Source: Hydrogenophaga sp. | GTDB lineage: Bacteria > Pseudomonadota > Gammaproteobacteria > Burkholderiales > Burkholderiaceae_C | Direction: 5' to 3' | Assembly (NCBI RefSeq): GCF_022844385.1 | Contig: NZ_JALHLX010000015.1 | Location: 1 to 52,421 of the forward strand | DNA: 52,421 bases | Part shown: positions 1 to 52,421 of the stretch, piece after piece | Position numbering within the stretch: position 1 is the first letter of the stretch | Layout of the letters: every line of letters starts with the position of its first letter | Translations under genes and position numbers: made by a program | Notes under the pieces: generated by a model | Database searches by the model: none | Seen by the model: the letters and a program-made list of their open reading frames with translations, nothing else | Told to the model about the DNA's origin: nothing

Positions 1-360
1 TGCTCCTGTCGTGATCGAGGCCAATTGCCTCGGCTCACAACATCGGCGCGTGCACCATCGCCGTCAACCAACCATCCCTGCTCGGAGACTACCGCGAGAG
101 CGGTTTAGTCCCCAGACTGAACTCGGACGTTCGTCTTCGGGGCACCGAATCATCACGAAGATGCCTTCCGGTCATTGCAACAACCAGAGCCTGAACGGCC
201 GCAGGTCCCTCCATACCAGTCATTCCCCCGAGCGTTCATTTTCAGACTCATTGGTTTTGTGGTGTGACTTATTGCCCCGATCCGTTGTACAGATTGACGA
301 TGGAGGAAGCAACGCTCGGTATCGGCGATGGAATCTTCATGTCCATCGTCTTTTCTGCCG
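1..360. other. Leading region with no supportable gene
   Basis: This stretch lies before the hybrid histidine kinase. Several short open frames exist on both strands, but none shows a recognisable domain, a ribosome binding site or a coding bias distinct from the others. A GGAGGAAG run at about 303-310 is 17 bases from the farthest-upstream kinase start at 328, which is too far for a good Shine-Dalgarno. The left edge of the window may cut a gene whose remnant I cannot identify. Confidence 0.4.
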
Positions 361-2619
361 ATGATCACCCCACCTATGAAACTCCAATACAAAGCCTGGC
401 TAATCGTTGTGGCCACCATCGGCCTGTTGACCACGGCCTCCGTCCTTGTCTCACAGCATTCGATCTCCAGGTCTTTTGAGGATCTGGAGCGACGGCAGTC
501 TCAAGAGGAAAGTGAGCGTGCCCGCAGGCTGTTGAGCCAGCAGCTCGAAGGCTTGACGGCGACCATCATGGACTACGCGTACTGGACGGACACAGTGGAG
601 TTCATCCAGGGATCGCGTCCAGAGTTCTTCACAGAGAACTTTGGTACCGACAACATGAAGTACCTCGGGATCACCAATATTCTGCTTCTAGATGCTCTAG
701 GGCTCCCTCTTTCCGGTGCGGAACTGACAGCGGAACCGGCTCTGAAGCCGATCTCCGAAAGCATGTCGCAAATGCTACGCAGCCTTGCTGTTTCGGTCCT
801 GTCCGACAAGACCAGCAAGACGATACTGCGGACCTACCGCCAAATCGATGGGGATCTGTACCTGGTGTCGATTGCGGCTGTGCGCAGCCAGTTGAAACCA
901 GGCACCGCTCCAATGGGTGCTCTTGCCGCTGTTCGACGCTTTGACTCGACTGAGTTGACGCGATTCAGCGACATCCTCATGAACCCGGTACGGCTGAGTT
1001 TCGTCAATTCGTCCCCGTCGGATTTCCCTGTAGAGGGAGATGCGTCCGGACCAGCAAAAACTGAGGCTGCGGCACCCGTGCTCGACCAGGAGGGAAGACC
1101 GGTGGCATTTTTGGTCTTGGAACTCGATAGGCATCTTCACCAGGCGGGCCGCTCGCTTGCACTGGCAGGCGCCTTGCAGGTAGCAATGGCAGGTTTGGTG
1201 GTGGGAGCTTTGCTGGTGCTCCTGTTGAATCACCTTGTTTTGCGCAGATTGCAACGCACGCACCAGGAGTTGATTAATGTGACGCGCGCGGGAGTATCAG
1301 GGGACTCAAAGCTGTCGGTCGGAGGCGGAGATGAGTTGACTGATCTTGCACAGGGCATCAACGATCTTTTGGCTAAAACAAGAGAGGATGCGGTAGAGCA
1401 ACGGCAGGCACACGCGCGCCAGGAAGCGCTTCATCTCCAGTTGATGCAAAGCCAGAAGACCGAGGCGCTTGGACGATTCACCAGCGGCATTGCACACGAT
1501 TTCAACAATTCCTTGGCAGCGATCTCCGGATGGGTGCGGCTTGCAAACGAAGACCTGCCACCCAACCACCCGAGCGCCGAGTCGCTGGAGCAGGCCTTCA
1601 AGTCCATCCGCTACGCGTCAGGCTTGATGAAACAACTCCTGTCGTTCAGTCGTCAATCGACACCCTGTCTGGAGCGCATACGCGTGAGCGCACTGATCGC
1701 GGAGGCGCGCACCCTGGTTGCCTTGGGCTTGATGGGGAAATGCACTTTGCAGGTGGATCAACGAACCGAGGATGACTGGATCGAGGCGGATCCTACGCAG
1801 ATGAAGCAAGTCATCGTCAACCTGCTCATCAATGCATGTGATGCGATGGACGGGAAGGGATTGATCACGATCACGCTCGACTCACATGAAACCACTCCGC
1901 CAGCGGGAAAAGCTCCAAACGTATTCTTTGATCAGCTCCCTGAAGGTCGATACGTCACGTTGAGCATCCGCGATGAGGGCCCAGGGATTGCGGCTGAGCA
2001 TCTCGATCGCATTTTCGAACCGTTCTTCACCACCAAAGCTTCCGACAAGGGTACGGGTCTCGGGTTGTCGGTCGTGCAGGGCATCATGGCCCGACATTCA
2101 GGAGCAGTTCGCGTGACCAGCGCACCCGGAGAAGGCGCCTGCTTTGTGCTCATACTTCCAGCTCAGGAGCAACTCGGACTCTCCTCGCGCAACCAAGAAA
2201 TGACTGTTTCATCTGCTCCCAAAAGACTACTTTACGCTGAGGACGATGCTTTGGTTCGTGACGCGTGGAGTGCGCTGCTGGAGCGCCAAGGATGGGTGGT
2301 GACAATTGCTCGCGATGGTGAGGAGGCTTGGAAAACGTTTCAAGCCAATCTAGGAAGATGGGATGCAGTTCTGACTGATCTATCCATGCCAAAAATGACA
2401 GGAATGCAACTGGCGCGCCATATCGGTTCAACAACTTCACCGCCACCTGTCATTCTCATCAGTGGGCAGATTGCGTTCGAGGACGAAGCACAGCTAGAAG
2501 GTGCTGGCTTCAATGCTGTATTGCATAAACCAACAGATCAGGATGAACTTTTGCGTGTGTTGAGTGAGGCGACCAAGACAGCGTCAAAGCTTGTTGTTCG
2601 GCACCCAGCAGCGCCATGA
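361..2619 (+). CDS. Hybrid sensor histidine kinase / response regulator with CHASE4-like sensor
   Basis: Membrane histidine kinase that should autophosphorylate and pass phosphate to its own receiver. Numbered from the alternative start at 328, the order is: N-terminal membrane segment (about 18-38), a periplasmic part resembling CHASE4 (the MDYAYWTDTVEF stretch is typical), a second membrane segment near 285-305, a HAMP-like linker, a HisKA box GIAHDFNNS with phospho-acceptor His390, and an HATPase domain with NLLINACDAM, DEGPGIA and GTGLGLSVV. A C-terminal receiver follows with acidic EDD, phospho-Asp684 in LTDLSMP and the conserved HKP lysine. Start is uncertain: 328, 361 and 376 are all in frame and none has a strong ribosome binding site; 361 or 376 puts the membrane segment right at the N-terminus. 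No partner gene is obvious. A degraded kinase/receiver relic follows directly. The signal sensed is unknown. Confidence 0.85.
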   Translation: MITPPMKLQYKAWLIVVATIGLLTTASVLVSQHSISRSFEDLERRQSQEESERARRLLSQQLEGLTATIMDYAYWTDTVEFIQGSRPEFFTENFGTDNMKYLGITNILLLDALGLPLSGAELTAEPALKPISESMSQMLRSLAVSVLSDKTSKTILRTYRQIDGDLYLVSIAAVRSQLKPGTAPMGALAAVRRFDSTELTRFSDILMNPVRLSFVNSSPSDFPVEGDASGPAKTEAAAPVLDQEGRPVAFLVLELDRHLHQAGRSLALAGALQVAMAGLVVGALLVLLLNHLVLRRLQRTHQELINVTRAGVSGDSKLSVGGGDELTDLAQGINDLLAKTREDAVEQRQAHARQEALHLQLMQSQKTEALGRFTSGIAHDFNNSLAAISGWVRLANEDLPPNHPSAESLEQAFKSIRYASGLMKQLLSFSRQSTPCLERIRVSALIAEARTLVALGLMGKCTLQVDQRTEDDWIEADPTQMKQVIVNLLINACDAMDGKGLITITLDSHETTPPAGKAPNVFFDQLPEGRYVTLSIRDEGPGIAAEHLDRIFEPFFTTKASDKGTGLGLSVVQGIMARHSGAVRVTSAPGEGACFVLILPAQEQLGLSSRNQEMTVSSAPKRLLYAEDDALVRDAWSALLERQGWVVTIARDGEEAWKTFQANLGRWDAVLTDLSMPKMTGMQLARHIGSTTSPPPVILISGQIAFEDEAQLEGAGFNAVLHKPTDQDELLRVLSEATKTASKLVVRHPAAP

Positions 2620-2629
2620 GGCGGATATA

Positions 2630-3135
2630 TTGTTCACGAGCGAGCCCGGGAACGGCTCGACGTTTGGCATCTGTTTCCTCGCACAGGCGCCATCGGCGAC
2701 GGGGGCGATCAAGCAACGGAGGGGCCTTCAGGACAGCACAAGAGTTTGAAGACATTGTTGATTGTTGATGAGGTGGCTCTTCTACGTGCCTTGGGCAAAA
2801 TTCTGGAAGGCGAAGGCCATCGGGCAACTTCTGCCGGAGGCGGCCAGGAGGGGTTGGATCTGTTCAAGGCGAGTTTGAAAGCGGGTGGCTAGGACGCGGT
2901 CATCACAGATCTCGGCATGCCCCGGGTTGATGGGAATGCGGTGGCCACGGGGGTGAAGGACATGTCGACCAACACGCCCGTGATCATGTTGACCGGGTGG
3001 GGGCGACGCATGCAGGAGGACGCTGTCCTGCCTGCCGGCGTTGACCACTTGCTTGGCAAGCCTGCGCGCATCGCTGCATTGCGAGAGGCTCTGGCAAGTT
3101 GCATGACGGGGGGATTCAAGAAAGGCATTGGTTGA
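2630..3135 (+). pseudogene. Remnant of a second histidine kinase C-terminus plus response regulator, interrupted by an amber codon
   Basis: Two pieces of a decayed two-component pair. From about 2630 one frame reads SEPGNGSTFGICFL, the typical end of an HATPase domain. In another frame from about 2731-2746 a receiver domain begins with LLIVDEVALL and continues to the phosphorylation region ITDLGMPRVDGN, then IMLTGWG and a lysine in LLGKPARI, ending at 3135. The receiver is cut by an in-frame TAG at 2890-2892, six codons before the candidate phospho-Asp. The acidic pair that normally follows IVD is also degraded (DEV). The usual 120-residue receiver length is otherwise preserved. It reads as a relic of a gene pair similar to, but distinct from, the intact kinase just upstream. 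A read-through product cannot be excluded but is unlikely to be active. Confidence 0.75.
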
Positions 3136-3225
3136 ACCACCTACTGCCTTGTTGATCAGAGCCGAATAATGGTCATCAATCCCAGTCCGACCTGGGCTCT
3201 GGTGCTCACATTTGATGGTGTTTTT

Positions 3226-3634
3226 TTACTGCATAACCATGAAATTTTCAGTTCCTGAGAACGAGTCAGGGCTCATAAACACCGCGATGCTACGTGCACC
3301 GGTACCTCTGGTCCGATCAAACGCCCATTCGAGGGGGAGGCTTCCGAAAGGAAGCATATTGATCTGTTCGAGCCTGAGGTCGGTGAGATTTTGGTCGGCA
3401 TTGATGTCAAACATCGGTCCGCCGAGAAGGTAGCGGCCATCCTCCGTGATGTAGACAATCCGGCCATCAATTGCAGCTTCGAGCACGCCCGGAATCCGTG
3501 TCTTCGAGATAGCTTGGGTCAAAACTGTTCGGGAACACCCGAAGCAGCGTCGCGCGCAAAGCAGCTTCATCTCCGGTGGCAGCAGCCACAGCTGCTACGG
3601 ACACTATTGCCAGAAACAAAATCAAGCGCTTCAC
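3226..3634 (-). pseudogene. dsbC: Frameshifted and truncated dsbC (periplasmic disulfide isomerase)
   Basis: On the minus strand a GTG at 3634 is preceded by a clear AAGGAG. It opens a signal-peptide-like start (MKRLILFLAIVSVAAVAAA if initiated as Met) followed by DEAALRATLLRVFPNS, as at the start of mature DsbC/DsbG proteins. This frame ends soon after. The match then continues in a second frame with ISKTRIPGVLEA, GRIVYITEDGRYLLGG, FDINADQNLTD and LPFGSLPLEWAF, the DsbC dimerisation domain. The frameshift lies around 3520-3535. The protein then breaks off after SIAVFMSPD and reads into unrelated sequence to a stop at 3226, so the thioredoxin domain with its CXXC active site is gone. Known DsbC proteins are about 230-260 residues; only about 120 remain. 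It is non-functional as a disulfide isomerase. Confidence 0.8.
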
Positions 3635-3788
3635 GGGCTACTCCTTCAGGTCCGAGGCGAGCCCTCGCCAATGCGCGACTTAAACGCACCGAAGTAGCGG
3701 CGGAGTGGCGTCTCGCCGTTGCTGGGAGCTGGCAGGTTCTTGAACACAGACCTTGAGGCCCAAAAGGGCTCGCACACCGTAACTACAT

Positions 3789-3831
3789 CGACACGACTGG
3801 CTGTCTAGATAGGCGCCAGCCAGTCGTGTCG
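3789..3831. repeat. Perfect 15-bp inverted repeat with 13-bp spacer
   Basis: Left arm CGACACGACTGGCTG (3789-3803) and right arm CAGCCAGTCGTGTCG (3817-3831) are exact reverse complements around 13 bases. There is no T tract on either side, so it is not a normal intrinsic terminator. It could be a recombination site, a protein-binding palindrome or a mobile-element end. Confidence 0.75.
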
Positions 3832-3859
3832 CACCGGACCGATCCAGCCTGGTTGCTAG

Positions 3860-3889
3860 CCCCGTCGTGTGCTTCTTTGAGCGACGGGG
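3860..3889. repeat. 8-bp inverted repeat CCCCGTCG/CGACGGGG
   Basis: The left arm is at 3860-3867 and the right arm at 3882-3889, with a 14-base spacer. It lies 29 bases after the 15-bp inverted repeat, so two hairpins stand side by side in an otherwise empty region. The function is unknown. Confidence 0.6.
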
Positions 3890-4178
3890 TAACAAGTGGG
3901 CTTCGCCGTCATCGGGGATTCGCTTTTTGCTGGGCGGACAAACTTGAGGAGCAATACTCTCGGCGGCAGGATATCGTCAGATGGTTCCGAGCGGGGGCAC
4001 CTACCTGAAGTTCCCGCCCCCACTCGATCCGATAGCTATTTGCGAAGCGAAGTTGGCAAGTGATGGTTGTTGCTGCTGGAACTGGCGCCGAACCAGCTTC
4101 GCCGCCTGCCTCAGCGGTCGAGTTCACCAGCAGGCCTGACGATTTGACGCTCGCATCACCGCGAAATACCATGTCGTC

Positions 4179-5081
4179 ATGGCACAGCATCCGCTTCGAA
4201 TCGCGATTCTGTCTTTGGCCCTTCTCACGCCAACCATCGCGTTCGCCACCCAACCCGTCACACTGACACATTCCTACGGCTTGGTATACAGCGCCGATGG
4301 CAGGCAATTGATCATCACCAGTGACCAGGGGCTGGCCATCCACTCTGGTGGGAGGTGGTCGACCGCTGCAGGGGCTGCGCATGAGTTCAAGAGCCTCGCC
4401 GCCTCGCGTGATGCGCTGATCAGCAGCGGCCATCCTGCGCCTGAATCTAACATTGCCGATCCGATGGGACTGATCAAGAGCACGGACGGAGGAAAGACGT
4501 GGCGCAAGCTCGGGCTGCACGGCGAGTCAGACTTCCACACGTTGGCTGCGAGCCTCAGGGTCAATGTTGTATACGCGTCCAATCGCCAGCCGAATTCAAG
4601 GATGGGGAGGACAGGCATCCACTACACGCTTGACAACGGTGTTCGCTGGCGTCGAGCGGAGGCAAAAGGCTTGGGAGGGCCGATCCATCAGCTGGCTGCT
4701 CACCCTTCCGATCCGAGAATGGTTGCCGCTGCGAGCGATGCGGGGCTCTATTTCTCGCGTAACCATGCTGACACGTTTCATCGCCTCGGCGATCCTGGTT
4801 TCGTGCTCGCGGTCAGCTTCGATGTTGATGGGGAGCACGTGTGGTTCAGCGGCTATTCTGCGGAGAAACCGTCGCTCAGGAGGATTCGATTGACCAGCGG
4901 TGCCACTGCCGATGACGTCGCGCTTCCGCTCGAAGACGATGACGCAGTGGCCCGTATCGCACAAAACCCTGTGCGTTCTACAGAAATCGCCATCGCTACA
5001 TTCAAGCGCAACGTGTTTGTCAGTCACGACCTGGGGAAGACGTGGGTACAGATTGCTTTTGCAGGGACCACGACCAGGTGA
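4179..5081 (+). CDS. Exported BNR/sialidase-like beta-propeller protein (F510_1955 glycosylhydrolase-like family)
   Basis: 300 residues with a clear signal peptide (ILSLALLTPTIAFA, cleavage near residue 23), so periplasmic or secreted. The body carries repeated propeller blades with Asp-box-like motifs: KSTDGGKTWRKLG, HYTLDNGVRWRRA and SHDLGKTWVQIA. Family members of this length are annotated as F510_1955-type glycosylhydrolases and often occur in metal-resistance neighbourhoods. Hydrolase activity is not demonstrated and I see no sialidase catalytic arginine triad. The start at 4179 is chosen because it begins the signal peptide; an ATG at 4171 is out of frame. The gene looks intact although its upstream neighbour dsbC is broken. 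It may act in periplasmic handling of metals or proteins, but this is a context guess. Confidence 0.75.
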   Translation: MAQHPLRIAILSLALLTPTIAFATQPVTLTHSYGLVYSADGRQLIITSDQGLAIHSGGRWSTAAGAAHEFKSLAASRDALISSGHPAPESNIADPMGLIKSTDGGKTWRKLGLHGESDFHTLAASLRVNVVYASNRQPNSRMGRTGIHYTLDNGVRWRRAEAKGLGGPIHQLAAHPSDPRMVAAASDAGLYFSRNHADTFHRLGDPGFVLAVSFDVDGEHVWFSGYSAEKPSLRRIRLTSGATADDVALPLEDDDAVARIAQNPVRSTEIAIATFKRNVFVSHDLGKTWVQIAFAGTTTR

Positions 5082-5402
5082 AATCGGCGCGTCCACAAAC
5101 TGCGCACCGCTCGGCCTACTGAGTGAGCGCAACGTAGTGAGATTCTTGCGCGTTCAGGCCGAGCCAAAAATCCCAGGCTCTCGAATCGCTCAGTGCGGAC
5201 TCGCATCCCGGGTGGTGTGGCTGGGCATGCCCTCCTATCATGGAGGTCCTCTATGTCGTTTTTTGTTCTTAGCTTGATGACCGAAATGGCGACAGCACTG
5301 TGATTTCTTGTTTTTTGAGGTGGCGGATACCTTGATCAGTCGTCGAGTCGGTCACATGACCACCTAAGAAAGATAGCCCACTGAAACCATGAACCACACA
5401 AC
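5082..5402. other. Intergenic stretch, nothing supportable
   Basis: 321 bases between the beta-propeller gene and cardiolipin synthase. No coding frame with a domain, no RNA gene and no clear terminator is visible. A small imperfect palindrome CCTCC-TATCAT-GGAGG lies near 5231-5246. The cardiolipin synthase promoter presumably lies in the second half, which is locally AT-richer. Confidence 0.4.
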
Positions 5403-6863
5403 ATGAAAGCTTTCGAATGGCGTCATTTAGCTCATGCCGTGAAAAAGCACTGGATTGCATCAACTCTTGCTGTCGCACACGTTCTGGGCCTCTTTTCCTC
5501 TATTGATGCCTTGATGGACACACGCACAGCGCCTGGGGCTGTCGCGTGGATCATTTCGCTGAACACCTTTCCTGTGGTGTCGGTTCCAGCTTACTGGGTG
5601 TTTGGTCGTGCGAAATTCAATGGATATGTCATAGGTCGGCGGGACACTGACAGTCAACTTCATCATGCCCTTGCAAAAAAGATGGCGCTGGTGGAGTCTT
5701 TTTCTGTCAAGGATTTTTCATCGCATCTGGATATGACTGCGATGGAGCGCCTGGCCAAGCTCCCTACCCTCGAAGGGAACGATGTTGAATTGCTGACAGA
5801 CGGCGAGGCCACCTTTCGAAGCATCTTTGAAGGCATTCAAAACGCCAATCATTACCTGCTTGTTCAGTTCTACATCGTCCGCGACGATATTGTCGGCAGA
5901 GATCTCAGCAAACTGTTGCAAGAGCGTGCCCGCGCCGGGGTGGCGGTGCACTTTCTGTACGACGAGATTGGAAGCTACCAGTTGCCACAAAGCTATCTGA
6001 ACGAGCTTCGCTTCGCAGGTGTTCAAGTCAGGCCTTTTCATTCCACTAGAGGTAGCGGAAACCGGTTTCAGATGAATTTTCGCAACCACCGCAAGATCGT
6101 CATTGCAGACGGCGGGGTTGGGTGGGTGGGGGGCCTCAATGTGGGAGACGAGTACCTTGGGAGGGACCCCCGAATCGGTGCCTGGCGCGACACGCATCTG
6201 AGGCTGGCGGGTCCGGCCGTGTTTGGCCTGCAGTTGTCTTTCCTGGAGGACTGGTATTGGGCCACGGGCGAAGCCCTTGAATACGACTGGAAACCGGCTG
6301 AGGCCAATGGGCGAAACCTCCCTGTTCTCGTGTTGCCCAGTGGGCCAGCTGACCGCTTCGAAACCGCCAGTCTGATGGTGCAGCTGGCGCTGTCCAACGC
6401 CCGGAGCCGGGTCTGGATCGCAAGCCCCTATTTCGTGCCGGACGAAGGTGTTCAGGCTGCGATGAAGCTGGCGGCGTTACGCGGTGTGGATGTACGAATA
6501 CTCATTCCAGAAAAACCGGACAACCCGCTGCTGTACTTTGCGGCGTACGCATTCCTTGGGCCTCTTCTGGAAGCCGGTGTCAATGTCTACCGATACCATG
6601 GCGGATTCTTGCATTGCAAGACCATTCTGGTAGACGACAAAGCGGCGGCAGTAGGTACAGTCAACCTGGACAACCGTTCCTTCAGGCTCAACTTCGAAAT
6701 CACCACCTGGGTGTACGACCGTGGCTTTGCCGAGGAGATGGCGGCGAAATACCAGCACGACTTTTCCAGCGCTCACCTCATGACCGCCAGTGATGTCCAT
6801 GACCGCCCTTGGTGGTTCCGTTTGGCGTCGCGAGCCGCCTACCTCCTGGCACCTGTTCTTTAA
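5403..6863 (+). CDS. cls: Cardiolipin synthase (PLD superfamily, ClsA type)
   Basis: 486 residues, the usual length of ClsA-type enzymes, which condense two phosphatidylglycerols into cardiolipin and glycerol at the inner membrane. Two N-terminal hydrophobic segments (about 19-38 and 45-68) anchor it. The two phospholipase-D HKD motifs are complete: HRKIVIAD with His229, followed by GWVGGLNVGDEYLG, and HCKTILVDD with His404, followed by GTVNLDNRSFRLNFE. The start MKAFEWRHL gives a short basic N-terminus before the first membrane segment. It stands alone on the plus strand, convergent with the copA 3' fragment. It is probably accessory here, since a core cls is expected elsewhere. Altered membrane lipid composition under metal stress is a plausible role, inferred only from context. 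Confidence 0.9.
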   Translation: MKAFEWRHLAHAVKKHWIASTLAVAHVLGLFSSIDALMDTRTAPGAVAWIISLNTFPVVSVPAYWVFGRAKFNGYVIGRRDTDSQLHHALAKKMALVESFSVKDFSSHLDMTAMERLAKLPTLEGNDVELLTDGEATFRSIFEGIQNANHYLLVQFYIVRDDIVGRDLSKLLQERARAGVAVHFLYDEIGSYQLPQSYLNELRFAGVQVRPFHSTRGSGNRFQMNFRNHRKIVIADGGVGWVGGLNVGDEYLGRDPRIGAWRDTHLRLAGPAVFGLQLSFLEDWYWATGEALEYDWKPAEANGRNLPVLVLPSGPADRFETASLMVQLALSNARSRVWIASPYFVPDEGVQAAMKLAALRGVDVRILIPEKPDNPLLYFAAYAFLGPLLEAGVNVYRYHGGFLHCKTILVDDKAAAVGTVNLDNRSFRLNFEITTWVYDRGFAEEMAAKYQHDFSSAHLMTASDVHDRPWWFRLASRAAYLLAPVL

Positions 6864-6913
6864 ATCCCTTGCATGCTGCTGGCCTACACGTCGTGAGGGC
6901 CAGCGACACGCTC

Positions 6914-7889
6914 CTATCGAAGGTTCTTTCGGTAGCTTCGCTTCATGAGCAAAGAGTTGCCAATCACGGACAAAGAGCTGGCTGTCATCGCAATGACACC
7001 AATCATGGGGTGCAACAGGCCGGCGGCAGCAATGGGGATGGCGATGATGTTGTAACCACTGGCCCACAGCAGGTTTTGCACGATCTTGCTGAACGTGGCC
7101 CGCGACAGCTGCATGGCTTCGACCACCCCGGTCAGTTCGCCGCGCACCAGCGTGACATCTGCCGCTTCAATGGCCACATCGGCGCCGGCGCCAATGGCAA
7201 TGCCCACATTGGCCTGTTTCAAGGCGGGGGCGTCGTTGATGCCATCGCCCACCATGGCCACGTGATTGCCGTACTTTTCCTGCAAGGCGCGAATGGCGTC
7301 GACCTTGCCCTCGGGCAGTACGCCAGCCTGCACTTCATCAATACCGACCTCTGCCGCCACCGCCTGCGCTGCGCGCTGGTTGTCGCCGGTCACCATCACC
7401 ACATGCAGGCCCAGCGCATGCATGGCCTTGATGGCGGCTACAGACTCCTCCTTGATGGTGTCAGCCACTGCAACAATGCCCAGTACCTGATGGTTTTCTG
7501 CCACTAGCACGGCTGTGCGCCCCTTTTCCTCCAACCCGGCAAGCGCTTCCTTCAACGCTTCCAGCCCTTCCACACCGGCCTCATCCAGCAGACGGTAGTT
7601 GCCAATCAGCACTTTCCTGTTGTCGGCGACACCTGACACGCCACGTGCGCCGGTGGATTGAAATTCAGTGACTTCCAAGGGGTCTATCCCTTGGGCGCGG
7701 GCACCGTCCACAATCGCGCGGGCAATCGGGTGTTCAGAGGCGTTTTCAATGCTGGCAGCCATCAGCAGCAAATGTGCTTCATCCACACCGGTCGCCGCTA
7801 CCACTTCAGTCATCTTCGGCTCGCCCTTGGTGATCGTGCCGGTTTTGTCCAGCACCATGACCTTGATGTCCTTAAAAGTCTGAATCGCC
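6914..7889 (-). pseudogene. copA: 3' half of a copper-translocating P-type ATPase gene split by an IS66-family element
   Basis: C-terminal part of CopA: phosphorylation motif DKTGTIT (Asp449 in the restored numbering), SEHP of the nucleotide-binding domain, TGDN, the hinge GDGINDAP, and the last two membrane helices with the YN and MxxSS features of Cu(I)-ATPases. The first in-frame ATG on this fragment is at 7858. The frame extends upstream through IQTFKDIKV to the 8-bp duplication at 7882-7889, where the mobile element begins. The 5' half lies at 12359-13670, and joining the two at the duplication restores the frame exactly. Alone, the fragment lacks the transmembrane copper site CPC and the actuator domain. 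If translated it could yield a soluble ATP-binding domain plus two helices, not a pump. Confidence 0.92.
7882..7889. repeat. 8-bp target-site duplication, left copy (GAATCGCC)
   Basis: Identical to 12359-12366. Eight-base duplications are typical of IS66-family transposition. The copies directly abut the terminal inverted repeats of the element. Confidence 0.93.
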
Positions 7890-7915
7890 GTAAGCGCGCG
7901 GCGATCCCATCTTGA
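7890..7915. repeat. Left terminal inverted repeat of the IS66-family element
   Basis: Begins GTAAGCGCGCGGCGATCCCA and runs to CTTGA. It matches the right end at positions 1-8, 10-13, 15-20 and 22. The GTAA tip is characteristic of IS66-family ends. Confidence 0.9.
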
Positions 7916-7965
7916 TCGCAGGGCGCAAGGTTGTTTCCCAGAATGCGTTGTGTGGCTGACCGCTC

Positions 7966-8052
7966 CCGGTGCGGTACCAGTTCGCCAAGCTGGCCGGCGC
8001 CCTGCATATGCAGACGCTCCATCAAATCGGTCAGGGGACAGTCATCCCAAGC
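7966..8052 (-). pseudogene. Relic of an IS66 tnpC 3' end
   Basis: Read on the minus strand this gives LTDLMERLHMQGAGQLGELVPHR. It aligns with the last 25 or so residues of the intact TnpC in the same element (LRDVMARLPMQRASQIGELLPFR, near residues 480-502). Only the C-terminal tail survives; no stop follows at the expected place, and upstream sequence is unrelated. It occupies the position expected for a tnpC end next to the left inverted repeat, so it is probably what is left of a second, diverged IS66 copy. Nucleotide identity to the intact copy is clearly below 100 percent, so it is not a recent duplication. Confidence 0.75.
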
Positions 8053-8163
8053 TGACGGAGGCGACCGGCCGTTTAGCGATGTGCTTGCCAAGCGTTTACT
8101 TTCGACCATCCGTACTGGAACCATATGAGTTGAAAAAACGGTTCAATTCTCGATATGCCCACC

Positions 8164-8190
8164 TAAAGTTCGAGCTTAGGATGTCGAAAT
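8164..8190 (+). promoter_or_regulatory. Sigma-28 (FliA)-like promoter upstream of the MCP gene
   Basis: TAAAGTTC (8164-8171), an 11-base spacer, then GTCGAAAT (8183-8190). The FliA consensus is TAAAGTTT-N11-GCCGATAA, so the -35 matches at 7 of 8 positions and the -10 at 5 of 8, with exact spacing. Transcription would start near 8200, about 90 bases before the MCP start codon. Confidence 0.65.
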
Positions 8191-8290
8191 GTTACAAGTC
8201 GTCATATTACGACCGCGTCGACCCGGTGCGCTGGCCAGTTGAAGAGTTGAATGGCCGTATCGACTCGACACATGTTCTAAGGAAGCAGAC

Positions 8291-9844
8291 ATGTTCAACG
8301 ATCTCAAGATTTCCACCCGTCTGGTGGGTGCGTTCACTTTGCTTGTATTCATGCTCCTGGCAATCGGTGCACTCAGCGTTATGCGCACCATGGCGGTGCA
8401 AACCGACCTGGTTGACATCACAGAGCGCCGTATGAAGGTAATCGCCGATATGGAGTTGGTGCGAAATGAAACCAACTTGCAGGCCCGCGCGATCCGCAAC
8501 ATCGCTCTTCTTGCCGACCCGACCAAGGTTGCCCAAGAAAAACAATCCATCGCAGACTCGCGGGTAGCCGTGGACAAAATGACTGCCGAGCTTGATTCTT
8601 TGGTCATCTCTACCAAAAGCAAAGAAATTCAGGCTCAACTGGGACAGGCTCGAAAACCTTTTGACGACTCTGTGGACAGGTTTATTGCCCTGATCGACAG
8701 GAACGAACGGGATCCCGCCATCGCCCTTTTGTTCGAAACCGTGCGACCCTTGCAATTGACCTACATGAATGCGATTGATGAAGCGGTGAGCTATGAAGCC
8801 GCGGGCGCACAGGCCGCTAGCCAGTCGGCGCAGAGCGTAGTGAAGAACCTCATCATTACCATCGTGTCAGCCGTGCTTCTCACAGCCCTGGCCGCGGCGG
8901 TAGTAGCGGCTTGGATCATCCGCTCCATCACTGGCCCCATCAACAGTGCCGTTGAACTTGCACGCGCTGTGGCCGCGGGTGACCTCACCCGTGTGGTCGA
9001 CGTGAAGTCAAAAAACGAAACTGGCCTATTGATGCAAGCCCTCGCAGATATGCAGACTGGACTTGTGCAGGTGGTGGGTCGCGTGCGCAGTGGCTCTGAA
9101 TCCGTGTCCAGTGCAAGCGAACAAATAGCGCAGGGTAATCAGGACCTGAGCTCACGTACCGAAAGCCAGGCCAGCGCGCTGGAACAAACCGCTGCCTCGA
9201 TGGAAGAACTGTCCTCCACCGTGCGCCAGAACGCCGACAACGCTGCCCAGGCCAACCAGCTCGCCCAGAGCGCATCGCGCGTGGCAGTGGAAGGCGGTCA
9301 GGTCGTCAGCCAGGTGGTGGACACCATGAAGGGCATCAACGAGAGCTCGCGCAAGATCAGCGACATCATCAGCGTGATCGACGGCATTGCATTCCAGACC
9401 AACATCCTCGCGCTCAACGCCGCAGTGGAAGCGGCCCGCGCTGGCGAACAGGGCCGTGGCTTTGCGGTGGTGGCTGGCGAGGTGCGTAACCTGGCACAGC
9501 GCAGTGCTGCCGCCGCCAAGGAAATCAAGCAGCTCATCAATGACAGCGTGGAGCGCGTGGAGAGCGGCACCGCGCTGGTCGACAAGGCCGGCACCACCAT
9601 GAACGAGGTGGTGGACAGCGTGCGCCGCGTGACCGACATCATGGGTGAGATCAGCTCGGCCAGCAAAGAACAGAGCGACGGTGTGGGCCAGATCGGCGAA
9701 GCCGTGACCCAGATGGACCAGGCCACTCAGCAGAACGCCGCCTTGGTAGAGGAAATGGCGGCAGCAGCCAGCAGTCTACGTACACAGGCCACCGACCTAG
9801 TGACCTCGGTTGCAGTGTTTCGCCTATCCAGCCACGCGGCGTAA
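8291..9844 (+). CDS. Methyl-accepting chemotaxis protein carried inside the IS66-family element
   Basis: 517-residue chemoreceptor. An N-terminal helix (about 11-32) and a second one (about 186-209) bracket a roughly 150-residue periplasmic domain of the four-helix-bundle type, followed by a HAMP linker (about 210-262) and a long signalling coiled coil. The kinase-control tip is canonical: [20 protein letters not shown] and [19 protein letters not shown] (about 368-406). Flanking methylation helices are present (for example [19 protein letters not shown] near 293-311). There is no C-terminal CheR/CheB docking pentapeptide; the protein ends SSHAA. The start is supported by AAGGA about 9 bases upstream of the ATG at 8291. 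The gene lies inside the mobile element, opposite in direction to the transposase genes, and looks intact. Ligand unknown; the sensor has no Cys/His/Met cluster suggesting copper. Confidence 0.93.
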
Positions 9845-10013
9845 TCCTGCTGTGTTCTTCATCAACCTGCCGTAGCGCACCTTCACAAACACGGAACTCC
9901 GTTTGATCGTACGTCAAGCCGACCCATCTTGGACATGACGGGTGTTGATGGAAAGGCACGCAACCAACCCATCTTGACTGCGTGACATGGTCAACTTCGA
10001 TTTGGTGGTGCGG
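9845..10013. other. Junction between MCP and tnpC with end-like CCCATCTTG repeats
   Basis: This 169-base spacer has CCCATCTTG at 9923-9931 and CCCATCTTGA at 9968-9977, the same block that occupies positions 17-26 of the left terminal repeat (7906-7915). The 45 or so bases after the second copy loosely follow those after the left inverted repeat. It may be the decayed internal end of the intact IS66 copy or accessory transposase binding sites. Confidence 0.5.
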
Positions 10014-11534
10014 TTAGACCGGGTGCCAGCGAAACGGCAACAGCTCGCCGATCTGGCTGGCGCGCTGCATGGGCAGACGTGCCATCACATCGCGCAGATA
10101 GGCGTAGGGGTCATGCCCGTTCATGCGCGCTGACTGGATCAGGCTCATGACGGCTGCCGCCCGCTGGCCAGCGCGCAGGCTGCCAGCGAAGAGCCAGTTG
10201 TTACGGCCAATGGCAATGGGCCGGATCTGGTTCTCGATCCAGTTGTTGTCCACGGGCAGTTGCCCGTCACCGACGAACCGCGTCAACGCTTCCCAGCGCC
10301 GCAAGCTGTAGTCCAGCGCCTTGGCGCTCGCCGAACCTTCGGGCACCTTCTGACGTTGCAGCACCATCCACCGGTGCAAGGTATCGAGCAGCGGCTTCGT
10401 TTGCTGTTGCCGGGTGGCTTGGCGCTGATCGGCGCTGAGCTCCTTGACCTCACGCTCGATCTCGTAGACCCGACCGAACTGCTGCAGCGCGAACTCGGCG
10501 ATCTGGCTTTGATTGGCCGCGTGCAGATCGAAGAACTTGCGCCGCGCGTGCGCCAGGCAGCCAACCTCGGTCACGCCATTGGCGATCAAGGCCTTGTAGC
10601 CACTGAAGTCGTCACATGTGAGGCTGCCCCTCCAGTCCCCCAGGAAGCGCCGAGCATGTTCGCCCGAGCGCGATTCACAGAAGTCGTAGACGACCAGCTT
10701 GGTGTTCTCGAAGGCACCCGTGGCGTAAGCCCAGAGGTAGGCGCGGTGCGTCTTGCCATTGCCCGGTTTGAGCATGGACACCGGCGTCTCGTCGGCATGC
10801 AGCACGCGGTGCTGCAGCAGCTCGTTTCTCATGGCATCCACCAGCGGCTGCAACTGCACGCCGCAGGAGCCCACCCATTGAGCGAGTGTGGAGCGCGGGA
10901 TCGCCAAACCGGCGCGGCCGAAGATCGCTTCCTGGCGGTACAGCGGCAGGTGGTCCGCGTACTTTGCCACCAGCACCTGCGCCAGCAGCCCGGTGGTGGG
11001 GATGCCTTTGTCGATGACGTGAGGATCGACGGGGACTTGGGTGAGCGTCTCGCACTTCGCGCATGCCCACTTGCCCCGGATATGGCGCTCGACACTGAAC
11101 ACACCGGGTACATAGTCCAGCTTCTCGGCCACGTCCTCGCCCACGCGTTTCATCTGGCAGCCGCACTGGCACAGGGTGGACTCAGGCTCGTGGCGGATCT
11201 CGCGCCGCGGCAGGTTGGCCGGCAGCGGCGCGCGCTTCGGCGCCTTCTTCTCTTCCAGCTTGGCTGGTGCCTGCGCTTCCTGCAGCGCATCGATCTCCGT
11301 GGCCACGGCCGCCAGGTCGGCCTCGATCTCGTCTTCGAGCAGGCTCTTCTGTTCGGGGTTGAAGCGTTCGGATTGGGCCGCGAACTTCATGCGCTTCAAG
11401 AGCGCGTTCTCGTGCGTGAGTTTGTCCAGCAGCGCGCTCTGGTGGCGCAGCTGCGCCATGAGGCGCGTGGTCAGCTCACGCAGCTCTTCTGCGCACAGGC
11501 TCTGCAGGGATTGAGGCTCGACCACCATGGACAT
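10014..11534 (-). CDS. tnpC: IS66-family transposase TnpC (DDE)
   Basis: Complete 506-residue IS66 transposase, which catalyses strand transfer. N-terminal leucine-zipper-like helix (about 20-85), a zinc-finger-like Cys set (C122, C124, C126, C158, C161), then the DDE domain: HADET with Asp248, TCDDFSGYK with Asp308/309, and DNNWIENQIRP with Glu434. The IS66 C-terminal tail MARLPMQRASQIGELLPFRW follows. Start MSMVVEP at 11534, with a second Met at 11528. It lies 75 bases downstream of tnpB and reads in the same direction. There is no frameshift or stop, so the element may still be mobile. The length and motifs match the family. Confidence 0.95.
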   Translation of the reverse strand: MSMVVEPQSLQSLCAEELRELTTRLMAQLRHQSALLDKLTHENALLKRMKFAAQSERFNPEQKSLLEDEIEADLAAVATEIDALQEAQAPAKLEEKKAPKRAPLPANLPRREIRHEPESTLCQCGCQMKRVGEDVAEKLDYVPGVFSVERHIRGKWACAKCETLTQVPVDPHVIDKGIPTTGLLAQVLVAKYADHLPLYRQEAIFGRAGLAIPRSTLAQWVGSCGVQLQPLVDAMRNELLQHRVLHADETPVSMLKPGNGKTHRAYLWAYATGAFENTKLVVYDFCESRSGEHARRFLGDWRGSLTCDDFSGYKALIANGVTEVGCLAHARRKFFDLHAANQSQIAEFALQQFGRVYEIEREVKELSADQRQATRQQQTKPLLDTLHRWMVLQRQKVPEGSASAKALDYSLRRWEALTRFVGDGQLPVDNNWIENQIRPIAIGRNNWLFAGSLRAGQRAAAVMSLIQSARMNGHDPYAYLRDVMARLPMQRASQIGELLPFRWHPV

Positions 11535-11609
11535 TCACTGTGCCAGCACTGGAATGTGCGCACCATTGGCGCATGCCCCAATTGGCAAGCACCGGTCTGC
11601 GCTTCAGAG

Positions 11610-11942
11610 TCAGACCACGGTGATGACACCACCGTCGCCAAGGCGCTGCCAGGGCAGGCCCAGCACCAGCGCATCGAACTGTGCGCGGGTGAGCGCGGCG
11701 GTGATTGCAGTATCACGCGGCCAGACGAACTTGCCGCTGTTGAGGCGCCGCGCTGCCAGCCACACACCGATTCCGTCGTGCACCAGCACCTTCATGCGGG
11801 TGGCTCTTCTGTTGGCGAACAGGTAGGCGTGGTGCGGTCGCGCCGCGCCGAAGACCGACACCACGCGAGCCAGCGCCGTCTCGGTGCCCGCTCTCATGTC
11901 CAGCGGCTCAGTGGCCAGCCACAGCGCATCAACCCGGATCAC
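11610..11942 (-). CDS. tnpB: IS66-family accessory protein TnpB
   Basis: 110 residues, the IS66 Orf2 type needed for transposition in characterised members, with unknown biochemical role. The family core is seen as PLDMRAGTETALARVV, HHAYLFANRRATRMKVLVHD, GIGVWLAARRLNSGKFVWP and the end LGLPWQRLG. The start is the GTG at 11942, which overlaps the tnpA stop as GTGA, a normal translational-coupling arrangement in IS66 elements. Longer upstream readings in this frame are only shadow of tnpA. Confidence 0.9.
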   Translation of the reverse strand: MIRVDALWLATEPLDMRAGTETALARVVSVFGAARPHHAYLFANRRATRMKVLVHDGIGVWLAARRLNSGKFVWPRDTAITAALTRAQFDALVLGLPWQRLGDGGVITVV

Positions 11943-12286
11943 TTGAGCAGCTCTCGCAACCACACGGCGCACTGATCGGCCGCATCCAAGGGCCAGGTCA
12001 CCGAGACGGTGGTGGCGCCACGGCACAGCTCGATGCGGATGTCCGGTGCAGGTGCGCACGCCGCGGGCGGCAGCGACACCTGAACGAATGCGGGCGCCTC
12101 CAGTGCAGGCAGCACGCTGCCATCTTGGCGGCGCCACTTGTGCACGACGTTGGCGTTGATGCCGTGCGACAGGGCAATGCCGGCCACCGAAGCGCCTGGC
12201 TCGGCGCACTCGGCAAGGATCTGCTGCTTGAGCTCGGCGCCGTACCTCCGGCGGGTCTTCTTCTTGGCTTCATTCATGGTGTCCAC
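11939..12286 (-). CDS. tnpA: IS66-family accessory protein TnpA (HTH)
   Basis: Small helix-turn-helix protein (115 residues from GTG 12286, 112 from ATG 12277). The N-terminal half has the IS3/IS66 OrfA-like HTH: RYGAELKQQILAECAEPG, SVAGIALSHGINANVVHKWRRQ. Its start lies inside a perfect 12-bp inverted repeat (12276-12308), which could act as an operator or sequester the start. The 3' end overlaps tnpB. First gene of the tnpABC transcription unit. Confidence 0.92.
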   Translation of the reverse strand: MDTMNEAKKKTRRRYGAELKQQILAECAEPGASVAGIALSHGINANVVHKWRRQDGSVLPALEAPAFVQVSLPPAACAPAPDIRIELCRGATTVSVTWPLDAADQCAVWLRELLK

Positions 12287-12308
12287 CTATTTGCTTGGTG
12301 GACACCAT
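12276..12308. repeat. Perfect 12-bp inverted repeat spanning the tnpA start
   Basis: Arms ATGGTGTCCACC (12276-12287) and GGTGGACACCAT (12297-12308) around a 9-base loop. In the minus-strand transcript the hairpin would include both possible tnpA start codons. It could limit transposase translation or bind a repressor dimer. Confidence 0.8.
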
Positions 12309-12331
12309 CGTTGCCGCTTAGACCAATCCCT

Positions 12332-12358
12332 TCAAGGGTGGGATGGCCGTGCGCTTAC
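12332..12358. repeat. Right terminal inverted repeat of the IS66-family element
   Basis: Reading inward from 12358 on the minus strand it begins GTAAGCGCACGGCCATCCCA and continues CCCTTGA. It mirrors the left end with mismatches at positions 9, 14 and 21 of the first 22. Confidence 0.9.
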
Positions 12359-12366
12359 GAATCGCC
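12359..12366. repeat. 8-bp target-site duplication, right copy (GAATCGCC)
   Basis: Identical to 7882-7889. It lies within the codons for Glu-Ala-Ile of copA. Confidence 0.93.
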
Positions 12367-13670
12367 TCACCGGAGCGGATCAGAATGCCGCGCTCTGCGC
12401 CAATGCCGGAGCCCACCATCAGTGCCGTGGGCGTTGCCAGTCCCAGTGCGCAGGGGCAGGCGATGACCAGCACGGCGATCGCGGCCAGTATGGCCAATAC
12501 GCCAGTGTCTGCAGCCGGATTGACCCAGGGCAAAAAGCCGGAACCCCAGACCAGAATCGGTCTCAGGTTTTCACCGAACAGCAGCCACGCGAAAAGGCTC
12601 GCCAAGGAAATCAGAATCACCACCGGCACAAAACGACCCGTCATGCGATCAGCGAATTCCTGAATGGGAACGCGAGAACCTTGTGCCTGGTCAATCAAGC
12701 GGATCACCTGAGAGAGAAACGTATCACTGCCGACCCGTGACGCTCTGACCCGCAACCGTCCTTCCTTGTTGATGGTTGCACCAATGACCGCATCACCCTT
12801 GGCTTTGAATACCGGCACCGACTCGCCGGTCGCCAGCGATTCATCCACATGGCTCTCACCATCGATCACTTCGCCATCAGTGGGGATCTTGTCGCCGGGT
12901 CGCAGCACCATCACATCGCCAGGCTGCAGCTCCTTCACGGGGATTTCAATTTCAGCACCCTCACGTTCAATCCGAGCGGTCTTGGCACCCAGGGTCAACA
13001 AACGGCGAATGGCTTCAGATGCACGGCCCTTGGCCTTGGCCTCCAGAAAACGGCCCAGCAGATGAAACGTGGTGATCGTGGCGGCCATTTCAACAAAGGA
13101 CGTCATGGGGTAGACAAAACCAGCCAGGCCGATCAGATACGGCGGGATGCTTCCCAACGAGATCAACACATCCATGTTGAACGTTCGATTTTTCAATGAA
13201 CGCCACGAGGCCCGGTGCGTTGCTGCACCGCCATAGAGAAACACCACAGGAAATGCCAGCAGCACCACGATGGCCAGGTATCCAGGCACAGGCTGCCAGA
13301 ACATATGGGGGACCATCAGCAACATGATCAGCGTGGTGGGCACACCCGCGATCCACAAACGTTGGCGTGCCTGAGACAGGTAGTTCTGCTCTGCCACTGT
13401 CTCTGCTTCGCCGTCCGAATCCTGCGCCTGTGAAACCGATGCCACCTCGTAGCCCGCGCCTTCTACCGCGCTCCGCAGCGCATTGGCATCCGGACCGCCA
13501 TTGGAAGTGCTCACGTTCACGCGATGGTTGGCGATGTTGGTGGTGATTTCAGCAATTCCATCCAGCCGCTGCAAAGTGGTCCGGATGATCCCGGCGCAAT
13601 GGTCTGAACCCATGCCCGGGACGATCAGTTCGGTGATTGAACCCGTTGTAGCGGTTGTTTCATTGGTCAT
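12359..13670 (-). pseudogene. copA: 5' half of the split copA (copper P-type ATPase)
   Basis: Encodes residues 1-437 of CopA before the IS66 junction; the open frame runs a further 13 codons into the element and stops at 12318. An N-terminal HMA metal-binding domain (about 12-80) is followed by four membrane helices (about 105-124, 131-149, 166-187, 190-210), the actuator domain with TGES (281-284), then two more helices with the transport-site motif CPC (405-407) in VIACPCALGLATP. The HMA motif is GMGSDHC (Ser22/Cys25) rather than the normal GMxCxxC, so it has one Cys only. The start ATG at 13670 has AGAGG upstream. Last gene of the minus-strand copper cluster. Phosphorylation and nucleotide-binding domains are on the other side of the insertion, so no export activity is expected. 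Confidence 0.92.
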
Positions 13671-13749
13671 GAGCGGACCTCTTGTGGCTGCGGATGGACT
13701 GAATGCATGGCCAGGTGCTTCGCATGGTGTTTAAGCGAAGCCGCCCATG

Positions 13750-14787
13750 TCAAGGCGCGATGCTGATGCCGTTGGGCGCCTTGCCCACCGGGATGGTCTT
13801 CGTGACGCTGCCGTCTTTCAGGTCCACCACGGAAACCGAGTTGGCGTAGATGTTGGTCACATAGGCCAGACGCCCGTCGCGATCTACCACCACGCCATGG
13901 GCGCCGTTACCGGTCTCCACGGTCTTGACGACCTTGAAAGTCTCCAGGTCAATCAGGCTGACGGTCTTGCCAGGCACCTTGCGCGTGCCCTGGTTGGCCA
14001 CCAGCAGGGTGCGCGAGTCCGGTGTGGCAAACAGCTGGATGGGCACGGTTCCAACAGCGATTTTGCGAATCACTTTGCGCGTGGCAGGGTCGATCAGAGC
14101 GACGGCGTTTTCCTCAGACAGTGAGACAAAGGCGAAACGACCATCAGGCGCAAAACCCGTCTGGGCCGGGCCCTTGCCAACCGGCAACTGCGCCACCTCC
14201 TTCTGGCTGGCGGTGTCGATGACCGACACCGTTCCGCCCTTCAGGTTGGCCACGTAGACCTCTTTGCCATCCGGGCTGACTCGAAGGCCGTGGGGATACT
14301 GACCGACCGCAATGGTCGCCACGAGCTTTCGCGCCGACGTGTCGATCACGCTGACCGAGTTGTCGCCGCCGTTGGTGACGTAGGCAAGGCTGCCGTCTGG
14401 TGTCACCACCACATGGGCCGGGTGCGCTCCGACCGGCACCTTGTCGACGACTGCCTGGGTGCTGGTGTCGATGACCCAGACGGCCCCAGGTTGTGCCATT
14501 GCGCCGTGTGAGCCATGACCCCCACCCTTGTGCGGAACGTTCTGAGCAGGCTCACCATTGTTGGTCACCCATGCGAACTTGCCGTCGGGCGATACCTGCA
14601 CGTTGTGCGGCGCCTGGCCGACGGGCACGCTGGCCAGCTTCTCGAACGAAACGGCGTCGTGCACGCTGACCATGTCAGCGCCCTCGTTGGCCACATAGAC
14701 CTTGTCGGCGGCGAAGGTGGTGCCGGACCAGACCAGTAGGGCTATCTGCACCCCGGTCAAAAGCCAGTGGTTTTTTCTTGTATTCAT
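13750..14787 (-). CDS. Periplasmic YncE-like seven-bladed beta-propeller protein with His-rich insert
   Basis: 345 residues with a signal peptide (about 1-26, ending GTTFAA). The rest is YVTN/cytochrome-d1-type beta-propeller repeats: VYVANEGADMVSVHD, AYVTNGGDNSVSVIDT, VYVANLKGGTVSVIDT, AYVTNIYANSVSVVDL and others, at about 42-residue spacing. No heme motif (CXXCH) is present. Between the second and third blades sits an unusual Gly/His loop, HKGGGHGSHGAM (about residues 87-98), well suited to bind copper. The gene lies between the membrane methyltransferase-like gene and copA on the same strand. A role in periplasmic copper binding or delivery is inferred from the loop and from context. Confidence 0.8.
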   Translation of the reverse strand: MNTRKNHWLLTGVQIALLVWSGTTFAADKVYVANEGADMVSVHDAVSFEKLASVPVGQAPHNVQVSPDGKFAWVTNNGEPAQNVPHKGGGHGSHGAMAQPGAVWVIDTSTQAVVDKVPVGAHPAHVVVTPDGSLAYVTNGGDNSVSVIDTSARKLVATIAVGQYPHGLRVSPDGKEVYVANLKGGTVSVIDTASQKEVAQLPVGKGPAQTGFAPDGRFAFVSLSEENAVALIDPATRKVIRKIAVGTVPIQLFATPDSRTLLVANQGTRKVPGKTVSLIDLETFKVVKTVETGNGAHGVVVDRDGRLAYVTNIYANSVSVVDLKDGSVTKTIPVGKAPNGISIAP

Positions 14788-14875
14788 GAGACATCCTTGT
14801 TGAGAAATACGGTTGAAAAAAGCCGAACTGCGGCGTGGTGGTCAGTCGCGTCGCAAAGGCAACGCACGGCCCAGG

Positions 14876-15544
14876 TCATTTCCCTGACGCCGAATTCGCC
14901 ATCGGCTGTGAATTGCGCAGGCGCGGGAAGAATCGGGGTATGGACTGTGCGTATGCGTCGTAGTCCGGGCCGAACTGCTGGCGCATTTCGTTTTCTTCGG
15001 TGATGGCGAGTCGCCCGTACATCAAGAGCAAGACAGGAAACATAAGCAAGGTCAGCAGGGTCGGCCACTGCAGCAGGAAGCCCAGCAGGATCAGCACGAA
15101 GGCAACGTATTGCGGATGCCGGATGCGGGCGTAAGGCCCGGTGGTCGCCAGCGAGTGCTTCCGCTGTGCGTGGTACAGCACATGCCACGCGCTCGATAGC
15201 AAATAGAAGCCGTACCCCAGAAAGACGTAGCTGGCCAGATGCAAAACACCGAAATGGGGATTCCCTGTTTCGCCCAGCAAGGTGGACCACAGGTGGCCTG
15301 TGTTGTGGGTCAGCAGGTCAAGTTCGGGAAACCGCGTCGCCAGCCATCCCGACAGCAGGTAGATGGTCAGCGGGAAGCCGTACATCTCGACAAACAAGGC
15401 CACGATGAACGCGGAGAAGGCGCCAAAGCTGCGCCAGTCGCGCGTGGTAGCCGGCTTGAAGAAGCTGAAGGCGAACATGATGAAGATGGCCGAGTTGAGG
15501 GCCACCAGAAACCACAGGCCATAGGCCGTTTCACCGTGATTCAT
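14876..15544 (-). CDS. Isoprenylcysteine carboxyl methyltransferase-like integral membrane protein
   Basis: 222 residues from MNHGETAYG at 15544, which has AGGAG nine bases upstream; a longer frame to 15628 is less likely. About five hydrophobic helices. The C-terminal part carries the PEMT/ICMT signature: GPYARIRHPQYVAFVLILLG, then EENEMRQQFGPDYDAYAQSIPRFF. The eukaryotic family methylates prenylcysteine or phospholipids with S-adenosylmethionine. Bacterial members beside copper oxidases have no established substrate. It overlaps the DUF2933 gene by 14 bases and lies 88 bases upstream of the propeller gene, supporting one operon. Confidence 0.8.
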   Translation of the reverse strand: MNHGETAYGLWFLVALNSAIFIMFAFSFFKPATTRDWRSFGAFSAFIVALFVEMYGFPLTIYLLSGWLATRFPELDLLTHNTGHLWSTLLGETGNPHFGVLHLASYVFLGYGFYLLSSAWHVLYHAQRKHSLATTGPYARIRHPQYVAFVLILLGFLLQWPTLLTLLMFPVLLLMYGRLAITEENEMRQQFGPDYDAYAQSIPRFFPRLRNSQPMANSASGK

Positions 15545-15824
15545 GGCCGTTCTCCTGGTTTGCCTGATCTGGCTCATGCACCCCGGTCCGTGGTTGATCA
15601 GCACCCGTGTGATGACCATGATCGCCATGGCCGCGGTGCATGAACAAATGCATCAACGGACAGATCAGGATCAGCAGAAACGGCCAGGCGCCAAAGATAT
15701 GCGCCCGGTGCTCGGCCAACAGAAAGAATGCCGCGATCGCACCCATCACCATCAGGCCGATGCCATAGCGTGTGCGCCACAGGTTTCTGGGTGGGTTCGA
15801 CTGGGGGGATGTAGGGTGCTTCAT
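15531..15824 (-). CDS. DUF2933 family small membrane protein with His-rich tail
   Basis: 97 residues. Two hydrophobic segments (about 22-38 and 45-62) are followed by a His-rich tail with HRGHGDHGHH, a likely metal-binding end. DUF2933 proteins typically occur next to a multicopper oxidase and an ICMT-like protein in heavy-metal resistance clusters, exactly as here. It begins one base after the multicopper oxidase stop and overlaps the following gene by 14 bases, so translation is probably coupled. Function unknown; copper handling is inferred. Confidence 0.8.
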   Translation of the reverse strand: MKHPTSPQSNPPRNLWRTRYGIGLMVMGAIAAFFLLAEHRAHIFGAWPFLLILICPLMHLFMHRGHGDHGHHTGADQPRTGVHEPDQANQENGHESR

Positions 15825-15825
15825 C

Positions 15826-17493
15826 TCATGCTTTCACGGTGTAGCGCAGCATCATTCCCGCTTCCGCATGTTCCAGCGTGTGGCAGTGAAAGACGTAGTC
15901 CTGATCGCCCACGTTCGGGTGGGTGAAGTCGATGGCGATCCGCACGGATTCGCCGGGCCACACATGCACGGTGTCGATGAGACCCTGATCCTGCGGCAGC
16001 AGGCCTCGTGCGCCCGCCAGCTCGCGCACGGGTGTGGGGCTGCCCAGGCGTTCAATCACCCTGAACAGAAAGCCGTGAAGGTGCATGGGGTGGGGCATGC
16101 TGCGTTCGGCGTTTTCGATCAGCCAGTTTTCGCGGGCGCCTCGCTGCACGCTTAGCGCCGCCACTTTCGGGTCGAAGATCTGGCCATTAATCGTCCAGTT
16201 GCCTGTGCCGTTGTGCCCGAGTTGCATGCGCCGAGGCGGGTTTGCGTTGGCAGGCGCGGCTGGCAGGCTGGACAGCACCGCAGGCACGCGGCGTTCGTAC
16301 CGGGCCGATTGTTTCAGGTCGATGCGCATCAGCGCGCGCGCGTCGCCTTCCATGCCCATGGCATGGGACGGCTCCACCGCGGGTGCCACCCCTTGCTGGC
16401 CATGCCCCATGCCGGCCATGGTTGGCGCAGCGTGGTTTGCGTGGCCCTGATCATGGCCACCTTCGTTGTGCATGGGGTCGAAGGTGAGCGAGGCCAGCGT
16501 CACAGGCAGGGCAGGGTCGGCTTCGCGCAGATCCACCAGCACGTCCAGCCGCTGGCCGGGGGCGATGAAGGTCTGGTCAATGCGCAGCGGCTGGGCCAGC
16601 AAGCCACCATCCGTACCAGCCAGAAAGAACCCGAGGGGGCGCCCGCCCTGCACGAAGGCCAACCGGTAGTTGCGTGCGTTGCTACCGTTGAGAACGCGAA
16701 AGCGCACGATGCGGCGGCCGACCTGGATGAATGGACGCTCCGTCAGATTGACCAGCAAACGGTCTCCCAACCAGCCACCAAAGGACTGGGCGGTCGTGGG
16801 CGCGTAGCGCAGTCGCCCCTGCGCATCGAACTCGCGGTCCTGCAACACCAGGGGGATTTCAGTTTCGCCCAGGGCCAGGTCCAGCTCCTTGCGCAGCGCA
16901 ACCTCATCGTCGTCTTCCACAAACAGCAGGCTGGCTAGGCCGTGGTAGGCCTGCTGCGGTATGAAGCCGTGCGCATGGGGGTGGTACCAGTACATGGACG
17001 AGCGGTCGCGCAGGGTGAAGTTGTAGTCCATGCTGCGCCCGGGTAGCACCACGCTGAGCCCATTGCCGTCGTTGCGTGAATCCACGCTCAGGCCGTGCCA
17101 GTGGATGACGGTGGGTTCATCGATGCGGTTGGTCATCCGCACCCGCATGTCGTCGCCGCGGCGGGCCAGAATCGCCGGGTTCAGGAAGGTCTTGCCGCCC
17201 GATTCGACGGCATAGGCCAGGAAGGGTGTGCGCCGGCCGGGGAGAACCTCGATCTCGGTGCGCACCACCTGCACCTCGCGGAACTCGGACACCGGGAGCA
17301 CGCCGAAGAGGCCGCTGCTGCCGGGCAACCGCAGCGGATTGGTGAATCCCGCCGCCTCTTTTTCGATGCCGGCGATCTCTGCCGTCATGGCACCTGCCGC
17401 GCCCGGGGAGGCGGCCAGAACGCCTGGAACAGAACCGGCTGCGCCCAGCGCGCCGATGCTGCCAAGGAAGTGCCGTCGCGTGAATGTGGTCAT
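15826..17493 (-). CDS. Tat-exported multicopper oxidase (CueO/CopA-oxidase type)
   Basis: 555 residues. A twin-arginine signal (TFTRRHFLGSIGALGAAG) directs folded export. The copper-ligand motifs of a three-domain oxidase are all present: HWHG and HPHAHG in the first domain, HPMHLHG and HCHTLEHAEAGMM in the last, giving type 1, 2 and 3 sites with Met as axial T1 ligand. Between domains is a Met/His-rich stretch (GGHDQGHANH, MAGMGHGQQG, SHAMGMEGDA, about residues 345-390), comparable to the methionine-rich loop of CueO that binds substrate Cu(I). It should oxidise periplasmic Cu(I) to Cu(II). The start at 17493 has GGAG upstream. It lies between the Met-rich protein and DUF2933 genes on the same strand. 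Confidence 0.93.
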   Translation of the reverse strand: MTTFTRRHFLGSIGALGAAGSVPGVLAASPGAAGAMTAEIAGIEKEAAGFTNPLRLPGSSGLFGVLPVSEFREVQVVRTEIEVLPGRRTPFLAYAVESGGKTFLNPAILARRGDDMRVRMTNRIDEPTVIHWHGLSVDSRNDGNGLSVVLPGRSMDYNFTLRDRSSMYWYHPHAHGFIPQQAYHGLASLLFVEDDDEVALRKELDLALGETEIPLVLQDREFDAQGRLRYAPTTAQSFGGWLGDRLLVNLTERPFIQVGRRIVRFRVLNGSNARNYRLAFVQGGRPLGFFLAGTDGGLLAQPLRIDQTFIAPGQRLDVLVDLREADPALPVTLASLTFDPMHNEGGHDQGHANHAAPTMAGMGHGQQGVAPAVEPSHAMGMEGDARALMRIDLKQSARYERRVPAVLSSLPAAPANANPPRRMQLGHNGTGNWTINGQIFDPKVAALSVQRGARENWLIENAERSMPHPMHLHGFLFRVIERLGSPTPVRELAGARGLLPQDQGLIDTVHVWPGESVRIAIDFTHPNVGDQDYVFHCHTLEHAEAGMMLRYTVKA

Positions 17494-17538
17494 TTCAGAG
17501 CTCCTGTTGTGGGTTGTGTCGTGGGCGGTGATGGCCCA

Positions 17539-18033
17539 TTACTTGCCCGCAGGAGGCATGGCAGCACCTGGCATGCGCTGCATCATCATTTCCATCATGG
17601 TCTGCATCATTTCCATGTGCATCGCCATCGCCTGATGGTGTTTGGCCATGTCTTTCATGGGCATGTCTTTCATGCCCGCCATGCCTGGCTTGACTTGCAT
17701 GTTCCCCATGCCCTGCATGCCTTTCATCATCGCCATGCCCTCGTGCATGCTTTTCATGTGTTCGTCCATCAAGGCCTGCCGTTCGGCCGGCGTTTTGGCA
17801 TTCATCATCTTGTCGCGCATTGCCTGCATGTTTTTCATGCGTTCGTCCATGGCGGCAGGTGCTGCGGGTGCAGGTGTTGAAGGTGCCGGTGCCGCAGCAG
17901 TGGCTGGATGGTGGTCGGCATGCGCGCCGCCGCCAGCAGTCGACGCAGGGCCCGCGACCGGTGGGGTCGGGTTCGCGTATGCGGTCAGGAAAGCAGTGCT
18001 CGAGAGCGCAATGAGGGTGATGAGTTTTTTCAT
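17539..18033 (-). CDS. Periplasmic Met-rich putative copper-binding protein
   Basis: 164 residues with a signal peptide (MKKLITLIALSSTAFLTAYA), an Ala/Pro-rich spacer (about 22-62), then a low-complexity Met/His/Lys segment from about 63 to the end with repeated MKxM, MAMM and HMEMM units. Roughly a quarter of that segment is methionine, which suits soft binding of Cu(I) or Ag(I). No catalytic domain is visible. It is 45 bases upstream of the multicopper oxidase on the same strand and may hand copper to it. The segment is predicted helical; some similarity to helix-bundle spheroplast-protein-like repressors cannot be excluded. Confidence 0.82.
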   Translation of the reverse strand: MKKLITLIALSSTAFLTAYANPTPPVAGPASTAGGGAHADHHPATAAAPAPSTPAPAAPAAMDERMKNMQAMRDKMMNAKTPAERQALMDEHMKSMHEGMAMMKGMQGMGNMQVKPGMAGMKDMPMKDMAKHHQAMAMHMEMMQTMMEMMMQRMPGAAMPPAGK

Positions 18034-18170
18034 GGTGGTGTCCTGTGAATGAGTACGGGTGGCGCCAGCGATGACGTCACGGTGGGAAGAACCGAAATGA
18101 TCGGAAAGGTGTGGGCCGCCGGGGCAGGCCAGAACGCGGGAGCGCGGATCGCGGTTGCCCGCGATGCGTC

Positions 18171-18584
18171 CTATAAGGTCAGGCGATGGGGTCGCGCAGC
18201 AATGGGCAAGGCCATGTGCGCGGGTCGGTGGCTGAGCACCGGAAGTTGATCGGCAGTGGCTGGCGACACTGCGGGCACCAGTGCCCGGGTTACGGCGCCG
18301 ACCGTGCCCGACCCGTCATCGCTGAGGGGCTGGGCGATCTTCTGGATGGCCAGCCTGGGTTCATCGCAGAACTTCAGACAACCAGCGGTGCCGTGATTCG
18401 GCGCTTCTTTCTGATGGGTGTGGGCGACAGACGTACCGAGGTATGCCACCGAGACCGATGACTGGGTGCCGTCGTTCGACGTGTTCAGCAGGCAGGCATT
18501 GGCCACACCTGCGCCCAACGCAAACAGCCACACCAGCAGAATCATCCTGGTGATGTGTGGCAGTGAGCGGCGGGACAGGCGCAT
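18171..18584 (-). CDS. Small secreted or membrane-anchored Cys/His protein heading the copper cluster
   Basis: 137 residues from ATG 18584 (upstream readings to 18800 lack a start context). N-terminal hydrophobic segment MILLVWLFALGAGVANA, then an extracytoplasmic part with a lone Cys, a short HTHQ block, CLKFC, and a conserved-looking basic end ARPHRLTL. Similar short proteins with a signal segment, a few Cys/His residues and an RLTL-like tail accompany copper clusters in Burkholderiales, but I know of no assigned function. It sits 137 bases upstream of the Met-rich protein gene and downstream of an FNR-like box, so it is probably the first gene of the unit. Confidence 0.6.
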   Translation of the reverse strand: MRLSRRSLPHITRMILLVWLFALGAGVANACLLNTSNDGTQSSVSVAYLGTSVAHTHQKEAPNHGTAGCLKFCDEPRLAIQKIAQPLSDDGSGTVGAVTRALVPAVSPATADQLPVLSHRPAHMALPIAARPHRLTL

Positions 18585-18642
18585 GTTCGTTGAGGGTTGA
18601 GGAAGCAACGGCCTAAGGCTAAAGCTTGGCGCTCTTTTTGCA

Positions 18643-18656
18643 TTGACACAGATCAA
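18643..18656 (-). promoter_or_regulatory. FNR/ANR-like box TTGAC-N4-ATCAA upstream of the copper cluster
   Basis: TTGACACAGATCAA matches the FNR/Anr dyad (TTGAT-N4-ATCAA, TTGAC variants common). Its centre is about 66 bases upstream of the 18584 start codon, compatible with an activator at about -41.5 and a short leader. The -10 in this direction is weak (TTTAGC-like near 18619). It could also be chance. Confidence 0.45.
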
Positions 18657-18843
18657 CAAAGGCGGCCATGGCACGAAGCTCGGCTGAAGCAAGGTGTAAT
18701 GGGCGCCGTCACGGTCAGTGAGCCACCGAACAAATCGAACCGCATTGAGCATGCCTGGCTTGGTGAATTCAGTGTTCGCCAAGGTGAACCTGACCGCCAC
18801 CTGCGCAACTCGCTGCGTTTAAACGCGGGACCAACTTGCGCTT

Positions 18844-19068
18844 TCAGCCAAGGGCAGTTTTTGCTGACCCGGTGAGACAGTGATCAGCCAGCCCGCGCTT
18901 GGCTAGCCACGTCTTTGCAGAGGAAGCCAGCGGCGGCTTTGCTCTCATGAGCTGTCGTAGGACCAGCGGCATTGCGAATGTGTGGAAGACAGCTATGAGG
19001 ACACAACCGCGAAGTGCAAGAGCCAACACCAAGGACAGGATTCGCTGCAGTTCAGTCCTTGACGTCAT
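18844..19068 (-). CDS. Doubtful small hypothetical membrane protein
   Basis: From an internal ATG at 19068 the frame gives 74 residues: MTSRTELQRILSLVLALALRG, then a hydrophobic stretch CVLIAVFHTFAMPLVL and a basic C-terminus. One membrane helix is plausible. I recognise no family, the ribosome binding site is weak and the region is a genomic-island edge, so this could be non-coding. Confidence 0.25.
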   Translation of the reverse strand: MTSRTELQRILSLVLALALRGCVLIAVFHTFAMPLVLRQLMRAKPPLASSAKTWLAKRGLADHCLTGSAKTALG

Positions 19069-19181
19069 GATGTCTCGCTGTCGCACTCGGTGGTCATGAA
19101 TCATCACTCTTCAGCTTCGGCCAGCTAGAAGAAAGCTCTATCTGCGCGTGTGGACTATTGAATGGCATTCGAGCAAATGCC

Positions 19182-19373
19182 TGGGCCACAGTCCAAGGGT
19201 CATAAATGACCGCTGCTGCTGGTCGACAGGTTATTCGTGGGCCATGAGTGGGCCACGGATGGGCCACAGGAAATGTTCAGAAGAACTTCTGACCCTCGTC
19301 CGCCGCGTCTCTCAGGGCCCATGGCCTGTGCTGAAAAGGTGAGTTCGGAATCACTCGACTGCTGCATGGGCCA
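19182..19373. repeat. Cluster of five TGGGCCA repeats beside the tRNA
   Basis: TGGGCCA occurs at 19182, 19238, 19249, 19260 and 19367, with an 11-base form TGGGCCATGAG at 19238-19248 and 19367-19377. All are in the same orientation within 192 bases. Such iterated sites next to a tRNA resemble integrase arm-binding sites, but no integrase gene is in view. Confidence 0.6.
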
Positions 19374-19400
19374 TGAGAGGCTCACGTAAGTCGTTGATTT

Positions 19401-19476
19401 TGGTGCGGCTGGCGGGGATCGAACCCACGACCCTCGGCTTCGGAGGCCGATACTCTATCCACTGAGCTACAGCCGC
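19401..19476 (-). tRNA. tRNA-Arg (anticodon CCG)
   Basis: Read on the minus strand it folds as a full cloverleaf: acceptor GCGGCTG paired with CAGCCGC, D arm with AGCTCAGTGG, anticodon stem TCGGC/GCCGA around loop CTCCGAA (anticodon CCG), T arm with GGTTCGATCC, discriminator A and an encoded CCA at 19403-19401. It lies at the border between the accessory copper region and core genes, and a 5'-half copy lies upstream in its direction of transcription. Confidence 0.95.
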
Positions 19477-19531
19477 ATGCTGTTTGGAGACCAAGAGTCT
19501 ACCTGTTGCGTTTTTCGCCGACGACGACAGC

Positions 19532-19571
19532 CTTCGGAGGCCAATACTCTATCCACTGAGCTACAGCCGCA
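19532..19571 (-). pseudogene. 5'-half duplicate of tRNA-Arg(CCG)
   Basis: Forty bases match 19438-19477 with one difference (A at 19543 against G at 19449). They cover tRNA nucleotides 1-39, from the 5' end through the anticodon loop, and then diverge. The copy sits 94 bases upstream of the intact gene in the transcribed direction, so both may lie on one precursor. It cannot form a complete tRNA. Confidence 0.85.
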
Positions 19572-19580
19572 ACCACTTTC

Positions 19581-19586
19581 ATTCTA
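19581..19586 (-). promoter_or_regulatory. Probable tRNA -10 element TAGAAT
   Basis: TAGAAT on the minus strand ends 10 bases before the tRNA half copy. This suggests that the original tRNA promoter now stands before the truncated copy, with the intact tRNA transcribed by reading through. Confidence 0.45.
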
Positions 19587-19628
19587 TCAGCGAGGGGCTT
19601 TCCCGAGGCCTGGCCAGAGGGCCTTGGC

Positions 19629-19634
19629 TATAAT
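19629..19634 (+). promoter_or_regulatory. -10 box TATAAT of the cytochrome c5 gene
   Basis: A perfect TATAAT lies 78 bases before the cytochrome start at 19712. No strong -35 is visible at 17 bases upstream. Confidence 0.5.
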
Positions 19635-19711
19635 CGAAGGCTGTGCAGAACCATTCTTTACGGGCCGAGCTGTCATTGCATTGACCTGCTCTGCCATCCC
19701 TTGAGGACATC

Positions 19712-20554
19712 ATGAGCGACCACGAGCACCACACCGGCCCGATCAAGACACCTTCGCAGTTGCTGTGGACGTCATTCTTCGCATTTGTCGCTCCCATTTT
19801 CATCATCATCGGACTCGTCTATGCCGTGACCTCGGGCGACAAGCCTGCGATGGGCGCTGCCGATCCCGAGTTGGCGATTGCACAACGCATCCAGCGTGTG
19901 GGCACGGTTGAGCTGCGCGATGCCAACCGTCCGCTGGCGTCGGGTGAAGCGGTTTACGCTGCCCAGTGCATGGCCTGCCATGCAGCGGGTGTGGCCGGCG
20001 CGCCGAAGTTCGGCGACGCGGCTGCCTGGGCACCCCGCATCGCCACCGGCTATGAAGCAATGCTGGTGTCGGTTCTCAAAGGCAAAGGTGCCATGGGCGC
20101 TCAGGGCGGTGGCGCGTACCGCGACGAGGAACTGGGTCGCGCTGTGGTGCACCTGGCCAATGCGGCCGGCGGCAAATTTGCTGAGCCCGAGGCGGCTGCG
20201 CCGGCAGCGGCAGCGGCCCCAGCGGCAACTCCGGCCGCAGAAGCACCTGTCGCCGCTGTAGCCGCCGCGCCAGCTGCGCCTGCCCCAGCTCCAGCGGCCG
20301 CCACCACGGTGGCCGCTGCTTCCGGTGAAGCACTCTACAAGCAGGCTTGCGCGGTCTGCCACGTGGCTGGAGTCGCTGGTGCACCCAAGTTGACCGACAA
20401 GGCGGCATGGGCGCCCCGCTTGGCTTTGGGTCTTGACGGCCTAACCGCCAGCGTGATCAAGGGCAAGGGAGCCATGCCACCCAAAGGTGGTTCAACCGCA
20501 TCGGATGCCGACATCAAGGTTGCCGTGCAGTACATGCTCGATTCTGTGAAGTAG
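19712..20554 (+). CDS. Membrane-anchored di-heme cytochrome c5 family protein
   Basis: 280 residues. An N-terminal anchor helix (about 18-42, LLWTSFFAFVAPIFIIIGLVYAV) keeps it on the periplasmic face. Two class I c-type domains follow, each with CXXCH: CMACH at about residue 88 and CAVCH at about residue 214, both followed by AGVAGAPK, with distal Met in GAMG/GAMPP. The domains are joined by an Ala/Pro-rich linker of about 45 residues. The near identity of the two domains suggests internal duplication. A GAGGA ribosome site precedes the ATG. It probably shuttles electrons in the respiratory chain. It is a single-gene unit ended by a strong terminator. Confidence 0.9.
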   Translation: MSDHEHHTGPIKTPSQLLWTSFFAFVAPIFIIIGLVYAVTSGDKPAMGAADPELAIAQRIQRVGTVELRDANRPLASGEAVYAAQCMACHAAGVAGAPKFGDAAAWAPRIATGYEAMLVSVLKGKGAMGAQGGGAYRDEELGRAVVHLANAAGGKFAEPEAAAPAAAAAPAATPAAEAPVAAVAAAPAAPAPAPAAATTVAAASGEALYKQACAVCHVAGVAGAPKLTDKAAWAPRLALGLDGLTASVIKGKGAMPPKGGSTASDADIKVAVQYMLDSVK

Positions 20555-20572
20555 AGATCCTTCACAACCAGC

Positions 20573-20599
20573 AAAAAACCGGCTTCAAGCCGGTTTTTT
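20573..20599. terminator. Bidirectional intrinsic terminator
   Basis: AAAAAACCGGCTT and AAGCCGGTTTTTT form a GC stem flanked by A and T tracts. It lies between the convergent cytochrome c5 gene and the gene at 20585-21121, whose last codons overlap the stem. Confidence 0.9.
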
Positions 20600-21121
20600 G
20601 TCGTTTGATGCCTTGGGGCTCTGCAAAAAGCGGCCTCGAGTACGCAGTTCCTCGAACAACACCATTTCTGGATTCCAGTCACCAGCCTCCACTCGGTCGG
20701 CTGCCAGCGCCATGTCGGCACTGTGCACCAGCCCGAGACCGAGATCGGTCGCTAGATACAACTTGCCTCCTTCATCCAGCAGGCTGGCCAGAACCTGCAC
20801 GGGCGAGCCGGTGTGGCTGAGCACACGCCCATTGGGTTGCAGGCGCCAGATCCAGGGCGTGGCTTCGAGCTCCACGTAAACACGCTGCGGTCCATTCTGA
20901 AAGTACCACCGGCCTTGTGCATCGGCCGCATAGTTGCGCTGGATGAACTCGATGAGCTTCTCATGCTGGAGCAGCGACCCCTTGCTGGCGGGGAAAGGCC
21001 CGGCGGCCTGCACGCGGTCGTCGCGCATGTACCAGTTGCCGCGCGCGTCCAGCCCGAGCCAGCCGAAGCAGTCGGGCACGTTGGGCCACTTGGCCATGGC
21101 AGCTTTGACGATGTCGTCCAT
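20585..21121 (-). CDS. Conserved protein of unknown function (DUF2946-style annotation uncertain)
   Basis: 178 residues, soluble, no signal peptide. It begins MDDIVKAAMAKWPNVPDCFGWLGLDARGNWYMRDD and contains GRWYFQNGPQRVYVELEATPW, blocks I recall as well conserved among Comamonadaceae and Burkholderiaceae proteins of this size. No catalytic motif is obvious. Ends inside the bidirectional terminator. It is 9 bases downstream of the YheT-type hydrolase gene on the same strand, so the two are probably co-transcribed. Function not assigned. Confidence 0.75.
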   Translation of the reverse strand: MDDIVKAAMAKWPNVPDCFGWLGLDARGNWYMRDDRVQAAGPFPASKGSLLQHEKLIEFIQRNYAADAQGRWYFQNGPQRVYVELEATPWIWRLQPNGRVLSHTGSPVQVLASLLDEGGKLYLATDLGLGLVHSADMALAADRVEAGDWNPEMVLFEELRTRGRFLQSPKASNDKKPA

Positions 21122-21130
21122 GGTGTTCGA

Positions 21131-22129
21131 TCAAAGGTGAGCGAGGAGCCAGTGTCCCACGGCCTCGGGCATGGCGCGCACATGGCCGGGCAGACCGAGC
21201 GCACCGTGCGACACGGGAAACCCCACATGTCCTCCTTGCTCGGGTTGCCACAGCGTCACGTGCCGCCCAACCTGTTGCTGAGTGGGCAGGGAAGCCGCCG
21301 GCACAAACGGATCGTTTCGGGCATTGAGTGCGAGCGCGGGCACGCGGATCTGGTGCAACACCGGTTTGGCCGACGCGCGCGACCAGTAGTCGGGCGTGTC
21401 CCGAAAGCCGTGCAGCGGCGCGGTGAACAGGTTGTCGAACTCGAACAGGTCGCGTGCGGCCAGCAACGCGGACCGGTCGAACAGGCCGGGGTGCTGATCC
21501 AGTTTCTTCAAGGCCTTGGGCACCATGCTGGCCATGAACATGCGGGTGTATATCAACCGGTTGAAGCCACGGCCAATGGCGTGACCGCCTGCGGCCAGGT
21601 CCAGCGGTGAACAGATGGACGCCACCGCCCGCACATGCCGGCTGGCGGACTCGCCCATCTCGGCGGCCCAGCGCATGAGTGCATTGCCACCCAGCGACAC
21701 GCCTGCAGCCATCAAGGGTCGCCCGGGGTGCTCCGCGGCGAAACGTCTGAGGATCCAGTCGATCTCTTCAAAATCACCCGAGTGGTAGGCGCGTGGCGCG
21801 TGGTTGAGTTCGCCCGAACAGCCCCGGAAGTGCGGCACGGCGAAGGCCAGGCCATGGGTGGCCGCAAAGTCGGCGAAGGCCACCGCGTACTGGCTGGCCG
21901 ACGAGCCTTCGAGACCGTGGAACAGCACCAGCAAGGGAGCGCCAGCGGCGGCAGTTGGCTGCGCATGGTCAACGTCGATGAAGTCGCCATCGGGCGTGTT
22001 CCAGCGGCTGCGCGTCCACGTGGGGGCCGGGCCGAAGTGCCGGCGGCTGGCCAGCGCGGCCCACAAGGTCTGCGCGTTGCCACCGGGCAGCCACCACGGA
22101 GCGGCGTAGTGAAAGCTGTCGGTGTTCAA
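21131..22129 (-). CDS. YheT-family alpha/beta hydrolase
   Basis: 332 residues, the normal size of YheT/ABHD hydrolases. Features: PWWLPGGNAQTLWA at the N-terminus, the fold's HG motif in LLVLFHGLEGSSAS, AVPHFRGCSGELN, nucleophile elbow GVSLGGNAL (Ser in GxSxGG), an Asp in NARNDPFVP and a His in QGGHVGF completing a catalytic triad. The start is a TTG at 22129 that overlaps the stop of the upstream gene as TTGA; there is no ATG nearby, and the longer frame to 22765 is antisense or out-of-frame material. Substrate unknown, perhaps esters of short fatty acids. Confidence 0.85.
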   Translation of the reverse strand: MNTDSFHYAAPWWLPGGNAQTLWAALASRRHFGPAPTWTRSRWNTPDGDFIDVDHAQPTAAAGAPLLVLFHGLEGSSASQYAVAFADFAATHGLAFAVPHFRGCSGELNHAPRAYHSGDFEEIDWILRRFAAEHPGRPLMAAGVSLGGNALMRWAAEMGESASRHVRAVASICSPLDLAAGGHAIGRGFNRLIYTRMFMASMVPKALKKLDQHPGLFDRSALLAARDLFEFDNLFTAPLHGFRDTPDYWSRASAKPVLHQIRVPALALNARNDPFVPAASLPTQQQVGRHVTLWQPEQGGHVGFPVSHGALGLPGHVRAMPEAVGHWLLAHL

Positions 22130-22569
22130 TGCAGAACCGGTCTTGCAGTGAGCACCTCGGGTGGCTCGGTGCGCATGCCCGGGCTGGCGTGGTGCGCCAC
22201 CATGCGCCAGCCCTGCGCGGTCTTGGCGTAAACGTTGGTGGCCACCACCCAGGCGTGTTGCGGTCCGTCGTCGGTCATCACGGCCACGCGTTCGACCAGG
22301 CTGTGCACGCTGCACGCACCGGCGTCCAGGCGCCGCACCTTCTCCGGAAAGGCTTGCACGCTGCCGTTGGAAAACATGGCCTCGAACGCTGAGCGCACCG
22401 CCGCATGACCGACCAGCCGTGGGCCGCCAGGATGCACGCAGACGATGTCGTCCTCGTCGGCCCAGCAGGCCATGAGCCGTTCGATATCGGCGTGTTGCAG
22501 GGCGTCGTAAAACGCGGCTTCCGTGTCGTCGGCAGCGCCTGGCGGGAGTTTGGGTTTTCGCATGGCCAT
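22126..22569 (-). CDS. SnoaL/NTF2-like (DUF4440-type) protein
   Basis: 147 residues from ATG 22569 (MAMRKPKLPPG). An NTF2-like cone fold is indicated by DTEAAFYDALQHADIERLMACWADEDDIVCVHPGG, then GHAAVRSAFEAMF, and a C-terminal strand pattern VVATNVYAKTAQGWRMVAHHASP. Members bind small hydrophobic ligands or act as minor enzymes; no specific function can be given. It overlaps the hydrolase by four bases and heads a three-gene minus-strand unit. Its 5' region is divergent from lemA. Confidence 0.8.
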   Translation of the reverse strand: MAMRKPKLPPGAADDTEAAFYDALQHADIERLMACWADEDDIVCVHPGGPRLVGHAAVRSAFEAMFSNGSVQAFPEKVRRLDAGACSVHSLVERVAVMTDDGPQHAWVVATNVYAKTAQGWRMVAHHASPGMRTEPPEVLTARPVLH

Positions 22570-22700
22570 ATTTTGACGGCAGCGCACCGTCTGTGTGACC
22601 GGGCGCACCGCTTTGCGTCACGCCCCGGGGGTATAGTCCCGCAGATTCAAGGCTCAGGCAGAGCCTCGGCATGAACGGCCAGCTGGCCAATGGAGGTTTT

Positions 22701-23309
22701 ATGCACACATCCTTGCGCTCCGTCACCACCTGGCTCGCTGCCCTGTTCTTGTCCATCGGACTCACGGGATGCGGCTACAACGACTTCCAGCGGCTGGACG
22801 AACAGACGCAGTCGGCCTGGTCGGAAGTGCTCAACCAGTACCAGCGCCGCGCCGACCTCATCCCCAACATCGTGGCCACGGTCAAAGGCGAAGCCAACTT
22901 CGAGCAGGAGACGCTCACCCGCGTGATCGAAGCGCGCTCCAGGGCCACCAGCATCCAGGTGACGCCCGAGACGCTGAACGACCCCGCCGCCATGCAGCAG
23001 TTTCAGGCCGCTCAGGGTGAGTTGGGCAGTGCGCTCAGCCGACTGATGGTGGTGGTGGAGCAGTACCCCAACCTCAAGGCCAACCAGGGGTTCAGCGACC
23101 TGCGGGTGCAGCTCGAAGGCACCGAAAACCGCATCACGGTGGCGCGCAACCGTTACATCCAGACCGTGCAGGAGTACAACGTGCTCTCGCGCAGTTTCCC
23201 CACCAACCTCACCGCCATGGTGTTCGGCTACGGACCCAAAGCCAACTTCCAGGTGGCCAACGAAGCGGCCATCTCCGCACCGCCCACGGTGGACTTCAAG
23301 AAGCCATGA
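22701..23309 (+). CDS. lemA: LemA family lipoprotein
   Basis: 202 residues. The start at 22701 is set by GGAGG eleven bases upstream. N-terminal signal with lipobox LTGC (Cys at about residue 25), then the LemA four-helix core: YNDFQRLDEQTQSAWSEVLNQYQRRADLIPNIVATVKG and AQGELGSALSRLMVVVEQYPNLKANQGF. A lipid anchor is typical in proteobacterial LemA. Function of the family is unknown. It overlaps the next TPM-domain gene by four bases (ATGA), the conserved lemA-ygcG pairing. Confidence 0.92.
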   Translation: MHTSLRSVTTWLAALFLSIGLTGCGYNDFQRLDEQTQSAWSEVLNQYQRRADLIPNIVATVKGEANFEQETLTRVIEARSRATSIQVTPETLNDPAAMQQFQAAQGELGSALSRLMVVVEQYPNLKANQGFSDLRVQLEGTENRITVARNRYIQTVQEYNVLSRSFPTNLTAMVFGYGPKANFQVANEAAISAPPTVDFKKP

Positions 23310-24220
23310 CACGCTTGTGCGCCCGGTGCCTGCTGGCGCTGGGACTGTGGGGGATGCTGGCCTTCGCGTCGGCCCAGGGACTGTTGCCGGTCCCTGCGCT
23401 GAGCGCGCGTGTGATCGACCAGACCGCCACGCTGGACGCCGCCAGCCTCGCCGCCCTGGAGGCCAAGCTGGCTGCGTTCGAACAGTCCAACGGCTCGCAA
23501 GTGGTGGTGCTGATGGTGCCGACCACCGCCCCCGAGGACATCGCCGACTTCACGCAGCGCGTGGGCGATGCGTGGAAGATCGGCCGGGCCGACGTGGGTG
23601 ATGGCGCCCTGTTCATCGTTGCCAAGGACGACCGGCGCCTGCGCATCGCCACCGCCAAGGCGCTGGAGGGTGCAATCCCCGATCTGATGGCCCGCCGCAT
23701 CCTGGACGGTGCCGTGACACCCGCCTTTAGGCAAGGCGACTACGCAGGCGGCATCGACGCCGGCGTTGACCAGATCCTGGCGCGCATCCGAGGTGAGGAA
23801 CTGCCTTTGCCCAACGCCTCGGCGGCGCAGCGCGCGGCCGGATCCAGCGACTTCGAGTGGATGGACGCGCTGATCTTCCTGGTGTTCGCGGTGCCCATGC
23901 TGTCCGGGCTGCTGCGTGGCATGTTCGGCAACAAGCTCGGCACCGTGCTCACCGGGGTGGGCGCGGGCGGCTTGGCATGGGTGCTGACCGCCGTGGTCTG
24001 GGTGGCCATCGGTGCCGGCCTGCTGGGCATGCTCGCTGCGCTGTTCATGCAGTTCCTTCCGGCGGCTTCCATGGGTGGCTCAGGCCGCAGCGGCCGCTCG
24101 GGTGGCTGGGGTGGTGGTGGCTTGGGTGGCGGAGGCTTTGGAGGGGGGCGCGGCGGCGGTGGGTTCAGGTCGGGGGGTGGCGGGAACTTTGGCGGTGGCG
24201 GTGCCTCTGGCGGCTGGTGA
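23306..24220 (+). CDS. YgcG-like TPM-domain membrane protein with Gly-rich tail
   Basis: 304 residues: signal peptide (about 1-23), a TPM domain (about 30-160, with VIDQTATLDAASLAALEAKLAAFE and DRRLRIATAKALEGAIPD), two membrane helices (about 188-208 and 214-248), and a terminal stretch of about 45 residues that is mostly Gly with Ser/Arg/Phe. Low-complexity Gly tails are usual for this family. TPM domains occur in phosphatases and in photosystem II repair proteins, but the role in YgcG is not known. Co-translated with lemA. Confidence 0.88.
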   Translation: MTRLCARCLLALGLWGMLAFASAQGLLPVPALSARVIDQTATLDAASLAALEAKLAAFEQSNGSQVVVLMVPTTAPEDIADFTQRVGDAWKIGRADVGDGALFIVAKDDRRLRIATAKALEGAIPDLMARRILDGAVTPAFRQGDYAGGIDAGVDQILARIRGEELPLPNASAAQRAAGSSDFEWMDALIFLVFAVPMLSGLLRGMFGNKLGTVLTGVGAGGLAWVLTAVVWVAIGAGLLGMLAALFMQFLPAASMGGSGRSGRSGGWGGGGLGGGGFGGGRGGGGFRSGGGGNFGGGGASGGW

Positions 24221-24225
24221 GACCC

Positions 24226-24753
24226 ATGAACAAGTGGCTGCGCATCTTCAAACACCGCTGGATGGACCGCTCGGACACCTTGTGCGCCGTGCCCGACGAC
24301 ATGGCCGAGCGCATCGCTCGCCGTGTCGCCGCCAGCGAAGGCCGCCACACCGGCGAGGTGCGATTGTGTGTGGAGGCTTCGCTGCCCTTGAGCTACCTCT
24401 GGCGCATCGGGTCCGCAACACCGCTGGCTGTCGTGGTGCGAGAACGCGCCCTGACGTGGTTCGGACGGCTGCAGATATGGGACACAGAACACAACAACGG
24501 CGTGTTGATCTACGTGCTGCTGGCCGAACACGCCATCGAATTCGTAGCAGATCGTGCACTCTCTCGCCTCGTGAGTGACAGAGAGTGGCAGGCCATGGTG
24601 GACCGCATGGCCTCACGCCTGCGGTCGGGTGAGTTTGAGGACGGTCTCACCCAGGCGCTGGAGGAAGTTTCTGCGCTGCTGGTGGCCCATTTCCCGGCCG
24701 ATGCAGGCACTGTGCGACCCAACGAACTGCCCGACGCGGTGGTGCGCCGCTGA
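24226..24753 (+). CDS. Second TPM-domain protein of the lemA cluster
   Basis: 175 residues from ATG 24226, five bases after the previous stop. No signal peptide or clear transmembrane helix. Typical blocks: ERIARRVAASEGRHTGEVRLCVEASLP, WDTEHNNGVLIYVLLAEHAIEFVADRAL and a C-terminal GEFEDGLTQALEEVSALL. It resembles the TPM proteins that normally follow ygcG in Burkholderiales. Function unknown; it likely acts with LemA and YgcG at the inner membrane. Confidence 0.82.
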   Translation: MNKWLRIFKHRWMDRSDTLCAVPDDMAERIARRVAASEGRHTGEVRLCVEASLPLSYLWRIGSATPLAVVVRERALTWFGRLQIWDTEHNNGVLIYVLLAEHAIEFVADRALSRLVSDREWQAMVDRMASRLRSGEFEDGLTQALEEVSALLVAHFPADAGTVRPNELPDAVVRR

Positions 24754-24772
24754 GGACCACGGGCTGAGCCGA

Positions 24773-25342
24773 TCAGCCCCTGCGTTTGTCCAGCGGGCTT
24801 CGACTGTTCATCACCACCTGAAGCTCTTGCTGCAAGGCCTTGTTCATCTGGGCAAAAGTCTTGAGCTTTCGGGTGGTCTCGCGAAGGCGGTCGGCCATGC
24901 GCTTGGAGATCGCGAGCAACAGACGCGAACCCAGGCGCGGGTCCTCCTTCAAGATGCGCATGAGCGCGGTGCGCGAGAGCACGGCAGCAGCAATATTGGT
25001 GTTGGCCGTGCAGGTGGCCGAGCGCGGCGCGCCGTCGAGCACGCCCATTTCCCCGATCAAATGACCGGGCCCCATGATGTTGACTACCATGCTTTCGTGC
25101 AGGCCAGGCATTTCGTTCTCCACCGCGATGTCGCCTTCCAGCACCAGGAGCATGTAGTCGGTCTGCCGGACCTCCCCCTCCTGGATGATCACCGTGCCCG
25201 CCTTGATGAGCTTGGGCCGCATGTACCCCACAACCTTGAGTGCGTCCGCCAACGTCAGGTCGGCCAGCGCAGAAGGCGTGACCAGCAGACGTGCCGCCAC
25301 TTCTTCGGGTGCCAGTTCCGGACTTTCAAAAATCGATGACAT
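24773..25342 (-). CDS. Cyclic-nucleotide-binding domain protein without DNA-binding domain
   Basis: 189 residues from ATG 25342 (GGAG seven bases upstream). One cNMP-binding fold (about 45-150) with a phosphate-binding cassette GHLIGEMGVLDGAPRSATCTA, which keeps the conserved Glu and Arg. Instead of the CRP/FNR helix-turn-helix, the C-terminus is a charged helix (ISKRMADRLRETTRKLKTFAQMNKALQQEL), likely coiled coil. It therefore probably signals by protein contact rather than as a transcription factor. It is directly downstream of the atp operon on the same strand but separated from it by a strong terminator. Confidence 0.85.
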   Translation of the reverse strand: MSSIFESPELAPEEVAARLLVTPSALADLTLADALKVVGYMRPKLIKAGTVIIQEGEVRQTDYMLLVLEGDIAVENEMPGLHESMVVNIMGPGHLIGEMGVLDGAPRSATCTANTNIAAAVLSRTALMRILKEDPRLGSRLLLAISKRMADRLRETTRKLKTFAQMNKALQQELQVVMNSRSPLDKRRG

Positions 25343-25407
25343 CGTCTCCGCCTTTGTTGACACCCCCATGGTATTCGGACTGTTACAGCTTGCCGCAGCA
25401 TGGGGAC

Positions 25408-25436
25408 AAAAAAAGACCGGCATCGAGCCGGTCTTC
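25408..25436 (-). terminator. Intrinsic terminator of the atp operon
   Basis: On the minus strand AAGACCGGC-TCGAT-GCCGGTCTT is followed by a run of T. It stands 30 bases after the atpC stop and before the cNMP-binding gene. Confidence 0.9.
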
Positions 25437-25465
25437 ATCTGGAACCCAGGCCGCGGCCTGAAGGC

Positions 25466-25882
25466 TCACCTCTTTTGACGGAACTTGCGCAGTGCAGCGA
25501 TCTGGGCGGCCATGACCGCCAACTCAGACGTGGCCTTGGCCAGATCGATATCGCTCTTGGCGTTCTTCAAAGCTTCTTCGGCCACCTTGCGAGCGTCCAG
25601 TGCTTTGGCTTCGTCAAGGTCCTTGCCGCGGATGGCGGTGTCGGACAGAACGGTGATGTGGTTGGGTTGCACTTCCAGAATGCCACCGGCCACGAACACG
25701 AACTCTTCACCGCCATCGGCTTTTTCGATACGCACGGCGCCTGGTTTGATGCGGGTGATCAGCGGAATGTGACCGGGCAAGATGCCCAGCTCGCCCGCTT
25801 CACCCGGCAAGGCCACGAACTTGGCATCGCCAGAAAAGATGGAAGCTTCGGCGCTCACCACATCGACGCGGATGGTGCTCAT
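25466..25882 (-). CDS. atpC: ATP synthase F1 epsilon subunit
   Basis: 138 residues, the standard length. Begins [38 protein letters not shown], the beta-sandwich domain of epsilon, and ends in the helical hairpin ([43 protein letters not shown]) that inhibits hydrolysis in bacterial F1. Part of the central stalk with gamma. Last gene of the atp operon, 75 bases after atpD. Confidence 0.97.
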
Positions 25883-25957
25883 AGGGTCTCCTTTGGAAGA
25901 TGGTTGAAAAGCAAACGGGCAGGAAGCCGGCGCAAGCCGACACCCACCTCGGTCGCT

Positions 25958-28298
<2,341 letters not shown>

Positions 28299-28329
28299 TG
28301 TGTTTCCTCTAAGAAGTCAATGGGCCGGA

Positions 28330-29946
<1,617 letters not shown>

Positions 29947-30011
29947 GACTCTTTCCTTCTTTCGTTAAATGGTGAGCAGGCGGGCGCGGGGTGACAGCGT
30001 ATGAACCGAGT

Positions 30012-30545
30012 TCAGGCCGCGGTCAGGGCGGATTTCATGTGTTCGAGGCGGGCTTTGATCGAGGTGTCGAGCACTTCATCGCCCACCACCACGCGAATGC
30101 CACCGATCAACTCGGGCTGCAGTTCAACCTGCAGATTGAGCTTTCGGGCAAATCGCTTTTCCAGCACACCGGAAAGATCGGCCAACGCAGCGCTGTCGAT
30201 CGCGAAGGCGCTGTAGACCACGGCGTCGAACGCGCCTTGTTGCACGTTCTTCAAAGCACGGAACTGGTCCGCGATTTCGGGCAGCGCAGCCAGGCGGCCG
30301 TTGTCGATCACGGTGCGCAGGAAGTTCTGCGCCATCACGGGCAGGCTCGTCTTGATCACGCCGGTGACCAGGCTGAACACCTGTTCGGGTGTCGTCCGGG
30401 GATTGTCGGCGTACAGACGGAGCTGCTCATCGGCAGCCACCGACGCCAGCTCGTCGAGCCAGGCGGCGGTGCCTGCCGCGCCAGCGCCCGAGGCCTGGAA
30501 CAGCGCTTCCGCGTAAGGGCGGGCAATGGTGGCGATTTCGGCCAT
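30012..30545 (-). CDS. atpH: ATP synthase F1 delta subunit
   Basis: 177 residues, normal size. N-terminal bundle [16 protein letters not shown] binds alpha at the top of F1. The C-terminal signature is [39 protein letters not shown]. It couples F1 to the b-subunit stator. Set 28 bases after atpF and 65 bases before atpA. Confidence 0.96.
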
Positions 30546-30573
30546 GGTTGTCCTTTGGTGCCGTGTCGGTGGA

Positions 30574-31044
30574 TCAGAGCTCGGTCTTCAGGCGGCCCAG
30601 CAACTCGGCGTGAACGCCAGCGTTGACTTCGCGCTTGAGGATCTGCTCGGCGCCCTTGACAGCCAGCGCAGCCACTTGCTCGCGCAGGGCTTCGCGGGCC
30701 TTGACGACCTGCTGTTCGGCTTCGAGGTGAGCGGCGGCCACGATCTTGTTGGCTTCATCGGTCGCACGCGCCTTGGCCTCTTCGATCACGGTCTGCGCAC
30801 GGCGTTCGGCATCGGCCAGACGGGTGGCGGCTTCGTTGCGCGATTTGCCCAACTCTTCTTCCACACGCTTGTTGGCCACGGCCAGTTCGGACTTGGCTTT
30901 TTCGGAAGCCGCCAGACCTTCGGAAATCTTCAACGCACGCTCATCGAGCGCCTTGGCAATCGGGGGCCACACGAATTTCATCGTGAACCACACCAGGATC
31001 GCAAAGACGATGGCCTGCGCAAAGAGGGTTGCATTGATATTCAT
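30574..31044 (-). CDS. atpF: ATP synthase Fo b subunit
   Basis: 156 residues. One N-terminal membrane helix (about 6-26, [22 protein letters not shown]) followed by a long charged coiled coil (about 30-150) rich in Ala, Glu, Lys and Arg, as expected for the peripheral stalk dimer. 125 bases separate it from atpE, a space that holds a short hairpin. Confidence 0.96.
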
Positions 31045-31144
31045 CGCAACGCCTTTCTGTGTGTTGACATAAGTGGTGATGCACTTGCTGCTGCGTCGGC
31101 GCGCTGCCAGCGAATGGTCATGGAAGACCCCCGCTGCTCAGAAC

Positions 31145-31161
31145 GCTGCCGAAGTGGCAGC
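31145..31161 (-). other. Short hairpin between atpE and atpF
   Basis: GCTGCC (31145-31150) and GGCAGC (31156-31161) pair around GAAGT. It lies 9 bases after the atpE stop codon on the transcribed strand and lacks a T tract. A role in mRNA processing or in stabilising the atpE message, which is needed in excess, is a plausible inference. Confidence 0.45.
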
Positions 31162-31169
31162 AAATCCCA

Positions 31170-32380
<1,211 letters not shown>

Positions 32381-32395
32381 CGATTTGTCGGAAAT

Positions 32396-32911
32396 TCAAC
32401 CGTTTAGATTTGCGCGCCGGGTCTGGATCCAGAATCCAAACCAGTACACCTTGAGAACCAACACCAGACCGGCCAACAGGCCCAGCCAATTCAGCTCGGG
32501 GACGATCCAGGGCGCCGACCACAACATGGCCACCACCAACAGAATCTTGACCCCCTCCCACCACAAAAACCCGGCGAAAGCGGCTTGCGCATAACCCGCC
32601 AACAGGCGACTCAATGCACTGGACGTCAAGCCGTAAGCCATCAAGGCCGAAGGCAACACCACCGCGGCTGCGCCGTAGAGGACCGACCAGGCCACCGAAG
32701 CCGATTGTGTGAACAACCACGCCAGCGCACCCGAGGACAAGCCCACCAACAACTGCACACCGACCAGACGCCACAAAGAGATGCGCGGCTGGCTGGCCCG
32801 CCACTGCTGCGCTTCTTCGCGCGTCAGCGGCTTGAATTCGTTCTCTTGCTCACCATCTGAACCGTCTGCCTGGTTCTGCGATTCCGGATCGACGTGCTGC
32901 ATTGTCGACAT
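32396..32911 (-). CDS. atpI: ATP synthase subunit I
   Basis: 171 residues. A polar N-terminal tail (about 1-45) is followed by four hydrophobic segments (about 47-65, 72-92, 105-125, 137-160). AtpI is poorly conserved and is thought to help assemble the c ring; it is not essential. The identification rests on position before atpB and on the four-helix pattern. First gene of the operon, downstream of a good promoter at 32960-32990. Confidence 0.88.
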   Translation of the reverse strand: MSTMQHVDPESQNQADGSDGEQENEFKPLTREEAQQWRASQPRISLWRLVGVQLLVGLSSGALAWLFTQSASVAWSVLYGAAAVVLPSALMAYGLTSSALSRLLAGYAQAAFAGFLWWEGVKILLVVAMLWSAPWIVPELNWLGLLAGLVLVLKVYWFGFWIQTRRANLNG

Positions 32912-32959
32912 GGATGGTTACAGACAGGTTACGGTTGGGCGACGTTCGCAAAGCCGCTG

Positions 32960-32990
32960 ATTATACGTAGAAACCCCATGGGGTCGTCAA
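32960..32990 (-). promoter_or_regulatory. atp operon promoter with a palindrome in the spacer
   Basis: On the minus strand -35 TTGACG (32990-32985), a 19-base spacer and -10 TATAAT (32965-32960). The spacer contains the perfect 12-base palindrome ACCCCATGGGGT (32973-32984). The -10 is about 50 bases before the atpI start. The spacer is two bases longer than ideal. Confidence 0.65.
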
Positions 32991-33043
32991 GGCTGAACAC
33001 AGCTTGTGCGTCTCCTGCGAACACCGCCGCCGATAATCGTTTC

Positions 33044-33943
33044 ATGACCTCTGCGAACTGGGGCACTCCCCCCGAGCTGCCCGACACCCTCTGCTTCCTC
33101 AACGGCGAGTTCACGCAACTGCGCAACGCCCGGGTCAGCGTGCTGGATCGGGGCTTCATCTTTGGCGACGGTGTGTACGAGGTACTGCCCTGCTACGGCG
33201 GTGTGGCGTTCCGTTTTGACCAGCACATGGCGCGCCTGGACCGTTCGCTGGCCGAGTTGCGCATCAGCAATCCCTTGTCTCGCGCCGAGTGGGCGGCGAT
33301 CGCTCAACGTCTGGCCCTCTCACTGCATGACAGCCGTGGCGCCGCCAACCAACTGATCTATATCCAGGTCACCCGAGGCGTGGCATTGAGGGACCACGCG
33401 ATGCCAGCGGACATCATGCCCACGGTGTTCGTGATGGTGAGCGAGATGAAACTGGCCTCCCCGGCGCAACGCGAGCACGGCGTGGCCTGCGTCACTGCCG
33501 ACGATTTCCGTTGGGAGAAAGCCCACATCAAAAGCACCAGCCTGCTGGGCGCGGTGTTTGCGCGCCAGATCAGCGTGGACGCCGGCGCGGTGGAAACCGT
33601 GATGTTTCGCGGTGACCATTTGAGCGAAGCGGCCGCCAGCAACGTCTGGGTGGTCAAAGACGGCACGGTCATGGGGCCACCCAGGGACAACCTGGTGCTG
33701 GAGGGCATCCGCTTCGGACTGATCGAAGAGATCTGCCAGTCGCAGGGCCTGCGCTTCGAGCTGCGCCCCATCACCCGTGCCGAGGTGTGGGCCGCCGATG
33801 AGTTGCTCCTGTCGTCCGCCACCAAAGAGGTGCTGCCCATCACCCGCCTCGATGGTCAGCCGGTTGGGCAAGGCCGCCCAGGCCCCATCTACCAACGCCT
33901 GTACGCTGGCTACCAGCAAGCCGTGGCCGCCCTGTCGGCCTGA
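33044..33943 (+). CDS. Class IV PLP aminotransferase (D-amino-acid transaminase-like)
   Basis: 299 residues from [13 protein letters not shown]. Fold-type IV features: [20 protein letters not shown] near the N-terminus, the PLP lysine in [18 protein letters not shown] (Lys near residue 162), the phosphate-binding [14 protein letters not shown] and [18 protein letters not shown]. It matches D-alanine aminotransferases more than branched-chain ones. It could supply D-amino acids for peptidoglycan. It is 14 bases before ybeD in what looks like a dat-ybeD-lipB unit, an order common in Betaproteobacteria. Confidence 0.88.
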
Positions 33944-33957
33944 ACCGGAGAAGCCCC

Positions 33958-34242
33958 ATGGAACAGCCCCGCGACATCCCGCCCGAACAATCGCTCATCG
34001 AGTACCCGACACAGTTTCCCATCAAGGTGATGGGGGCGAACGTGGAGGGCTTCATCGATGCCATGGTGCATGTGGCCAAGGCCTTCGACGCCACCTTCGA
34101 CGTCGGCACCGTGGAGCAGCGTCCGAGCAAGGCGGGCAACTACATGGGCTTGACCCTGAGCGTGCACGTGACCAGCCGCGAACAGCTCGACGAGCTCTAC
34201 CGCACCCTGACCACGCACCCCATGGTCAAGATCGTTCTGTGA
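33958..34242 (+). CDS. ybeD: YbeD family protein (DUF493)
   Basis: 94 residues. Compact ACT-like fold with [14 protein letters not shown], a helix through [12 protein letters not shown], and [27 protein letters not shown], the standard end of DUF493 proteins. The family usually precedes lipB. Function unknown; a regulatory role toward lipoylation is suggested only by linkage. Its TGA overlaps the lipB GTG start. Confidence 0.93.
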
Positions 34243-34931
34243 TCATTCGAGCTTTGGGCCTGGTGTCTTACGACACCACTTATCAGGCCATGCAGGCCTT
34301 CACCGCCGAGCGGACGAACGATACGCCCGACGAGCTCTGGATCTGCGAACACCCGCCTGTGTTCACACAAGGCCTGGCGGGTCGCGAAGACCACCTGCTG
34401 GCCCCGGGCGACATCCCCGTGGTGCAGACCAACCGGGGGGGGCAGGTGACATTCCACGGCCCCGGTCAGGTGGTGGCGTATCCGCTTGTCAACTTGCAAC
34501 GGGCGGGCTACTACGTGAAGGAATTTGTCCACCGGGTCGAAGAGGCCGTGATCCGCACACTGGCGACCTTTCAGGTCACGGGTCACCGCGTGGCCGGCGC
34601 GCCGGGCATCTATGTGCGGCTGAACGATCCCTTCAGCCACGCTGCGCTGCCCCAGCGCCCGCAAAAGCGAAGCCCCGGTGAGCCAGCCCCGATCCCCGAC
34701 TTCACCGGCCTGGGCAAGATCGCCGCGCTCGGCATCAAGGTCAGCCGCCACTGCACCTACCACGGCGTGGCGCTCAATGTGGCGATGGACCTGCAACCCT
34801 TCCAGCGCATCAACCCGTGTGGCTACACGGGCCTGCAAACGGTGGACCTTTCTACAATCGGAGTGACGGTTTCACGGGATGGGGCCGCGCAGGTGTTGAG
34901 CCAGAAGCTCGGCGCCACCCTGTCACCTTGA
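34239..34931 (+). CDS. lipB: Octanoyltransferase LipB
   Basis: 230 residues from GTG 34239, which overlaps the ybeD stop as GTGA. Transfers octanoyl groups from acyl carrier protein to lipoyl domains. Motifs: [11 protein letters not shown], the substrate pocket [13 protein letters not shown], the catalytic Lys in [18 protein letters not shown] and the catalytic Cys in [14 protein letters not shown]. An insert around [19 protein letters not shown] lengthens one loop, as in other Comamonadaceae. lipA follows 48 bases later. Confidence 0.95.
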
Positions 34932-34979
34932 TGACCACCCTGACCAACCCTGACCTCCAGCGCCACCCGCGCCGCCGCC

Positions 34980-35987
34980 ATGAACCCGACCGACACGCCC
35001 GCCCCTGCCGCCGCCGACACCACCGTGCGCGAAGCCCAGCCCGCCGCCAGCTACGACGCGAGCGCCAAGCAGAAGAGCCAGGCCAAGACATCGCGCATTC
35101 CCATCAAGATCGTGCCGGCCGAGGTGCTGAAGAAGCCTGAGTGGATTCGTGTGAAGGCCGGCAGCCCGACCACCCGCTTCTACGAGATCAAGGACATCCT
35201 GCGCACCAACAAGCTGGTCACGGTGTGCGAAGAGGCGAGCTGCCCCAACATCGGCGAGTGCTTCGGCAAGGGCACGGCCACCTTCATGATCATGGGCGAC
35301 AAGTGCACGCGCCGCTGCCCTTTCTGCGACGTGGGCCACGGCCGCCCCGATCCGCTGGACGTGAACGAACCCGACAACCTGGCCAAAACCATTGCCCAGC
35401 TCCAGCTGAAGTACGTGGTGATCACCAGCGTGGACCGTGATGATCTGCGCGACGGTGGTGCAGGCCACTTCGTCGCCTGCATCGAGAGGACGCGTGCGCT
35501 GTCGCCGCAAACACAAATCGAGGTGCTGGTGCCCGACTTCCGCGGCCGCGACGACCGTGCGCTGGAGATCCTCAAGGCCGCGCCGCCCGATGTGATGAAC
35601 CACAACATGGAAACCGTGCCGCGCCTCTACAAGGAGGCGCGCCCGGGCTCGGACTACCAGTTCAGCCTGAACCTGCTCAAAAAATTCAAGGCCCTGTTCC
35701 CGCACGTGCCGACCAAGAGCGGCCTGATGGTCGGCCTGGGCGAAACCGACGAAGAGATCCTGGACGTCATGCGCGACATGCGCGCGCACGGCATCGACAT
35801 GCTCACCATCGGCCAGTACCTCGCGCCCAGCGGTCACCACCTGCCGGTGCGTCGCTATGTGCACCCCGACACCTTCAAGATGTTCGAGGCCGAGGCCTAC
35901 AAGATGGGGTTCAGCCACGCCGCTGTGGGCGCCATGGTGCGCAGCAGCTACCACGCCGACCAGCAGGCACACGGCGTGTTGAAGTGA
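34980..35987 (+). CDS. lipA: Lipoyl synthase LipA
   Basis: 335 residues, radical SAM enzyme that inserts two sulfurs into octanoyl groups. Auxiliary cluster cysteines C83, C88 and C94 in [12 protein letters not shown]; radical SAM cluster C109, C113, C116 in [13 protein letters not shown]; the C-terminal serine ligand in [13 protein letters not shown]. The N-terminal 40 residues are Ala/Pro-rich and variable. Works directly after LipB. Confidence 0.97.
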
Positions 35988-36012
35988 GACACGTCGCGCT
36001 GCGCCACTCAGC

Positions 36013-36858
36013 TTGAACCCCGCCAACCTGCTTGCGCTCGGTGCCGTCGTGCTCTGGGCCTCACTCGCTGCGCTTGGCGTGGCCTTGTCCCATGTGCCGC
36101 CCTTCCTGCTCACCGGGCTGTCGTTGCTGGTGGGCAGCTTGATCGCCCTGCCACTTTCGCGCTTCGATTTTCGCCAGTGGCGTGTGCCGGCCAGCACGCT
36201 GGCGCTGGGCGTGTACGGCCTGTTCGGCTTTCACTTCCTGCTCTTCATCGCACTGCGCCACGCGCCGCCCGTGCAGGCCAACCTGGTCAACTACCTCTGG
36301 CCCTTGGGCATCGTGGTGATGGCGCCGTTGTTCCTGCCCGGCGTCTCGCTCACCAGCCGGCACATCTTTGCCGCCCTGCTGGGTTTTGCTGGCGCGGCGC
36401 TGGCCATTCTGGGCGGCACGGGCGACACCGGTGACGTGCGCTGGGCCTGGGGTTATGTTCCGGCCCTGGCCTCGGCCTTCATCTGGGCGAGCTATTCGCT
36501 GATGACAAAACGCGTGCGCGCGTTTCCCACCGCGGCAATCGGCAGCTTCGCGCTGCTGTCGGGCGTGCTCTCGCTGCTGTGCCACGTGCTGCTGGAGCCT
36601 GCCGTCTCGCTGTCGACCCGAGACATGCTGCTCATTGCCGTGCTGGGCCTGGGGCCGCTCGGTGGAGCGTTCTTTTTGTGGGACGCGGCTCTCAAACGCG
36701 GCGATGCCCGGCAGATTGGCGTGTTGAGCTTCCTCACGCCGCTGTTGTCGACGCTGACGCTGCTGCTGGTGCGGGGGGAGATGCCGAGTCCGGCCATCGG
36801 ACTGGCGGCTTTGATGATCGTGGGCGCGGCTGTCATGGCCACGCGCCCATCCAACTGA
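36013..36858 (+). CDS. EamA family (DMT) membrane exporter
   Basis: 281 residues, about ten membrane helices in two EamA repeats. The start is a TTG at 36013. Blocks such as GAVVLWASLAALGVALSHVPP, HAPPVQANLVNYLWPLGIVVMAP and AFIWASYSLMTKRVRAFP resemble the YddG-type aromatic amino acid exporters of this superfamily. Substrate is not proven. Convergent with ptsI, whose stop is only three bases away. Confidence 0.85.
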   Translation: MNPANLLALGAVVLWASLAALGVALSHVPPFLLTGLSLLVGSLIALPLSRFDFRQWRVPASTLALGVYGLFGFHFLLFIALRHAPPVQANLVNYLWPLGIVVMAPLFLPGVSLTSRHIFAALLGFAGAALAILGGTGDTGDVRWAWGYVPALASAFIWASYSLMTKRVRAFPTAAIGSFALLSGVLSLLCHVLLEPAVSLSTRDMLLIAVLGLGPLGGAFFLWDAALKRGDARQIGVLSFLTPLLSTLTLLLVRGEMPSPAIGLAALMIVGAAVMATRPSN

Positions 36859-36861
36859 CCT

Positions 36862-38613
36862 TCAGTCTGTCATCAACGCCGCTGGGTCTTCCGCCGCCAG
36901 CACCGTCTGCGCCCAGGTCTGCAAGCGCGTCGTGTCGCAACGCAGGATCTGCTGCTTGACCGCCAGAATCTGCGACGGATGCATGGAGAAGCTGCGCAAG
37001 CCCAGGCCAAGCAACAAACGCGTCATGGCCACATCCCCCGCCATCTCGCCACACACGCTCACCCCTTTGCCCTGCGCCTGGCATTGCGTGATGGTGTTGG
37101 CGAGAAGGTGCAGCACCGCGGGATGCACCGGGTCGTAAAGGTGCGAGACAGCCTCGTCGGCACGGTCAATCGCCAGCGTGTACTGGATCAGGTCGTTGGT
37201 GCCGATGGAGAGAAAGTCGAAGTGTTTGAGGAACAGCGGAATGGTGAGCGCGGCGGCGGGCACTTCGATCATGGCGCCCAGCTTGACCGCGCCCTGTCGA
37301 ACGCCAGCGGCTTCCAGCTGCTCGCGCGCGCGATTGATCAAGGCCAGCGTCTGACGGATCTCGCTGGCGTGTGCGAGCATGGGAACGAGCAGGTTCACAG
37401 GCCCGTGCGCGGCGGCTCGCAGTATGGCTCGCAACTGCGCCAGGAACATCGCCGGGTCGGCCAGACTCCAGCGGATTGCGCGCAGGCCCAGGGCAGGATT
37501 GAGGTGGTCTTCGCCGGCGCGCTGGGCCACACGGTCCAGCGGTTTGTCAGCGCCCACGTCCACCGTGCGGATGGTCACCGGCAGGCCTTGCATGCCCTCG
37601 ACCGCGCGCTTGTAGGCCTGGTACTGCTCTTCCTCGTCGGGCAGTTTGCCGTTGCGACCCATGAAGAGGAATTCGCTGCGGAACAGCCCCACACCCACGG
37701 CACCGGCCTTGAGCGCGCCCACCGCGTCTTCGGGTTGTTCGATGTTGGCCAGCAGCTCGATCTTCTGCCCGTCAAGCGTGACGGCGGGAGTGTTCTTCAG
37801 GCGTGAGAGTCGTTCACGCTCCACCTCACCCTGGCGCTGCTTGAAGCCGTATTCGGCCAGCAGGATGGGCGAAGGATCGATCACCACCACGCCGGCATCG
37901 CCGTCGATGATGACCCAGTCATCCTGCTCGATCAGCTGGCTGGCCGAGCGAGCGCCGACCACCGCCGGGATGTCCATGCTGCGCGCGACGATGGCGGTGT
38001 GGCTGGTCTTGCCGCCCACGTCGGTGACGAAACCGGCAAACACGCTTTGCTTGAACTGCAACATGTCGGCCGGCGACAGGTCGTGTGCGATCAGCACCAG
38101 CGGCACGTCGACGGCGTTGTCCTGCCCGGGGTGGGGCTGACCGCTGACCACCGGCGAGGACACGCCGCGCATCACGCGCAGGATGCGCTCAACCACCTGC
38201 TCCAGGTCGGCCTTGCGCTCGCGCAGGTAGGGATCTTCCATCTCGTCAAACTGGCGCGCGATCACCTCCAGCTGGGTGGTCAGCGCCCATTCGGCGTTGT
38301 AGTGCCGCTCGACGATCCAGTGCTTCACGCCATTGGTGAGCTGCTCGTCCTGCAGCAGCATGAGGTGCACATCGAGCAAGGCCGTGAGCTCGGGATGGGC
38401 GTCCGAGGGCCCCAGGTCGTGCAGGCTTTGCTGCACCTTCAGAATCTCCGCCGCCACCTCGTTGCGCGCATGGCGCAGCCGTTCGATTTCGCCCACGACC
38501 TGTTCGGTCTGCACGAAGTAGTGGGCCACGTCGACCCGGCTCGACGCCACGATCACCGCCCGCCCGATGGCAATGCCCCGGGAGACGGCGAGACCGTGGA
38601 CGGAGAAGCTCAT
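36862..38613 (-). CDS. ptsI: Phosphoenolpyruvate-protein phosphotransferase (PTS enzyme I)
   Basis: 583 residues, full length. Takes phosphate from PEP onto His205 in GGKTSHTAIVARSMDIPAVVG and passes it to HPr. The PEP-binding barrel is indicated by GLFRSEFLFMGR, RTVDVGADKPL, NPALGLRAIRWSL and GTNDLIQYTLAIDR, with the active Cys in SVCGEMAGD. It overlaps ptsH by four bases. No EIIB/EIIC gene is present, so the local cascade is probably regulatory. Confidence 0.96.
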   Translation of the reverse strand: MSFSVHGLAVSRGIAIGRAVIVASSRVDVAHYFVQTEQVVGEIERLRHARNEVAAEILKVQQSLHDLGPSDAHPELTALLDVHLMLLQDEQLTNGVKHWIVERHYNAEWALTTQLEVIARQFDEMEDPYLRERKADLEQVVERILRVMRGVSSPVVSGQPHPGQDNAVDVPLVLIAHDLSPADMLQFKQSVFAGFVTDVGGKTSHTAIVARSMDIPAVVGARSASQLIEQDDWVIIDGDAGVVVIDPSPILLAEYGFKQRQGEVERERLSRLKNTPAVTLDGQKIELLANIEQPEDAVGALKAGAVGVGLFRSEFLFMGRNGKLPDEEEQYQAYKRAVEGMQGLPVTIRTVDVGADKPLDRVAQRAGEDHLNPALGLRAIRWSLADPAMFLAQLRAILRAAAHGPVNLLVPMLAHASEIRQTLALINRAREQLEAAGVRQGAVKLGAMIEVPAAALTIPLFLKHFDFLSIGTNDLIQYTLAIDRADEAVSHLYDPVHPAVLHLLANTITQCQAQGKGVSVCGEMAGDVAMTRLLLGLGLRSFSMHPSQILAVKQQILRCDTTRLQTWAQTVLAAEDPAALMTD

Positions 38614-38879
38614 TCGCCTTCGCCGAACTTGTCGTTGATCAACGCGATGAGCGCGTCCATCGCCACCTGCTCATCGGCTCCGATGGTTTCCACCTCCACC
38701 GTGCTGCCCAAGCCCGCGGCCAGCATCATCACGCCCATGATGCTTTTGGCATTGACGCGGCGGTCTCCGCGAGACATCCAGACCTCGCTGGCGAAGCTGC
38801 CCGCGAGTTTGGTGAGTTTGGCCGAGGCGCGTGCATGCAGGCCCAGCTTATTGCTGATGGTCACGGTGGTCTTGATCAT
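38610..38879 (-). CDS. ptsH: HPr phosphocarrier protein
   Basis: 89 residues. Phosphorylatable His15 in NKLGLHARASAKLTKLAG and a regulatory Ser in AKSIMGVMMLAAGLGSTVEVE. It begins inside the EIIA-Man gene (32-base overlap) and overlaps ptsI by four bases. Central relay between EI and EIIA-Man; Ser phosphorylation would need HPr kinase, not in this window. Confidence 0.96.
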   Translation of the reverse strand: MIKTTVTISNKLGLHARASAKLTKLAGSFASEVWMSRGDRRVNAKSIMGVMMLAAGLGSTVEVETIGADEQVAMDALIALINDKFGEGE

Positions 38880-39294
38880 GGGTGGCTCGTCGGGCCTGGT
38901 TCTGCGGAGCGGTCACCGCCACTTGAATCACACCCTGCGTGGCGCCGATCATGGCGCGCGAGATCAGCGCGTCCAGCGACTCGTGGCGGTACGACACGGT
39001 GCGCAGCAGCATGGGCAGGTTCACGCCGGTGATCAACTTGGAGTTGATGCCGTCGATGAGTTTTTGCGCCACGTTGCACGGCGTGGCGCCGAACACGTCG
39101 GTCACCACCAGGGTTTGCGGCAGGTGCATCTGGCGCATGAGCGCACGCGCCTGGGCCAGCGATTCTTCGGGCGGTACGTTGGGTTGCACATCGAGTGCCG
39201 CAACGGCCTCGGCGCTGTCGGGGAACACATGCATGACGCACTGTCGCAAGGCAGAAGCCAGGGGCGCGTGCGCGATGATGAGGATGCCGTTCAT
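38848..39294 (-). CDS. EIIA-Man-like PTS protein
   Basis: 148 residues. The phospho-acceptor His9 lies in ILIIAHAPLASALRQC; VVTDVFGATPCNVAQKL and GVNLPMLLRTVSYR complete the EIIA-Man fold. The C-terminal 20 residues (ARRATHDQDHRDHQQ) overlap the HPr gene. In Ralstonia/Cupriavidus the equivalent gene (ptsM) is part of a regulatory PTS affecting polyhydroxybutyrate. A transport role is unlikely here for lack of EIIB/C/D. Confidence 0.92.
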   Translation of the reverse strand: MNGILIIAHAPLASALRQCVMHVFPDSAEAVAALDVQPNVPPEESLAQARALMRQMHLPQTLVVTDVFGATPCNVAQKLIDGINSKLITGVNLPMLLRTVSYRHESLDALISRAMIGATQGVIQVAVTAPQNQARRATHDQDHRDHQQ

Positions 39295-39303
39295 GGACGC
39301 AGT

Positions 39304-40572
39304 TTAGCTGGCCTGAACGCCGGGACGCGCACGCCAGGCACGCCAGAAAGCGAGGTAGGCGAACACGCAACACACGCCGAAGAATGCGATGGCGCCGCGG
39401 TAACGAACCGGCTCGCTCCAGCCGAACACCGTGAGCGCCTCGATCAACAGGCCGATGCCCCACTGCACGCCGAACACGCCACCGAAGATGGCCAGGTTGT
39501 AGGCCGACAGCGCGCGGCCGGCGGCCTCGGGCGGCAAAGCCAGCGCCACCGCCGGCTGCGACAAGGAGACGAAGGTGCTGGTCACACAGAAGAGTGCCCA
39601 GAGTTCCCAGCCCGCGCCGGCACCGAGCCACACGATGGCGGTCAACACCACAAAACTCGACGGCAGACCCCACGCAATCAGCTGCTCCGGCTTGAGGCCA
39701 CGCCGCGCCAGGTGCGGGTTGACCAAGCCCCAGAGCCAGAAGGTGCAGAGCATCGAGAGGTTGATGCCGAACAGACCGGCAGCCGCCTGCTGCGGCGTGT
39801 AGCCCGCCACCTTCACCATCCAGGGCCCGGCCCACAGGGTCTGCACCGCGACCATGCCGCCGTAGTTGACGAAGCCGATCGGCAGCATCTGGCGAAAGTA
39901 AGGGTTGCGCCAGATGAAGCCATAACCTCTGGTGCCTGAAGGTTGTTGACCTTCTGCCAGCGCGGGCGTCTCCTGGCGCCAGCGCGGCACCATGAGCGCG
40001 ATGCCCACCATCGACAGCGCAATCAAACCGGCCAGCATCCAGAACATGCCGCGCCAGCCGGTGTAGGGCATGAGCCACTGCACCGGCAAGGTGGCCGCGA
40101 CCATGCCCAGCGAGCCGGTCATGAGCATCCATGAGTTGGCGCGCAGCTGCGTGGCGGGCGTGAGCCAGCGGCGAAAACCGGTGAGTGGCGCCATCAGGCA
40201 GGCGCTCACGCCCATGCCGGTGAGCACGCGCGCAGCCAGCAGACCTGAAAAACTCGTGGCCAGTGCAAACGCCATGCAACCCACCACAGCCACGGCCAGA
40301 AACGCCAGGATCACCTTGCGCGGTCCGTGGCGGTCCAGCCAGTTGCCCAGCGGCAACTGGGTCATGGCAAAGCCCAGGAAGTAGCCGCCCGCGAGCAGGC
40401 CCAGGTCACCCGCGTTCAGGTCCAGCTCCAGGCTCAGCGTGGGCGAGAGCGTGGCCGTGATCGCGCGCACCAGGGCAGAGAAGAAATAAGCGATCGCAAA
40501 CGTCAGGAAAACGATGACCGCGGCGCGTGTGCCCAGCGCGTCGCCGCTGGCGTGTGTCGGTGCGCTGGTCAT
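39304..40572 (-). CDS. Major facilitator superfamily transporter
   Basis: 422 residues, twelve predicted membrane helices. The MFS loop 2-3 signature appears as GNWLDRHGPRKVILAF and the family start as FLTFAIAYFFSALVRAITATLSP. A long cytoplasmic loop (RWRQETPALAEGQQPSGTRG) splits the two halves. Substrate unknown. Overlaps the upstream lipoprotein gene by four bases and ends its own operon segment nine bases before the EIIA-Man start. Confidence 0.88.
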   Translation of the reverse strand: MTSAPTHASGDALGTRAAVIVFLTFAIAYFFSALVRAITATLSPTLSLELDLNAGDLGLLAGGYFLGFAMTQLPLGNWLDRHGPRKVILAFLAVAVVGCMAFALATSFSGLLAARVLTGMGVSACLMAPLTGFRRWLTPATQLRANSWMLMTGSLGMVAATLPVQWLMPYTGWRGMFWMLAGLIALSMVGIALMVPRWRQETPALAEGQQPSGTRGYGFIWRNPYFRQMLPIGFVNYGGMVAVQTLWAGPWMVKVAGYTPQQAAAGLFGINLSMLCTFWLWGLVNPHLARRGLKPEQLIAWGLPSSFVVLTAIVWLGAGAGWELWALFCVTSTFVSLSQPAVALALPPEAAGRALSAYNLAIFGGVFGVQWGIGLLIEALTVFGWSEPVRYRGAIAFFGVCCVFAYLAFWRAWRARPGVQAS

Positions 40573-41120
40573 GGCAGCTTCAGGCCGTCAAAGAACGCGG
40601 TGTTCACCTCGTCGCTGGCGGAGCCATAAATCGCCGCCTGAAACACCTGCGCGCCGCGCGCGAAGTACACCGCCCGGGCTTGCACGGGCTGGCCCTGTGG
40701 ATCGGTGCCTTGCGCCGTGATGCCCTGCGACAGCGAAGCGCCGGCCACGGAGAACTTCCATTGGTGGGCGGGATCGGTGTGCAGGGCCGGGTCCACGCGG
40801 ATCGCGGCCAGTGAGGCGCGCTGCCAGTCGGCCGCCATGGCGGGCGCTGCGGCGGCATCCGGCGCGTTGGCCCAGGCCAGCGCAAAGGTGAGGCCGCTGG
40901 CTTTGCAGCTGTGCATGTGCAACACCGTGGGAACACCACCCAGCGGCACCGTGCGTTCAGCGGTTTCCGGCTTGCACGGCAGCAGTGCCTGCAGCGGCGT
41001 GCCCTCGGGCCGCAGCTCGCGCCAGTTGAAGGTGGGATAACAGGCGGTCAGCGCCAGCAGGCTCAAGGCGGCGAGCGGCCTGCATCGCCGCATTGCGCGA
41101 TCGAAAGGAAATGACGGCAT
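40569..41120 (-). CDS. Putative lipoprotein
   Basis: 183 residues from ATG 41120 (alternative 41093). The signal sequence ends in a lipobox LTAC with Cys near residue 28, so it is likely a lipoprotein. The mature part has no domain I recognise; it includes FNWRELRPEGTPLQALLPCKPETAERTVPLGG and ends FDGLKLP. Divergent from the CoA-transferase gene. First of a tightly overlapping set running through MFS, EIIA-Man, HPr and EI. The longer frame toward 42434 is antisense to the CoA-transferase. Confidence 0.75.
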   Translation of the reverse strand: MPSFPFDRAMRRCRPLAALSLLALTACYPTFNWRELRPEGTPLQALLPCKPETAERTVPLGGVPTVLHMHSCKASGLTFALAWANAPDAAAAPAMAADWQRASLAAIRVDPALHTDPAHQWKFSVAGASLSQGITAQGTDPQGQPVQARAVYFARGAQVFQAAIYGSASDEVNTAFFDGLKLP

Positions 41121-41186
41121 GGGATGGAAATGGACCCGCCACCGCGGCGACACCGCAGGTGCGGGAGCCTCAAGCACAATGGCAAC

Positions 41187-42452
41187 ATGAATGCTCTGGA
41201 TGGTATCCGCATACTCGATTTGTCCCGCGTGCTCGCGGGCCCTTGGTGCACACAGACGCTGGCCGATCTCGGCGCCGATGTGGTCAAGGTGGAGCGCCCA
41301 CCCGGCGACAACCACCCCGGGGGCGACGACACACGCGGCTGGGGTCCGCCCTTCCTGCGCGGGCGCGATGGCACCGACACGGCCGAGGCCGCGTACTACC
41401 TGGGCGCCAACCGCAACAAGCGCTCCATCACCTGCGACATCGCCACCCCCGCAGGTCAGGCGCTGATCCGCCAACTCGCCGCCAAGGCCGACGTGTTCGT
41501 GGAGAACTACAAGGTCGGCGACATGGCGCGCTACGGCCTGGACTTCGAGAGCCTGCGCGCCCTCAACCCCAAGCTGGTGTACTGCTCCATCACCGGCTTC
41601 GGACAGACCGGTCCGTACAAAGAGCGCGCGGGCTACGACTTCGCCATCCAGGCCATGGGCGGTCTCATGAGCGTGACCGGTGAGCGCGACGATTTGCCTG
41701 GTGGTGGGCCACAGAAGGTGGGCGTGGCAGTGGCCGACCTGTTCACAGGGCTGTACGCCACGGTCGCCATCCAGGCCGCGCTGCGCCATGCCGAGCGCAC
41801 CGGCGAAGGACAGCACATCGACATGGCCCTGCTCGACACGCAGGTCGCCATGCTCGCCAACCTGGGCGCCAACTACCTGGTGCGCGGCCGCGAAGACGGC
41901 AAGGTACCGGGACGCGCGGGCAATGCCCACGCCAACATCGTGCCCTACCAGGTGTTTGAAGTCGCGCCCGACGCGCAGGGCCAGGCGCAGCACATCATCC
42001 TGGCGGTGGGCAACGACGGCCAGTTCGCCAAGTTCTGTGCGGTGGCCGGCCAGCCTGAACTGGCGAGTGACACGCGCTTTGCGCAGAACCAGAACCGCGT
42101 GCGCCACCGCGCCGTGCTGGTGCCGCTGCTGGAGGCCATCCTGAAGTCCCGCAGCAAGGCCGACTGGCTGGCCGCGCTCGAAGCGGCCAAGGTGCCTTGC
42201 GGCCCGATCAACAGCCTGGCCGAGGTGTTCGCCGACGAACACGTGCTCTCGCGCGGCATGGTGCAGCGCTGGGAGCACCCGCTGTCGGACGATGTCGACC
42301 TGGTCGCCAGCCCGCTCAAACTCAGCGCCACGCCGGTGCGCAACGACCTGCCGCCACCGCTGCTGGGTCAGCACACGGCCGAGGTGCTGGGCGACTGGCT
42401 GGGCAGCACGCCGGAACAACTCGCCGAGCTGCAACGCAGCGGTGCGGTTTGA
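41187..42452 (+). CDS. CaiB/BaiF family CoA-transferase
   Basis: 421 residues from MNALDGIRILDLSRVLAGPWCTQTLADLGADVVKVE, the canonical class III CoA-transferase start. The catalytic Asp lies in HIDMALLDTQVAMLAN; further features are RAGYDFAIQAMGGLMSVTG and GNAHANIVPYQVFE. Substrate acid unknown; members act on succinyl-, formyl- or aryl-CoAs. The thioredoxin-fold gene follows 11 bases later. Confidence 0.93.
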   Translation: MNALDGIRILDLSRVLAGPWCTQTLADLGADVVKVERPPGDNHPGGDDTRGWGPPFLRGRDGTDTAEAAYYLGANRNKRSITCDIATPAGQALIRQLAAKADVFVENYKVGDMARYGLDFESLRALNPKLVYCSITGFGQTGPYKERAGYDFAIQAMGGLMSVTGERDDLPGGGPQKVGVAVADLFTGLYATVAIQAALRHAERTGEGQHIDMALLDTQVAMLANLGANYLVRGREDGKVPGRAGNAHANIVPYQVFEVAPDAQGQAQHIILAVGNDGQFAKFCAVAGQPELASDTRFAQNQNRVRHRAVLVPLLEAILKSRSKADWLAALEAAKVPCGPINSLAEVFADEHVLSRGMVQRWEHPLSDDVDLVASPLKLSATPVRNDLPPPLLGQHTAEVLGDWLGSTPEQLAELQRSGAV

Positions 42453-42463
42453 GCACGCTCACG

Positions 42464-42877
42464 ATGACCAACGCGCCGCAGTCCTTGCCCACTCCCACCT
42501 CGCTGCGCGGCGCTGCGGTGGCCGCGGCCGCGCGCGGCGAGCCGCTGGTGGTGATGACCACGCTCAAGGGCTGTGTGTACTGCGAGCTGGTGCGCAACAA
42601 CTACCTGGCCCCCATGCGCCGTGAGGGTCTGCTGGTGGCGGTGCAACTGGATGTGCTGGACCGCCAGACCAACCTGCAGGGATTTGCCGGCGAGACGACG
42701 ACCCCCGCTGATCAGGCCCGCACCTGGAAGGCACGCTTCACGCCCACGGTGATGTTCTTCGGCCCCGACGGCCAGGAACTGGCCGAGCGCCTGGTGGGTG
42801 TTGCCGTTCCCGACTTCTACGGCGAGTATCTCGAGGCGCGCCTGCTGGAAGCGCGGGGCAAGCTCAAAAAGCGCTGA
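42464..42877 (+). CDS. Thioredoxin-fold protein (SoxW-like)
   Basis: 137 residues. A CXXC motif, CVYC in TTLKGCVYCELVRNNYLAPM, is followed by a cis-Pro segment in RFTPTVMFFGPDGQELAERLVG. There is no signal peptide, so it should act in the cytoplasm unless it is exported by an unrecognised route. Start at ATG 42464. Possibly translationally linked to the CoA-transferase; the functional link is unclear. Confidence 0.82.
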   Translation: MTNAPQSLPTPTSLRGAAVAAAARGEPLVVMTTLKGCVYCELVRNNYLAPMRREGLLVAVQLDVLDRQTNLQGFAGETTTPADQARTWKARFTPTVMFFGPDGQELAERLVGVAVPDFYGEYLEARLLEARGKLKKR

Positions 42878-42892
42878 GCTTTCACCCGGCGC

Positions 42893-43594
42893 TCACTTCA
42901 TCGCGCCAAACACCTTTTTGAGAATGGCGCTGCCGGTGCCCACCGGATCCTGGCGGATCTTGCGCTCTTCCTCGCCGATGATGGTGTAGAGGCCATCGAG
43001 TGATTTGCCGGTGACGTACTTCTGGATGTTGGCATCTTCCGCTTTGACCAGACCGAACCCCGCCGCCTGGCCGGCCAGCTTGTTGTATTGGTTGGCCAGC
43101 CCCACCTTCTCGGTGGCCTTGGTCACCACCGGCAGGAACTTTTCGCCCAGCGGCGTGCGGGTCTTTTCGGCAAAGAACTGCGTCACCGAGTTGTCGCCAC
43201 CGCCCAGAATGTTCTTGGCGTCTGTCACGCTCATGGACTTCACCGCATTCACCAGCAGGTCTTTGCCCATGGGCACGGCGGCTTCGGCCGCGCGGTTCAT
43301 GCTGGTGACCAGCTCGTCCACACGCTTGCCCTGACCGGTGAGCTTGAGCAGCCTGGACGCGTCTTCCAGAAAACCCGGCAAAGGAATCCGAACTTTTGGG
43401 TTGCCGAGGAATCCATCGGTCTTGCCCAGCAAGGCCACGGCCGCCAAGGCGCCTTTTTCCAGTGCCACCTTGATGCCCTGGGTGGCATCGCGCTCGGTGA
43501 GGTCCCCCAGCGACAAGGCCCGTGCCTGCTGGTGTGCCGCGAGGATCAACAAGCCGATGGCGGCGGTGGACTGGGTAAACTGGCGGCGCTGCAT
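42893..43594 (-). CDS. DUF4197 exported protein
   Basis: 233 residues from MQRRQFTQSTAAIGLLILAAH at 43594. Short signal-like N-terminus, then the DUF4197 core: LTERDATQGIKVALEKGALAAV, GFLGNPKVRIPLPGFLEDASRLL, and the end LDGLYTIIGEEERKIRQDPVGTGSAILKKVFGAMK. Probably periplasmic. Function unknown. Convergent with the thioredoxin-fold gene and divergent from the TlpA-like gene. Confidence 0.85.
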   Translation of the reverse strand: MQRRQFTQSTAAIGLLILAAHQQARALSLGDLTERDATQGIKVALEKGALAAVALLGKTDGFLGNPKVRIPLPGFLEDASRLLKLTGQGKRVDELVTSMNRAAEAAVPMGKDLLVNAVKSMSVTDAKNILGGGDNSVTQFFAEKTRTPLGEKFLPVVTKATEKVGLANQYNKLAGQAAGFGLVKAEDANIQKYVTGKSLDGLYTIIGEEERKIRQDPVGTGSAILKKVFGAMK

Positions 43595-43662
43595 GCGGTG
43601 TCTCCTGGATGCTGATGAATCAATGGCGTGGGGCAATGTAGCCCCCGGGAAATGAAAACACA

Positions 43663-44187
43663 ATGACCGAACTTGATCGACCTGGCCGCTTGCGCCGCCG
43701 CAGTATTGCCACAGCGGTTGCACTGGGCACTGCCGCTGTGCTGGGCCTTGCCGGCTGCGCGGGCGGCGAGGCCGCGCCGCAATCCACCTTTGTACTGATT
43801 GATGGCTCCAAGGCCACCACCGCCGACCTCAAAGGCAAGGTGACCTTGGTGAACTTCTGGGCCACCACCTGCGTGTCGTGCGTGAAAGAAATGCCGCAGA
43901 TCGTGGCCACCTGGCACAAGTACCAGGGACAGGGCTTCGACACCGTGGCGGTGGCCATGGAATACGACCCGCCCAACTGGGTGCTCAATTTTGCGCAGAG
44001 CCGCCAACTGCCCTTCAAGGTGGCGCTCGACAACACGGGTGAAGTGGCGCAGCAGTGGGGCGACGTCAAGCTCACACCCACCACTTACCTCGTCGACAGG
44101 CAGGGTCGCATCGTCAAACGTTACGTGGGCGAGCCTGACTTCGCAGCGTTGCACCAGCTCATCGAGAAACTGCTGGCGCAGACCTGA
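43663..44187 (+). CDS. TlpA-like thioredoxin lipoprotein
   Basis: 174 residues. N-terminal signal with lipobox LAGC (Cys near 33), then a TlpA/ResA-type domain: LKGKVTLVNFWATTCVSCVKEMPQIV with active-site CVSC, and cis-Pro in KLTPTTYLVDRQGRIVKRYVGEPD. It is probably membrane-attached in the periplasm and reduces disulfides, for example of apocytochromes. Ended by a bidirectional terminator. Confidence 0.88.
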   Translation: MTELDRPGRLRRRSIATAVALGTAAVLGLAGCAGGEAAPQSTFVLIDGSKATTADLKGKVTLVNFWATTCVSCVKEMPQIVATWHKYQGQGFDTVAVAMEYDPPNWVLNFAQSRQLPFKVALDNTGEVAQQWGDVKLTPTTYLVDRQGRIVKRYVGEPDFAALHQLIEKLLAQT

Positions 44188-44209
44188 AGCGCAGCGAGTG
44201 CCCCACAGC

Positions 44210-44239
44210 AAAAAGCCGGGACCCAGGTCCCGGCTTTTT
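44210..44239. terminator. Bidirectional intrinsic terminator
   Basis: AAAAAGCCGGGAC and GTCCCGGCTTTTT pair around CCAG. It serves the convergent TlpA-like and cytochrome c' genes. Confidence 0.92.
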
Positions 44240-44266
44240 GCATTCCGGCCCAGGCCGCGGTCGCCA

Positions 44267-44719
44267 TCAGTCCTTGCGGTAGGCGTCGTGGCAGGCCTTG
44301 CAGCTTTGGCCCACAGCGCCAAAGGCGGTCTTCACAGCGTCGAGGTTGCCGGTCTTGGCGGCGGCGCTCAGCTTGGTCGCCTCGGCCTGGAACTTGTCGG
44401 CGCCTTCCTTGAACTTGGCCTGCTCGGTCCAGATGGCCGGCAGCGCGCGGGTATCGCCCTTGTCGGTGCCGGGACCAAAACCTTCCCACGGCAGTTTGCT
44501 CATGGTCTCGACGATCGCCGCGCTGTCGGCCGCCACCTTGGCATCGAACGGCACGCGGCCGTTGGCCATGGCACCCACGCGCCCGAAGTGGCTGGCCATC
44601 ACGGTGAAGGCCGCTTTGCGGTACTTCACGGCGTCCTCGGGCTTCTGGAACTGGGCGAACGCCGGGGCAGACAGGCTGGTGAGCGCAACGGCCATGGCCA
44701 ATGGGGCGAGAATTTTCAT
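44267..44719 (-). CDS. Cytochrome c' (class II c-type)
   Basis: 150 residues from ATG 44719. Signal peptide (about 1-22, SLSAPAFA), then a four-helix bundle with the heme site CKACH at the C-terminus (SCKACHDAYRKD), as in cytochromes c'. N-terminal FQKPEDAVKYRKAAFTVMASHFGRVG is typical. Binds NO or acts in electron transfer. Divergent from the cytochrome b561 gene, with a shared 140-base promoter region holding an inverted repeat. Confidence 0.92.
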   Translation of the reverse strand: MKILAPLAMAVALTSLSAPAFAQFQKPEDAVKYRKAAFTVMASHFGRVGAMANGRVPFDAKVAADSAAIVETMSKLPWEGFGPGTDKGDTRALPAIWTEQAKFKEGADKFQAEATKLSAAAKTGNLDAVKTAFGAVGQSCKACHDAYRKD

Positions 44720-44779
44720 GAACACTCCTGAGCGTGGTTGAATACAAAAGGCAGCGGGTGTGCTGCCCGAACGAGAGTG

Positions 44780-44816
44780 TGCCGACATCGTTCAAGTTCC
44801 CCTGGAACTGTCGGCA
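44780..44816. repeat. Inverted repeat TGCCGACA/TGTCGGCA between cytochrome c' and b561 genes
   Basis: Arms at 44780-44787 and 44809-44816, 21-base spacer, with a further imperfect dyad inside (GTTC...GAAC). It lies in the divergent promoter region and could be a shared operator. Confidence 0.55.
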
Positions 44817-44859
44817 TGCCCCCTGGCTCCACTCATCTTTGAAACCATCCGTCTTGACC

Positions 44860-45534
44860 ATGCAAACGATTCGCGTCTGGGACCTGCCCACCCGTCTTTT
44901 CCATTGGCTGCTCGCCGCCGCCGTCGTGGGTCTCGTGATCACCGCCAATGTGGGCGGCAACTGGATGACCTGGCATCTGCGCTTGGGCTACGCGGTGCTC
45001 ACGCTGCTGTTGTTTCGCCTGGCCTGGGGATTCGTGGGCGGGCACTGGTCGCGCTTTGGCAGCTTTCTGTACGCGCCATCCTCTGTGCTGGCTTACCTGC
45101 GAGGGCGTGCCAAGCCGGAACACCGGGTTGGTCACACGCCACTGGGCGCCTTGTCGGTGTTTGCCCTGCTGCTGATCCTGCTGGCGCAGGTCACCACCGG
45201 CCTGATGAGCGACGACGAGATCTCCTTTTTCGGTCCGCTGGTGCGTTTTGTTTCGGGCGACACGGTGGCCCTGGCCACGAGTTACCACAAGAACGTCGGC
45301 AAGTTCATCGTGATCGCACTGGTGGTGCTGCACGTGGCCGCCATCGTTTTCTACAAATGGGTCAAGAAGGACAACCTGGTGCGCCCGATGGTGGTGGGCG
45401 ACAAACAAGTGGCGCCTGGCCTGGCTCTGCCGCAGGCGAGCGATTCGTTGGCAACGCGGGCGCTGGCGCTGATGATTCTGGTGGTCTGCGGCGGGGCGGT
45501 GACCTGGCTGGTTCAGTTGGGCAACGCGTTCTGA
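44860..45534 (+). CDS. Cytochrome b561 family membrane protein
   Basis: 224 residues from MQTIRVWDLPTRLFHWLLAAAVV. Four main membrane helices with heme-ligand histidines: FHW and WHLRLGY in helices 1-2, and SYHKNVGKFIVIALVVLHVAAIVFYKWVKKD near helix 4, plus a C-terminal hydrophobic segment. Probably passes electrons from the quinone pool to a c-type cytochrome; the divergent cytochrome c' is the natural candidate partner. Confidence 0.92.
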   Translation: MQTIRVWDLPTRLFHWLLAAAVVGLVITANVGGNWMTWHLRLGYAVLTLLLFRLAWGFVGGHWSRFGSFLYAPSSVLAYLRGRAKPEHRVGHTPLGALSVFALLLILLAQVTTGLMSDDEISFFGPLVRFVSGDTVALATSYHKNVGKFIVIALVVLHVAAIVFYKWVKKDNLVRPMVVGDKQVAPGLALPQASDSLATRALALMILVVCGGAVTWLVQLGNAF

Positions 45535-45600
45535 TGTCTTCAAGCAGCCAGCTGGCCGTATAGTGGCGTCCCCGTCCGCGCCCGATTCCACCCCACTCGA

Positions 45601-46098
45601 ATGAAACCCACCGAAACCGCCGACGTCACGCTCCGGTTGGCCCGATTTCCTGACGACCTGGACACGGTCCGGTCCTTGTTCCTCGACTACCAGACCGACA
45701 TGGGCATCGACCTGTGCTTCCAGGGATTCGAGGCCGAGCTGGCCAACTTGCCGGGTGAATACGCGCTTCCCGCCGGATCGGTGTTTGTCGCCCTGGTGGG
45801 GGGTGAGCCCGCAGGTTGCTGCGCGTTTCGCCCGCTCACCGACACCGACCACCTTGACGCCTGCGAGATGAAGCGTTTGTTCGTGCGCCGGGCGTTCCGC
45901 GGCTTTGGACTGGGCCGACTGCTGGTGGAGCAAGTCATGTCCGACGCCCGCCTGGCCGGGTACACCACCATGCTGCTGGACACGCTCAGCGACATGGAGA
46001 CCGCCCGTGCGCTCTACCAGGAGGCTGGGTTTGTGGAGGTGGCGCCGTACTATCACAACCCGATTCCCGGGGCGCACTACCTCAAGTTGGATCTCTGA
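45601..46098 (+). CDS. GNAT family N-acetyltransferase
   Basis: 165 residues. The acetyl-CoA loop is visible as MKRLFVRRAFRGFGLGRLLVEQVMSDARLAGYTTMLLDTLSDMETARALYQEAGF. Begins MKPTETADVTLRLARFPDDLD. Substrate unknown. Stands alone between convergent and same-strand neighbours. Confidence 0.88.
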   Translation: MKPTETADVTLRLARFPDDLDTVRSLFLDYQTDMGIDLCFQGFEAELANLPGEYALPAGSVFVALVGGEPAGCCAFRPLTDTDHLDACEMKRLFVRRAFRGFGLGRLLVEQVMSDARLAGYTTMLLDTLSDMETARALYQEAGFVEVAPYYHNPIPGAHYLKLDL

Positions 46099-46185
46099 GG
46101 GTTCTCTTCCTTGGGTCCGTTCAGCGGCGACTACAAGGTCGTGCAAGCATCACTTCAGGCTCGTGAGGTGCTGGTGAGAAATGAA

Positions 46186-46215
46186 AAAGCCGCTGGTGTC
46201 ACCACCAGCGGCTTT
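46186..46215. terminator. Intrinsic terminator of the peroxiredoxin gene
   Basis: AAAGCCGCTGGTG and CACCAGCGGCTTT, with a T tract on the minus strand, 21 bases after the peroxiredoxin stop. Confidence 0.85.
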
Positions 46216-46235
46216 CGCTTTGGCTCAAACCGCGT

Positions 46236-46748
<513 letters not shown>

Positions 46749-46821
46749 GCTGTGCTCCTCATGGTTTTGGGCCTGTGGGCCGGGGTGTGAAGGCTCAAAA
46801 AAAGTCGAGCCTGGAAAAAGA

Positions 46822-46850
46822 AAAAGCGACCGGCATTGTCGGTCGCTTTT
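46822..46850 (-). terminator. Intrinsic terminator after rpsQ
   Basis: AAAAGCGACCG and CGGTCGCTTTT, followed on the minus strand by a T-rich tract. It closes the S10 operon 33 bases after the rpsQ stop. Confidence 0.88.
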
Positions 46851-46882
46851 CAGTTCGGCGCTGCAAGCAGCGCGAATCGCGC

Positions 46883-47158
46883 TTAAACCAGCTCGGCCTT
46901 TTGGACCAGGCGGGTAGCGACCCAGTTTTTCGTCTTCGACAGCGGACGGCTCTCGGTGATCTCGATCGTGTCGCCGGTCTTGTACTCGCCCTTTTCGTCA
47001 TGGGCGTGGTACTTGCTCGACTTGGCCACGATCTTGTCGTAGAGCTCGTGCTTCACACGGCGCTCGACCAGGACCGTCACGGTCTTGGTGCGCTTGTCGC
47101 TGACGACCTTGCCGATCAAGGTGCGCTTGAGGGATGTTTTAGCTTCCGTCATGGTCAC
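46883..47158 (-). CDS. rpsQ: 30S ribosomal protein S17
   Basis: 91 residues. [34 protein letters not shown] and [19 protein letters not shown] are the S17 OB-fold signature. Binds 16S rRNA helices 7 and 11. Last gene of the operon, 3 bases after rpmC. Confidence 0.97.
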
Positions 47159-47161
47159 TCC

Positions 47162-47368
47162 TTATTTGGCAGATGCCGCGTTGCGCTGCTTCTCGGCAAG
47201 AATGGTCTTGGCACGAGCGATGGCGCGACGGGTGTCGCCCAGCACGGCGTTGTTGTTGAGTTGTTGCGTGGCTTTTTGCATGCGCAGACCGAAGTGGGCC
47301 TTTTGCAGCGATTTCACTTCGGCTTCGAGGCCGGCCACATCCTTTTGGCGCAGTTCAGCAGTTTTCAT
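47162..47368 (-). CDS. rpmC: 50S ribosomal protein L29
   Basis: 68 residues, three-helix protein: [37 protein letters not shown] with [14 protein letters not shown]. Sits near the polypeptide exit. Between rplP and rpsQ. Confidence 0.97.
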
Positions 47369-47384
47369 CTTGTGTTCTCCTGAA

Positions 47385-47801
47385 TCACTGACCCAACAAG
47401 CGCGTCACGAACGTGGTGCGCAGGGGAAGTTTGGCGGCGGCCAGCTGGAACGCCTCACGGGCCAGCTGTTCCGGCACGCCGACGATCTCGTACAGCACCT
47501 TGCCGGGCTGGATCTCGGCCACGTAGTACTCCACCGAACCCTTGCCGTTGCCCATGCGGACTTCAGCAGGTTTCTGGGAGATTGGCTTGTCCGGAAACAC
47601 ACGGATCCAGATGCGGCCGCCACGTTTGACGTGACGGGAAATCGCGCGACGCGCGGCTTCGATCTGGCGTGCCGTCAGGCGGCCGCGGTCGGTGGACTTC
47701 AGACCGAAGTCACCGAACGCGACGGTGGCGCCGCTGGTGGCGACACCGGTATTGCGGCCTTTTTGTTCCTTGCGGAATTTGCGGCGAGCAGGTTGCAACA
47801 T
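47385..47801 (-). CDS. rplP: 50S ribosomal protein L16
   Basis: 138 residues. [17 protein letters not shown] at the N-terminus, [42 protein letters not shown] in the core. The arginine in [17 protein letters not shown] is in the site that YcfD hydroxylates in E. coli. Starts two bases after the rpsC stop. Confidence 0.97.
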
Positions 47802-47803
47802 GT

Positions 47804-48682
47804 TTATTCTCCTTTGCCGTCCGCAGCTGCAGATGCGGGCGCGGCGTCTTTGCGAACGCGCTTAACGGCGGGTTTGGTTTCGGTACCGGTCGTGGCTTCG
47901 GCAGGCTTGTCGCTGCCATCGGCTGGAGCGGCATTGGCACCGGGGCGGCGAACCGCAGCGCGTGCAGGGGGACCTGCTGGACGCTCACGGCGCGGACCAC
48001 GGGGGCGACGCTCTTCTTCGGCACGGGGCTCGGCAGCCACGGGCGCATCGTTGCGACCCAGGGTATCGCCCTTGTACACCCAGACCTTGACACCAATGAT
48101 GCCGTAGGTGGTCTTGGCTTCGGAGGTGCCGTAGTCGATGTCGGCGCGCAGGGTGTGAAGTGGCACGCGACCTTCGCGGTACCACTCGCAACGTGCGATT
48201 TCGATGCCGTTCAAGCGGCCCGACGACATGATCTTGATGCCCTGTGCGCCCAGGCGCATCGCGTTCTGCATCGCGCGTTTCATGGCGCGGCGGAACATGA
48301 TGCGTTTTTCGAGCTGCTGCGTGATGCTGTCGGCAATCAGCTTGGCATCGATTTCGGGCTTGCGCACTTCTTCGATGTTGACTGCAACCGGCACGCCCAA
48401 TTTGGCGGTCAGTTCTTTCTTCAGCTTCTCGATGTCTTCGCCCTTCTTGCCGATCACCACGCCCGGACGTGCCGAGTAAATGGTGATGCGGGCGTTCTTG
48501 GCGGGGCGCTCGATCACGACGCGCGAAACGGCGGCGTTCTTCAGCTTGCCCTTGAGGTACTCGCGCACCTTGATGTCTTCGGCCAGCATGCCGGCGAAGT
48601 CACGGTTGCTCGCGTACCAGCGGCTGGCCCAGTTGCGCGAAATGGCGAGGCGGAACCCGGTGGGGTTGATTTTTTGTCCCAT
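47804..48682 (-). CDS. rpsC: 30S ribosomal protein S3 with long C-terminal tail
   Basis: 292 residues; the E. coli protein has 233. Core [26 protein letters not shown] domain [23 protein letters not shown] and [10 protein letters not shown] are normal. Beyond about residue 212 is a low-complexity Ala/Pro/Arg/Lys tail ([19 protein letters not shown] and onward). Comparable tails are usual in Comamonadaceae and do not suggest a fusion. Confidence 0.97.
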
Positions 48683-48697
48683 ATTCCTGTGACCTCT

Positions 48698-49027
48698 TCA
48701 GTTGCCAACCGTCACGTAGATGTGACACGTGGGTTTGCTGATGCGGTTGCCGCGGCCTTTGGCGCGGGCCGAGAAGCGCTTGAGCGTCGTGCCTTGTTCG
48801 ACGTAGATGGTCGTGACCTTCAGCTCGTCGATGTCGGCGCCGTCGTTGTGTTCAGCATTGGCGATGGCGGACTCAAGAGCTTTCTTGACGATGCCAGCGG
48901 CCTTCTTCTGCGTGAACGCCAGGATGTTGAGGGCCTGGTCGACCTTTTTGCCGCGAATCAGGTCGGCAACCAGTCGGCCTTTGTCGACCGAGAGGCGAAC
49001 GCCTCGAACGATTGAACGGGTTTCCAT
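48698..49027 (-). CDS. rplV: 50S ribosomal protein L22
   Basis: 109 residues. [29 protein letters not shown] and the exit-tunnel hairpin [23 protein letters not shown]. Normal length; operon position between rpsS and rpsC. Confidence 0.97.
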
Positions 49028-49036
49028 GGTTGTTCC

Positions 49037-49312
49037 TTACTTCTTCGCTTTTTTGTCGGCCGGATGGCCTTTGAACGTCCGCGTCAGCGAAAACTCGCCG
49101 AGCTTGTGTCCAACCATCTGGTCGGTGATGTACACGGGCACGTGCTGCTTGCCGTTGTGCACGGCAATGGTCAGGCCGATGAAATCGGGCAGGATCATCG
49201 AGCGACGCGACCAGGTCTTGACGGGCTTTTTGTCCTTGGTGGACACGGCCTTCTCGACTTTGGCCATCAGGTGATGGTCAACGAAAGGGCCTTTTTTGAG
49301 TGAGCGAGTCAT
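49037..49312 (-). CDS. rpsS: 30S ribosomal protein S19
   Basis: 91 residues. [70 protein letters not shown]. Standard. Confidence 0.97.
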
Positions 49313-49324
49313 GTTGTCAACCCT

Positions 49325-50149
49325 TTACTTCTTGCGACGCGAGACGATCATCGACTGCGTGCGGCGGTTGTTGCGGGTGCGGTAGCCCTTGGTCAGGTTG
49401 CCCCACGGATCCACCGGAGCGCGGCCTTCGCCGGTCTTGCCTTCACCACCACCGTGCGGGTGGTCGATCGGGTTCATCGCGGTACCGCGAACGGTTGGGC
49501 GAATGCCCATGTGACGCTTGACACCGGCCTTGCCCAAGCGGCGCAGGCTGTGTTCCTGGTTGGACACTTCACCAATGGTGGCGCGGCAATCCACGTGGAC
49601 CTTGCGGACCTCACCAGAGCGCATGCGGACCTGGGCGTAGATGCCTTCGCGAGCCAGCAACACAGCTGAGGCGCCGGCGGAGCGGGCGATTTGCGCGCCC
49701 TTGCCGACTTGCAGCTCGATGCAGTGGATGGTCGAGCCGACCGGGATGTTGCGGATCGGCAGGGTGTTGCCCACGCGGATCGGCGACTCCGAGCCGGACA
49801 GCAGGGTCGCGCCCACTTCAACGCCACGCGGGGCGATGATGTAGCGGCGCTCGCCGTCGGCGTAGCACACCAGTGCAATGTGCGCCGTGCGGTTCGGGTC
49901 GTACTCGATGCGCTCGACCTTGGCAGGAATGCCATCCTTGTTGCGACGGAAGTCGACAACGCGGTAGTGGTGCTTGTGACCACCGCCCTTGTGGCGGGTG
50001 GTGATGTGACCGTTGTTGTTGCGACCGGCTTTCTGGAACTGGGGTTCCAGCAGCGGTGCAAAACCTTCACCTTTGTGAAGATGGTCACGCGTGACCTTCA
50101 CCATGCCGCGACGGCCTGGTGAGGTGGGTTTCATCTTGATGACTGCCAT
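49325..50149 (-). CDS. rplB: 50S ribosomal protein L2
   Basis: 274 residues. [13 protein letters not shown] start, [27 protein letters not shown] and the peptidyl-transferase region [16 protein letters not shown] with the conserved His. Near the catalytic centre of the large subunit. Confidence 0.97.
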
Positions 50150-50151
50150 GA

Positions 50152-50466
50152 TTAAACGCCCTCCCCGCCGAAGTTCAGCTCTTGACCCGGCATGAGGGTC
50201 ACATACGCCTTGCGAACGTGGTCGCGACGACCCACCGTTTTGCCGAAGCGTTTGGCCTTGCCTTTTTGGTTGAGCACGGACACACCCTTGACCTGGACCT
50301 TGAACATCAGTTCGACAGCGGCCTTGATCTCGGGCTTGGAAGCATCACGCAACACCTTGAACATGATGGCGTTGGTCTGCTCGGCGACCTGGGTGGCTTT
50401 CTCGGACACGATGGGTGCCACGAGGACCTGCATCAGGCGGCCTTCGTCGTATTTTGTGACGCTCAT
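50152..50466 (-). CDS. rplW: 50S ribosomal protein L23
   Basis: 104 residues. [20 protein letters not shown] and [33 protein letters not shown]. Binds trigger factor at the exit port. Its start overlaps the rplD stop by four bases. Confidence 0.96.
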
Positions 50467-51083
50467 GCGAACATCTCCTTGAGCTGGTCGATCGCCGCCT
50501 TGGTGACGATGACCTTCTTGTAATGCACCAGCGACAGCGGATCGGCGTAACGCGGCTCGACCACCAGCACGTTGGGCAGGTTGCGCGAGGCGAGGTACAG
50601 GTTCTCGTCGACTTCTTCGGCGATCACCAGAACCGATTGCAGGTTCATGGCCTTGAACTTGTCGGCCAGCTGCTTGGTCTTGGGCGAATCCACTTTCATG
50701 GAGTCGATCACGGCCAGACGGCCTTCACGCACCAGCTGCGAGAAGATGGACGCCATGCCGGCGCGGTACATCTTCTTGTTGATCTTCTGGGTGAAGTTCT
50801 CGTCGGGGCTGTTCGGGAAAATCCGACCGCCGCCGCGCCACAGGGGCGAAGAGGTCATACCGGCGCGGGCGCGGCCCGTGCCTTTTTGCTTGAACGGCTT
50901 CTTGGTCGAGTGCTTGACCATCTGGCGGTCTTTTTGTGCACGCGTGCCTTGACGGGCGTTCGCCTGGTAAGCCACCACGAGTTGGTGGATCAGGGCTTCG
51001 TTGTAGTCGCGACCAAACACGGTTTCAGGCACGTCCACGTTGGACGACGACTGACCCTGGTCGTTCAGGAGTTCAACTTGCAT
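50463..51083 (-). CDS. rplD: 50S ribosomal protein L4
   Basis: 206 residues. [32 protein letters not shown], the tunnel loop [29 protein letters not shown]. In E. coli L4 also represses its own operon. Its ATG overlaps the rplC TGA by one base. Confidence 0.97.
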
Positions 51084-51754
51084 CAGTTTGCTCCCTTGGA
51101 TTTGGCCTTGATGGCGGGACGCACGGTCAGGAAACCGCCGTTCGAGCCAGGCACAGCGCCACGGATCATGAGCAGCTGACGGGCTTCGTCCACGCGCACG
51201 ATGTCGAGGTTCTGGATGGTTTTGGTGTCATCGCCCATGTGACCGGTCATCTTTTTGCCCGGAAACACGCGACCCGGATCCTGGGCCATGGAGATGGAGC
51301 CCGGAACGTTGTGCGAACGGCTGTTGCCGTGCGACGCGCGCTGGGATTTGAAGTTGTGGCGCTTGATGGTGCCGGCGAAGCCTTTACCAATCGAAGTACC
51401 TTGCACGTCCACTTTCTGACCCACCGCGAAAATCGCGTTGGGGGCCACCACGGCACCGGGCTGGTACTGGGCAGCAACGTCAGAAGCGACGCGGAATTCC
51501 TGGATGATTTCGCCCGCTTCGACACCGGCCTTGGCCAGGTGGCCCGCTTCGGGCTTGGTCACGCGGGAAGCACGGCGGGCACCAAAGGTGACCTGCAGCG
51601 CATCGTAGCCATCATGGGCCAGGGTTTTGACCTGTGTCACACGGTTGTTCGACACATCGACCACCGTGACAGGAACTGCGTCCCCGTCATCGGTGAACAG
51701 ACGCATCATGCCCACCTTGCGACCCAACAACCCGAGGGAGTTGCTAAGACTCAT
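51083..51754 (-). CDS. rplC: 50S ribosomal protein L3
   Basis: 223 residues from [20 protein letters not shown] at 51754; the longer frame to 51826 lies in the leader. [37 protein letters not shown] is the central L3 motif including the Gln methylated by PrmB. First gene after a 226-base gap that separates it from rpsJ. Confidence 0.97.
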
Positions 51755-51828
51755 TGTTTTCTCCGTTCCCGACTTCAATTGGCCGGGGCTGATGGTGCAT
51801 CGACTCTCCCCGAAGGGCGTCGACACGT

Positions 51829-51857
51829 TTTAAAAATACGACCTGCATCATTGTCAG
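51829..51857 (-). promoter_or_regulatory. Possible rplC promoter
   Basis: On the minus strand CTGACA (51857-51852), a 17-base spacer and TTTAAA (51834-51829). It would give a leader of about 70 bases before rplC containing GTCGAC and CCCTTCGGGG elements that can fold. Confidence 0.45.
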
Positions 51858-51899
51858 ACCGCATCGGCAAAAGCCGAACTCCCCGAACCAAAGTCCAGG

Positions 51900-51928
51900 A
51901 AAGCCCGCCAGTATAACCAGCGGGCTTT
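51900..51928 (-). terminator. Terminator-like hairpin between rpsJ and rplC
   Basis: AAAGCCCGC (51900-51908) and GCGGGCTTT (51920-51928) pair around 11 bases. The downstream T tract on the minus strand is short, so termination may be partial. Confidence 0.6.
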
Positions 51929-51980
51929 GTTTGCGCAAGCCGGCCTGCGCACGAAGCGCCGACCGGCTTGGGAACCGCAG

Positions 51981-52295
51981 TTACTGCAGCTTGATTTCGA
52001 CGTCCACGCCAGCGGGCAGGTCGAGTTTCATCAGGGCATCAACCGTTTTGTCGGTCGGGTCCACGATGTCCATCAGACGCTGGTGCGTGCGGATTTCGAG
52101 CTGGTCGCGGCTGGTCTTGTTGACGTGCGGCGAACGCAGGATGTCGAAGCGCTTCATGCGGGTCGGCAGGGGCACGGGGCCCTTGACGATCGCGCCGGTG
52201 CGCTTGGCGGTGTCAACGATCTCGGCGGCAGAGCTGTCGATCAGTTTGTAGTCAAACGCCTTCAGGCGGATGCGGATTTTTTGCTTGGTAGACAT
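51981..52295 (-). CDS. rpsJ: 30S ribosomal protein S10
   Basis: 104 residues. [41 protein letters not shown] and [21 protein letters not shown]. Also known as NusE, a transcription antitermination factor. Follows tuf by nine bases and precedes a terminator-like hairpin. Confidence 0.97.
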
Positions 52296-52304
52296 GTCCG
52301 CTCC

Positions 52305-52421
<117 letters not shown>

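Follow-up and report, generated by a model that had tools for sequence, protein, structure and literature searches.

IS66-family elements that carry a passenger gene (tIS66) have already been described, ISPa75-fosZ among them; in the excerpted text of PMC12888890, 7 of the 25 Pseudomonas IS66 elements in ISfinder carry passengers, and the ends of ISPa75-fosZ are proposed to originate from two IS66 relatives. Chemoreceptor genes have also been placed in transposons: excerpts give mcp as carried by Tn1722 (PMC7096625) and name it in Tn1721 (PMC5241659), and a legend names the mcpT-2 gene among transposon-holding structures of several plasmids (PMC7765201). Because tIS66 elements and the mcp of Tn1721/Tn1722 are already known, neither idea is new alone; on these excerpts, there is precedent for a transposon that carries a chemoreceptor. 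What appears to be new is to find both together, namely an IS66-family unit that has a chemoreceptor as its cargo and is inserted at two places, in two species. The first-pass annotation of this DNA knew of no described IS66 element of this kind. IS66 elements with passengers are known, as tIS66. With a methyl-accepting chemotaxis protein (MCP) inside, the open-licence PMC literature and the sequence collections searched gave no IS66 element other than the two copies reported here. The excerpts of PMC12888890, PMC7371123, PMC11092175, PMC7765201, PMC5241659 and PMC7096625 hold no description of one, and those of PMC6020299, PMC12429562 and PMC6956133 mention IS66 solely where IS families are counted or listed.

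The window, by which we mean the whole 52,421-nucleotide stretch of Hydrogenophaga sp. DNA analysed here, comes from a genome (G000) of 3.90 Mb in 237 contigs that is 94% complete. It holds a 4469-bp unit with the genes of an IS66-family element, namely tnpA, tnpB and a tnpC of the DDE_Tnp_IS66 family (PF03050, PF05717, HTH_Tnp_1), and, beyond tnpC and within the outer ends as in tIS66, an intact MCP gene (Table 1). The unit is longer than the ~2.4-2.6 kb typical of IS66. Its terminal inverted repeats are of the GTAA type, with GTAAGCGC beginning both outer ends; the GTAA-type ends of its relatives were located by the GTAAGCGC motif itself and hence are no independent test of that motif. Over their first 27 nt, ungapped, the two outer ends match at 20 positions, and 21-nt arms at 7889-7909 and 12339-12359 are 90% complementary. 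Immediately outside lies a perfect 8-bp target duplication of the IS66 type. The ends, the GAATCGCC duplication and the Pfam domains of all the genes bear out the earlier description of an IS66-family unit with a complete MCP gene inside. We consider it highly probable that the 4469-bp element and its chemoreceptor transpose as one unit, which would add a receptor to the chemotaxis of the host.

Table 1. Features of the unit and of the interrupted gene, in window coordinates
Feature	Position	Strand	Remarks
P-type ATPase gene, 3' part	6914-7889	-	HAD-type Hydrolase domain
Target duplication, left copy	7882-7889		GAATCGCC; octamer outside the left end
Whole IS66-family unit	7890-12358		4469 bp; holds tnpA/B/C and the intact MCP gene
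Outer left inverted repeat	7890-7915	+	GTAAGCGCGCGGCGATCCCATCTTGA; identical bases in the G406 copy
Decayed remnant, second IS66 tnpC 3' end	7916-8029	-	Aligning part 7972-8029
Predicted FliA (sigma-28) promoter	8164-8190	+	TAAA-N15-GTCGAAAT; 127 nt upstream of the MCP start
MCP passenger, 517 aa	8291-9844	+	4HB_MCP_1, HAMP, MCPsignal; no C-terminal pentapeptide
Decayed internal left end of the full IS66	9950-9977	+	Begins GGAAAGGC; by comparison with L018
tnpC, IS66 DDE transposase, 506 aa	10014-11534	-	PF03050 (E 8e-105); PF13817, PF13007, PF13005
tnpB, accessory protein	11610-11942	-	Inferred GTG start; PF05717 TnpB_IS66 (E 2.1e-26)
tnpA, 115 aa	11939-12286	-	HTH_Tnp_1
Outer right inverted repeat	12332-12358	-	GTAAGCGCACGGCCATCCCACCCTTGA (inward reading)
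Target duplication, right copy	12359-12366		GAATCGCC; octamer outside the right end
P-type ATPase gene, 5' part	12367-13670	-	HMA and E1-E2_ATPase domains

To judge by the excerpts of PMC12888890, the unit is like ISPa75-fosZ in having tnpA, tnpB and tnpC, a passenger beyond the DDE transposase gene, a GTAAGCG-type left end, several target duplications among hosts, and ends for which an origin from two IS66 relatives is proposed. ISPa75-fosZ carries a resistance gene in 2996 bp, whereas the unit in the window has a chemoreceptor in 4469 bp and also retains a distal tnpC remnant and a decayed internal end. With Tn1722 and Tn1721 the unit shares a methyl-accepting chemotaxis protein gene within a transposon, the MCPs being compared by description only. 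As excerpted, however, those transposons belong to the Tn3 family, with tnpA, tnpR and res (PMC7096625, PMC5241659), while the unit in the window has GTAA-type ends flanked by an 8-bp duplication, and the transposition genes found between these ends are of IS66 type.

A second copy of the unit is present in G406, another species of the same genus. Its tnpC is interrupted by another insertion, where a contig break falls, so that the copy is spread over two contigs (C90:7477-10192, element 1-2716; C91:6768-8529, element 2708-4469) whose joining rests on the matching octamer. It has the same ends in different neighbouring DNA, with the 8-bp duplication CGAGGATG at both outer sides. Hence, the unit is found at two sites with two different duplications. 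The first-pass annotation had named other copies with the same ends and MCP and a different 8-bp duplication as the check on its reading, and G406 supplied one. Against the window, this copy has no mismatch over 7890-10184 (the first 2295 bp, the entire MCP and its 100% identical ligand-binding domain included), 22 mismatches clustered at 10185-10389 and 2 over 10597-12358. At the fliA-region locus, the one locus compared between G000 and G406, 2009 bp of a 3500-bp query align with 76% identity. Units so nearly identical despite 76% identity at the fliA locus argue for a recent transfer between species; the sequences point to a unit that may have spread recently between the two.

The relatives of the element show what else may occupy the place of the receptor. 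Among the best 80 of 268 TnpC relatives in named genomes, 39 loci have end pairs with matching octamers (one mismatch allowed); the other 41 have no such pair, many of them being cut by contig ends. Sizes were counted for 38 of the 39 (L094, with two pairs, was dropped): 25 of these duplication-flanked relatives measure 2222-2600 bp, and 13 are longer, at 2863-7867 bp. One of the shorter kind, L041 in Hydrogenophaga MAG_35, is a basal IS66 relative with a 96% identical TnpC, the same end type and an 8-bp duplication; unlike the unit in the window, it is 2418 bp long, has no room for cargo and keeps its left end intact. The same cargo slot is occupied by mercury-resistance genes in three units of 3798 bp with a different distal end: L011, on a plasmid of Diaphorobacter sp. 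HDW4A; L012, in G360; and L044. The IS66 regions of L011 and L012 are 92% identical in DNA to that of the window (91.9% for L011). L011 has a perfect duplication, ACCCTGGG, with merT and merP annotated and a merR-like frame; L044 also has a perfect 8-bp duplication and encodes MerR, MerT and an HMA-domain MerP-like protein; L012, of the same unit length as L011, has no matching duplication. Six further units of 4066 bp (L060, L061, L063, L066, L067 and L088) have six different octamers, and in L061, the only one whose genes were read, the cargo is a MerR-type regulator and a cation efflux protein gene. Beyond tnpC, the longer units L049, L052 and L055 hold a NUDIX gene, a methyltransferase gene and a PRiA4_ORF3 gene, respectively. 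In L045 and L073 the additional frames that were read have no Pfam match, and the cargo scan covered the longer units other than L112. The IS66 core itself occurs in at least 18 of 66 genus genomes at E <= 1e-100 (best four or fewer candidates per genome). Since siblings have mer, efflux, NUDIX and methyltransferase genes beyond tnpC, the MCP is one of several cargoes in one slot. These data suggest that IS66 elements carry exchangeable cargo beyond resistance genes.

None of the 80 TnpC loci, about half of which are not duplication-bounded, has an MCP inside its element, and in L108, the sole locus with an MCP match, the MCP lies outside. Twenty-nine plasmid records match the unit, none covering 80% of it, and its left 411 bp have no plasmid match. 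Phages gave no match to the unit, and a scan of viral contigs gave 2 partial matches to the MCP. Among the matches listed for 399 family genomes (best one or two candidates per genome), only the window's own spans both MCP and IS66. In the flanks of 11 other orthologue loci (L125, L133-L142), taken up to ~1.5 kb, there is no IS66 gene or end. Copies found thus number two only.

The passenger is a transmembrane MCP of the 4HB class with all three domains present and its frame unbroken. At E <= 1e-40, its ligand-binding domain is found in 11 of 67 genus genomes (G000 included), and G000, at 94% completeness, has no further receptor with this domain at that threshold. The same threshold is reached in at least 6 of 399 family genomes, G000 included, and, outside the genus, in at least 4 of 394, there with 37-40% identity; in the order, at least 2 of 399 genomes, G000 included, reach E <= 1e-50 (best seven or fewer candidates per genome in each case). 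By these sequence counts the domain would be close to genus-bound. The protein cluster of the MCP is listed with 8 contigs.

A C-terminal pentapeptide is an optional feature of MCPs, in which it is a tether for CheR and CheB. A linker and a WESF-type pentapeptide occur in 31 of 45 relatives and are missing from the window MCP. Perhaps capture by the element cut off this tail? We disfavour that possibility, because three tree neighbours are equally short: in a tree built from 46 of at least 57 proteins among the matches listed, the window MCP groups with P0019, P0020 and P0022, all short and without linker and pentapeptide, with a support of 94/92 that falls just under the tool's mark of 95/80. 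This grouping suggests that the loss of linker and pentapeptide probably predates capture.

Upstream of the MCP is a predicted FliA promoter (Table 1). The closest chromosomal orthologue, L125, has TAAA-N15-GTCGATAG 134 nt upstream of its start, and most of the eight orthologues tested have a FliA-like site before their start. With these eight upstream regions taken together, that of the window among them, the scores of the best sites sum to 70, against 58.6+-2.0 for shuffled sequences, and none of 1000 shuffles attained this sum; the set omits L137-L140, whose starts were not found by pattern, and L132, which is the same gene as the window's. Taken alone, the window's site was reached in 112 of 1000 shuffles, or 207 of 1000 with looser spacing. 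Two of the eight, L133 (758 of 1000 shuffles) and L141 (234 of 1000), have no convincing FliA site, and five of seven other host MCP loci, their starts unverified, are without a FliA site of score >= 9. Because the site is weak alone and is lacking in two orthologues and in five of those seven loci, FliA control of the MCP is a prediction. The host has FliA, which scores above its cut-off, and 5 CheW-domain frames, one of them CheA-sized (728 codons). As predicted, the MCP would be transcribed from its own FliA-type promoter together with flagellar genes, and its product would join resident CheA/CheW arrays; the unit would in this way give its host a new receptor within its chemotaxis system.

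Might the MCP instead be a neutral hitchhiker, in a unit that does move, with a receptor that is unexpressed or has no useful signal and a spread unrelated to taxis? The missing pentapeptide would fit such a passenger, but three tree neighbours are likewise without it. The promoter site, weak as it is alone, has counterparts in the orthologues taken together. The copies found are few, at two, but the two species do not differ in the MCP frame, and all its domains are intact. We judge a neutral hitchhiker to be rather unlikely.

How the unit moves depends on its ends, and its inner structure proved less simple than the first-pass annotation had it: tnpA/B/C and the MCP are as described, and there are in addition a second left-end remnant at 7890-8029 and a decayed internal end at 9950-9977. 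The remnant, ~140 bp long, comprises the intact outer end and then a stretch like a tnpC end. Between 7972-8029 and 10035-10092, the only two short stretches compared, 46 of 58 positions are identical (79%, E 6e-11). As for the internal end, the relative L018 has a GTAAGCGC-type left end, GTAAGCGCACGGCCATCCCATCTTGA, ~60 bp past the tnpC region that it has in common with the window; at the corresponding place the window reads GGAAAGGCACGCAACCAACCCATCTTGA, with 3 of 8 terminal bases changed and an indel. The octamer of this internal end occurs in 0 of 90 duplication-flanked ends from 43 loci, in a scan relaxed so as to allow 3 changes among the first 8 bases and 12 over the whole 26; the original filter would exclude an end so decayed, and the internal left end (15 of 26, ungapped) fails even the relaxed one. 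Loss of the inner left end would leave the transposase with the outer pair only, and with the remnant of another left end past the MCP, the unit would be expected to move in one piece. We infer that TnpA, TnpB and TnpC act on the outermost ends, IS66's own left end being decayed. In the simplest history, the MCP would once have stood between two IS66 copies, one of them later being reduced to its left end and the other losing the left end that it had. The remnant beyond the MCP would then serve as the working end, and the receptor could travel only with the transposase.

That remnant of a second IS66 left end might also be what is left of a composite transposon, in which two IS66 copies flanked and moved the MCP and which is now a relic incapable of moving itself. 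We regard this as improbable. The left side is ~140 bp, not a complete IS copy, and is without a transposase gene; siblings flanked by duplications have ends that match both outer ends of the unit. The interruption of tnpC in G406 would agree with a relic, but the three transposition genes in the window retain their domains, and the near identity of the two copies implies that they parted recently.

Further evidence for movement as a single unit comes from the insertion site. The unit lies in a minus-strand gene for a metal P-type ATPase, which it splits at 7882-12366; the gene name copA is taken from the first-pass annotation. With the flanks joined, minus the insert and one octamer, they give a single open ATPase frame of 759 codons. 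In G453 (locus L154), a related species of the same genus, the ATPase gene is uninterrupted and 92% identical on either side, with one GAATCGCC and neither MCP nor IS66; in the more distant relatives L155 and L156 the site is likewise read through. Hence, the octamer is a target duplication and not ancestral. Two findings would have told against the first-pass reading, namely an MCP in the same place without the IS ends in relatives, and repeats ancestral to the uninterrupted copA. Neither turned up: the MCP is absent from this site in L154, L155 and L156, the relatives in which it is readable, and the octamer is single in L154. The claim that MCP and IS66 move as one thus gains support from both the second copy in G406 and the empty site in G453. 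A resident MCP next to which an IS66 inserted, or a unit moved by homologous recombination, with octamers alike by coincidence, is scarcely credible, because the empty site in G453 rules out an MCP resident beforehand and, together with the separate duplication of the G406 copy, rules out octamers matching by chance.

Chemoreceptor repertoires of close bacterial relatives differ greatly, and their turnover is mostly deduced from trees. Here, one receptor gene has apparently been caught in motion: two species have the identical MCP, each at a different site, in an element of insertion-sequence size. We tentatively propose that this element represents a taxis transposon, in which an IS66 unit, self-contained, may move a flagellar-regulated chemoreceptor between species and may have an exchangeable cargo slot beyond tnpC. 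If this is true, the cargo bay of this IS66 lineage would take in metal resistance, regulators, enzymes and a sensor, and a single transposition would give cells a new sense for finding direction.

Where the window's IS66-family chemoreceptor (MCP) unit was compared with its second copy, in another species of the genus (G406), all 22 of the 22 mismatches across 7890-10605 were confined to the tnpC stretch 10185-10389. Such clustering suggests that this stretch has recombined with another IS66 copy. The tnpC of the G406 copy is also split by a further insertion, seen on both contigs that carry the copy (L143 10193-10731, on C90, and L149, on C91); its inverted ends are TTATGTTGCGGCCCGAGATATGTGG and its 9-bp overlap corresponds to element positions 2708-2716. 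To judge from the raw sequence, tyrosine recombinases (RIT-like) may sit inside it.

Three proteins encoded in the window (see table) suggest that it is chromosomal. In Sphingobium sp. JS3065 another MCP is carried on a plasmid (L122 4377-5798), where it adjoins nag aromatic-degradation genes and has IS21 and IS1071 genes nearby.

Coordinates of window genes and related IS66 units
Feature	Location	Length	Duplication
ATP synthase alpha/beta-type subunit	window 28330-29946		
PEP-utilising (PTS EI-like) enzyme	window 36862-38613		
Ribosomal protein L2	window 49325-50149		
IS66 unit with mer genes and GDCCVxC protein	L011 3550-7347	3798 bp	perfect, ACCCTGGG
IS66 unit	L112 5092-12958	7867 bp	AGTAGTTG

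The length of the mer unit recurs at two further relatives' loci, L012 and L044. The longest unit in the table has one extra frame that, judged by eye, looks like a candidate LysR-type regulator. Among the best 80 of 268 TnpC loci of relatives, a 4066-bp IS66 unit occupies six sites (L060, L061, L063, L066, L067 and L088), each flanked by its own distinct 8-bp duplication; its cargo, as read in L061, is a MerR-type regulator and a cation efflux gene. Its hosts are Acidovorax (two), Stenotrophomonas, Castellaniella, Hydrogenophaga and one betaproteobacterium. We regard this unit as a metal-cargo sibling of the window's MCP-bearing unit, one that has evidently travelled widely.
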